This document shows, in pieces, positions 1-30,641 of a stretch of DNA of 30,641 nt. This DNA is from a virus, in IMG/VR virus record IMGVR_UViG_3300013286_000037, positions 1 to 30,641 of that record. One strand, given 5' to 3'. The translations under genes and the position numbers were made by a program. The number at the start of each line of letters is the position of its first letter. Within the stretch, counting starts at the first letter, position 1. Under the pieces are notes generated by a model that worked only from the letters and a program-made list of their open reading frames with translations, ran no database searches and had not been told where the DNA came from.

Positions 1-1212
1 GTTAAGTTCTCCCTCATCTGTAATAGATGTTAAGTGACCCACCTTACGTTGAGACTTCCAATAAGTGGTAGTAACACGTAATAAGTGAGACTTACCAAAG
101 TCTTGTAAATCTTCTGAATCAGATAATAACCATTGTACTATGTCCCCAGTACCAAACTGAGAATCATAAAGACTAGTAAACTGTCTGTATTGTAAAGAAG
201 GGGTACTAGTATTCCAGTCATGGCTTCTTGTACCATCATAATAAGAACCATCATTTTGCATTCCTTGTATAGGATAACCAGCAGATCTAACTGGATAAAT
301 AACTTCTAAAGCAGCCATTTGCTCCTCATTCATCATCCATCCGTACTTATCTATAATATCAGACACGTTCATCATATCAATCTTACCTACCCACATACCT
401 GAAGAAATATATCTATTATCAGGAGATTTATGGTAAAAAGTAAGAATTGGATTCCATAATTCTAATTCATAATCATCTTCTAGCATATGAAAATGCCAGA
501 ATTCTCTATCTGTAGTAAGCATATCTCTAAAAGCACGCTCTTCTAATTCTTGTAATTTAAATCTTTCTTCATCTATCCTTGTCTGATGTGTAGCCCATTC
601 TTCAATCATAGAACGGTAATCTTTTTTAAAGAACTGTTCTATTTCTGGTAAAGTTTTAAGCTGAGCTGGGTCCATCATTTGTTGAGCTTCTTCCCCTTGA
701 GGATCTAACCCCATCTCAGACATCTTAATCATCTGCTTTTGCTTAGCTTGTCCTAATAAAGTTTCCTCTAACATAGCACGCTTAGCTTCAATCATTTCAT
801 TATAAGAAACATCATCTATAGCACGAAACATTACTTTTGAGCTTCTTTTAGTAAACTCATTAGCAAGTACATTAATAACATTAGGAATAATAGGATAGAA
901 TTTAAGTTCTAAAGCAGATACATCCTCCTGTGTAAGAGTATCAATAAGATCTGCCATTTCATTATTATTCTCAGCAATATAATCTGTCTTATCAATTATT
1001 CCTTTTGCAAGTTTATAATTTTTAAGTAAACGCCTAGCATTACGTCTAAGCATTTTCATCCCTTGCCATTCTAGCCAATCCAAACACCAAGAACGCCATT
1101 CATCATCTTTCTCTTTTAAAGAAAGAAATTGAATAGGCTGGGTAAGTGTACCCATCTTGTTATATTCAACTTTCTTACCTGCTTTAAGGTCAAGGGCGTT
1201 ATAAATTTGCAT
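1..1212 (-). CDS. Portal protein, crAss-like (C-terminus cut by window edge)
   Basis: First 404 residues of a long protein running off the left edge. The portal forms the dodecameric ring at one capsid vertex through which DNA enters and leaves, and it docks the terminase. The recognisable part is the N-terminal region with FYPIIPNVINVLANEFTKR around residues 97-115, followed by a long charged helical stretch (about 130-210) and a W/Y-rich core, as I know it from crAss-like portals. The ATG at 1210-1212 was chosen because it gives a short overlap with the upstream gene, the usual spacing here; a second ATG lies at 1153-1155. Position directly after terminase supports the role. Family assignment is from memory of the family, not a search. 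Confidence 0.8.
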   Translation of the reverse strand, partial: MQIYNALDLKAGKKVEYNKMGTLTQPIQFLSLKEKDDEWRSWCLDWLEWQGMKMLRRNARRLLKNYKLAKGIIDKTDYIAENNNEMADLIDTLTQEDVSALELKFYPIIPNVINVLANEFTKRSSKVMFRAIDDVSYNEMIEAKRAMLEETLLGQAKQKQMIKMSEMGLDPQGEEAQQMMDPAQLKTLPEIEQFFKKDYRSMIEEWATHQTRIDEERFKLQELEERAFRDMLTTDREFWHFHMLEDDYELELWNPILTFYHKSPDNRYISSGMWVGKIDMMNVSDIIDKYGWMMNEEQMAALEVIYPVRSAGYPIQGMQNDGSYYDGTRSHDWNTSTPSLQYRQFTSLYDSQFGTGDIVQWLLSDSEDLQDFGKSHLLRVTTTYWKSQRKVGHLTSITDEGELN

Positions 1213-1504
1213 CTTCTAGTTTATTATTAAGTGCAGAAGTGGTAAGACTTCCTGAAATATTTAATGGATTAGTACCTATAGTAGTAACTACACCTCTATT
1301 TAATACTCCTGTTGAAGTAAAAAATGGGCCAGTAGTAGTCCAGGGACTAGTTGTACCACCAAAGTTAATAGGTTGAATAGTATTTACAGGTTTAATAGCT
1401 TCTTCTTCTTTTAAAAGCAATAGACACTCTTGTAATGTTAAAGAGCTTTCTTTAACAAGTCTTGATAATATAGTAATTTTCTGACTATGTAAATCTTGTT
1501 CCAT
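1199..1504 (-). CDS. Small protein between terminase and portal
   Basis: 101 residues. The start at 1504 (MEQDLHSQ...) lies one base after the terminase stop and is preferred to an in-frame codon 54 nt upstream that would sit inside the terminase gene. The N-terminal 40 residues are a predicted helical segment (ILSRLVKESSLTLQECLLLLKEEE), helix-turn-helix-like in spacing, followed by a low-complexity Thr/Gly/Asn/Pro tail. It overlaps the portal start by 14 nt, so it is translated with terminase and portal. It could be a virion or packaging accessory protein; I do not recognise a defined family. Confidence 0.7.
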   Translation of the reverse strand: MEQDLHSQKITILSRLVKESSLTLQECLLLLKEEEAIKPVNTIQPINFGGTTSPWTTTGPFFTSTGVLNRGVVTTIGTNPLNISGSLTTSALNNKLEDANL

Positions 1505-1505
1505 A

Positions 1506-3704
1506 TTAATGTATATTCTTAAAAGGGTTTCTGGAGGGCTTTTGCATACCTGGCTCACTACTCCTAGTTTGCCCCATATGTCTAAATGCTCCCCAATTTA
1601 ATTTACTAAATTTTTGGGAGTTAACCAAATTTGGATTGCTAACTTCTATACGTTTAGCAAAGCCTCTGTTAGCTTGTTGTACTTTTGCAAAGGCTACTAA
1701 AGCACAATATGCTACAATTCTATCCACGTTTAGGCCATCTCTATATGCTTGCATCTCTTTTAAAAGCATAGGATCTGGTATACGTTCTACACCATAAATG
1801 GTTTTTACTATCTCTCCATCTGGTAAAGTTTCATGGTCTAGTTCTTCTTTTAAAAATTCTATACCATAAGATAGTAAATTTCCTTTAAATAATGTACCAA
1901 CATTTTTCCAGCCATACTCTTGAAACACATTACGATTAGCTCCTATATCTTTTAAGAAGAGTATCATGTCTTTAGGAACTAAATACTTTTGTTTTTTCTT
2001 AGAGATCATATATTGTATAAATAAAGCTACGTTATTCTCCACTACTGTCCAGGCATTATACCATTCTATAAGGAGCTCTAGACGCTCGTGTGTTTTAACT
2101 ATATCATCAAAACGTCCACACCAGCTAGCTACAATACGATCTCTTTCTAATGTGTTCCCCACCTTACCATCTCCATCATCTCTTATTACTTCTATAGGAC
2201 TCTTGTATATGTATATAGAACATAATGAATCTGATGTTGTAGTTTTACCTTCTCCTACTGGATCCACTGAACCATAATACATTCCAAATGTAGGATTTTT
2301 ACAAGGTCTTTCATAAATACAAATAACTCCTTCTTTGTCTTCTGTCTTTTTAGATAGAGGAAATTCCATAATAGGAATCTTTCTAGATGGTTTATCTGTA
2401 ACCTTTCCCTCAGCGTTTCTATATAATTCTAGATACTCCACTGGATATTCTTTATCAGCTATTCTTTGTAACTGTTTGGAAACCAAGTGACTAGGAAACA
2501 CACTCGCTTTTCTTGTAGCAAATGCTTCTTCTATAGTACGTGGTTGCTGAGATATTGTTAACTGATAAGCTGCCGGATCAAGATCTTTTTTCATCTTTTC
2601 AAACTCAATATCTAATGCTGCTAATGCTTCTTTTACCAAAGAGTTTCCATACTGATCTATATAAGGAGGCATAGACCATTGTTCAGGAATAAATAATCCT
2701 GATATACCTAGTGTACCATTATTGTCTATAAGATTGGTGGGTACACCATAGAATCCATTTTCTTCTGGAGCTAATACATATTTCTTTAAAGGCTCACATT
2801 GATCTAGATCACCCACAGATCCTGCAGCTATAAATTGTCCTGTGATAAGATGACCAGATTTTAAAGCTGGTTTCATAAATCCATATGTATCATCCATTTT
2901 TGGAGCAATACCACCTTCCTCATGAAAGAAATAAGTCACAGGACCCCCAACACCATTTGTAGGATCTTTTTCAAATGAATATGAGTTAATAGTAGATTTT
3001 AATCCTCTATAAGTATCTCTACCTCCTATTCTCACTTTAATCTGTTGGTTCCATGCCCCCACCTTATCAGGTTCAGATGGTCTATACCATGCTGTATGCT
3101 CATTTAAAAAGTTTTTATATTCATTTAAAAACTTCCATGAACCTTTCTCATTGATATAATCTTTAAGACTAGCTCCTATTTTAAGAACAGCTCCTTCTTC
3201 AAATACCCATTGGTTAATAAACTTAGCCATATGAAAATAAGAAGATGCTATCTGACGTTTCTTTAAAATAATAGCATGTCTATAATGTAATTCTGCTAGA
3301 TGCTCATAAAGAGCCATGTGATATTGAGCATCTCTAACCTTAGCAAAGTCAAATCTTTTTTCTTCTTTATCATAAATGGGTAAAAAGTTTAACCACATAT
3401 AATAATCTCTAGAAATATACCATGTGTTTTCTTTACCATGATATATTACACCATTTCTACATTTAGATTTTTGACCATCCCAATAGTATATAAAGTCTTT
3501 AGTCTTTATAGGAGCAGAACAATAATATCCTTGCTTCTGAAACTTACGTCCTTCTTCATTAAAAATAAAACTAGTTTCATCAAAGTGATATTCACCAGGT
3601 TCTTTAAATAGAGGAACTAAAAAAGCTCTAAAATCTTCTAGAGTTTCAAATTCAGTTATGGACCATGTACCGTCATGGTTATATGTAGGTACAATTTTAT
3701 ACAA
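1506..3704 (-). CDS. terL: Terminase large subunit (TerL)
   Basis: 732 residues, the usual size for crAss-like TerL. It is the ATP-driven packaging motor with a C-terminal RNase H-fold nuclease that cuts the concatemer. Visible motifs: a deviant Walker A at about residues 147-155 (KKRQIASSY, no GKT), Walker B with catalytic Glu in VTYFFHEEGG near 257-266, and nuclease acidic residues D481 (GSVDPVGEG), E556 (VVENN) and D661 (NVDRIVAY). The N-terminal 100 residues are rich in W/Y/F, typical of this group. The start at 3704 overlaps the upstream gene by 8 nt. The gene is intact, with no intron or frameshift. Portal follows downstream, as expected for a packaging cluster. Confidence 0.93.
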   Translation of the reverse strand: MYKIVPTYNHDGTWSITEFETLEDFRAFLVPLFKEPGEYHFDETSFIFNEEGRKFQKQGYYCSAPIKTKDFIYYWDGQKSKCRNGVIYHGKENTWYISRDYYMWLNFLPIYDKEEKRFDFAKVRDAQYHMALYEHLAELHYRHAIILKKRQIASSYFHMAKFINQWVFEEGAVLKIGASLKDYINEKGSWKFLNEYKNFLNEHTAWYRPSEPDKVGAWNQQIKVRIGGRDTYRGLKSTINSYSFEKDPTNGVGGPVTYFFHEEGGIAPKMDDTYGFMKPALKSGHLITGQFIAAGSVGDLDQCEPLKKYVLAPEENGFYGVPTNLIDNNGTLGISGLFIPEQWSMPPYIDQYGNSLVKEALAALDIEFEKMKKDLDPAAYQLTISQQPRTIEEAFATRKASVFPSHLVSKQLQRIADKEYPVEYLELYRNAEGKVTDKPSRKIPIMEFPLSKKTEDKEGVICIYERPCKNPTFGMYYGSVDPVGEGKTTTSDSLCSIYIYKSPIEVIRDDGDGKVGNTLERDRIVASWCGRFDDIVKTHERLELLIEWYNAWTVVENNVALFIQYMISKKKQKYLVPKDMILFLKDIGANRNVFQEYGWKNVGTLFKGNLLSYGIEFLKEELDHETLPDGEIVKTIYGVERIPDPMLLKEMQAYRDGLNVDRIVAYCALVAFAKVQQANRGFAKRIEVSNPNLVNSQKFSKLNWGAFRHMGQTRSSEPGMQKPSRNPFKNIH

Positions 3705-3933
3705 GATTATTTAAATAACTTGGGTTATGAATTACTTTACTAGCTAGCTCTACAACAGTAGTTAATTGAGAAGATCTAATTATACCTTCACAATTATAGT
3801 TATTCCAATACTCTGTTAATTTTTCTCTAGGAATTGCTGCCCAATTTCCATCAGGTCCATTATGAAACACCCATAAGTTTAATACATTAACATTAGATGG
3901 AGTTTCAAAATCAGTGTATACTTCTTGTGACAT
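3697..3933 (-). CDS. Hypothetical 78-aa protein upstream of TerL
   Basis: Soluble protein with a central aromatic segment (LNLWVFHNGPDGNWAAI) resembling a small beta-sheet domain, then an amphipathic helical C-terminus. Its stop overlaps the TerL start by 8 nt and its start overlaps the upstream membrane gene by 23 nt, so it is a translated member of the packaging operon. No family recognised; a terminase small subunit is conceivable only from position and is not shown by motif. Confidence 0.65.
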   Translation of the reverse strand: MSQEVYTDFETPSNVNVLNLWVFHNGPDGNWAAIPREKLTEYWNNYNCEGIIRSSQLTTVVELASKVIHNPSYLNNLV

Positions 3934-4099
3934 ATTTTTTTATTTTATAAATTAACTCTTCAAAAAATTGTATTATTGACATAATCAGTAAACCAACATA
4001 TACTAATATCATCACAATAAGAATATATATTTTAAGTTTTAGTGGTACTTTTAAAGGTTTGTCATGATACGATCCCACAACCTTTTTAATAATTCCCAT
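3911..4099 (-). CDS. Small single-pass membrane protein
   Basis: 62 residues: a basic N-terminus (Lys-rich to about residue 24), one long hydrophobic helix at about 25-45 (IYILIVMILVYVGLLIMSIIQ), then a basic tail. The positive flanks fit an inner-membrane anchored peptide. It overlaps the following 78-aa gene by 23 nt. Function unknown; holin-like or envelope-modifying roles are possible but unsupported. Confidence 0.6.
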   Translation of the reverse strand: MGIIKKVVGSYHDKPLKVPLKLKIYILIVMILVYVGLLIMSIIQFFEELIYKIKKYVTRSIH

Positions 4100-4133
4100 A
4101 CTGCAATTATTATAATAATTTTAAAAAGCATCT

Positions 4134-4784
4134 TTATTGTTTAGTAAATTTAAAACCTGTTAATTTTTCTACCTCTATTAAATCTACTTGGTGAGAATGT
4201 AATCCTATAGATTTATTTGTAGTGTTAGCAAAAAGGTATGCTTGGAATTCTTTAGTCTTTTTAAAATAAAGCACCTTCCAACATAGTGCAGGTACTGTTA
4301 TATTTCCTATTACTTTTTTAGGATAAATTTCTCCTATGTTACCTGTCCATACAAATATAGAATCATGCAATATAGCTTGGTCTCTTGTATATACTTCTAA
4401 TGTTTTCCAATCACCTGCATTTAAAGCATGATACTGTGGACTCATATTAGAAAAATAAAAACACTCCGTCATAACTATAGGACCTGAGCATCTATTGCTA
4501 GCAGCAGGACACATATGACCTCTATCAAGTCCTGAGCCTACATAGTCATTAGCAATACTAGTATAAAGTATTAAATCAGGATCTGCTTGAAACTGATCCT
4601 TACGTGGAAGTGGGTCAGGACAATTATTTTTAGCTCTAGTCTCCCACCACTCTACTAACACAGGATAACGTAAAGATTTAGAAAATACTGTAGTGTAATT
4701 TAAATGCTTAAGACGCACAGTGTCTTGAGAATAAGAAAATAACACTAATAAAAGAACTAATACTAAAAAAACAAACCGTTTCAT
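4134..4784 (-). CDS. Secreted DNA/RNA non-specific endonuclease (NUC, beta-beta-alpha-Me)
   Basis: 216 residues. A clear Sec signal peptide (KR, then a Leu/Val/Phe core to residue 17, and a Bacteroidota-style SYS-Q cleavage site near 19-20) precedes a Serratia-nuclease type domain. The catalytic DRGH motif is at 87-90 (SGLDRGHMCPA), the NMSPQ motif at 113-117, and the metal-ligand region LNAGDWKTLE at 121-130 with N122 and E130. Such enzymes degrade double- and single-stranded DNA and RNA with Mg2+. The export signal implies action in the periplasm or outside. Neighbours are a tRNA-like gene upstream and a membrane peptide plus terminase downstream. Possible roles are host DNA degradation at lysis, exclusion of competing phage DNA, or viscosity reduction; these are inference. 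Confidence 0.9.
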   Translation of the reverse strand: MKRFVFLVLVLLLVLFSYSQDTVRLKHLNYTTVFSKSLRYPVLVEWWETRAKNNCPDPLPRKDQFQADPDLILYTSIANDYVGSGLDRGHMCPAASNRCSGPIVMTECFYFSNMSPQYHALNAGDWKTLEVYTRDQAILHDSIFVWTGNIGEIYPKKVIGNITVPALCWKVLYFKKTKEFQAYLFANTTNKSIGLHSHQVDLIEVEKLTGFKFTKQ

Positions 4785-4811
4785 ATATTAAATTTTATAA
4801 ATTACAAAGAA

Positions 4812-4845
4812 CATAGTGGGAGATATCATCCCTGCAGCTACTATG
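4812..4845 (-). other. Hairpin between tRNA-like gene and NUC nuclease gene
   Basis: Inverted repeats CATAGT/ACTATG (4812-4817 with 4840-4845) and GGGA/TCCC (4818-4821 with 4829-4832) form a stem with a one-sided 7-nt bulge. It lies between the tRNA-like gene and the start of the nuclease at 4784. No long U-tract follows, so it may be a processing or mRNA-stability element rather than a terminator. Confidence 0.4.
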
Positions 4846-4862
4846 CGTTTTATCTGCTTTGC

Positions 4863-5003
4863 TGTAGGAGAAGGAGTTGAACCTTCACGTGGTCTTTAGG
4901 AACAGAACATTGCTAGCTTGTAGTCAACCCATTATCCTGTCTTTATCATAATTCCACACCCCTGAGACAAAAGGGCACGTCTGCCAAGTTTCGTCATCCT
5001 ACA
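4863..5003 (-). tRNA. Class II-like tRNA gene with oversized variable arm (nominal anticodon GUC)
   Basis: On the minus strand a perfect 7-bp acceptor stem (TGTAGGA at 5003-4997 with TCCTACA at 4869-4863), a Leu/Ser-style D arm containing TTGGCAGACG, a 5-bp anticodon stem CCCTT/AGGGG around the 7-nt loop TTGTCTC, and a perfect T arm (GAAGG, loop TTCAACT, CCTTC) are visible. The variable region is about 70 nt, opened by a GTGTGG/CCACGT pairing, far longer than the 11-24 nt of normal class II tRNAs. The loop reads GUC by position, but the class II shape does not fit tRNA-Asp, so identity is open. CCA is not encoded. The 5' end overlaps the stop of the upstream gene by 3 nt. It may be a tRNA with an insertion or a tRNA-like regulatory RNA. 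Confidence 0.65.
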
Positions 5004-5595
5004 ATATAAATTCTTTTCCTACAATTATTTTTAATTCTTCTAACGTAGTAAACATTATTCCTTTATTCAAAGCATAAAAACAAGTTTTTCCAACTATATT
5101 TTTATCCAATATTAAACTTGTATCAGAATATTTACGTAAAACATCAGGCATAAATACACCACACAACCAAAATAATGGTTCATTCTGTTTTTTTATAAGA
5201 ATAACTTCTGGTCTTTTGGCTCCTATTTCTACAAGAGGAAGTTTACCATACTCAACAGTTTTTATTCCTACATTAAACCCATGTGCTATTAAATCTGCAT
5301 GAGCATGGTTAGAAGAATGAGAAATTGTATAATCAATAATTGCTATTTGTAAATAGTTCTCAAGAGCTCCTTCACCTAATATACCTGTAAAATGTCTTTT
5401 AAAATGAGCTTTATTATCTCTTTTATGAGCTGCTTCTTGCATTTTTGCAACTTCTAATTTACTAACATGGTCATATATTTTTTTATATTTCTTTTCTCCA
5501 ACAATAATTTTTGGAAAGTTAGGTAAAAGATTTACATAATCATCATAGTAATTACCCTTATAAGGAGCAATAATGTCTGTAATACTATTGGTCAT
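4999..5595 (-). CDS. Probable PD-(D/E)XK-like nuclease fold protein
   Basis: 198 residues. The middle resembles restriction-type nuclease cores: a helix with GILGEGALENYL (E75, E79), an acidic residue in AHADLIAHG (D101), and a strand NVGIKTVEYG with K112. The second-motif residue expected two before the lysine is Gly, so the active site is variant or the protein is inactive. It overlaps the upstream gene by 11 nt, and its stop overlaps the tRNA-like gene. It could process phage DNA or attack host DNA. Fold assignment is by motif spacing only. Confidence 0.5.
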   Translation of the reverse strand: MTNSITDIIAPYKGNYYDDYVNLLPNFPKIIVGEKKYKKIYDHVSKLEVAKMQEAAHKRDNKAHFKRHFTGILGEGALENYLQIAIIDYTISHSSNHAHADLIAHGFNVGIKTVEYGKLPLVEIGAKRPEVILIKKQNEPLFWLCGVFMPDVLRKYSDTSLILDKNIVGKTCFYALNKGIMFTTLEELKIIVGKEFIL

Positions 5596-6100
5596 ATGCT
5601 AAATTTTGTCCTCCTCTTACTGTTGATTGTTGTTCCTCTTGAAGATCTCTATATGTAGCTTTAAATGATTGTCTTATCTGGTCAAACTTTGCAGCTGCAT
5701 TAATCAAAGCTGTAATGTTACCATCTCTACCATGTTCAATTTCTGTAGTCTCCATATATTGAGCTAGTCTATCTACCATAGATTTCATTCCCATATATGC
5801 TCTATATGTAGGAGTTTCATATAGCTTTTTACATAAAGCTATACCTGCTACAATAACATCATCTTCTAAAGAAAAATTAGCAGCATCTATTTCTTTTAAT
5901 ATCAGTTCTTCTTTATCAGATTCTGGTACATCAAAGAATGGATTTAGTTCTGGATTAGGACATGTCATATAAAACATGTATGTAAGGATAGACATATGTT
6001 CATCTGGATAATCATCCACTATTTTTTTAAGAGTGGCTAATGTATAACAATGTTCACTAGGTATAGCTTTACCATTTAATATATCAAATAATCTTATCAT
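5585..6100 (-). CDS. Hypothetical 171-aa protein
   Basis: Mostly helical, acidic in the middle, with a Gln/Arg-rich C-terminus (about 145-171). The ATG at 6100 overlaps the preceding stop as TAATG and is chosen over a TTG three codons upstream. C-terminal residues are encoded in the 16-nt overlap with the next gene. The MIRLFDILNGKAIPSEHCYTL type N-terminus suggests a conserved phage protein, but I know no function for it. Position among nuclease-like genes is the only context. Confidence 0.7.
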   Translation of the reverse strand: MIRLFDILNGKAIPSEHCYTLATLKKIVDDYPDEHMSILTYMFYMTCPNPELNPFFDVPESDKEELILKEIDAANFSLEDDVIVAGIALCKKLYETPTYRAYMGMKSMVDRLAQYMETTEIEHGRDGNITALINAAAKFDQIRQSFKATYRDLQEEQQSTVRGGQNLAYDQ

Positions 6101-6618
6101 TAGTCCCAATGTTTATTTTCTCTTTCAAAATAAAAAGTAAGATCTTGTTTACTATCATCATAATATTCTGCAACAACATCACTCTTAAACTTACTGCCAA
6201 TATTTTCAAATAAAGATAAAGTTATTACTTTACCATTTACTTTTTCATTAAATAGTTTTGAAAGCCATGTATAAGTACCTCCACGAATAACTCCTGCTTC
6301 TACTAAAATATAATATTTATATTTTACATTTGAAAATTTAAACCAAGAGTCTATATCAAGATTTGCTTTTATAACATATTTATCTATATGTTCATCTGGA
6401 TATGCTACATGTATAGGAAGAATATCACACATCTCACCATTTTTGCTTAAATTATGAGCTATATGCATAGCTACTGTAGCTGAATAATCCGGACTCACCA
6501 TAACAACAAGTGTATTAGCTGGTAATAACTCAGGATAAACTTTAATAATTTTATTAGTAAGTTCAATAATTAACTTTTTTTCTTTAGCTGCTGAAACTAA
6601 TAATATTTTTCTAGTCAT
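6100..6618 (-). CDS. Phosphoribosyltransferase-like fold protein
   Basis: 172 residues with alternating strands and helices. The segment ILVEAGVIRGGTY at about 104-116 has the shape of a PRPP-binding loop (hydrophobic strand, acidic residue, then GGT/S), and VVMVSPDYSATVAMHIA at 38-54 resembles the strand-helix preceding it in type I PRTases. The usual paired acidic residues are reduced to one Glu (E107), so catalysis is uncertain. Starts and stops join neighbours by TAATG-type overlaps, so translation is coupled. It could be nucleotide salvage or a nucleotide-sensing remnant. Confidence 0.4.
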   Translation of the reverse strand: MTRKILLVSAAKEKKLIIELTNKIIKVYPELLPANTLVVMVSPDYSATVAMHIAHNLSKNGEMCDILPIHVAYPDEHIDKYVIKANLDIDSWFKFSNVKYKYYILVEAGVIRGGTYTWLSKLFNEKVNGKVITLSLFENIGSKFKSDVVAEYYDDSKQDLTFYFERENKHWD

Positions 6619-7457
6619 TAATATTTTGGTTTTAATTTAGATCTATTATCTTCTAACCAATGTATAAGAGATACAGCTTCTTTTTTTAAATAAGGAAGAT
6701 CATATTGTACTATGTCTTTTACTATTGGTTCTCCATTTATATCTCTTTCAGAAATAGGATTGTCAAACTTATCACGTCCTGCTTCTTCAAACATAATATG
6801 ATGTATAGTGAGAGTACCTGCTTTAAGTCTTGGATTATGCTTCAATATAATATACATATACATTGACAATTGTAATGCATAGTGATTAAGATTACAATCA
6901 TCTAAATGAGTTACAGGAGCATTCATCTTTTGTGTAATTCCTTCCCAGTTAGTAAAACCTTCAAGTTTAATTTCTTTATTGGTTTTATAATCTGTAATAT
7001 GTACTTCTCCATTTACCACTTCTACAAGATCTGATTGACCACATAAAGCAGCTGACTTTAAATATACCATATGTTCTGGATAGACACCATCTTGTAACTT
7101 TTGATCTGGGGAATATTTAACACCATCTATTTCTAGAGGTTTAAATATAGGAACAGTGAAACCATGTCGTTCCATGTCATGTAATTCACATATATCATTT
7201 TCTCTTTGATTGTGATACCATGTTCCTAATGTAGTGGCTCTTAATGCTTCATTTCTCCAAGCTGTTTTAATTTCTTCTACAGACATTCCATACCATTTAC
7301 TTTTCTTATTCTTAGATGACTTAAGAGCTGTTTTATCTGTATCAAAAGGCTTTTTAAAATTACTTATAAATGATGTAACACTTACCCAGTCTTTATGATC
7401 CTCTGGTTTAATACTTATATATTTATGATTTTCAGGTGTGAATCTTAATATACTCAT
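6618..7457 (-). CDS. PD-(D/E)XK nuclease, RecB/exonuclease type
   Basis: 279 residues. Motifs in order: LGTWYHNQRE with H82, CGQSDLVEV with D143, ITDYKTNKEI with D156 and K158, and LQLSMYMY with Q196 and Y200 (QxxxY). This is the RecB-family nuclease pattern also found in Cas4 and phage recombination exonucleases. I see no 4-Cys iron-sulfur cluster set. The role is probably end processing of phage DNA for recombination-dependent replication or packaging. It overlaps the Cys-rich gene upstream by 4 nt (ATGA). Confidence 0.85.
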   Translation of the reverse strand: MSILRFTPENHKYISIKPEDHKDWVSVTSFISNFKKPFDTDKTALKSSKNKKSKWYGMSVEEIKTAWRNEALRATTLGTWYHNQRENDICELHDMERHGFTVPIFKPLEIDGVKYSPDQKLQDGVYPEHMVYLKSAALCGQSDLVEVVNGEVHITDYKTNKEIKLEGFTNWEGITQKMNAPVTHLDDCNLNHYALQLSMYMYIILKHNPRLKAGTLTIHHIMFEEAGRDKFDNPISERDINGEPIVKDIVQYDLPYLKKEAVSLIHWLEDNRSKLKPKY

Positions 7458-7783
7458 AAACCTAGTTTTTGATTTAATAAATCTTCTTCTTCTTGTGTCA
7501 ATTCAGCCAGCCATTTCTTTTTAGGACATGCTGAACTAAGACTTCTTATTTTTAAACTTAAAGAACATCCACAACCTCCTAAATTTTTATTACAACATGG
7601 TTGTGTTCCCGGCACCATACAACCTTCTCCTTGAAAATCATATAATGTACATCCATGACAGATATTTAGTCTCACGCTAGCAATCTCTTCTACATCTTCT
7701 TTTTTAAATATTGAATTAGTTATCCCCTCTATTATCTGACCCTTGCTTTTCCAAATCTGGATTATGTTTTCCTTTAAACTCAT
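7454..7783 (-). CDS. Cys-rich putative zinc- or cluster-binding protein
   Basis: 109 residues with about eight cysteines clustered at residues 42-86 (CHGC, then GCM, PCC, GGCGC and SACPKKKW). The spacing fits one or two zinc knuckles or a metal cluster. A helical N-terminus (about 1-35) precedes it. Start overlaps the C-terminal coding part of the IHF-like gene by 68 nt, and its stop overlaps the next nuclease by 4 nt. Close coupling to the RecB-type nuclease suggests a partner or DNA-binding subunit; that is inference. Confidence 0.75.
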   Translation of the reverse strand: MSLKENIIQIWKSKGQIIEGITNSIFKKEDVEEIASVRLNICHGCTLYDFQGEGCMVPGTQPCCNKNLGGCGCSLSLKIRSLSSACPKKKWLAELTQEEEDLLNQKLGL

Positions 7784-8168
7784 CTGATGTTGTTTTATGT
7801 AATTTAATAAATTCTTTTCTTTGGTTTTCCTCTGCTATAATTCCTTGCATATTCTTAAGATCAAATAATACTTCAGCTGTTTTAAACCTAGCTGTCATTT
7901 GCTGCATCCCCTTTTGTTTATTATTCTCTTCCCATTTTTCCACTTGTTGAATCTTATCATCAAGCTTCCAATGCTTTAAAGTAAAATCACCTAAGTTGGC
8001 AATATGCACTCTAGAATGTTTTAATCCCCCTAAACTTCTTCTCACCTCTCTCCAATAATAATCCATTAAATCCCCTACTAGTTCTTCTGAACTATTAGTT
8101 AATAGAGCTGTCTTAGGAATTAATGCTTTAGCCTTAAACGGTTTCAATACATAAGAATTTAAAGTCAA
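7716..8168 (-). CDS. IHF/HU-like DNA-bending protein (TTG start)
   Basis: 150 residues. Residues 27-66 (a helical segment then SRVHIANLGDFTLKHW) match the alpha-helical part and the first beta strand of HU/IHF proteins, where a similar LxxFGxF turn occurs. A helical, charged C-terminal extension follows. IHF-like genes are a known feature of crAss-like phages. The only start upstream of the domain is TTG at 8168, after a TAA in the same frame; the next ATG (residue 35) would truncate the fold. It overlaps the upstream gene by 35 nt and the downstream one by 68 nt. Confidence 0.6.
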   Translation of the reverse strand: MTLNSYVLKPFKAKALIPKTALLTNSSEELVGDLMDYYWREVRRSLGGLKHSRVHIANLGDFTLKHWKLDDKIQQVEKWEENNKQKGMQQMTARFKTAEVLFDLKNMQGIIAEENQRKEFIKLHKTTSDEFKGKHNPDLEKQGSDNRGDN

Positions 8169-8499
8169 GTAAAATGTTTCCTTTACTTGACAATTTTAGT
8201 TCAGGATTAACAAAAATTTTTTTCTTATTCTTCCCTTCCTTTTTAATTAAGTTTTTCTTTTCTGCTTTAGTGAGACAGTTACGTACACTTTGTGTGCTAG
8301 AAAAGATGTTCTCATCACTAGCTTTATTACAAAAAGATGTAAGCTCCTGCTCTCCTTGTATAGCAAGAAATGTCAGACAGTTTAAATCTGCTTCTGAAAC
8401 AGGTATTTTATATAGATAGCAGTGTGTTAAGATCTGGAATTTTACTATTTCCCAGGTCGTCATTTTTACACGCTTATCTACTTGGTTTACTATTGCCAT
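8134..8499 (-). CDS. Winged-helix-like DNA-binding protein
   Basis: 121 residues. Three helices at about 15-85 followed by QSVRNCLTKAEKKNLIKKEGKNKKKIFVNPEL look like a winged helix with a basic recognition helix and a hairpin wing. It probably binds DNA as a regulator or replication accessory. It shares one base with the GNAT gene upstream (8499). An 81-codon frame on the opposite strand here is a shadow. Confidence 0.6.
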   Translation of the reverse strand: MAIVNQVDKRVKMTTWEIVKFQILTHCYLYKIPVSEADLNCLTFLAIQGEQELTSFCNKASDENIFSSTQSVRNCLTKAEKKNLIKKEGKNKKKIFVNPELKLSSKGNILLDFKFLCIETV

Positions 8500-8930
8500 T
8501 ATAATTCTATTTTAAAACTAACATACTCTTCACCTGTTTTAGACCAATCTTTATACACTAAAATTTCTTCAGCTCCAAAGTCTTGAAACACTTTCCAACT
8601 AGCTCCTTTACGTGCTTCTCCTGTAAAATATTCAAAGCCCATTTCAGTAGCCCAGTCTAAAGCTTCTTTAATTAAATCATGTCCTATTCCTTTTCCTCTA
8701 TAGGTAGGTAAAACAGTAAAAGAATCCACTTTTACAACATTCTTACTAGTCCATGACATTAAGATTTCAGCTATTAATGTTTCATCTTTAAACCAGATAC
8801 CCTGAACACCATCCTTTTGGGACAACATGTATTCTTTATACTTGTCATCCCAACGGATAGATCTTGGATGCTCTTTTTCAAATTTAAAAGTTTCTTTCAA
8901 ATCCTTTACCTTGTAAAGAGTTGTAAGCAT
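8499..8930 (-). CDS. GNAT family N-acetyltransferase
   Basis: 143 residues. The acetyl-CoA pyrophosphate loop RGKGIG is at residues 78-83 after strand VVKVDSFTVLPTY, and a helix LIKEALDWATEMG follows, the standard GNAT motif A. The C-terminal KVFQDFGAEE motif (motif B, about 113-122) is present. Substrate cannot be read from sequence; it could acetylate a host protein, tRNA-linked or small-molecule target. It sits one base from its neighbours on both sides, so it belongs to the phage operon rather than being a stray insertion. Confidence 0.9.
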   Translation of the reverse strand: MLTTLYKVKDLKETFKFEKEHPRSIRWDDKYKEYMLSQKDGVQGIWFKDETLIAEILMSWTSKNVVKVDSFTVLPTYRGKGIGHDLIKEALDWATEMGFEYFTGEARKGASWKVFQDFGAEEILVYKDWSKTGEEYVSFKIEL

Positions 8931-8931
8931 A

Positions 8932-9291
8932 TTATTTCTTTAATTTCTTAGATGTTATTGGTTCATTATTTCCTGCAGCTTCCATTTGAGGTCCTGTAGG
9001 AATTAACACTTCATCACCAACATTTAAACCTTCTTTAACTAACTCAGGATTATTATCTAAATCTTCCTGTGTAATAGTATAAGGATGTCCTTGTGGTTGT
9101 TGTCCTTTATCTGTAGATGGAGCACTTGTAATGTTACCAATAATAGATAGGGCTTTTAACTCTTCTGCTTTAGCCACTGCAAGTTTTGTATTAATCTCTT
9201 GCAATTGTAACTGTACTTTCTTTACAGAAATTTGTTCTTCTAAAAATGCAATAATTTCTTCCTTAGTAGGAACTTTTTGTTCTTCTGACAT
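8932..9291 (-). CDS. Hypothetical protein with N-terminal coiled coil
   Basis: 119 residues. Residues 8-48 form a charged heptad-rich helix, then a Pro/Gly/Gln linker, an acidic segment (about 75-98) and a Lys-rich end (SKKLKK). Such layouts occur in small scaffolding or virion-associated proteins. No family recognised. Start ATG at 9291, 15 nt after the next upstream gene's end. Confidence 0.65.
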   Translation of the reverse strand: MSEEQKVPTKEEIIAFLEEQISVKKVQLQLQEINTKLAVAKAEELKALSIIGNITSAPSTDKGQQPQGHPYTITQEDLDNNPELVKEGLNVGDEVLIPTGPQMEAAGNNEPITSKKLKK

Positions 9292-9306
9292 GTTGTTTGG
9301 TTTTAT

Positions 9307-9624
9307 TTATAATACAATATCGTCATCATCATCAGCTTTTTTATTACTACTGCCTATAGTAATAGCCGGATTGTTATGTTCTTTAAATAGTTTAAGAAAT
9401 TTATTATACGGAGTGTCTATTATATAAGTGTCTCCATGGTCTGTAAATATAGTGGTGCAGTTATATGTAAATTCATCATCCTCTTCAGAGGTAAGCTTAC
9501 ATGCTATTACAACATCTATATGAAAAGCAAATGGAAGCCATTTACCTTTATCTTCATTTAATCCTAACATATCCATTGTAGAGGGATCTACAGAATGGCA
9601 TTGTATGTTGCATTCATGTATCAT
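9307..9624 (-). CDS. Hypothetical 105-aa acidic-tailed protein
   Basis: The ATG at 9624 directly follows the upstream stop (TAA, one base, ATG) after an A-rich stretch, the usual start context here, so it is preferred to an ATG 36 nt upstream inside the previous gene. The protein is beta-rich with several Cys/His residues (MIHECNIQCHSVD) and ends in a run of five Asp residues. Function not recognised. Confidence 0.6.
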   Translation of the reverse strand: MIHECNIQCHSVDPSTMDMLGLNEDKGKWLPFAFHIDVVIACKLTSEEDDEFTYNCTTIFTDHGDTYIIDTPYNKFLKLFKEHNNPAITIGSSNKKADDDDDIVL

Positions 9625-9625
9625 A

Positions 9626-9841
9626 TTATTGTGGTTTTTTACAAGACACGTGATAATCATTATAATTAATATACGTGCTTCTATTAGATTGTTTTAATAT
9701 TGACTGAGCTAATAAACGCTCTGCTATTCCATCTCTAACATCTATAACAGGAATGTTCACTGGCTGACCATACTTGTTTTTAGCATTAATATAATAACTA
9801 AGAGCCTCTCCATTCCTTACAATTTCTTGTTCTTTGTTCAT
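9626..9841 (-). CDS. Hypothetical 71-aa protein, first gene of its unit
   Basis: Small soluble protein with a helical N-terminus and a basic C-terminus. It is the first gene after a 97-nt gap containing a Bacteroidota-type promoter box (9883-9890), so it probably begins a leftward transcript. No function recognised. Confidence 0.6.
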   Translation of the reverse strand: MNKEQEIVRNGEALSYYINAKNKYGQPVNIPVIDVRDGIAERLLAQSILKQSNRSTYINYNDYHVSCKKPQ

Positions 9842-9882
9842 ATTGTGTTACATTAAAATATACTTAATAAGTTTAAACTTAA

Positions 9883-9890
9883 CAAATTTA
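9883..9890 (-). promoter_or_regulatory. Candidate Bacteroidota -7 promoter box (TAAATTTG)
   Basis: Reads TAAATTTG on the minus strand, matching TAnnTTTG, the -7 element of the Bacteroidota primary sigma factor. It lies about 42 nt upstream of the 9841 start. No good TTTG -33 element is seen at the expected distance, so strength is uncertain. Confidence 0.4.
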
Positions 9891-9938
9891 ATTTTAAAAC
9901 ATAATATGGCTATTAGGAAGATATGCACACTATGTGTA

Positions 9939-10595
9939 TTATTTACCGTATTCTAATTCTAATATTTTACCTACTAAATCAGAACGGTGGTTTTCCTTAA
10001 GCTTAACCCATTTCACTTCTTCTAGTTTCTTAGACAGTTCTATAGCATAAGACAAGCCATTTACAGAACCATGGGGGTTAATATCCATTTGCTCATTATC
10101 ACCATTAATAATAATCTTACCTGTTTTACCTAGCCTAGTAAGAATAGCCAGCATCTCAGCCTTAGATAAGTTCTGTGCTTCCTCTACAATAAGAACATCA
10201 TCCACAGTCTTACCCCTAATAAACTGTACAGGATAAGCTAGAATTTTCTTCTCAGCCACAAGGTTCTCTATCTTCACCTTATCATAACACTTAATAAGGT
10301 TTTCCATAAAGGCTTCTAAATAAGGATTAAACTTGTCCTCTAAAGCCCCAGGTAAAAAACCCATAGAATTACCCACCTCTATAGTGGCCCTAGTAACAAA
10401 TACCTTGTCACATTCATCTTTAAACAAAAAGTCTAAAGCACACTGGGCAGATACTAAACTCTTACCACAACCTGCCCTACCTGTAATAATAACTATCTGG
10501 TTTTCCCTAATAAGACGCTTGGCTTCCTTCTGCTCATCATTAAGCTGAATGTTATATTTAATCTCATTCTTTCTAGTACGGTTAGACTCTTTCAT
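9939..10595 (-). CDS. PhoH-like P-loop ATPase
   Basis: 218 residues from the ATG at 10595; a longer reading with 35 extra residues is rejected because it runs through the preceding gene's end and has atypical composition. Walker A GRAGCGKS is at 39-46, Walker B with catalytic Glu in VLIVEEAQN at about 134-142, a sensor motif INGDNEQMD at 163-171, and an arginine-rich ENHRSD near 201-206. This is the PhoH core, related to SF1 helicases; phage PhoH proteins are common, with a proposed RNA or nucleotide-linked role. It is 4 nt from the 91-aa gene upstream. Its GC content looks higher than the neighbouring late genes. Confidence 0.9.
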   Translation of the reverse strand: MKESNRTRKNEIKYNIQLNDEQKEAKRLIRENQIVIITGRAGCGKSLVSAQCALDFLFKDECDKVFVTRATIEVGNSMGFLPGALEDKFNPYLEAFMENLIKCYDKVKIENLVAEKKILAYPVQFIRGKTVDDVLIVEEAQNLSKAEMLAILTRLGKTGKIIINGDNEQMDINPHGSVNGLSYAIELSKKLEEVKWVKLKENHRSDLVGKILELEYGK

Positions 10596-10599
10596 ATTA

Positions 10600-10875
10600 T
10601 TATTTTTGAAATGGTGTTTTATTCTCCTTACGCTTTTCCCTAGCTGTATACGCCATACTCTTATAACTAGTATGTAATGCTGCCAACCTACCCAACTCAT
10701 CCCTATGAGCCCATTGATGTTTGCTCTCTGCCCTAGTCTTCACATTCTCATAATACTTAAAAGCCTTAACCCCTTCCTCTAACTCCTCCTCTATATAAGC
10801 CACTATCAATTCATCTAAACTAGGTATATACACTAAGTCCCCAGTAGGAGATAATTCAATATTTTTTTCTTCCAT
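10600..10875 (-). CDS. Hypothetical 91-aa protein, promoter-proximal
   Basis: The start at 10875 (MEEKNIELS...) lies 15 nt from a TATCTTTG promoter box; an in-frame extension upstream would run through the promoter and C-runs and is rejected. The protein has an acidic helix (EEELEEGVKAFKYYENVK, about 31-48) and a basic C-terminus (TAREKRKENKTPFQK). It is probably the first protein of the leftward PhoH transcript. No family recognised. Confidence 0.65.
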   Translation of the reverse strand: MEEKNIELSPTGDLVYIPSLDELIVAYIEEELEEGVKAFKYYENVKTRAESKHQWAHRDELGRLAALHTSYKSMAYTAREKRKENKTPFQK

Positions 10876-10890
10876 AATTTTTATTTTGGC

Positions 10891-10898
10891 CAAAGATA
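10891..10898 (-). promoter_or_regulatory. Candidate -7 promoter box (TATCTTTG) in a TTTGGCCAAA palindrome
   Basis: TATCTTTG on the minus strand matches TAnnTTTG. Its TTTG half is part of the palindrome TTTGGCCAAA at 10885-10894. The first start codon (10875) is only 15 nt away, implying a very short leader. Confidence 0.5.
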
Positions 10899-10900
10899 CA

Positions 10901-10929
10901 TATATACCCCCACACTTATATATACCCCC
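10901..10929. repeat. Direct repeats TATATACCCCC, 18 bp apart
   Basis: Two copies of TATATACCCCC (10901-10911 and 10919-10929) lie directly upstream of the leftward promoter box, between the divergent transcription units. The spacing is 18 bp start to start, nearly two helical turns, which would place two proteins on almost the same face. A regulator or phage sigma-like site is possible. Confidence 0.55.
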
Positions 10930-11033
10930 CCATGGTTTTTTCCGTGTTAGAAGGTTAGGTGACCTACTACACAACAACTCCCCCTCTTAAAATTGGGCGG
11001 TATTGCCCCCTGTACCTGTAAATGATATTAATC

Positions 11034-11297
11034 ATGGCAACAAGATTCATTAAAGCTACCACCGGTGGCTTAATTGTAACTGACAAAGCAATTGAAACTG
11101 TAAAAGTAAAAATTGCTGGCGTAGAAAAAGAAGTACGCACGCAAGGCGGAATTATCGGCTTTATTGCAGTGAGTAATGCAAAAGCATTACCATTGAAAGC
11201 CGGTGATGCTGTACCCTTCCGTATTACGGATAAACCCGTAATTGACCTCTCGACTAAACGGCCTATACCAAACTTGTTTTGGGCGGACCCTGTGTAA
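11034..11297 (+). CDS. Hypothetical 87-aa beta-rich protein, first rightward gene
   Basis: ATG at 11034 (MATRFIKAT...), preferred to an ATG four codons upstream. The protein is rich in Val/Ile/Lys/Thr with alternating strand character and likely forms a small barrel; the pattern (IKATTGGLIVTDKAIETVKVKI) would suit an abundant nucleic-acid-binding protein, but no motif proves it. GC content (about 47%) and codon choice differ from the AT-rich plus-strand genes downstream. It is bounded by hairpins on the 3' side, so it is a monocistronic unit next to the control region. Confidence 0.65.
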   Translation: MATRFIKATTGGLIVTDKAIETVKVKIAGVEKEVRTQGGIIGFIAVSNAKALPLKAGDAVPFRITDKPVIDLSTKRPIPNLFWADPV

Positions 11298-11362
11298 TAC
11301 ACAGGCCTGGTCTTGAGGATTGATGCATCTTATCTTTAACGGAATAAGATGCATCTCTTCTC
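11289..11362 (+). terminator. Double hairpin terminator after the 87-aa gene
   Basis: A first hairpin CCTGTGT-AAT-ACACAGG (11289-11305) spans the stop codon. A second, with a 12-bp perfect stem GATGCATCTTAT/ATAAGATGCATC (11322-11333 with 11344-11355), is followed by a pyrimidine-rich tract TCTTCTCTTG. It would end rightward transcription of the 87-aa gene. Confidence 0.7.
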
Positions 11363-11395
11363 TTGTTACAGGAACCACACCAGCAACCGCCTATT

Positions 11396-11632
11396 ACTTG
11401 TTACAAGTTCCACAACTTTGTACGTTCCACGTGGAACATTACACGTTAAAGGCAGGCTATGTAAGTGGGAATCCACTTCTCTACAGTTTCTTGAATAGGT
11501 TACAGTCATCACATTCCACAAATTTTTGTGGCATTAGATGGCTATGATATAATTCCACATAACACATATATTTTCCATTAACCAAAATGCTATTATCAAT
11601 AAACAATATATATAGCATTAAATAACAATTAT
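11396..11632. other. Palindrome cluster and AT-rich tract, candidate origin/partition region
   Basis: This stretch has no convincing gene. Inverted repeats are at 11396-11408 (ACTTG-TTA-CAAGT), 11423-11438 (parS-like), 11463-11478 (AAGTGG-GAAT-CCACTT) and 11516-11531 (CCACAAA-TT-TTTGTGG). TTCCACA occurs three times in the same orientation at 11408, 11514 and 11553. An AT-rich stretch follows at about 11550-11632, with an 8-bp inverted repeat AATGCTAT/ATAGCATT. It lies near the switch between leftward and rightward transcription. Iterons, palindromes and an AT-rich tract together fit a replication origin or centromere; this is inference. Confidence 0.5.
11423..11438. promoter_or_regulatory. 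ParB parS-like palindrome
   Basis: CGTTCCACGTGGAACA matches the chromosomal parS consensus TGTTnCACGTGnAACA at all fixed positions except the first base. The 14-bp core is a perfect palindrome. No parA or parB gene is visible in this window, so binding by host ParB/Spo0J or an unseen phage protein would be needed. Confidence 0.6.
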
Positions 11633-11791
11633 ATGAAAACAATTATTGAAAAGTATTATGTATCACCAGGTTCTGTATTAGTATATTATGAAGTTGGAAC
11701 AAAAGGTGTAGATTGTTGGTTTGATTCTCCACAACGGAGAGAGCATAGATGTTTATCTATAGAAGATTTTAATTTAATTAAGAGCCTGTAA
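11633..11791 (+). CDS. Hypothetical 52-aa protein
   Basis: MKTIIEKYYVSPGSVLVYYE... starts after an AT-rich leader with AATAACAATTAT before the ATG. It looks like a small beta domain with strands around YYVSPGSVLVYYEVG and a helical end. Its stop lies within the stem of a rho-independent terminator, so it forms a single-gene transcript. No family recognised. Confidence 0.6.
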   Translation: MKTIIEKYYVSPGSVLVYYEVGTKGVDCWFDSPQRREHRCLSIEDFNLIKSL

Positions 11792-11815
11792 CAGGGCTCT
11801 TTTCTTTTTTTATTC
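11781..11815 (+). terminator. Rho-independent terminator
   Basis: AGAGCC-TG-TAA-CA-GGGCTCT hairpin followed by TTTCTTTTTTT. The loop contains the stop codon of the 52-aa gene. Confidence 0.85.
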
Positions 11816-11834
11816 ATTAACAAAACTTATTCAT

Positions 11835-12032
11835 ATGAATACAAGAACTAAAATCTCTGCTTGTTCTATTAGGATATCAGCAGTTGCTACACCTTATGGA
11901 TTTAAAACTATTGGTTCATTTCATAAGTTTCTTAAACAATGTAATCCTTGTGCTAAACTATACTTTGGTAATAGTCATGTTAGAGTGATTAGTATGTTGA
12001 AGATGGTGGAAAGAGAGTTTGAGAGTTTATAA
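11835..12032 (+). CDS. Hypothetical 65-aa protein
   Basis: Basic, Cys-containing protein (MNTRTKISACSIRISAVATPYG...) starting 20-30 nt after the previous terminator, with an A-rich context ACAAAACTTATTCAT before the ATG. The pattern GFKTIGSFHKFLKQCNPC suggests a compact helix-rich fold. Function unknown. Confidence 0.55.
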   Translation: MNTRTKISACSIRISAVATPYGFKTIGSFHKFLKQCNPCAKLYFGNSHVRVISMLKMVEREFESL

Positions 12033-12133
12033 TGAGTTTTTATAAAGGTGCTATAAAGTGTCATATTGTACAATGGAAATTTGTATGATGGATGGACAGC
12101 CTTTTCTTTTATTAATCAATTAAATTACATTAT

Positions 12134-12346
12134 ATGAATCATCCAATTAAAGAACAAATATTATTAGCATTGTATGAACAAGCTATTAATGCTCTTGTTG
12201 ATAAGAAACATCAACTAGATGAAAATTTTACTAATGGTGTTATTAACTATGCTGAGTATGAAGAACATAAATGGCTTATTTGGAATGATATTGAGTCTTT
12301 ACGTCTTAATGCACCATTCTCACTTCCCAAGGGTGAGCAGTTGTAA
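12134..12346 (+). CDS. Hypothetical 70-aa helical protein
   Basis: Two predicted helices (about 4-25 and 38-58), acidic, with a Pro/Gly end. The ATG follows a typical AT-rich leader (TTAAATTACATTAT). The preceding 100 nt carry no obvious gene. No family recognised. Confidence 0.6.
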   Translation: MNHPIKEQILLALYEQAINALVDKKHQLDENFTNGVINYAEYEEHKWLIWNDIESLRLNAPFSLPKGEQL

Positions 12347-12515
12347 TAGTTTGCCTAGAGCATAGTAAGGATCATAACCTTATGTCTTTTAAGTGTGACT
12401 TTCGTATAGACAAACACTTACAGCTTTAATCAGCAGTCAGCTCCATGATGGTTGAAATTATTACAACTGAGTGCAGAGGGATTTTCTCATTCTTAACATA
12501 TAAATTCATTTAATT
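12347..12515 (+). other. Non-coding stretch with several hairpins
   Basis: No gene seen. Hairpins: TAAGG-ATCATAA-CCTTA, whose 7-nt loop with CAT mimics a tRNA anticodon arm; AAGTGT...ACACTT; and GGTTG-AAATTATTA-CAACT. There is no acceptor stem or T arm, so it is not a tRNA. It may be a leader RNA or processed spacer of the following membrane-protein genes. Confidence 0.35.
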
Positions 12516-12695
12516 ATGAAACACCTATTAATCTGGCTAGCAGCCACTCTTTTAACATTATTAATGCTTTTACCAGCATTTTTTCTCTTTTTATGGGATT
12601 GGGACATTAAATACTTTGGATTCTTTAGTAAATATAGAATGAGGTACTTACATTGGACCTATAACGTAAAGACAAAAGGGAAAAAAACTTTTTAA
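12516..12695 (+). CDS. Small membrane protein (59 aa)
   Basis: One long hydrophobic segment (about residues 4-27, LLIWLAATLLTLLMLLPAFFLFL) followed by a basic, aromatic tail (SKYRMRYLHWTYNVKTKGKK). The tail is probably cytoplasmic by the positive-inside rule. It is the first of four adjacent small membrane genes, 3 nt before the next. Confidence 0.65.
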   Translation: MKHLLIWLAATLLTLLMLLPAFFLFLWDWDIKYFGFFSKYRMRYLHWTYNVKTKGKKTF

Positions 12696-12698
12696 GAT

Positions 12699-12893
12699 AT
12701 GGAAAATAGACTAATTGATTATATCTATGATAAATCTGTAGATATACTATTTTTTTTATCTCATCACTTAGGATTATCATATAGACAAGTTAATGTGGTT
12801 GTATTTACAATCATAGAACCAATTCTATATGTAATCTTAATTCTATGGATATTAAAACTTAAACAAATTATTAAAACCACTAAAATTCATTAA
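12699..12893 (+). CDS. Small membrane protein (64 aa)
   Basis: Residues 1-34 are amphipathic, then a strongly hydrophobic segment at about 33-53 (VVVFTIIEPILYVILILWIL) and a Lys-rich end. One transmembrane helix, perhaps with a re-entrant N-terminal part. It lies 3 nt after the previous gene and 1 nt before the next. Function unknown. Confidence 0.65.
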   Translation: MENRLIDYIYDKSVDILFFLSHHLGLSYRQVNVVVFTIIEPILYVILILWILKLKQIIKTTKIH

Positions 12894-12894
12894 C

Positions 12895-13122
12895 ATGAAA
12901 GGTACAATTACAATGCTAGTAGTACTAGTAACACTTTTAACCACCTGGTTGAGCTTAGCTCTTCTAGGATGGGCTTTTTCAGACACAACTTTTAAAGCTT
13001 GTGCAACACATGGAGGAACACTAATGGTTATGTTAATCTTTGGTTGGATTCCAGCTGTTATAGTAGCTGTAGATCTGGATGACTATTTTGATAACAAAAA
13101 ATATCATTCATATGGCAAATAA
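12895..13122 (+). CDS. Small two-segment membrane protein (75 aa)
   Basis: Two hydrophobic segments at about 4-27 and 40-59, joined by a short polar loop with CATHGG, and an acidic/His tail (DLDDYFDNKKYHSYGK). The layout fits a small inner-membrane hairpin protein, such as class II holin-like or superinfection proteins, but no motif decides. Its end overlaps the next gene by 11 nt. Confidence 0.65.
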   Translation: MKGTITMLVVLVTLLTTWLSLALLGWAFSDTTFKACATHGGTLMVMLIFGWIPAVIVAVDLDDYFDNKKYHSYGK

Positions 13123-13321
13123 TAAACATATTAGACCAATTATTCTTTTAATCATGGGTGTGATGTTATTAATGTGCACTTTATGTGTTATATTATTAGC
13201 ATTTATGTACATAGAACCTACACCAGGTAATCTTGGCTTTATAAGCCTTTTGTTTACCATGGGTGTTCTTGGTTCATTCATGTACATTGACACGTACCTT
13301 GAGGCTAGGAAAGCCAAATAA
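13112..13321 (+). CDS. Small two-segment membrane protein (69 aa)
   Basis: The ATG at 13112 (MANNKHIRP) is preferred because the frame upstream of it lies within the previous gene. Segments at about 9-32 and 41-58 are hydrophobic, with a positive N-terminus and basic C-terminus (YLEARKAK), so both ends are probably cytoplasmic. It closes the four-gene membrane cluster and overlaps the previous gene by 11 nt. Confidence 0.65.
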   Translation: MANNKHIRPIILLIMGVMLLMCTLCVILLAFMYIEPTPGNLGFISLLFTMGVLGSFMYIDTYLEARKAK

Positions 13322-13334
13322 CAACATTTAGGTG

Positions 13335-13373
13335 GTGAGAACGCCCTGTAGATAACGTCAAAGGGGCTCTCAC
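13335..13373 (+). other. Stem-loop after membrane-protein cluster
   Basis: GTGAGA pairs with TCTCAC and GCCC with GGGC, separated by a 2-nt bulge, giving a 10-bp stem with a 16-nt loop (13335-13373). No U-tract follows, so it is more like a processing or regulatory hairpin than a terminator. Confidence 0.5.
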
Positions 13374-13397
13374 AACTATAAATGCATTTCTTAACAT

Positions 13398-13417
13398 CTC
13401 AATTCTGAGACATTATA
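13398..13417 (+). repeat. 20-bp repeat, copy 1 (CTCAATTCTGAGACATTATA)
   Basis: Matches copy 2 at 13461-13480 in 19 of 20 bases. Contains the inverted repeat CTCA-ATTC-TGAG, so each copy can form a small hairpin. It lies in a 166-nt gene-free stretch. Confidence 0.75.
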
Positions 13418-13460
13418 ATAGTAATAATATATTCTATATATAGTTATACTATGTTAGTGG

Positions 13461-13480
13461 CTCAATCCTGAGACATTATA
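13461..13480 (+). repeat. 20-bp repeat, copy 2 (CTCAATCCTGAGACATTATA)
   Basis: Same element as at 13398-13417, differing at one loop base. It ends 7 nt before the ATG of the 58-aa gene, placing it in the leader, where it could act as an operator, promoter part or RNA hairpin controlling translation. Confidence 0.75.
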
Positions 13481-13487
13481 AATTCAA

Positions 13488-13664
13488 ATGACAGCAATAA
13501 ATCAACAAGAAGATGAAGATGTATACAGAGAAACACCTTCACAATTTCCTAAGCCTGAAAAGACATTAGGAGATAAACATATGTGGACCATCAATGGTTA
13601 CCGTATATGGGCTAAAACGTATCAAGAAGCTTTAAAGCTTTTAGATATGATTGAATCATTCTAA
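13488..13664 (+). CDS. Hypothetical 58-aa acidic protein
   Basis: MTAINQQEDEDVYRETPSQF...: a disordered acidic N-terminus followed by a compact WTINGYRIWAKTYQEALKLLDMI segment at about 33-55. The latter looks like a strand-helix pair ending in an amphipathic helix. The repeat pair upstream marks its leader. It lies 9 nt before the next gene. No family known to me. Confidence 0.55.
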   Translation: MTAINQQEDEDVYRETPSQFPKPEKTLGDKHMWTINGYRIWAKTYQEALKLLDMIESF

Positions 13665-13673
13665 ACAATTGTA

Positions 13674-13847
13674 ATGAAAAAGTTATTAAAGCTATTCAAA
13701 ACAGACAATTCTGTTAAGCGTGACACATTTATCACTAAACAAGTAAAGTTTTATACTACCAATCCTCCACAACCTGTTGATTATCATACATGGTGTAAAG
13801 AGTTTAAAGTATCAAGCTTACACGGTGTGCAAATTGTACACATGTAA
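13674..13847 (+). CDS. Hypothetical 57-aa basic protein
   Basis: MKKLLKLFKTDNSVK... is Lys-rich at the N-terminus, with aromatic strands in the middle (KQVKFYTTNPPQP) and a HTW/CKEFKV segment. Starts 9 nt after the previous stop, so it is probably cotranscribed and ended by the terminator at 13914-13946. Function unknown. Confidence 0.55.
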   Translation: MKKLLKLFKTDNSVKRDTFITKQVKFYTTNPPQPVDYHTWCKEFKVSSLHGVQIVHM

Positions 13848-13913
13848 ACATATTATTCCCCCGGATAATCAAAGAGGACTTAGACTAGTTGGACTTAATA
13901 CAACCGGCAGTTT

Positions 13914-13946
13914 GCAGGCTAAGCTATAAAGCCTGCATTTTTTTTC
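13914..13946 (+). terminator. Rho-independent terminator
   Basis: GCAGGCT (13914-13920) pairs with AGCCTGC (13930-13936), followed by ATTTTTTTT. About 65 nt of gene-free sequence before it contains a short GTTG/CAAC hairpin, so a small RNA may end here. Confidence 0.85.
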
Positions 13947-13967
13947 TACATTCTTTAATTTATTATT

Positions 13968-14168
13968 ATGGTAAGGTATTATCAAAAAAGCAGAATATTA
14001 GATAAAAGGTACAAAAATGGTATAGATAAAGGAGCAATGAGCTTTCTTAATATTCCTCTTCCTTTAAAAGCTGTTTTTCTTAAACTACATGATTTTGTAG
14101 ATGAAACAACACCCAAACAAATTTTAAGACAAGATGCTGCTAAAAGAAAAAAGCATCGTAAACATTAA
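13968..14168 (+). CDS. Hypothetical 66-aa very basic protein
   Basis: MVRYYQKSRILDKRYKNG... with a C-terminal cluster DAAKRKKHRKH. The charge suggests binding to RNA or DNA. It starts 20 nt after a terminator, with TTTATTATT before the ATG. No motif beyond the basic clusters; function unknown. Confidence 0.55.
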   Translation: MVRYYQKSRILDKRYKNGIDKGAMSFLNIPLPLKAVFLKLHDFVDETTPKQILRQDAAKRKKHRKH

Positions 14169-14198
14169 TCATTTTTATTAACCTATTAAATTTTTTTT

Positions 14199-14765
14199 AT
14201 GATTATTAAAGAGTCTTATAAAGATTCTAAGAATAAAAAGATTGTACAGAAAGAAGTTTATAAACAAATTAAAGGTAAGTATACAAACTTAATAGGTCTG
14301 GGTGGTCCAGATTTAAATGACTATCTTAAGTTAGCTAAATATGCAGGTATGAAAAATGCCTCAATATATGAGTTTAATGTAGATCAATTGTTAATACAAG
14401 CTTCTAAACCTATTAATACACTTTCTACTCGTGTGATCTTTGGTGATATTTATCAATCACCCTGTAAAATGAAAGATACATTCTATGATTTTGATTTTTG
14501 CTGCAGTGTAAAAACTGCTCAAGAGCATATTAAGAAATTTAAGAATGATCCAGTACTTTTTACATTTTCAATTAGACCATTAGGTCTAAATAGCAGTATC
14601 AAATTATATGTGTCATCTGTACAAAAAAGCTGTAAGTATAACTTAGAGCTTATAAAAGTTAATGCTTTCTTTAGAAAGTATCAACTTAATCTTAAAGAAT
14701 CTGTACAGACAGTTTACATATATAAAGATAGTGTTCCAATGTTAGTTATAAACAATAATAAATAA
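14199..14765 (+). CDS. Rossmann/methyltransferase-like protein
   Basis: 188 residues. NLIGLGGPDLNDYLKLAKYAG at about 30-50 resembles motif I of class I SAM-dependent methyltransferases (strand, Gly-rich turn with GxGGPD, helix). ASIYEFN at 54-60 ends in the acidic position expected for the SAM ribose, and RVIFGDIYQSP (about 78-88) with TFYDFDFCCSV (93-103) fit later strands with acidic ends. A clear catalytic NPPY or DPPY motif is absent, so it may act on RNA or protein, or be degenerate. It lies between a basic small protein and an HTH protein. Confidence 0.45.
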   Translation: MIIKESYKDSKNKKIVQKEVYKQIKGKYTNLIGLGGPDLNDYLKLAKYAGMKNASIYEFNVDQLLIQASKPINTLSTRVIFGDIYQSPCKMKDTFYDFDFCCSVKTAQEHIKKFKNDPVLFTFSIRPLGLNSSIKLYVSSVQKSCKYNLELIKVNAFFRKYQLNLKESVQTVYIYKDSVPMLVINNNK

Positions 14766-14782
14766 ACCCAAAAAACATCAAA

Positions 14783-15124
14783 ATGAAAAAAAGTTTTAAG
14801 TTTTACTCAGAAGAAGAAAAACAAATTTTAGCTGAGTTAGTTAATTTACCATTAGGTAAAAGAGTAGCAACACTACAAAATTTTTCAATGGAAGACTTTT
14901 GTAAAAAGTATAATAGATCAGTTAGTTCTGTTCAACAATACATTTCTAATGCAAGATACAAACAAGGTAGAAAAACTAGTAATGTTTCTAATGTAAAAAG
15001 TGATACAAAAACTATAACAAAAGATCTTTCTACATTACGTAGAAATGAATTTGTTATTCCAGTAACAAGCTGGGAACTTAATACAGAGAATGGTCAAACT
15101 AATCTTGTATTAAAGTTTAAATAA
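14783..15124 (+). CDS. Putative HTH DNA-binding protein
   Basis: 113 residues. Residues 8-58 (EEEKQILAELVNLPLGKRVATL then MEDFCKKYNRSVSSVQQYISNARYKQG) read as a helix-turn-helix or SANT-like unit with a basic recognition helix. A flexible Ser/Lys region and a C-terminal strand pair (FVIPVTSWELNTENGQTNLVLKF) follow. Likely a phage regulator. It ends with the strong hairpin at 15134-15172. No paralogue seen in the window. Confidence 0.55.
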   Translation: MKKSFKFYSEEEKQILAELVNLPLGKRVATLQNFSMEDFCKKYNRSVSSVQQYISNARYKQGRKTSNVSNVKSDTKTITKDLSTLRRNEFVIPVTSWELNTENGQTNLVLKFK

Positions 15125-15133
15125 ACAATTTTT

Positions 15134-15172
15134 AGTGAGCTAGAAGTCTATTAATTTAGACTCTAGTTCACT
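15134..15172 (+). terminator. Long hairpin, probable terminator
   Basis: AGTGAGCTAG plus AGTCTA pair with TAGACT plus CTAGTTCACT around a short loop, 16 bp with one bulged A and one G-U pair. Only ATTTTAAA follows, so it may also be a transcript-end stabiliser or the border of the RNA gene behind it. Confidence 0.6.
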
Positions 15173-15179
15173 ATTTTAA

Positions 15180-15443
15180 AGATGGTGAGGCTAGCGGCAG
15201 CTAGTATGGGCACGCTCTTGTCCTAATCTTGACTATTAAGATTGATCAACTATGAGCTATCACAATTGAAGATTGTCGTTACATGGGCTATTAAATGGCA
15301 CTAAAGTAAGCTATCAATTTAGATTGGTACATTTGGTAAAGTTAGATTATATAATAATTCCAATAAATAGGTATATACAAAATACGCTATTTATTGACAA
15401 TGAACTGTGTCATAAACTGGTACGATAAGCCAGTTTTTTTTCT
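15180..15443 (+). ncRNA. Candidate structured non-coding RNA with its own terminator
   Basis: The stretch has no credible ORF but several hairpins in order: CTAGC-GGCA-GCTAG (15191-15204), AATCTT/AAGATT (15225-15243), ACAAT/ATTGT (15262-15276), and AATAAATAG/CTATTTATT (15362-15395) with an inner GTAT/ATAC. It ends in a rho-independent terminator, AAACTGG/CCAGTTT plus T8 (15414-15443). It is flanked upstream by the hairpin at 15134. Composition is less AT-rich than the genes around. I do not recognise the family. Confidence 0.55.
15414..15443 (+). terminator. Rho-independent terminator
   Basis: AAACTGG (15414-15420) and CCAGTTT (15430-15436), 9-nt loop, stem running into a T8 tract. It closes the candidate RNA gene, 32 nt before the next CDS. 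Confidence 0.85.
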
Positions 15444-15474
15444 TATTTTTACAATCATTTAAAAAATAAACCAA

Positions 15475-15855
15475 ATGAGGAAACTCACACCAACAATTGC
15501 AAGAGCTTTAGCTGAGAAAGTTAGAGTTGAATTAGTAGCACGTAATGCTTCTGTTAAACAGTTATTAATAGATAAAATTATGGATTCTAAAGAAATGAAA
15601 AACTACCGTAAGTTATCTGAAGATTATGACATTATTCAAAGAAAGATTACAGATGCAAAAACCTTGTTACAAGAAAAGTATTCAACTAAAACTATGGATG
15701 TTGCTCTTTATAACACAAGTGTTCATCTTAGAGATACTGTTGCATCTTCTGTAGAAAGTATTAAAGATCTTATTCTTATTGAAGACTATCTATCTGATGG
15801 TATAGAAAGTACAGAAGAAATTATTAAAAAAATTGCAGATAAATTATGTTCTTAA
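15475..15855 (+). CDS. Hypothetical helical protein (126 aa)
   Basis: Nearly all helix, with heptad-like spacing between about 40 and 70 and 85 and 125, consistent with a coiled-coil bundle (DYDIIQRKITDAKTLLQEKY). Starts after an A-rich leader (TAAAAAATAAACCAA). It precedes another helical protein by 19 nt, so the two may form a complex. No enzyme motif. Confidence 0.65.
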   Translation: MRKLTPTIARALAEKVRVELVARNASVKQLLIDKIMDSKEMKNYRKLSEDYDIIQRKITDAKTLLQEKYSTKTMDVALYNTSVHLRDTVASSVESIKDLILIEDYLSDGIESTEEIIKKIADKLCS

Positions 15856-15874
15856 ACATTAAAAATGTAAATGT

Positions 15875-16504
15875 ATGAAACTTAAACATGTAAAGTTTAA
15901 TCATGAAGCTGAAGGTTTTTATGATGCCATCGGTATTACAGATGATATAATGATGAAATGCAGAGAACGTATTTTATTCAGTACATTTACTAATGCCTTA
16001 CAAAGTATAGAACTATTTGAAGACAGAAATGATGCTCCAAGAGAGTTAACAACTATCACTGGAGATTTTCAAAAAACTTTGTCTATTATAGAAGATGAAA
16101 TAGAATATGCTTACACTCTAATGGAATTTAGTAAAACTCATGAAATGGGCGTAGAAGCTTTTGCTAGATGGGAACTTCAAAGAAGAGCTAAAAATTCTAA
16201 AACGAATAAAAAGAAATCTATGATGCTTGACATTATGGATATGCTTACAGAACTTAAGATGGAGCATGAAAAAACTAGTAATGAAACTGCGGATATAAAC
16301 TTAAAATATGGTTTTACTCCTAAAGGTCTTCTTAAAAGAGTAGAGCTCACTAAGAATTCACAGTATGATTTTAATGTTTATCTTAATATGGTTGAGAGAT
16401 ATAATCATAGCAATCAGTATGATAGAAGTAAAGACTCTGATACTGATATTGATGATTTCTTAAGAAACATTCTTAATCAGAATGATGAAGATGATGATGA
16501 TTAA
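15875..16504 (+). CDS. Hypothetical helical protein with acidic tail (209 aa)
   Basis: A long helical core (about 15-140) with Lys/Arg-rich segment RRAKNSKTNKKKSMM near 109-123 and a strongly acidic C-terminus (DIDDFLRN...NDEDDDD, about 189-209). Acidic tails of this kind occur in ssDNA-binding and replication accessory proteins, and the next gene is a wHTH replication-type protein 12 nt downstream. No fold recognised. Confidence 0.65.
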   Translation: MKLKHVKFNHEAEGFYDAIGITDDIMMKCRERILFSTFTNALQSIELFEDRNDAPRELTTITGDFQKTLSIIEDEIEYAYTLMEFSKTHEMGVEAFARWELQRRAKNSKTNKKKSMMLDIMDMLTELKMEHEKTSNETADINLKYGFTPKGLLKRVELTKNSQYDFNVYLNMVERYNHSNQYDRSKDSDTDIDDFLRNILNQNDEDDDD

Positions 16505-16516
16505 TAAAAGACCATT

Positions 16517-16795
16517 ATGTCTAATAGATTAAAAGCTGGATTTGGACAACCTTCTAAGGTTGTCCTTACAGATCCACATATAGATTTAAAACTAAAAGGT
16601 CTATATGCCTATCTTTCAGCTTATGCTTCTAGTACAACTGATGAAACTTTTATTAGTGTTGATAGAATGGCTGCTGAAACAGGCACTGATAGATCAACAA
16701 TAAATCGGCTGTTAAAAGCTATGATAGAAAAAGGTATAATATCACGTGTAAGACGTGGTAAAAATACCACTGCAATAACAAAATTAATTAGATAA
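16517..16795 (+). CDS. Winged helix-turn-helix protein, replication-initiator type
   Basis: 92 residues. LKLKGLYAYLSAYASSTTDETFISVDRMAAETGTDRSTINRLLKAMIEKGIISRVRR is a clear wHTH with recognition helix at about 58-70 and wing at 75-90. It matches the HTH domain found in plasmid and phage replication initiators (HTH_36/DnaD-like N-termini), where the domain is usually followed by more sequence; here it stands alone. It could be a regulator. The gene-free RNA region begins about 15 nt after its stop. Confidence 0.75.
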   Translation: MSNRLKAGFGQPSKVVLTDPHIDLKLKGLYAYLSAYASSTTDETFISVDRMAAETGTDRSTINRLLKAMIEKGIISRVRRGKNTTAITKLIR

Positions 16796-16810
16796 AACCG
16801 TATTTAAGTT

Positions 16811-17372
16811 TTAGGAGGGGATTATTCTTTTTTGGTGACAGGTGAAGAATAAGTGCTTTATGCTGTTCTCACATTAGGAAGTCCCCTGCTAGAACAAATC
16901 TTATTTAATGTTTGATATAAAGAGTTTTATAGCGTATTAAAGGTTCACATCGATTGGCAACTAAAACATAGAACTATATTCCTTTATGTAAATGTTAAAC
17001 AACAAGACTGATCTCAGGTGCCTATTAGTAATATTCTGTTGAAGGCAAACCGTTCCCTTACTCAGTAGTACGACATGATGATAGAGCTCCGTCAAACGAA
17101 GCGTAATCATACCTAGTAGCAGTTCTGATGATTATGAACGTAGTCCCTGGGATAGTTTCTTGTTAAACTTATTAGATTAAGCATCTGGAACACTTGAATA
17201 TTTAGGTTCGAGTGGAAAGAAGGATAAACAGCCAGCCTATTGATATTAAGAGCTATGCTCCCAACTCATGAACGTATTTCCAGTACTTCTGCTTAATCTA
17301 TAATTTATTACTATGTTAACGAAAAGATTATATAAACCTCGGCATGACCGGTAGTGGTGTATAAGGAGAGAT
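16811..17372 (+). ncRNA. Large ornate structured RNA, family unassigned
   Basis: About 560 nt with no ORF, immediately upstream of tmRNA. Exact helices: TTATTCTT/AAGAATAA (16822-16829, 16845-16852) inside AGGGGA/TCCCCT (16816-16821, 16882-16887); a pseudoknot TGTTCT/AGAACA (16864-16869, 16891-16896) crossing it; AACAAGA/TCTTGTT (17001-17007, 17158-17164) with CTCAG/CTGGG inside; an 11-bp TAGATTAAGCA/TGCTTAATCTA (17173-17183, 17290-17300) enclosing CTGGAA/TTCCAG and the 8-bp hairpin CACTTGAA/TTCGAGTG (17191-17214). Length, position in a phage next to a tRNA-type RNA, and complexity recall ROOL and GOLLD RNAs; I could not confirm either. Ends are approximate. Confidence 0.6.
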
Positions 17373-17384
17373 GTAGTAACTTTA

Positions 17385-17967
17385 GGGGGTGTATTGATTT
17401 GACAGCACTCTAAATGGTAGTATCACAAGCAAGCCTTGGAACGGGTAAACAAGTTCTAAACAATAACCGTAAAGAGTCAATCTGAGCGTGTTTCTGAAGG
17501 TGCCGCTATTATAGCAATGGCATTTTCTCGTGTAGCAGTAGCTGCATAAGGAAACGGGGTGGTAACAACCTGGCAACAGAAAGTTACAAAATCGTAAGGT
17601 ATTCTGATACTGACAGCTCAAAGGAGTGATGGGTGTGAAAGCAGAATAAATGACTACATCGTCCTAGCCTTACAAATGTTTTCTTAGTTATGTCAAAACT
17701 AAGTGGTGGCAAGTTGTACTTAACCGTATGATCCTAAAATTACTGATCAGTATATGTAAAGAAATGGCGTTTTGTAGATAAAACCGCTACCACGCTCCAA
17801 CAAGGCTAAAGTGAAGAACTCTATTCCTTAACGGTCCGGTCCATATACAGACTCAATTACGGTGCAAAGAGTGTTTGGGATCTTCCCAGCACTATTAGTA
17901 CTAAGCTTGTAACTAAATGGTATTATGATTTGTATGTTGGACGGGGGTTCGTAACCCCCCACCTCCA
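17385..17967 (+). ncRNA. ssrA: tmRNA (ssrA), unusually long
   Basis: Acceptor stem GGGGGTG (17385-17391) pairs with CACCTCC (17960-17966), one G-U. GATTTGACAGC follows as in tmRNA 5' domains. The T arm is GGGGG-TTCGTAA-CCCCC (17943-17959) after GGAC, and AAGCTTGTA near 17904-17912 matches the 3' domain motif. The coded 3' end is A-CTA, not CCA. A tag reading frame ends at TAA 17547-17549; from GCA at 17514 it gives AMAFSRVAVAA, whose end resembles ClpXP-type tags. Upstream GCC/GCT codons are alternative resume points. tmRNA rescues stalled ribosomes and tags products for proteolysis. At 583 nt it exceeds the usual 350-410, with the extra length after the tag. Confidence 0.85.
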
Positions 17968-17989
17968 CTAATTTTTTAAACTTAAAGTC

Positions 17990-18268
17990 ATGGATAACAA
18001 ACATATGTTATTACTCTGTAGTTGTTATAGCTCAGAACATCAAATGATTATACACTTAGATGAAGGCGGTGATATGTTTGCTCCAGAAGCATACGTACAT
18101 GTACATCTAGTAAGACGGTCCTTTTGGTACCGTGTAAAATACGGAATTAAATATATATTTGGATACACATCTAGATATGGAGCATGGGATGAATTTATAT
18201 TAGATAAAACACATTCAGAATCATTTAGACAAATAGCTAAACATTTAGATGATGAAACAGTATATTAA
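17990..18268 (+). CDS. Hypothetical protein with CSC-type motif (92 aa)
   Basis: LLCSCYSSEHQMIIHLDEG at the N-terminus, then VHVHLVRRSFWYRVKYGIKYIFGYTSRYGAWDEFIL. I recall this arrangement (CxCxxxEH, a W/Y-rich basic middle, then WDE) from conserved hypothetical proteins of diverse phages; no function is known to me. CxC plus EH could bind a metal. It begins 22 nt after tmRNA and overlaps the next gene, which has the same RYFFRG/WDD style middle, so the pair may be functionally linked. Confidence 0.7.
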   Translation: MDNKHMLLLCSCYSSEHQMIIHLDEGGDMFAPEAYVHVHLVRRSFWYRVKYGIKYIFGYTSRYGAWDEFILDKTHSESFRQIAKHLDDETVY

Positions 18269-18839
18269 ATTATCTATACCTAAAGATACAGCATGGGATA
18301 ATACCCGTTTCAAATGGGGTAAATATATTCATTGGAAAATAAGATACTTCTTTAGAGGTATATATAACATTATGAGATGGATACCTACACTCTATAAAGA
18401 TAGAGACTGGGATGACGCTTATATATTATGGGTACTTCAAAAGAAAATAGAGTATCAAAGAGATTATCTTGTACATGCTAATAGACATGTAAATATAGAT
18501 TTAGATAATTATTGGATGACTCTATGTCTTAATCTTATAGAAAGAGAAACAGAAGAGTATTATGCAACAGAGTTTTCTGATTATCATGTAACTAATTTAG
18601 AATTTATACGCCCTGATGAACAAGAATGTAGAAAAGTAGATATTAAAATACATTCAGAAAACTATGATGAGTTTCTAGCAAAGTATCCGCATACACTGCG
18701 TATAGTATTAGATAAACATCCTGAAGCTTCTACGTCTAAACATCATCAAGCTATACTAGTAAGTAGTTATAATCAAGTTAAATGTAGAAATCTATTATTT
18801 GAAATTCTTAAACGTAAATCTGCCAATTGGTGGGACTAA
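18249..18839 (+). CDS. Hypothetical protein (196 aa), partner-like of preceding gene
   Basis: Starts with two consecutive ATG codons; the first overlaps the previous stop by 20 nt. A basic aromatic N-terminal half (KIRYFFRGIYNIMRWIPTLYKDRDWDDAY, about 28-60) resembles the WYRVKYGIKYIFGY...WDE stretch of the preceding protein, followed by a helix-rich acidic region and a C-terminus rich in His/Lys/Trp. No enzyme motif seen. Its end precedes the next start by 10 nt. Confidence 0.65.
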   Translation: MMKQYIKLSIPKDTAWDNTRFKWGKYIHWKIRYFFRGIYNIMRWIPTLYKDRDWDDAYILWVLQKKIEYQRDYLVHANRHVNIDLDNYWMTLCLNLIERETEEYYATEFSDYHVTNLEFIRPDEQECRKVDIKIHSENYDEFLAKYPHTLRIVLDKHPEASTSKHHQAILVSSYNQVKCRNLLFEILKRKSANWWD

Positions 18840-18849
18840 ATATTATATT

Positions 18850-19062
18850 ATGAAAAAAACAAAAACACCTGAAGTAATTAATCAAAAACAATACATAGTG
18901 TTATGTGATGGTGAGCTATGGGTAGAAGGTACAAAACAAGATGTAATAGATAATTTTAATGAAGATACTAACGCATATATAAAATATGCTAATATTATTA
19001 AAGTATATGAGCTTGGTGAACCTATACCATTTTCACTTAATACTCCACAGATAAACTTTTAG
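18850..19062 (+). CDS. Hypothetical 70-aa protein
   Basis: The ATG at 18850 (MKKTKTPEV) follows the previous stop by 10 nt; an upstream frame that reads through the previous gene is not used. Contains short strands (QYIVLCDGELWVEGTKQDVI) and an acidic helix, reminiscent of small single-domain regulators. Function unknown. Confidence 0.55.
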   Translation: MKKTKTPEVINQKQYIVLCDGELWVEGTKQDVIDNFNEDTNAYIKYANIIKVYELGEPIPFSLNTPQINF

Positions 19063-19069
19063 ATAATCT

Positions 19070-19360
19070 ATGAACACAGCAGAACAAAATGCACTCAATC
19101 TTAGATTTATATATTATGCTTGTGATGCAGAAGATTTATTACCTATTGGGGCATCTAACACATGGGAAGGACTATTAGAAATAGTAGATGATTATATGGG
19201 TGCTAATGATAAACATAATCATTCAGGTAAAAGAATTAAATATGTTCCATTTGAAAGTAAATATCCCTCAGAGTTTGAAGGCACTATATATTATGAAACA
19301 CCTGAATCAAAATCTGTAAAAGTATATACAGTAGATTTTAATTATAAAAATAATCTATGA
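19070..19360 (+). CDS. Hypothetical 96-aa protein
   Basis: Acidic protein (MNTAEQNALNLRFIYYACDAE...) with DDYMGANDKHNHSGKRIKYVPFESKYPSEFEG in the middle, giving a strand/turn-rich fold. It joins the next gene by an ATGA overlap, so translation is coupled. No family recognised. Confidence 0.6.
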   Translation: MNTAEQNALNLRFIYYACDAEDLLPIGASNTWEGLLEIVDDYMGANDKHNHSGKRIKYVPFESKYPSEFEGTIYYETPESKSVKVYTVDFNYKNNL

Positions 19361-19902
19361 AAACCACATTAAACAGAATCAAAGAACATTCACCTTGCTC
19401 TGAAGGTTGGTCAAAGCTATTAACCTATTTAAACAAAACAGAAGCTGATAATGAACCATTAGACCTGCTTACTATTCTTGAATCAAATGGCGTAGAAGAT
19501 TGCTTATGGGCATTTAAATGTACAGACAACCATAATAGTATTTACAGGCATATTGCAGCAGATTTTGCGGAGTCAGTATTGCATATTTACGAATCAGATT
19601 ATCCTAATGATAATAGACCTAGACTAGCTATACAGGCTGCTAGAGATTATGACGATGGTAAAATAGATGACGCTGCTAGGGCTGCTAGGGCTGCTAGGTC
19701 TGCTGCTAGGTCTGCTGCTAGTGATGCTGCTTGGGCTGCTTGGGCTGCTTTGGCTGCTTTGGCTGCTGCTAGGGATGTTGCTAGGGATGTTGCTTGGGTT
19801 GCTAGGGTTGCTAGGGATGTTGCTTGGGATGCTGCTAGGGTTGCTGCTGTGGCTACTGAATTAGAGAAACAAAAAAAAATAATTATTAAGTGGTTATCAT
19901 AA
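19357..19902 (+). CDS. Imm5-like protein with Ala/Arg/Trp repeat tail (181 aa)
   Basis: The N-terminal half (RIKEHSPCSEGWSKLLTYL, and later AVDxA-type YPNDNRPRLAIQAARDYDDGK at about 85-106) matches what I remember of phage proteins annotated Imm5-like or putative immunity proteins. The second half, about 103-170, is a repeat of AARAARSAARDVAW units with positions alternating Ala, Arg, Trp and Val; such triplet-phased repeats would form a continuous helix. It overlaps the previous gene by 4 nt. Role unknown; proposed immunity annotations are not proven. Confidence 0.6.
   Translation: MKTTLNRIKEHSPCSEGWSKLLTYLNKTEADNEPLDLLTILESNGVEDCLWAFKCTDNHNSIYRHIAADFAESVLHIYESDYPNDNRPRLAIQAARDYDDGKIDDAARAARAARSAARSAASDAAWAAWAALAALAAARDVARDVAWVARVARDVAWDAARVAAVATELEKQKKIIIKWLS
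19670..19850 (+). repeat. Tandem GCTGCTAGG-type coding repeat
   Basis: Irregular tandem copies of 6- and 9-nt units (GCTGCTAGG, GCTGCTTGG, GATGTTGCTAGG) run through the Ala-rich coding region. All forward frames stay open, so other reading frames here are by-products. Slippage could change protein length in multiples of three without a frameshift. Confidence 0.85.
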
Positions 19903-19919
19903 ACCAAAACAAATAACAT

Positions 19920-20477
19920 ATGACACAAGAAGACTATATAGAAATTAAAGATATGTTCTTAGATCATGTAAAAGGATTTATGAATAACACAGGTGGTATG
20001 CAACCACATATAACTGTCTTTGCTAAACATAGATTAGAAGAAGGTAATGACATGTCTGAAAAAGATAGTATCATTCATATTCCTATTCCTGCAGAATATT
20101 TTAACTCTGAAGATAAAAAAGATGAGTTTATGGAAGATGTCATGCCTGAAATAAGTAAAAAGATTAAGTCTAAGTTTGTAGCACAAGCTGTATGCTGGGC
20201 TTCTGAAGCATGGATGAGAGTTGCAAGTAGTAAACATAAGTTATTAAATTATAAGAAAATACCTGTTAAAAAGGAAGTACTTATAGTTACACTAGAATCA
20301 GAGGCTCACAATGATTGCATTTTATTTGAAATTATACGTAAAGGTAAAAAAGTAAATGAAGATGGTGATATGGTAGATGATGTAGATCTTATAGAAATGG
20401 AAGATTTATCAACAACTATGCCTAATGGTAAATTAAGTGGTAGATTTTCTGGATTATATGATATGGTTAAAATATAA
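19920..20477 (+). CDS. Hypothetical 185-aa protein
   Basis: Mixed alpha/beta protein with acidic stretches (EDVMPEISKKIKSKFVAQ, and GDMVDDVDLIEMEDLS near 143-158). A central SIIHIPIPAEYFNSEDKKDEF and AVCWASEAWMRV suggest one folded domain around 45-110. The gene lies 17 nt after the Ala-repeat gene and 4 nt before the next. I know it only as a conserved type in such phages. Confidence 0.65.
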   Translation: MTQEDYIEIKDMFLDHVKGFMNNTGGMQPHITVFAKHRLEEGNDMSEKDSIIHIPIPAEYFNSEDKKDEFMEDVMPEISKKIKSKFVAQAVCWASEAWMRVASSKHKLLNYKKIPVKKEVLIVTLESEAHNDCILFEIIRKGKKVNEDGDMVDDVDLIEMEDLSTTMPNGKLSGRFSGLYDMVKI

Positions 20478-20481
20478 AATT

Positions 20482-20664
20482 ATGAATTGGATAGTAAGTA
20501 AATTATTTCCCACAAAACAAAAGGTAAAAGAGTTAACAGTAGAAAACGAGAGTCTTCAGGCCAAACTTGATGAAAAGCAAGACGTTATAAATAAAACTAA
20601 TGCATATTGGAAAAGAGAAATGGCTAAATTACGCTCTAAGAAAACTATTTCAAAGAACTTATAG
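20482..20664 (+). CDS. Small coiled-coil protein (60 aa)
   Basis: ATG at 20482, 4 nt after the upstream stop, is preferred to earlier in-frame ATGs inside the previous gene. After an N-terminal amphipathic segment (MNWIVSKLF) residues 12-55 are a continuous charged heptad-type helix. It resembles small coiled-coil adaptors; function unknown. Confidence 0.55.
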   Translation: MNWIVSKLFPTKQKVKELTVENESLQAKLDEKQDVINKTNAYWKREMAKLRSKKTISKNL

Positions 20665-20726
20665 CCCTATTATCCATATATTAACTTATTGTGGTGTTGT
20701 AAATCCTATATTATAGGCTATTTTTA
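20661..20726 (+). terminator. Weak terminator-like hairpin
   Basis: ATAGCC (20661-20666) can pair with GGCTAT (20716-20721) and CCTA with TAGG (20705-20717) in an alternative fold, followed by TTTTTATG. Pairing is imperfect. Confidence 0.3.
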
Positions 20727-20746
20727 TGTAACTAATATGCATAGAA

Positions 20747-21001
20747 ATGTTATATCAACTACCCAATGGCAGGGTAATAGAGATGAGTACAGAACAGTAC
20801 TTTGAAATGTCTGACGAAGAGCTTGAATATCTCGTAGCTTATAACTATGGAGACCTTCTTGAGAATCCTTGGTTTGGATCTGTTTTAAGTAAGCAGCCAA
20901 AGCAAACACCAGAAGATGATATTGTAGAAATACGAGACATATCTGAAATACCTTCTATAGAACGTTTATCTGATTTAGATGTAGAGTTTGAAGAAGACTA
21001 A
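20747..21001 (+). CDS. Hypothetical 84-aa acidic protein
   Basis: MLYQLPNGRVIEMSTEQYFEMSDEELEYLVAYNYGD... is an acidic, conserved-looking small protein; ends in DVEFEED. The start follows an AT-rich leader after a terminator. The clear terminator at 21026-21055 follows, so it is a one-gene unit. Phages of this kind carry similar small genes near replication genes; no function known. Confidence 0.65.
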   Translation: MLYQLPNGRVIEMSTEQYFEMSDEELEYLVAYNYGDLLENPWFGSVLSKQPKQTPEDDIVEIRDISEIPSIERLSDLDVEFEED

Positions 21002-21025
21002 ATACACACAAAAATTTTTAATCCT

Positions 21026-21060
21026 AGCCCTGAGTCTATAAGCTTGGGGCTTTTTATTTT
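21026..21060 (+). terminator. Rho-independent terminator
   Basis: AGCCC plus TGAG pair with CTTG plus GGGCT (21026-21034 with 21043-21051, two G-U pairs), followed by TTTTTATTTTT. Confidence 0.75.
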
Positions 21061-21076
21061 TAAAACAACAAATACA

Positions 21077-21556
21077 ATGAGTAAAGTAATTGTAACAGCT
21101 GACGATAACGGTAATGTTATTGCAGTGTCAAAGAACAGTCCAGAGTATGGATATGTACGTGTAGAACAAGTAACTACACAAATTAATGACCAGGGATGGT
21201 TAAAAAATGTAAGACGATCTGCTTTAATTAAAGGTAAAGTAACAGATCTTGTAGAAGCAAATTTTAAAGCTAATCAAGCATTAGCAGGTAAAATTGTAGT
21301 AGTTGAATCTCTTCAACCTTTTAATGCAGAAAATCCTGACCGTGATCTTAAGATTGCAGGTGATACAGGTATTATCTGTACTATAGATGATCAACCTATT
21401 TATCGTCAAACGTTTTATACAACGAATGATAATGCAGTTGATGAAATGATTACACATGATAGAGCTTGTCAAGAGCAAATTCGTGGAGTATTACAAGCTC
21501 AAAGAGCAATGAGTACTTTAACTGCACTTAAACAAGTAACTGTAGCTGAATTATAG
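21077..21556 (+). CDS. Hypothetical 159-aa protein, own transcription unit
   Basis: ATG at 21077 follows ACAACAAATACA, a typical A-rich start context; an upstream codon inside the terminator is rejected. The fold looks beta-rich in residues 1-100 (VIVTADDNGNVIAVSKNSPEYGYVRVEQVTT, LAGKIVVVESLQPFN, TGIICTIDDQPIYRQTFYTT) and helical after. Flanking terminators at both ends imply independent, probably strong expression, as for ssDNA-binding or other abundant early proteins. No motif proves this. Confidence 0.7.
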   Translation: MSKVIVTADDNGNVIAVSKNSPEYGYVRVEQVTTQINDQGWLKNVRRSALIKGKVTDLVEANFKANQALAGKIVVVESLQPFNAENPDRDLKIAGDTGIICTIDDQPIYRQTFYTTNDNAVDEMITHDRACQEQIRGVLQAQRAMSTLTALKQVTVAEL

Positions 21557-21581
21557 CTTCGTGGTTTAGTTAAATATGAAT

Positions 21582-21611
21582 GAGCCTAGAGAAATCTAGG
21601 CTCTTTTTTTT
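21582..21611 (+). terminator. Strong rho-independent terminator
   Basis: GAGCCTAGA-GAAA-TCTAGGCTC, a perfect 9-bp stem with a GAAA tetraloop, followed by T8. Confidence 0.95.
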
Positions 21612-21643
21612 CTATGTTCTCTCACAATAAAAAATATAGAACA

Positions 21644-22168
21644 ATGTACAATCCAAACAAAACAGCCTCGGCTAACTCTAAAGGTATAATATTATCTTTC
21701 AGAGACACTAACAAGCATTCTTTCGTTAACTATGAAATGAGTGGTATTAGTAAATTTCAATCTGATCTACCAAGATATCAAGAGATTGAAAATCCAGTAT
21801 TTAACAGAATACAACAAAAGATTTATGGTCAAGCTGTATATGGTCTAGGTTTCTATACAGAGAAACAAGTTATAAAAATGGCTCCTGCAAAGAAGCAGTT
21901 TATTACAGACACATATAACAAAGTTCAAAAGATTTTGACTTGTTGGAAACAAGACATAGCTAATGAAAAAGTTGATAGATTCCTATTAGCTCTTTTTCCT
22001 AACTCACGTATTACAAAAGCATTTGTAAACACCAAGGGTCATGATGAAAGTATTAAAACAAAACATACATTCAAAGATCTGGGATTATCTCAAGTAAACA
22101 TTGCTAAAAAGTTAATAGAATCAAGGGTTTTACCAGAAAATTTCTTTAACTTAGATGCTACACATTAG
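21644..22168 (+). CDS. Hypothetical 174-aa protein
   Basis: The ATG at 21644 (MYNPNKTASANSKG) has an A-rich context; an ATG 30 nt upstream sits almost at the end of the preceding terminator's T-run. The protein has a beta-rich N-terminus and helices at about 75-165 with basic and aromatic residues (QVIKMAPAKKQFITDTYNKVQKILTCW). It lies 3 nt before the next gene. No function recognised. Confidence 0.65.
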   Translation: MYNPNKTASANSKGIILSFRDTNKHSFVNYEMSGISKFQSDLPRYQEIENPVFNRIQQKIYGQAVYGLGFYTEKQVIKMAPAKKQFITDTYNKVQKILTCWKQDIANEKVDRFLLALFPNSRITKAFVNTKGHDESIKTKHTFKDLGLSQVNIAKKLIESRVLPENFFNLDATH

Positions 22169-22171
22169 TGT

Positions 22172-22375
22172 ATGGAAACAATTTTTGTAATCAATGAAAC
22201 TACGCAGTTAGTGCTAGTTCCACAAAATGAATTTGATAGAATCTTATTAAATAAACTTACAAGTAATGGACCTGTTGAGGTAGTTGTAGCAAGCCAACCT
22301 TTAGGTATATTAAGTAAGTCTGTACAAGATGCTGTCATTATTAAATCAAGATCAGATGATCCAAGCAAAGCTTAA
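22172..22375 (+). CDS. Hypothetical 67-aa protein
   Basis: METIFVINETTQLVLVPQNEFDRILLNKL... shows two strands, a helix and another strand (VEVVVASQPLGIL), a compact small domain, and a C-terminal basic tail. Its end overlaps the start of the HNH gene by 20 nt. Function unknown. Confidence 0.65.
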   Translation: METIFVINETTQLVLVPQNEFDRILLNKLTSNGPVEVVVASQPLGILSKSVQDAVIIKSRSDDPSKA

Positions 22376-22757
22376 AAAATGTGCAGGTTGTAATCAACAA
22401 AAGTACATTTGGAAATCAGATGGTAAAGATAAATACTGTAAGGAGTGCTGGTATGATATTGAGAAACCAAAGTCTATAGCTCCTATGTCTAAAAAGATGA
22501 AGGAAACTGTAGATCAGTATTCAAAGATACGTACTGCATACCTTACAGTAAATACTTTATGTAAAGCTAAACTATCCGGCTGTACAAGCAATGCTACAGA
22601 AATACATCATAAAGCAGGTAGAGGTGAAAACCATCTACGTATTGCTACATGGTTACCTGTTTGTAGAGCATGCCACACTTGGATTACTGAACATAGTAAA
22701 GAAGCAATTGAACTAGGATTGAGCACATCTAGGTTAAATATTAACTTGGAAAAATAA
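22356..22757 (+). CDS. HNH endonuclease-like, zinc-finger protein
   Basis: About 133 residues from ATG 22356; an ATG at 22329 would add 9 residues. Two Cys pairs, CAGC near residue 9 and CKEC near 30, bind zinc, then an HNH-type core, ATEIHHKAGRGENH..ATWLPVCRACHTWITEHSKEAIELG (about 80-125), with paired His and CxxC. This resembles phage NinG/HNH recombination proteins that act as nickases or junction enzymes. It may be a homing endonuclease relative. Its C-terminal AIELGLSTSRLN is repeated in the remnant directly downstream. Confidence 0.75.
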   Translation: MIQAKLKKCAGCNQQKYIWKSDGKDKYCKECWYDIEKPKSIAPMSKKMKETVDQYSKIRTAYLTVNTLCKAKLSGCTSNATEIHHKAGRGENHLRIATWLPVCRACHTWITEHSKEAIELGLSTSRLNINLEK

Positions 22758-22840
22758 AGTCTGCTGGAGGTTTTAAATGGACTTATACCAATCCGGATGC
22801 AGCTAAGGAACTAGGTTATTCAGAATCAAGATTAAATTAA
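22745..22840 (+). pseudogene. Remnant of HNH-associated C-terminal module (no start)
   Basis: Open frame (31 codons plus stop) in another register than the HNH gene, starting after a stop and overlapping its end. It reads KSAGGFKWTYTNPDAAKELG followed by YSESRLN. KSAGGFKW is like the end motif of NUMOD/HNH homing endonucleases, and AKELGYSESRLN repeats AIELGLSTSRLN at the end of the preceding gene. No start codon fits, so it is a remnant or a frameshifted extension. Confidence 0.5.
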
Positions 22841-22845
22841 AACAT

Positions 22846-23154
22846 ATGGATTTTGACAAATTAAAAGAACATTATACGTTCTTAATTAAAAAGTGGTTAG
22901 CTAGTAATAAATACGAAGTTAGCGACCACATTATAGACATTATTAGAATCATCTTATTAAACAAAGATGGTATCATGAATAACCCAGGTAGTGGAGTACA
23001 AGCATTCTTATCTAATAACTTATTTGATTTCTTTAGATATGCAGATGCTGATGTATCTAAGAATGGTAAGATTATCTTTTTAGCTTATCACAACATAGAA
23101 ACATACTATGCTGCTAAAACTTATAAAGAGTCACTAGTAAAAACTGAGTTATGA
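22846..23154 (+). CDS. Hypothetical 102-aa helical protein
   Basis: MDFDKLKEHYTFLIKKWLASN... is helix-rich, with a Gly-containing turn (NPGSGVQAFLSNNLFDFFRYAD). It lies just upstream of the structured leader of the helicase gene, and starts 6 nt after the HNH remnant. No family recognised. Confidence 0.65.
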   Translation: MDFDKLKEHYTFLIKKWLASNKYEVSDHIIDIIRIILLNKDGIMNNPGSGVQAFLSNNLFDFFRYADADVSKNGKIIFLAYHNIETYYAAKTYKESLVKTEL

Positions 23155-23172
23155 AAATAGAAGAAAACTAAT

Positions 23173-23325
23173 TTGTCACGATACTCTCATTTTATCCTTG
23201 TACCTCCGCACTGAGGTTGGGTTAGACATAGTTATTCTGATTTTTACGAGTTTCGTGATAAGAAGCAATGATGAACTTAGTAATAAGAATAACAGGTGGG
23301 AAGCTACTGCCAGAGTGTAGCAAAT
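23173..23325 (+). ncRNA. Pseudoknotted leader RNA upstream of helicase gene
   Basis: No ORF fits 23155-23343. TCACGATACTC (23176-23186) pairs with GAGTTTCGTGA (23248-23258) with one mismatch, extended by TTG/TAA. Inside is ACCTC/GAGGT (23202-23217). GTTATTCT (23231-23238), inside that stem, pairs with AGAATAAC (23286-23293) outside it, giving a pseudoknot. GCTAC/GTAGC (23303-23321) follows before the start at 23344. It could be a riboswitch-type or protein-bound leader, or a separate RNA; I know no matching family. Confidence 0.55.
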
Positions 23326-23343
23326 TATTTTAAACTATAATAA

Positions 23344-24459
23344 ATGTCTAAAAGAGAACAAGTCCAACAAGAAGCCCTAGATATGGCTATTAAACACAGA
23401 CGGTGTGGTTTAGCTATAAGCATGGGAGTTGGAAAAACTCTCATTGGCTTAAAATATATAGATAGACTAAGACAAGATAATATGCATCTTAGAGTGTTAG
23501 TAGTAGCACCTAAGTTATCTATATTTGAGTCTTGGAAAGATGACGGAGTTAAGTTTGGTATATCAGGAGCTAATATAGAATTTACTAGTTATTTATCTTT
23601 ACACAAAAAAGATCCTAATAATTATGATGTTGTAATCTTAGATGAATGTCATAGTTTACTACTTTCTCACCAAGTATTTTTAAGAGTATTTACCGGTAAA
23701 ATATTAGGTCTTACTGGCACAGCTCCTAGATACAGCGTTTCTGAAAAAGGAATTATGGTAGCAACATTTTGTCCTATTATGTATAAGTATATTACAGATG
23801 ATGCTATAGATGATGATATTTTAAATGATTACAGAATTTTAGTTCATAAGATGCCGTTATCTTCTAAAAATACTTTACCTGTAGTATTAAAAGATAAGCC
23901 AATATTTTATACATCTGAAAGGAAAAACTATGAGTATTGGACTAATAGACTAATGGATGCTACATCTAAAAAGCAGGAGCAAATTGCTTCTATAATGAGG
24001 ATGAAAGCATTAATGGGTTTTAAGACTAAAGAAAATTATGCTAAATATCTTTTATCAGAAATTGATGATAAATGCCTAGTTTTTTGTAATACACAAGAAC
24101 AAGCAGATAATATGTGTTCTTATTCATATCATTCTAATAACGAAGAGTCTGAAGTTAATCTAGAGAAATTTAAAACTGGTGAAATATCTGATCTAAGTTG
24201 TGTATTACAACTTAATGAAGGTGTTAATATTCCTAATTTAAGATATGGTATTATTCTGCATGCATATGGTAATGAAAGAAAAGCTAGTCAACGTATAGGT
24301 AGGTTGTTAAGACTTAATCCTGAAGACACAGCATATATTCACATACTATGTTATAATGATACTGTAGATGAAAGATGGGTGACAGAATCTCTTAAAGATC
24401 TGGATGAAAAGAAAATTAAATACTTTAATATAAACCCTGATACTTATGAGTCATTTTAA
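23344..24459 (+). CDS. SNF2-type SF2 helicase
   Basis: 371 residues, short for the family. Walker A SMGVGKT at 26-32, Walker B DECH at 100-103 after VVILDE, motif III TGTAP at about 124-128, motif V-like LQLNEGVNIPNL near 295-306, and motif VI QRIGRLLR at about 316-323 with arginine fingers. The small size and DECH/TGTAP pattern fit the SNF2-like helicases of crAss-like phages, probably dsDNA translocases in replication or recombination. The leader is the pseudoknot RNA. It overlaps the next gene by 14 nt. Confidence 0.93.
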   Translation: MSKREQVQQEALDMAIKHRRCGLAISMGVGKTLIGLKYIDRLRQDNMHLRVLVVAPKLSIFESWKDDGVKFGISGANIEFTSYLSLHKKDPNNYDVVILDECHSLLLSHQVFLRVFTGKILGLTGTAPRYSVSEKGIMVATFCPIMYKYITDDAIDDDILNDYRILVHKMPLSSKNTLPVVLKDKPIFYTSERKNYEYWTNRLMDATSKKQEQIASIMRMKALMGFKTKENYAKYLLSEIDDKCLVFCNTQEQADNMCSYSYHSNNEESEVNLEKFKTGEISDLSCVLQLNEGVNIPNLRYGIILHAYGNERKASQRIGRLLRLNPEDTAYIHILCYNDTVDERWVTESLKDLDEKKIKYFNINPDTYESF

Positions 24460-24838
24460 CGGGAAATATATAAAGAAGAATGGACAATTAACACACAGCA
24501 GTTTAGCTGCAGCAAAACAGTTTGAGATATATCTATCAAGAATTCCTGAAGGTCAGATTATAGAATTCTTTTATGAGATACAACATGATGATGGCACGCT
24601 TCCACAGCTAGCTAAAATACATGCTATGCTAAAAGATTTAGCAACTCATATTGGTGAGACTGTAGATAATTTAAAACTACTTGTAAAAGATAGAGCAGGA
24701 TTATGTATAGCTAGAGAAGTAGCAGGTAAAGAATATTTCTTAGCCAAAAGTTTTGGTGAGTGTTCTAAAGAAGAACTATCTCTTGCCATACAAGCTATAC
24801 TAGAAATAGGAATAGAGGTTAATCACCCTGTGGGGTAA
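24446..24838 (+). CDS. NinB-like recombination protein
   Basis: 130 residues. QLAKIHAMLKDLATHIGETVDNLKLLVKDRAGLC (about 51-85) and KSFGECSKEELSLAIQAILEIGIEVNHP (about 100-128) match the pattern of lambda NinB (Orf), which aids recombination by loading onto ssDNA. It overlaps the helicase stop by 14 nt and therefore likely acts with it. The 3' end overlaps a convergent gene by 20 nt. Assignment is by motif shape only. Confidence 0.5.
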   Translation: MSHFNGKYIKKNGQLTHSSLAAAKQFEIYLSRIPEGQIIEFFYEIQHDDGTLPQLAKIHAMLKDLATHIGETVDNLKLLVKDRAGLCIAREVAGKEYFLAKSFGECSKEELSLAIQAILEIGIEVNHPVG

Positions 24839-25112
24839 TAGTCTCAGTATCTTCTTCATAAGTAACTCCTTGAGCAATAGCTTCTTTTTCTATACTAGTA
24901 ATTAATATAGTAATAGTTTTTAGCTGCTCCATCCATTGCTCAGATAAATCACCTGTAGGATTTTCTTGAACTAATCTTTGAAACTCTTCAATTTGTTCAG
25001 TGGATATATCTTGAATTAGATAAGCTAATAATTGCTGAATTCTCAATAAAAATGAGGTACCTATTGGTAGGTTAACTACAGCATCTTTTTTAATCATCGT
25101 CATCTTAGCCAT
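24819..25112 (-). CDS. Hypothetical 97-aa protein on the opposite strand
   Basis: The ATG at 25112 (MAKMTMIKK) is used; a longer reading would run through the UDG start. Protein: VNLPIGTSFLLRIQQLLAYLIQDISTEQIEEFQRLVQENPTGDLSEQWMEQLKTITILI (about 12-70), amphipathic helices, then an acidic tail. Composition is sensible for a real gene, no plus-strand gene covers the space, and I recall similar small genes in crAss-like phages. The start is 13 nt from the divergent UDG start and the stop overlaps the NinB-like gene by 20 nt. Confidence 0.7.
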   Translation of the reverse strand: MAKMTMIKKDAVVNLPIGTSFLLRIQQLLAYLIQDISTEQIEEFQRLVQENPTGDLSEQWMEQLKTITILITSIEKEAIAQGVTYEEDTETITPQGD

Positions 25113-25125
25113 ATAGTTGGTTTTG

Positions 25126-25842
25126 ATGACAAATATACAGATAATTGTGATAGAAACAATAAATCTTGAAGAGATAAAACTTAAACTAGTAGACAAACTC
25201 AAGCCATCAGGCTGGGCTGTTAAACTTAGAAGTTTTGTATTGTCCAGTGATTTTGATAAAATACTGGACATATTATATAAATTACGGGAAGACAATAAGA
25301 GATTTACACCTCCTTTAAAGCAAGTGTTTAGAGCTTTTGAAGAGTGTTCAGTAGATAATCTTAAGGTAGTTATTATTGGACAGGACCCCTATCCACAATT
25401 TGGTGTAAGTGACGGCTTAGCTTTTTCATGTGGTAACACTATGAAAGTTCAGCCAAGTTTACGTAATATTTTTGAAGCTTTAGGTACTCCAGATGGCAAT
25501 CCAGATCTTACTAGATGGGCTAATCAGGGAGTTTTGCTTCTTAATACTGCATTAACGTGTGAAATAGATAGAATAGGTTCTCACCATGTAATATGGAAAG
25601 ACTTTATCATGTACGTATTAGATATGTTAAACCTAACTAATACAGGATTGATATTTATTCTATTAGGAAAGCATGCACAAGAATTAGAGGCTGTAATAGG
25701 ACCTAATCATTATATACTAAAAGCATCACATCCAGCCTCAGCAGCATATACAAAAACTGTGTGGGACTGCAATGATGTTTTCAATGGAGCAAATGTTATT
25801 ATAGATAAAAATAACGGGGCAGATTTTAAAATCAATTGGTAA
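25126..25842 (+). CDS. ung: Uracil-DNA glycosylase, family 1
   Basis: 238 residues, a full-length family 1 enzyme. The water-activating motif GQDPYPQ is at 85-91 (D87), GVLLLNTALT at about 128-137 is the VLLLN motif, and HPASAAY at 202-208 replaces the usual HPSPLS loop, so the minor-groove intercalation loop is variant. It removes uracil from DNA. The start is ATG 25126; an upstream TTG in frame is unlikely. It lies 13 nt from the divergent start and upstream of the VWA-ATPase genes. UDG adjacent to a SNF2-type helicase is familiar in crAss-like genomes. Confidence 0.93.
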   Translation: MTNIQIIVIETINLEEIKLKLVDKLKPSGWAVKLRSFVLSSDFDKILDILYKLREDNKRFTPPLKQVFRAFEECSVDNLKVVIIGQDPYPQFGVSDGLAFSCGNTMKVQPSLRNIFEALGTPDGNPDLTRWANQGVLLLNTALTCEIDRIGSHHVIWKDFIMYVLDMLNLTNTGLIFILLGKHAQELEAVIGPNHYILKASHPASAAYTKTVWDCNDVFNGANVIIDKNNGADFKINW

Positions 25843-25861
25843 AAAATTAAAAAACAACATC

Positions 25862-26275
25862 ATGGCTATTGAAAAAGTACAGATTACAGTATCTACTATT
25901 AAAGAATTATTAGACAGCGGATTAACATGGTTAAAGAAAGATGACTTAGGTTATGGTTCTATTCAAGAAAAGTTTCAAGCAGGTGATACTCATATTGCTG
26001 CTATTAGAAAACATCCTTTATTAAAAGACCTTGATACAACAGCTAAAATATTTGTTATAATAGATGATACAAAGAATAACCAGAAGAATGAAACTACTAC
26101 ATCCATTACCACCAGTAGTTCTGATAACCAAAGAGATGACAGACTTGTGGCAAGATTACTTGGGCTTAAAGATAGTAACCCCATCTATGAAGAAGTACTT
26201 TCTGAATCTATTAACTCAAATGCATCAGGAGGAGAAAGAGAAATAAGCTCAGTTGACGCATTTGCAAACTTATAA
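25862..26275 (+). CDS. Hypothetical 137-aa protein, conserved type
   Basis: MAIEKVQITVSTIKELLDSGLTWLKKDDLGYGSIQEKF... has an N-terminal folded domain (about 1-70) and a Ser/Asn/Thr-rich, probably disordered C-terminus with acidic patches. Similar proteins occur near replication genes of crAss-like phages. It lies 19 nt after UDG and 34 nt before the MoxR gene. Function unknown. Confidence 0.7.
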   Translation: MAIEKVQITVSTIKELLDSGLTWLKKDDLGYGSIQEKFQAGDTHIAAIRKHPLLKDLDTTAKIFVIIDDTKNNQKNETTTSITTSSSDNQRDDRLVARLLGLKDSNPIYEEVLSESINSNASGGEREISSVDAFANL

Positions 26276-26309
26276 TTCATCATTAACAAACCACAATAAC
26301 TCCATTAAC

Positions 26310-27431
26310 ATGGCAAAAGTAAAATCTATTACTAAAAAGACAACTCAGGAAGTGAGAACAATTGAAACCTCTTTGATTAATAAAGAGGAAGTATTTAAAA
26401 TGTTAGCCTTAGCAGAATCTACTGGTTTACCCTGCTTATTAGTAGGTCAACCTGGCGTTGCTAAAACAAAAACTATTATTGAGTATGCTAAAGCATGGCT
26501 TAATAAAGATGGTAAAATGTCTGCAGAAGATTTTGCTAATAAAATCTACATTTTAGAAACTGATGAAGGTACTAAAGCATCAGAAATTAAAGGTATGCCT
26601 GATTTAGGTAAATTATTTACAGAGAACATTTATGAACTTAATGCTCCTATTGCAGAAGCAGAGATTGTAATTATTAATGAGGTAGATAAAGCTAGCTCAG
26701 CTATACGTAATGCAATGTTAGGTGTAATGAATGAGAAGTTTTTATTCAATGGCAAACAAAAGGTTCCATGTAAATGGAAAATCTTTGTAGCTACAGCTAA
26801 TGAAATACCTAAAGATGAAGTAGGATCTCCATTCTGGGATAGGTTTATGTTAAAGATGACAGTAAACCGTGTATCTGCAGGTGAATTAGTTAAATACTTT
26901 GAGAAAGGTGCTCGTAACTATAAAGAGAGATTTACTATTGGTGTACCTAACAAACAAGAAATTGAAGACTTAGTAGTACCTACTAATAAGTTAGAAAAAT
27001 ATCTTGAGGTTGGTTATCAACACAGCTCAGATAGAACATTAACTTTTGTACCTAGCTTAACTAAAGCTGTAAGTTATATCTGGGATATCAGTCTTGACAA
27101 AGCTTTGGTAAAAACTGCACAAATTATGATTAGTCAAGCAGCTGGTTCTGAATTACAGAATAAGCTAATGAGCCCTGAAGTAAAAGCAGTAATGTCTAAA
27201 GTAGAAATGCTACAAAGCTTTAATACTAATGAACAATTAGAATTAGCTACAGCAGAGATTGAAGCATTAATTAATACATACACTTCTAGAGGTATTATGG
27301 ATGAAGGCCAAGTAAACGAAATAGAACTTTCTATGAGTTATATTATGCAAAGTCATCCCGCTCGTAAAGACTATCAAACATCAAGTGATTTTGATAATCT
27401 AGTAGAGAATAGTACTGCACAAGCATTTTAA
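26310..27431 (+). CDS. MoxR-type AAA+ ATPase
   Basis: 373 residues from ATG 26310; an upstream start inside the previous gene is rejected. Walker A GQPGVAKT at 46-53, Walker B IVIINEVDKA at 119-128, sensor 1 VATANE at 160-165, and arginine-finger region PFWDRF at 174-179. MoxR-type proteins act as chaperone-like remodellers, usually with a VWA-domain partner, and one follows here. The C-terminal lid region extends to about residue 340, with an acidic helical end. A stem-loop separates the two genes, which suggests different expression ratios. Confidence 0.9.
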   Translation: MAKVKSITKKTTQEVRTIETSLINKEEVFKMLALAESTGLPCLLVGQPGVAKTKTIIEYAKAWLNKDGKMSAEDFANKIYILETDEGTKASEIKGMPDLGKLFTENIYELNAPIAEAEIVIINEVDKASSAIRNAMLGVMNEKFLFNGKQKVPCKWKIFVATANEIPKDEVGSPFWDRFMLKMTVNRVSAGELVKYFEKGARNYKERFTIGVPNKQEIEDLVVPTNKLEKYLEVGYQHSSDRTLTFVPSLTKAVSYIWDISLDKALVKTAQIMISQAAGSELQNKLMSPEVKAVMSKVEMLQSFNTNEQLELATAEIEALINTYTSRGIMDEGQVNEIELSMSYIMQSHPARKDYQTSSDFDNLVENSTAQAF

Positions 27432-27437
27432 TAAATA

Positions 27438-27470
27438 ACATGCATGATATCTATATGGTATCATGCATGT
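27438..27470 (+). terminator. Perfect 12-bp hairpin between MoxR and VWA genes
   Basis: ACATGCATGATA (27438-27449) and TATCATGCATGT (27459-27470), 9-nt loop, followed by TTTAAATAAT. With only a short T-run it probably acts as an attenuator or mRNA stabiliser within the pair rather than a full stop. Confidence 0.6.
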
Positions 27471-27485
27471 TTTAAATAATTAATT

Positions 27486-29018
27486 ATGGCATCAGGTAAA
27501 CAATATAAGAATGTATATACCATTCTTGAAAAAGTAAAAAAGGGTGAGATCTCTAAAGATTCTTATTATAAAGCAGGTGAAGGCTTGTTTGAAAAACTAA
27601 GCTTTTATAAAAAGCCTGATTTAGTTAAACCACATCTTCACTATATAGATGAAAGAAGGTTAACTAATATTGTAGATTCATTTATTCATGAAACCAGTAA
27701 TACTAAAAAGTATTTTGATAGATTTAATACTACTACTGGTTTTAAAAAACTAGATGAAGATAAAAAACCTGATTTTAGGAATTATAATCAAAAGCTTTTA
27801 GAAAACTATGAAAAGTTTCCTAAACATTTAAAGTATGACATACAAAAAATGTATTATCATCAGATGGATAAGTTAGATTTTGAAGAGAGAAAGCCTGAAA
27901 ATGCAGCACAATATAAGTTTCTAGAAAAAGCTAATAATCCTGTAGGTAAAATTATGACTGAAGGTTCTAACTTGAAGGCATCTATTTTTACTAGAAATAT
28001 GATAATGTATTACTTACAGCAATTAACTTTAATGGAATACATAGATCCAGATGCTGCAAAACAAATGCAAGATAATCTTAACGGTAAAGGTGATTTAGAT
28101 AATGATGAGCTTAATCAATTAATGAAAGATGCATTTGATAATAAACAGGCTAAGAATATGTTAGATGAAGCTTTACAAGATGCACAAGATACATGTAATG
28201 CTATTGATCAATCTATAGACAAAGATATACAAGAGAAGATGTTTGATGAAACTACTAAGTTTGGTGGTAATGAGGCTGGAAAACTAAGTCCTGATTATCT
28301 AAGACAAGTTACAGCTAGACTTCAAAGTATTAATTTATCTCTAGGTTCTCTAAAAGAGAAGATTAAAAAGATATTAGATAAGTCTAATAGCTATTTCTCT
28401 TCTAGAAAAGAAACAATTAGGGAAGATTTATTTAGCTCTGGTAATCTTGCTGGTCTAGAAGATTATGAATTGTTGCATCCAAAGCTTAGAAAAGTATTTA
28501 TTGAGGATCTTACAGTGAAAGAGACTAAAACAGTAGGTAAGATAGATGTTTATATAGATATTTCAGGTTCTATGTCTAGTTGTTGTGGTACTCTTAATCA
28601 AGAAGGTGATAGAATATCTAAATTAGATTTTGCTAAAGCTTTTGTAGTTAAGTTACAACAGATGGATATGCTTAATGAAGTGTATTTATTTAATACTTCT
28701 GTAAAGAAATATAGAACTGATCCTATTAGTTTAGCAATGCTAGACTGTGATGGTGGTACTGTTATTGACAAAGCTATAATAAGTATAGAAGCTAATGAAA
28801 CTAATGCATTAGTTATTACTGATGCAGAAGATCATTGTCATCACTTTAGTGAAAAAGCTTTCTTTATAGGTGTAGAAGGTGCAGACTTTAAAAGTTTTGA
28901 TAAAACTATTATACAGCAATATTCTGAGAGAAATCAAGTGATAGTGTTTGATGGACAAACTATTTTTAACGTAGACAAAAAAGGTGCTACAATAGTTGAT
29001 AAAAAGAAACATGTATAG
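27486..29018 (+). CDS. VWA-domain protein, partner of MoxR ATPase
   Basis: 510 residues. A helical N-terminal part (about 1-350) leads to a C-terminal von Willebrand factor A domain. The MIDAS motif DISGSMS has D358, S360 and S362, the Thr of CDGGTVIDKA is near 425, and the third acidic site is DAEDH near 446. The N-terminus is charged and Asn/Lys-rich, like CoxE/YehP-type VWA partners of MoxR proteins. It lies 54 nt after the ATPase. The pair probably assembles or remodels a complex, target unknown. The MIDAS residues are all present, so it should bind Mg2+. Confidence 0.9.
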   Translation: MASGKQYKNVYTILEKVKKGEISKDSYYKAGEGLFEKLSFYKKPDLVKPHLHYIDERRLTNIVDSFIHETSNTKKYFDRFNTTTGFKKLDEDKKPDFRNYNQKLLENYEKFPKHLKYDIQKMYYHQMDKLDFEERKPENAAQYKFLEKANNPVGKIMTEGSNLKASIFTRNMIMYYLQQLTLMEYIDPDAAKQMQDNLNGKGDLDNDELNQLMKDAFDNKQAKNMLDEALQDAQDTCNAIDQSIDKDIQEKMFDETTKFGGNEAGKLSPDYLRQVTARLQSINLSLGSLKEKIKKILDKSNSYFSSRKETIREDLFSSGNLAGLEDYELLHPKLRKVFIEDLTVKETKTVGKIDVYIDISGSMSSCCGTLNQEGDRISKLDFAKAFVVKLQQMDMLNEVYLFNTSVKKYRTDPISLAMLDCDGGTVIDKAIISIEANETNALVITDAEDHCHHFSEKAFFIGVEGADFKSFDKTIIQQYSERNQVIVFDGQTIFNVDKKGATIVDKKKHV

Positions 29019-29036
29019 TAAAACTTTATAATAAGA

Positions 29037-29072
29037 AATTGGGGATTGGTTAAAAAACCAGTCCTCAATTAT
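29037..29072. terminator. Convergent, probably bidirectional terminator
   Basis: AATTGGGGATTGGTT (29037-29051) pairs with AACCAGTCCTCAATT (29056-29070), 15 bp with two G-U pairs, loop AAAA. It sits between convergent transcripts, the VWA gene and the leftward lysis block. Downstream U-tracts are short on both sides. Confidence 0.75.
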
Positions 29073-29290
29073 TTATTAGATTTGTTTATAAATCTGGACC
29101 AATATATAAAAGAAAGCCAGAAAGATCCTGAAAGGCAATAAAAAGTTATATCTGCAACCCAATATGAATGTGTAGCGTCCATAATTAGCTTGAAAAGGAA
29201 GTCGTAGCCAAATGGCAGAAAAAACATGGCTAATAGTAGGGAAGTATCTTTGTAAAAAGTCAATCTTTTTATTCTGTCTTTGTTGTTCAT
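29069..29290 (-). CDS. Small two-segment membrane protein (73 aa)
   Basis: Hydrophobic segments at about 14-34 and 46-66 with basic ends. Another overlapping frame (29076-29300) was rejected because its composition is poorer. Starts 39 nt after the stop of the tiny basic gene upstream and lies in the lysis block, so holin or envelope functions are possible. No motif decides. Confidence 0.6.
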   Translation of the reverse strand: MNNKDRIKRLTFYKDTSLLLAMFFLPFGYDFLFKLIMDATHSYWVADITFYCLSGSFWLSFIYWSRFINKSNK

Positions 29291-29329
29291 CAGGATCCAT
29301 AGGGGGATTAGTTAATTTAACAATATTTT

Positions 29330-29449
29330 TTATCTACCTTGTCCTTTATATTTACTAACTTTTTTAACTTTAGGACCTTTGCTTTTACTAGCTTTACCAC
29401 TTTTTCTTTTACCAAATGTGGTTTTGTTTGAATTAGTTAATTTTGCCAT
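29330..29449 (-). CDS. Tiny basic protein (39 aa), conserved type
   Basis: MAKLTNSNKTTFGKRKSGKA followed by a Lys/Ser-rich stretch ending KVSKYKGQGR. About 13 of 39 residues are Lys or Arg. I recall very similar mini-proteins in many crAss-like phages, with FGKRKxGKA and YKGQG at the ends. DNA- or RNA-binding or a capsid-associated role is likely from charge. Start at 29449, four nt after the previous gene. Confidence 0.75.
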   Translation of the reverse strand: MAKLTNSNKTTFGKRKSGKASKSKGPKVKKVSKYKGQGR

Positions 29450-29453
29450 TACT

Positions 29454-29843
29454 TTAATGTTTTATTTTAGATTCTAAAACACTTATACGAGATTTAAGGT
29501 CAGCTCTTTCCTGCATAGCATTAATCTGAGTAGATGTTAACTTTTCAGTAATTTCCATTTTCATATCAGCTCTAGCTTGCATAGCTGTAGCTCTTAATTG
29601 TTCTAATTCTATAGTAGTTCCTTGTGGAGGTATAGCTTTATTCTCAGCAGTTACTACAACGGCTATTTTATTTTGTAAGATAGTTATTTGATTGTTTAAT
29701 GTACTCACTTGAGTAAGTAACCAACCAATTGCAGAAACGCATATAGGTAAAATAGTAAAGACTAGTTTCTCAACTAATCCTGATTTACTTTTATCTGCAG
29801 CTAATTGCTCAGATATCTTTTCATTACGTTCTTCTTGTGTCAT
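29454..29843 (-). CDS. TM plus coiled-coil protein (129 aa), holin or spanin candidate
   Basis: A charged N-terminus, one transmembrane helix at about 26-45 (LVFTILPICVSAIGWLLTQV) and a long heptad coiled coil from about 48 to 129 (EQLRATAMQARADMKMEITEKL). It shares one base with the endolysin's stop, so it is translated with it. The layout fits an inner-membrane spanin (i-spanin) or an accessory of the lysis module. Confidence 0.65.
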   Translation of the reverse strand: MTQEERNEKISEQLAADKSKSGLVEKLVFTILPICVSAIGWLLTQVSTLNNQITILQNKIAVVVTAENKAIPPQGTTIELEQLRATAMQARADMKMEITEKLTSTQINAMQERADLKSRISVLESKIKH

Positions 29844-30472
29844 TATATAATCTCTTTTAATAAATTATTATAGTCATTGAAATGTTTGATACGATCAGAT
29901 AAACCGATAGTACCACCATTTACACGTTTAGTCACTTTAGTCACCACTTCATCAGTTGCTCCAGTATCAGCAACAAGATTTAACTTCATATTCATAACAT
30001 ATTCCCAACAAGCTGCATCTAAAGCATAATGATTATCAGTTCTTAATAAATCAGCGGTTTGTTCCACAGTTTTACTTAAATAGGTAGCATAGCCTTTGTA
30101 TGCATCCTTACCTGTTAATTGTAAAAACCCACCACCTCTAAATCTAAAACCATCACCTGGGTTATTATTACCCATACGGCCTCCATATACAGCTTCAGCA
30201 AGTTTTTCTTGGTTTTTTATATAATCATTTGCATTTTTCTTGTTGTTTGAACCATCAAGGTTAAAACGACTTGGCCAAATAGCTACAATACGAGCTGGAG
30301 TAGTATAATTCATACTCTCTGTTTTAATAGTAAAATCTCCTGACTCATGAGCAATTTGAGCAAGAAAATGAGCTACTCTTAAACTTGAATTTATTTCATA
30401 TTTTAAAAAAGCCTCTGGTAAAATTGATAAAATAGTATCAGGAATGTGTCCTTTTAATTTATCTAAGTTCAT
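29843..30472 (-). CDS. GH19 chitinase-like endolysin
   Basis: 209 residues from ATG 30472, which overlaps the preceding stop as TAATG; an ORF extending 18 codons further is rejected as it would read into the upstream gene. Catalytic Glu in FLAQIAHESGDF (E43), second Glu E52 in TESMNY, substrate loop YGGRMGN at 96-102, and GDGFRFRGGGFLQLTG at 106-121, all diagnostic of glycoside hydrolase family 19. Such phage enzymes cut peptidoglycan glycan strands. There is no signal peptide, so export would need a holin; the membrane proteins downstream fit. Confidence 0.9.
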   Translation of the reverse strand: MNLDKLKGHIPDTILSILPEAFLKYEINSSLRVAHFLAQIAHESGDFTIKTESMNYTTPARIVAIWPSRFNLDGSNNKKNANDYIKNQEKLAEAVYGGRMGNNNPGDGFRFRGGGFLQLTGKDAYKGYATYLSKTVEQTADLLRTDNHYALDAACWEYVMNMKLNLVADTGATDEVVTKVTKRVNGGTIGLSDRIKHFNDYNNLLKEII

Positions 30473-30641
30473 TACTTTACTTTTTAGGTTGAGCTGGATA
30501 GTATTTTTTCTTTTTCTTAGGAACAATAGCTTCTTTAACCTCAGCTACTTTTTCTTTTACCTCAGCTACTTCTTTTACTACTTCTACTTCCAATTCTTTC
30601 ATGGCAATAGCTTTAGAAGCTATATTACCATTACCTAATAA
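30472..30641 (-). CDS. Lys/Glu-rich protein, cut by right edge
   Basis: The C-terminal part of a frame open to the window end, with stop TAA at 30472-30474 overlapping the endolysin start. It shows near-repeats VKEVAEVKEKVAEVKEA and a Lys/Pro/Tyr end (KKKKKYYPAQPKK). An ATG at 30600-30602 could be the true start, but the frame is open beyond it. The heptad-like charges suggest a helical or structural role. Confidence 0.6.

Follow-up and report, generated by a model that had tools for sequence, protein, structure and literature searches.

A parS-type element is real and under selection in the freshwater phage family to which the viral DNA analyzed here belongs. The copy from which the analysis started lies in a record of 30,641 nucleotides (hereafter the window), a 30.6-kb linear viral fragment. 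Judging from sequence comparison, the element is probably a genuine orphan parS, which would be read by the host's chromosomal ParB for segregation or maintenance of the phage or for organization of its genome.

A parS-like site between divergent gene arms

Bacteria use parS, a short DNA address with the consensus TGTTnCACGTGnAACA, for chromosome segregation. The initial annotation had described a near-perfect match to it with a perfect 14-bp palindromic core at 11423–11438, and both statements hold, as the palindrome is exact; its count of 11 matches at 12 fixed positions does not, since the consensus has 14 fixed positions, of which 13 are matched. No other match with two or fewer mismatches was found in the 30,641-base record, and 100 Markov simulations of the window yielded no match with one mismatch or less. 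When the viral contigs were searched with the exact 26-mer around the site, no second contig was returned. The consensus itself is matched exactly in several relatives. The neighbouring 87-aa protein yielded no relatives. As proposed in the same annotation, the site belongs to a phage control region: it is intergenic, flanked on one side by a leftward arm (phoH, terminase) and on the other by small genes of early type that form a rightward arm. The features referred to below are the following.

11423–11438, no strand: parS-like palindrome CGTTCCACGTGGAACA, with the core GTTCCACGTGGAAC at 11424–11437
11407–11413, plus strand: extra parS half-site GTTCCAC, 17 bp from the left half of the palindrome (putative role)
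11514–11559, plus strand: two further TTCCACA words (at 11514 and 11553), the second in a leader stretch common to the relative G001
11626, no strand: minimum of the window's cumulative GC skew, some 190 bp from the site; putatively an origin or a point of divergence
9939–10700, minus strand: phoH (PF02562), the nearest leftward-arm gene of known family, used for recruiting relatives
1506–3704, minus strand: terminase large subunit (phrog_6681), in the leftward arm
11022–11297, plus strand: small gene of 91 amino acids between the site and the leftward arm, for which no family match or relatives were found
11835–12032, plus strand: rightward-arm small gene with 78% identity to its G001 counterpart; the control-region synteny is anchored on it

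Five of the window's 13 TTCCAC words are concentrated within 220 bp at the site, where 0.06 would be expected. Elsewhere in the record, a tmRNA gene (17385–17970, plus strand; RF00023, 52 bits, E 2e-19) spans 586 nt compared to the 374 nt of the model and thus carries a large internal insertion, and a protein with a long Ala-rich repeat (ARAARAARSAARSAASDAAWAAW...) is encoded at 19357–19902 (plus strand).

The site recurs at the control region of related phages

Around 240 related loci were recruited by a PhoH search and two terminase searches. The terminase of the window shares about 25% identity with those of crAss-like and Flavobacterium phages, and the terminase type represented by G001 shares 39% with Leptolyngbya phage Lbo-JY46 and 33% with Cellulophaga phage phi4:1. 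The nearest named relative of the G001-type terminase (39%), PP438436.1 (L206), was isolated on the cyanobacterium Leptolyngbya and is closer to this terminase than the Cellulophaga phages are. Clostridiales were considered as a host and rejected, as this assignment came from a single 7-kb contig (L205) in a Clostridiales MAG, probably a misbinned phage contig; the terminase of L205 is 73% identical to that of G001.

Conservation in related phages, on which the initial annotation had made its reading depend, was indeed observed: many relatives have the site at the corresponding control region, and others have it at a different place. The control-region site is common to the window, G001, G002, L005, L008 and many more loci. 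According to protein synteny, the sites of G001 and G002 lie in the same divergent region as that of the window, despite terminases that share only about 30% identity with that of the window. The near-complete genome G002 carries two sites, one of which is the window's identical 16-mer and lies downstream of the first small gene, as it does in the window. In L005, L006 and L008 the site is directly upstream of phoH, and in at least 20 G001-type loci a parS-like palindrome with unlike flanks is found 2.2–3.2 kb upstream of the terminase gene. The skew minimum falls within 0.43 kb of the site in 21 of 22 loci with a control-region site, and the distance is 226 bp in G055 and 56 bp in G073, both genomes of 114 kb. 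By the location of the skew minimum, the control-region element is a switch-point site, at an origin that is itself putative.

Variation in the arms of the control-region sites is mostly confined to the two 'n' positions of parS. In around 10 lineages the central CG has drifted (to ACAT, ATGT, ACAA, ATAA or ATAT) with the arms GTTCC/GGAAC kept, which calls for caution, as a strict parS would not predict such drift. These drifted-centre sites may be decaying, may be weaker ParB sites, or may be an element read by another protein. One of their carriers, L165, is sister in the terminase tree to a clade using a site in the capsid gene.

The last of these options leads to a distinctly doubtful alternative, in which the element would serve as an operator, its arms GTTCC/GGAAC being recognized by a transcription regulator of phage or host that controls the divergent promoters. 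The position between divergent arms in many genomes, the arms that outlast the centre in about 10 lineages and the HTH protein adjoining the site in G001 are all consistent with this. However, an operator would hardly serve a promoter at the sites that lie after the portal gene or within the capsid, SPFH-like and scaffold-like genes, and the agreement of the consensus with parS, which extends to the free positions, holds across phages with terminases of only about 30% identity. The drifting centre would also suit an RNA hairpin with a 4-nt loop, since GTTYC-N4-GRAAC can pair and the centre drifts as a loop would. We regard this as very improbable, however, because the z-scores from folding give a mixed picture (−0.7 to −3.1), the arms of L126, L128 and L197 contain mismatches without compensation, and the position of the site in the transcript is not fixed.

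Not every relative carries the site: none was found in some near-complete genomes (G014, G057, G066), and the window's own terminase clade has few control-region sites (window, L005, L006, L008/L258) and coding-region matches that vary in the third base of a Ser codon. Nearly all sites are located within about 12 kb of the terminase gene, a closeness that a partition site would not need. With around one copy per genome, always near the terminase, the element could be thought of as a packaging (pac) site or another single-copy site that the phage's own machinery recognizes. This is improbable, however, as it leaves the identity with bacterial parS unexplained, is hard to reconcile with phages that share the site but have highly diverged terminases, and does not fit a site that relocates over about 20 kb.

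The parS core exceeds its expected frequency

In 1.85 Mb surrounding the terminase in 160 loci, the exact core GTTNCACGTGNAAC was counted 55 times, whereas 179 palindromes of permuted letters occur on average 0.11 times in the same 1.85 Mb (maximum 8), i.e., about 500 times more rarely. Many of the 55 occurrences are inherited copies and not independent events, a kinship that the controls share. None of the 160 loci had two exact cores. Across all viral contigs, TGTTNCACGTGNAACA gave at least 120 matches versus 38 stretches for a control of the same composition and the same centre, and among the matches listed, 47 of 50 records with TGTTNCACGTGNAACA had no ParB_N match, many of these records being fragments. 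A 6.3-kb viral contig (L340) contains five exact parS matches within 0.8 kb.

A probable role for the host's ParB

Among 19 records, many of which are close to complete, none yielded ParA or an above-cut-off ParB_N; ParB_N was detected in a Bacteroides control genome. Only G065 and G071 encode a weak, below-cut-off ParB_N-like protein (L307:1045–1776 and L306:1045–1851, respectively, both on the minus strand), similar to phrog_12305 ('ParB-like partition protein') and about 4 kb from the parS-like site, in which no canonical ParB HTH was recognized. An HTH_ParB match in G048 (above the family cut-off together with its frame neighbours) was discarded as a ParB candidate, as it reads as a GIY-YIG/HTH homing-type protein. 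The remark in the initial annotation that no parAB was in view is therefore upheld in near-complete relatives, the two weak ParB_N-like proteins excepted, and no complete ParABS with parA and parB on the phage was detected above the cut-off in the 19 records, the window itself being a fragment.

Because these phages have no detectable ParAB pair, the likely reader of the site is the host's chromosomal ParB, which would also be the simplest reader, the sequence being that used by bacteria in general. Host ParB could load at the single phage site, spread over the neighbouring phage DNA as a CTP-gated clamp, and link the genome of the phage to the host's ParA, perhaps also to SMC. The outcome would be segregation or maintenance of an extrachromosomal phage genome, or its organization around the putative origin; segregation is the leading, albeit unproven, benefit. 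The same reader might provide a different benefit if host ParB, by spreading, silenced phage genes in the vicinity or set their timing, or if the site were a decoy that titrates ParB. P. aeruginosa ParB is known to repress promoters adjoining parS (PMC5521831), and all sites are near packaging and structural genes, which would suit either version. Yet a single copy per genome would titrate ParB poorly, and a site that moves by up to 20 kb is awkward for the silencing of one promoter, so that we hold this alternative to be unlikely, if worth serious attention.

Comparison with known systems places the element between several of them. With the chromosomal parS of bacterial ParABS systems it shares the consensus TGTTnCACGTGnAACA, for the most part the free positions and, in genomes with a control-region site, a location at a putative origin; however, those sites form a cluster, whereas the element described here, known from sequence, is a single site in a phage without parAB and has a drifting central CG in some lineages. 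In SGI1, the closest precedent, parS-like sites bind the ParB of the IncC plasmid and thereby hijack the plasmid's ParABS (PMC10954446). In both cases a mobile element carries a centromere mimic alone and would use the ParB of another replicon, but in the case of SGI1 the other replicon is a plasmid, for which binding was demonstrated, while here the element is a phage and the presumed partner is the ParB of the host chromosome. Phage-plasmids such as P1 and N15 likewise rely on partition to maintain an extrachromosomal phage, yet they bring their own partition genes (PMC11652158), in contrast to the phages studied here, in which no ParA and no above-cut-off ParB was detected. A phage-plasmid nature has also been suggested for the prototypic crAssphage (PMC11652158), and the terminases described above have a distant crAss-like kinship. 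A literature search that covered few subscription journals returned no description of a phage parS without a phage ParB. If our reading is correct, phages would use the bacterial chromosome segregation machine through 16 bp of DNA alone, and persistence in dividing cells, which is suspected for crAss-like phages, would become accessible to phages that have neither an integrase nor partition genes.

Alternative placements and codon choice in the capsid gene

Where the control-region site is missing, the core is often present at another place in the genome, namely in SPFH-like, major capsid or scaffold-like genes, after the portal gene (G048) or in the gene just before the terminase gene. The sites in the capsid gene have the sequence GGTTACACGTGAAACA and are about 11 kb from the GC-skew minimum, the putative origin. 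The peptide encoded there, VTRET, is invariant in 73 of 73 genomes examined, and the parS codons are GTT ACA CGT GAA AC, whereas genomes with a control-region or SPFH-gene site use non-parS codons. Indeed, the parS codons were present in none of 29 genomes with a control-region or SPFH-gene site as opposed to 15 of 28 without one (Fisher 1.7e-6, kinship ignored). On the terminase tree the codon state changed around six times, and among independent pairs 4–5 against 0 showed the alternation (median p 0.06), so that the tree-corrected alternation between a control-region or SPFH-gene site and capsid parS codons is no more than suggestive. Several of the hypotheses considered in this analysis were examined once the data had been seen. 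In addition, the third base of the last Thr codon of VTRET, which corresponds to parS position 16 and lies outside the core that defines the capsid codon state, was A in 16/20 versus 3/53 genomes when split by that state, even though ACA makes up only 23–29% of Thr codons elsewhere in the capsid gene.

We had at first regarded all matches in coding sequence as mere peptide coincidence and revised this for the capsid gene after the codon comparison. Coincidence still accounts for much of the matches in the scaffold-like and SPFH-like genes, and in the scaffold-like gene the evidence for selection at the DNA level is weaker, as the third base of the Ser codon takes all four letters. Extended to the whole data set, this would make the element a chance palindrome supplemented by protein-coding coincidences, in line with the peptides V-x-R-x-T and FHVK, which spell parS-like DNA, and with the variable Ser codon. 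Considering the rarity of permuted palindromes, the conservation of the intergenic sites and the synonymous codon shifts, chance is extremely improbable as a general explanation.

Under the reading of the element as an orphan parS served by host ParB, a broader proposition, for and against which we see an even balance, is that a large phage family parasitizes host ParABS via an orphan centromere of which each genome keeps about one copy, and that a decayed origin-side site would be replaced by a new parS elsewhere, even by synonymous codons of the capsid gene; orphan parS may then be common in phages. For a DNA site that lies within coding sequence, the codon-level alternation amounts to an unusual natural experiment. 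L158, L167 and L191, which carry the capsid-gene site, also contain a second conserved element, TGTTTCATGTGCAACA and variants thereof, which follows 'gcctaatgttgcctcagc' at about −3.9 to −4.0 kb from the terminase gene.

Follow-up and report, generated by a model that had tools for sequence, protein, structure and literature searches.

The tRNA gene cluster of phage T4 is home to two further RNAs, RNAC and RNAD. These are small phage RNAs that were seen on Northern blots, and their function is still open (PMC9697503). Larger RNAs have been described in similar places. ROOL is a large structured phage RNA of open function that is often found near tRNA islands, and GOLLD, a phage RNA near tRNA islands as well, combines a conserved 3' part with a variable 5' part and sometimes carries tRNAs in its linker (PMC12286853). 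What large or stable phage RNAs such as T4 RNAC/RNAD, ROOL, and GOLLD do is a long-open question, and the locus described here bears on it. The clade to which it belongs offers several small, separable, covarying RNA families that could be cloned and tested singly, and their natural variation, which includes swapped domains, elements gained or lost, and a module in common with tmRNA, points to the working parts.

A gene-free stretch composed of several elements

We analyzed a 30.6-kb IMG/VR virus record over its whole length of 30,641 nucleotides (hereafter, the window). Its terminase large subunit matches Flavobacterium phages and crAss-like phages, cr130_1 and cr124_1 among them, with ~25% identity over ~85% of the protein, and the crAss-like setting proposed in an initial annotation of this DNA therefore holds. 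The gene 3' of the tmRNA has its relative in a protein of Flavobacterium phages. A blastn search of positions 16500-18300 against INPHARED returned no phage record except for a short tmRNA match, and no TAnnTTTG promoter of the Flavobacteria type was found near the island. The description of some 560 nt without a gene was likewise borne out: neither strand contains an ORF of at least 50 aa between 16795 and 17382, and thus none in 16811-17372. This stretch splits into a hairpin, a short copy of an RNA that we term A, RNA A itself, module X, and element E, followed by the tmRNA. The features of the locus are as follows:

16517-16795: gene for a winged-helix protein akin to phage replication initiators; bounds the island on its 5' side in nearly all relatives
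16814..16896, + strand: element C', an irregular long hairpin (16814-16888) with a possible H-type pseudoknot (TGTTCT/AGAACA); fold z -3.67 (16811-16900)
16906..16997, + strand: A', a short second copy of RNA A; 31.3 bits and E 4.6e-8 with covariance model R1, searched in a 1.2-kb stretch with filters off
17002..17161, + strand: RNA A; 129.9 bits with R1, a model built from 16 A sequences of which this is one; 16-sequence alignment with covariation
17173..17300, + strand: module X, with an 11-bp closing stem (17173-17183/17290-17300); fold z -2.44
17308..17381, + strand: element E, a hairpin that ends 3 nt 5' of the tmRNA
17385..17970, + strand: tmRNA, 586 nt; Rfam RF00023, 52 bits versus a gathering score of 47, model positions 1-374
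~17591-17669: tmRNA insert 1, ~79 nt, flanked by TTACAAA repeats and closed by GTAAGG/CCTTAC; z -2.40
~17750-17851: tmRNA insert 2, closed by GTATATG/CATATAC

We compared single-sequence folding of the locus with chance. The MFE of the 589-nt stretch had a z-score of -0.84, and 21 of 100 shuffles folded equally well. Shuffled sequences had 11.2 exact helices of at least 7 bp, compared with 8 in the locus; in 1-4 of 60 shuffles, varying by run, the longest helix reached at least 11 bp. The helices quoted in the initial annotation are indeed present, including TGTTCT (16864-16869), complementary to AGAACA (16891-16896), and the 11-bp stem formed by TAGATTAAGCA (17173-17183) and TGCTTAATCTA (17290-17300), but in the single sequence they do not exceed chance. 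Two sub-parts fold unusually well when taken alone (16811-16900, z = -3.67; 17170-17303, z = -2.44). It is the comparison with relatives, rather than the single-sequence fold, that identifies the stretch as structured but made of several elements. Element C' occupies the position at which relatives have RNA C or a tRNA, a match of position alone; no homologue of 16814-16896 was found.

Searches against known RNA families gave tmRNA as the one match above chance in the window (16700-18000, Rfam, E up to 10, permissive filters), with no ROOL and no GOLLD. In two relative islands searched with E up to 3, nothing but tRNA and tmRNA exceeded the gathering score, and the ROOL model had no match at its gathering score in 13 relative loci. 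The resemblance to ROOL and GOLLD that had been suggested from length and setting was thus not upheld by Infernal, as neither model matches.

RNA A and other families in related islands

Blastn detected the core of RNA A (16989-17155) in ten of 50 viral loci recruited by the gene 3' of the tmRNA, and pattern and profile searches raised the set to the 16 distinct sequences, the window included, from which R1 was built. The carriers are crAss-like phages of one clade, and A resides at one conserved locus, 3' of the winged-helix gene and 5' of the anchor gene or its neighbors; since all carriers belong to one clade, this conserved position could reflect inherited synteny. In the window, the closing helix joins 17007-17018 to 17146-17156 with G17010 bulged, and A further contains an inner helix (TTAC/GTAA) and a conserved core, AGTAGTACGACATGATGATAGAGCTCCGTCAAACGAA. 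The alignment yielded a 15-bp closing helix and the inner helix, both with two-sided changes. Over 19 pairs, 98.3% of the cells were paired and 11 pairs showed two-sided change; the 34 two-sided cells compare with 10.9 in shuffles, and 0 of 500 shuffles reached that number. Slid controls were 23-53% paired, a comparison in which the true alignment has an advantage, because it was made by sequence and the structure was then read from it. RNA A is a new family, which sixteen related crAss-like phages preserve through compensatory base-pair changes.

Covariation likewise supports two other families: RNA B (11 sequences; 38 pairs, 19 of them with two-sided change; 97.6% paired; 44 two-sided cells versus 15.0 in shuffles) and RNA D (15 sequences; 97.0% paired; 18 two-sided cells versus 6.6). 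The covariation analysis that the initial annotation had proposed therefore did find compensatory changes in homologues, for A, B, and D. The elements C, F, G, H, I, J, M, and N each recur by sequence in at least two loci. G folds with a z-score of ~-4.7 in the two loci tested, M adjoins tRNA genes in L017 and L025, and J adjoins tRNA-Asn in L009. Islands that also hold tRNAs or a tmRNA are those of L011, L014, L017, L052, and L060.

Whole-record searches with R1 gave one strong match per relative record; the window has two copies of A. Since the whole-window search with default filters omits A', this call rests on the local R1 search, on a local match with the 5' half of A sequences from other phages, and on the same closing helix, TTT-[G]-ATATAAAG (16911-16922) with CTTTATGT-AAA (16982-16992). 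A first reading of 16906-16997 as RNA D was replaced by that of a short A copy, based on the local similarity and R1. Run with stricter filters on 395 genomes from the phylum of a Prevotella MAG, R1 had 0 matches, and so did the exact core pattern of A in genome_contigs. A search via a ParB-like gene that neighbors A yielded many distant relatives of that gene and no further A beyond the known clade.

The islands are mosaic in their order. L005, L011, L014, and L015 have either lost the central domain of A or carry another in its place, so that A is itself modular. Six phages have the ParB-like gene as the 3' neighbor of A and six have RNA B; otherwise A is followed by an unrelated ORF, the anchor ORF or, in the window, X, E, and the tmRNA. 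The order in L052, C-D-A-B-tmRNA, resembles that of the window. Elsewhere, protein genes of ~735 nt lie between A and B, elements are gained and lost singly, and in L006 and L015, A stands alone with an ORF directly after it. Such intervening genes and independent gain and loss speak against the single ornate 560-nt RNA that had been described initially. The ParB-like protein, which has a DGQHR motif, is a candidate partner of A, and its gene lies directly 3' of A in the following loci:

L003: 3924-4658
L009: 3985-4719
L013: 3998-4732
L016: 3919-4653
L060: 4607-5341, - strand
L017: 1983-2729

The closing helices have one feature in common. A single bulged G, in the pattern NNU-[G]-AU...AU-RNN, was found in A, A', D, and, in four phages, the G elements. 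All 16 A sequences and all 15 D sequences have this G. The pattern had 49 matches in 16 islands, as opposed to 2-11 in shuffles, and coding stretches of equal length had 12; since many of the 49 are homologous, the independent support lies in the recurrence in three families and not in the count. Because the signature also occurs by chance in AT-rich DNA outside islands, we used it only within covarying or recurrent families.

Several tRNA genes in these phages carry unusually long inserts (L017 2771-2885; L005 295-400; L060 3795-3887, - strand). That of L017 is apparently located in the variable arm and comes with a second T-arm-like hairpin. In L025, a tRNA array (2940-4850) is mixed with apparently structured RNA elements; among them, at ~3854-3962, is one whose acceptor stem is tRNA-like (GCCGGAG/CTCCGGC) but which has no recognizable T-arm. 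M and N elements also recur in other phages of the set, outside the A islands (L017 2886-3419; L014 275-487; L027 536-599), and they had no Rfam match in the L017 island.

The tmRNA and modules found inside and outside it

The RNA at 17385-17970 matches the Rfam tmRNA model, has the acceptor stem, and contains a tag reading frame that ends ...SQSERVSEGAAIIAMAFSRVAVAA (...VAVAA), as aligned with four relative tmRNAs; ARAGORN misses it. It is 586 nt long versus ~420-430 nt in L017, L052, and L060. Relative to L052, it has two extra segments, the inserts listed above. In the 11 A-bearing relative records, which were searched whole or as loci and some of which may be fragments, a tmRNA scored over threshold in G007, G008, and G009 and was weak but recognizable in G010, whereas G001-G006 and G011 gave no match. 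An RNA class coupled to tmRNA, as postulated initially, does not fit this distribution: with most A carriers (7 of 11) showing none, a coupling of A to tmRNA is not supported. The occurrences support an assignment of the RNAs to clusters of the tRNA/tmRNA type, as opposed to a tmRNA-coupled class.

Within module X, 17215-17287 is 82% identical (blastn, 61/74) to L054 2844-2916, which there forms the interior of a tmRNA. The L054 tmRNA is ~680 nt long, with visible ends and tag, and scores 30.2 bits in Rfam, below threshold. As X lies outside the tmRNA in the window and inside it in L054, modules move between RNA genes. Element E has a counterpart at L060 4387-4313 (82.7% identity, 75 nt); in that phage it comes after RNA B and ~530 nt from the tmRNA, with other RNA and a tRNA between them. 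We also considered 17173-17300 as a member of RNA B on account of a shared layout and rejected it: the best overlapping + strand match of R2, a covariance model of the RNA B 3' domain, had 3.8 bits (E 1.6). MAFFT misaligned X with this domain.

Possible roles and comparison with known RNAs

The explanation that we favor, at about even chances, is that the stretch belongs to an island of stable phage RNAs, namely a tRNA/tmRNA-type cluster with short structured RNAs of new families that would act in trans (A, A', X, and E here; B, C, D, F-J, M, and N in relatives). The elements and the tmRNA or tRNAs would be transcribed as one long untranslated RNA, which would then be cut apart into separate stable RNAs that act in trans during infection. 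The bulged-G helix of A, D, and G could serve as a common handle for a processing or binding protein. By analogy with the location of T4 RNAC/RNAD and of ROOL/GOLLD, the RNAs would most likely act on the translation or tRNA metabolism of the infected cell. A broader version seems possible to us, though rather doubtful: the bulged-G closing helix may define a superfamily of phage RNAs, with arrays that shuffle domains between tmRNA and RNAs that stand alone. CrAss-like phages would then have a modular economy of RNA domains, together with a protein dedicated to binding or processing them.

Alternatively, the elements may act in cis, either as put-like RNA antiterminators or as leaders that shield long untranslated RNA against termination or control the gene that follows. 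Tandem A-type helices 5' of an untranslated tmRNA and intergenic positions would suit such a role, and because a T-run follows the closing helix of A in several phages, another possible reading of A is that of a cis element, terminator-like or otherwise. We nevertheless hold cis action to be unlikely, as the downstream gene varies by phage, an attenuator would not need a conserved core as elaborate as that of A, and A is present where neither tmRNA nor tRNA was found. It is quite unlikely that the elements are mobile or selfish modules residing in RNA genes (tmRNA, tRNA variable arms) and kept without function, by splicing or as tolerated expansion segments. Module X inside the L054 tmRNA, the window tmRNA insert between TTACAAA repeats, and the long tRNA inserts of L017 and L005 are in line with such modules; however, each phage record has a single A, found at one conserved locus instead of being scattered, Rfam gave no match to a ribozyme family, and the conserved core sequence and covariation of RNA A imply selection on the RNA. 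Given one copy per phage, a fixed locus, varying downstream genes, and strong structural conservation, we favor an RNA that acts independently and in trans; a leader or a mobile element fits these traits less well.

The trans-acting island also has to be weighed against one large ornate RNA of 560-590 nt, perhaps with the tmRNA as its 3' part, that would self-assemble into a cage in the manner of ROOL or GOLLD. Its length and location resemble theirs, the window elements are nearly contiguous (16814-17381), and GOLLD offers a precedent for conserved 3' and variable 5' parts with tRNAs at times in the linker (PMC12286853). Against this stand the closing helices that bound each element, the lack of a ROOL or GOLLD match at E up to 10, the ~735-nt protein genes that part A from B, and the solitary A followed by an ORF in L006 and L015, which make a single RNA very unlikely. 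Extremely unlikely, in our estimate, are decoys against host defenses that target tRNAs or other RNAs: the RNAs are located in a tRNA/tmRNA cluster, and their turnover and exchange of modules would be expected in such a conflict, but Rfam and ARAGORN find no tRNA-like sequence or structure in A, and no link to defense was found.

Compared with ROOL, a single RNA (659 nt in the solved case) that forms a nanocage, the locus consists of separable elements of ~75-160 nt. Many GOLLD members exceed 800 nt and have a universal 3' domain, whereas here the units are closed and separable and the model does not match. The two are alike in mixing conserved and variable domains and in their nearness to tRNA genes in phages or prophages (here the tmRNA and the tRNAs of relatives), a trait that is not specific to GOLLD. 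In T4, there are two small RNAs, seen on blots, while the islands hold several RNAs each, with module exchange and sometimes a tmRNA; RNAC and RNAD have no known sequence relation to the island RNAs. The tmRNA family, finally, is represented in the locus by a member of its own, set apart by its structured inserts, and also contains module X within the tmRNA of a relative.

Follow-up and report, generated by a model that had tools for sequence, protein, structure and literature searches.

The window, the whole 30,641-nt stretch analyzed here (a 30.6-kb IMG/VR virus contig), probably carries a functional phage tmRNA in the standard form, which would use the ordinary mechanism and add a phage-specific tag to stalled proteins; confidence in this reading is good. 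Sequence and covariation in related phages show a tRNA-like domain with a G3:U70 pair, a P2 connector, a tag frame of 26 codons closed by TAA and, in the ring, two inserted modules (pseudoknot A and extension C). The window terminase is closest to those of crAss-like and Flavobacterium phages (~25% identity), and the neighborhood of the tmRNA gene is common to related phages, which was counted in favor of a working tmRNA. The gene and its core elements are as follows.

17385–17967, + strand: tmRNA (ssrA) gene, standard one-piece form, 583 nt (RF00023 at 52.0 bits; covariation in relatives)
17385–17391, + strand: acceptor stem 5′ strand GGGGGTG, partner CACCTCC at 17960–17966, with G3:U70 (Rfam match, covariation)
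17425–17430, + strand: inner P2 5′ strand ACAAGC, partner GCTTGT at 17905–17910 (compensated in relatives)
17438–17456, + strand: PK1 region, first stem GGAAC/GTTC (sequence conserved in L095/L097)
17469–17549, + strand: tag frame GTA to TAA, VKSQSERVSEGAAIIAMAFSRVAVAA and stop, 26 aa (ARAGORN calls in relatives; protein-level conservation)
17943–17959, + strand: T arm GGGGG TTCGTAA CCCCC, U58 in place of A58 (Rfam match, comparison with relatives)

The Rfam tmRNA covariance model (RF00023) matches the + strand end to end (17385–17970, model positions 1–374) with 52.0 bits and an E-value of 6.6e-18, above the gathering score of 47 by only 5 bits, which bears out the original prediction of a tmRNA of unusual length, about 583 nt. 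The acceptor stem, the T arm and the 5′ GATTTGACAGC and 3′ ACTAAGCTTGTA motifs on which that prediction rested are present where it had placed them, and its boundaries are exact because the acceptor 5′ strand begins at 17385, its 3′ strand at 17960, and the discriminator A73 at 17967 forms the 3′ end (CCA is not encoded). The 583-nt RNA as a whole folds with better energy than its shuffles (z = -2.9). A permuted two-piece tmRNA (RF04321) was rejected, with 20.5 bits against the 47 of the gathering score and with the 5′ end encoded ahead of the 3′ end, as in the standard form. The other check that had been proposed, ARAGORN, went the opposite way, with no tmRNA called over the whole window; this is probably a length limit of the program, since its calls in related phage contigs stop at 431 nt and most of the longer tmRNAs, spanning 438–642 nt, are missed.

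Relatives were gathered with a pattern for tmRNA 3′ ends, which returned 67 viral contigs, many with tags of 17–32 residues, and the tag family of the window was then collected by a narrower pattern plus a search with aligned tags. The exact 3′ sequence of the window tmRNA gave no match in viral contigs, and the flanking proteins (15875–16504 and 16517–16795), used as queries against viral contigs, found zero relatives. In 20 distinct phage sequences (the tag family plus neighbors such as L019, L070, L078, L079, L083 and L085), 100% of the cells of the acceptor stem, inner P2 and T stem are paired and 9 of the 18 pairs show compensatory, both-sided changes; none of 500 shuffles reached either value, and slid controls fail. 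All seven acceptor pairs form, and pair 3 is G-U in 20/20 sequences; G3:U70 is the alanine identity pair. The inner helix of the connector P2 is likewise intact in the window and compensated in relatives, the first stem of a putative PK1 lies upstream of the resume codon, and the T stem is perfect (5 bp) with the loop TTCGTAA where TTCRA is expected.

Two departures from this conservation touch the tRNA-like contacts: position 58 of the T loop is U in the window and A in 20 other phage tmRNAs, unique among the 21 compared, and the D-loop GG is reduced to one G, a change also seen in L087. Possibly, U58 and the weakened D loop reflect an assembly error or early decay. An ancestor that worked, with a window copy that has lost these contacts and gathers insertions, would explain both changes and the low Rfam score; however, all 18 tested pairs are intact, the tag frame is conserved, the inserted modules are conserved and show compensatory changes, unlike junk, the D-loop change is shared with L087, and the T loop is normal in L091 although that RNA carries even more inserts; together these points make an inactive copy unlikely. 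Counted against a working tmRNA are U58, the single D-loop G, the low Rfam margin, the fold energy of module C (below) and the lack of a phage smpB.

The frame ending at TAA 17547–17549 stays open further upstream than was first read, when the tag was given as AMAFSRVAVAA, which would put the resume codon at GCA 17514. In L095 and L097, whose pre-tag region is nearly letter-for-letter that of the window, ARAGORN calls the tags VKSQSERVAEGEAILASIFASEYALAA and VKSQSERVAEGEAILASIFATEYALAA from the same resume codon as GTA 17469 of the window, and for this reason the window tag is read as VKSQSERVSEGAAIIAMAFSRVAVAA (17469–17549). The short tag shares the frame and stop codon of the 26-aa tag, but it keeps only the last 11 of the 26 residues and omits residues 1–15, the best conserved, and ARAGORN selects GTA in L095/L097 and homologous codons in L014, L022 and L077, so that a tag restricted to AMAFSRVAVAA is scarcely credible. 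The tag body is conserved and the tail variable (YALAA, VAVAA, VAIAA and EAVAA in the family, with YALAA in the closest relatives), and lengths in the family run from 23 to 27 residues. Over tag codons 1–20 of 12 sequences pN/pS is 0.40, and codon differences number 413 at third, 197 at first and 192 at second positions, in pooled pairwise counts that count shared ancestry repeatedly; the substitution pattern indicates that the tags evolve under protein-level constraint. The family includes 16 other viral contigs (L014, L022, L077, L080, L081 and L087–L097), its members all being uncultured viral contigs. A pattern and tblastn search, of limited sensitivity given the short query, found it in none of 84,980 bacterial/archaeal genomes, and a search of 50,697 phage records found it in none, named phages among them; so far, it appears to occur only in related viruses. 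The earlier claim that the tag is not host-like was right. A helical motif shared by all long phage tags looked suggestive, and no claim is made for it. In L015 the ARAGORN tag starts ELSEYT..., while its frame and homologues indicate that translation resumes at a GAC codon further upstream, which yields the 27-aa tag DNNTVELSEYTIDSLLAELSGAELELA; L019, L070, L078, L079 and L085 belong to the same observation.

The window tmRNA is ~60% longer than a usual tmRNA, and the surplus consists of two inserted RNA modules that both lie 3′ of 17549, after the tag frame, as had been predicted.

17594–17673, + strand: module A, an H-type pseudoknot (17601–17606/17642–17647 and 17626–17631/17657–17662) inside a GTAAGG/CCTTAC helix; common to L089, absent at the L095/L097 site
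17683–17703, + strand: PK3-type hairpin CTTAGTT/AACTAAG followed by TGGTGG (same element in L095/L097/L070)
17736–17852, + strand: module C, the main ring extension, with hairpin GGCGT..TAG-ATAAAACCG-CTA..ACGCT at 17766–17796 (L091/L093 match, compensated pairs, model R2)

Against L095 (426 nt), module A is a clean insert directly after AACAGAAAG, and L095/L097 represent its empty site. It also occurs in L089, where the first stem is re-paired (ATTCTG/CAGAAT versus AACTTAG/CTAAGTT) and the adjoining bases are unchanged. Module C occupies the PK3–PK4 site, which holds short hairpins in other family members, and is found again in the L091/L093 tmRNA (nhmmer 2e-7); an RNAalifold consensus of four copies contains 15 pairs, of which 6 are compensated. 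By energy alone the region is no better than its shuffles (z = -0.11), and a stable fold on that ground was rejected, the structure being evident only from comparison with relatives. The module C pattern was not found in bacterial genomes. Lengths in the tag family range from 345 to 642 nt, the upper end in L091/L093, which carry modules C, D and B. A 24-nt repeat between 16961 and 17806 was discarded as a duplication since 25 of 300 shuffles reach it. A recurrent hairpin with the loop ATAAAACCG, a TAG/CTA closing segment and an outer stem that is re-paired is seen in the window (17766–17796), L091 (2871), L096 (2155) and L099 (~3734, reverse complement); it is present both in tmRNA rings and in the ncRNA-1 described below and is possibly a protein-binding element. 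The L079 ring has a duplicated TAxGGTGCAG element.

The surplus had been proposed to be an intron or an extra pseudoknot, and the second part stands for module A. An intron, or a segment otherwise removed by processing to leave a mature tmRNA of normal length, would match known intron-form tmRNA genes in size, which begin at 545 bp, and 500 bp was among the cutoffs used to exclude non-intron forms in the intron search of a 2025 database (PMC11915505). Known tmRNA introns, however, sit in the T loop, which is contiguous here; Rfam lists no group I/II intron family at E up to 5, and the surplus is split into two inserts that each have a closing helix of their own and recur in other phage tmRNAs. 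On these grounds an intron is highly improbable. Insertion into the ring should plausibly be tolerated, given that PK2–PK4 of E. coli tmRNA can be swapped for one another and are not required in vitro (PMC3985003).

As a working tmRNA, the RNA would be charged by the host alanyl-tRNA synthetase and carried to stalled ribosomes by host SmpB and EF-Tu. Neither the window nor the records of 19 relatives (many of them fragments) contain smpB, so the tmRNA would depend on host SmpB. Translation would resume at GTA 17469, the stalled chain would gain Ala plus VKSQSERVSEGAAIIAMAFSRVAVAA, and release would follow at TAA. A tail of small residues such as VAVAA or YALAA fits a ClpXP-type degradation signal, and the VAVAA tail would be consistent with degradation of that type. 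The N-terminal part of the tag, which is long and conserved, might have a phage-specific function, e.g., adaptor or protease choice or an unfolding handle, with a protease or adaptor contact as our favored guess; the ring modules might serve stability, folding or protein contact without perturbing the tRNA-like domain, with RNA stability or protein contact favored. A phage tRNA-like domain without smpB would also suit a decoy whose main effect is to titrate host SmpB or to block the host's own tmRNA, the tag being secondary; phage DS6A has a TLD-only RNA for which such a role was proposed (PMC4131195). But a 26-codon tag conserved as protein would be purposeless in a decoy, and this alternative is very unlikely.

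The 589 nt that separate the HTH gene (end at 16795) from the tmRNA are gene-free and elevated in G+C, and two further RNA elements were recognized in them.

16981–17171, + strand: ncRNA-1, conserved and undescribed, which hosts module C in L096 and L099 (covariance model)
17173–17300, + strand: module D, an adjoining RNA domain outside the tmRNA here and within the tmRNA ring of L091/L093 (nhmmer 2.5e-3; helices)

ncRNA-1 has a closing helix of the CTGATCTCAGG/CCTGAGAT kind (GTCTGATCTCAGG/CCTGAGATAGAC in relatives), a T-rich end and no Rfam match. A covariance model built on four copies recovers copies outside its training (L096 at 5.9e-16, L099 at 8.4e-12), and 7 of 28 related phage records contain ncRNA-1, which is independent of the tmRNA, with protein genes between the two in L089, L091 and L093. 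Module D is closed by TAGATTAAGC/GCTTAATCTA, and its alignment between the window and L091/L093 (two sequences) gives 13 pairs, 4 of them compensated. Module C lies in the tmRNA ring of the window and L091/L093 and inside ncRNA-1 in L096 and L099, and no tmRNA was detected in the L099 contig (IMGVR_UViG_3300032116_000277). Because modules C and D lie in different places in different phages, RNA modules appear mobile between tmRNA and ncRNA-1. This is the least secure part of the account, given the small number of placements: five for module C, two being near-identical, and two distinct for module D. A still broader proposal, which we put forward tentatively and consider rather doubtful, is that in the crAss-like group the tmRNA ring is a platform for modules swapped with ncRNA-1 and that, together with a phage-only bipartite tag (a ~19-residue body plus a swappable degradation tail), it retargets ribosome rescue during infection.

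Other observations concern the neighborhoods of related tmRNAs. In the L099 contig ncRNA-1 with its module C is followed by a tRNA-like acceptor/T-arm end at ~4400 (reverse complement). A near-identical stretch just 5′ of the tmRNA in L019 (~9873–9949) and L070 (~622–698) could fold like a degenerate tRNA (ATAGTCAAG/CTTGACTAT ends in L019); ARAGORN and Rfam both return no tRNA for it. Homology of the window upstream region to the L019/L070 upstream stretch was rejected, as local scores equal those of shuffles, and the L077 upstream stretch was dismissed as a long ncRNA, being mostly a protein gene.

Tags are usually ~10 residues long and tmRNAs ~350 nt. A phage-only family of 23–27-residue tags conserved as protein suggests that the tag does more for phages than mark proteins for degradation; the ring can accept whole RNA domains, as tmRNA lengths of up to 642 nt show. 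Since ARAGORN with default settings misses long tmRNAs, such genes are probably under-annotated. Modules common to a tmRNA and an adjoining new ncRNA would offer a rare look at how structured RNAs shuffle domains, and related RNAs with and without each module, as well as the same tag body with different tails, would provide ready-made natural controls. As a hypothesis, the earlier suggestion of redirected ribosome rescue or protein turnover during infection is kept: an oversized tmRNA of the phage's own could alter the handling of stalled ribosomes and their products.

Phage-encoded tmRNA has precedents, with 402 of 18,146 phage genomes in one survey carrying it (PMC9004378). The mycobacteriophages of the Bxz1 group, Bacillus phage G and the marine phage Melnitz encode ssrA, as the window does, and so do the crAss-like phages cr10_1, cr125_1 and cr114_1, Cellulophaga phage Calle_1 and Chryseobacterium phage MA9V-3, the window terminase being of the crAss-like/Flavobacterium-phage kind. 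The tmRNAs of the named phages checked, unlike that of the window, have other tags and lengths of 333–450 nt, and several are permuted according to ARAGORN. Intron-form tmRNA genes are similar in length, whereas the window gene has neither a T-loop interruption nor a group I signature. A 2005 survey gave a typical tmRNA length of 350 nt and a maximum of 425 (PMC1168896), and among the 97,179 tmRNAs of a database, tags of 10 aa are the most frequent (PMC11915505). With the bacterial one-piece tmRNA (RF00023) the window RNA shares the acceptor with G3:U70, the T arm, the GAC D-region, P2, a tag frame with a stop and a pseudoknot-rich ring, and it differs in its 583 nt (typically ~350), its 26-aa tag (commonly 10 aa) and its two inserted modules.
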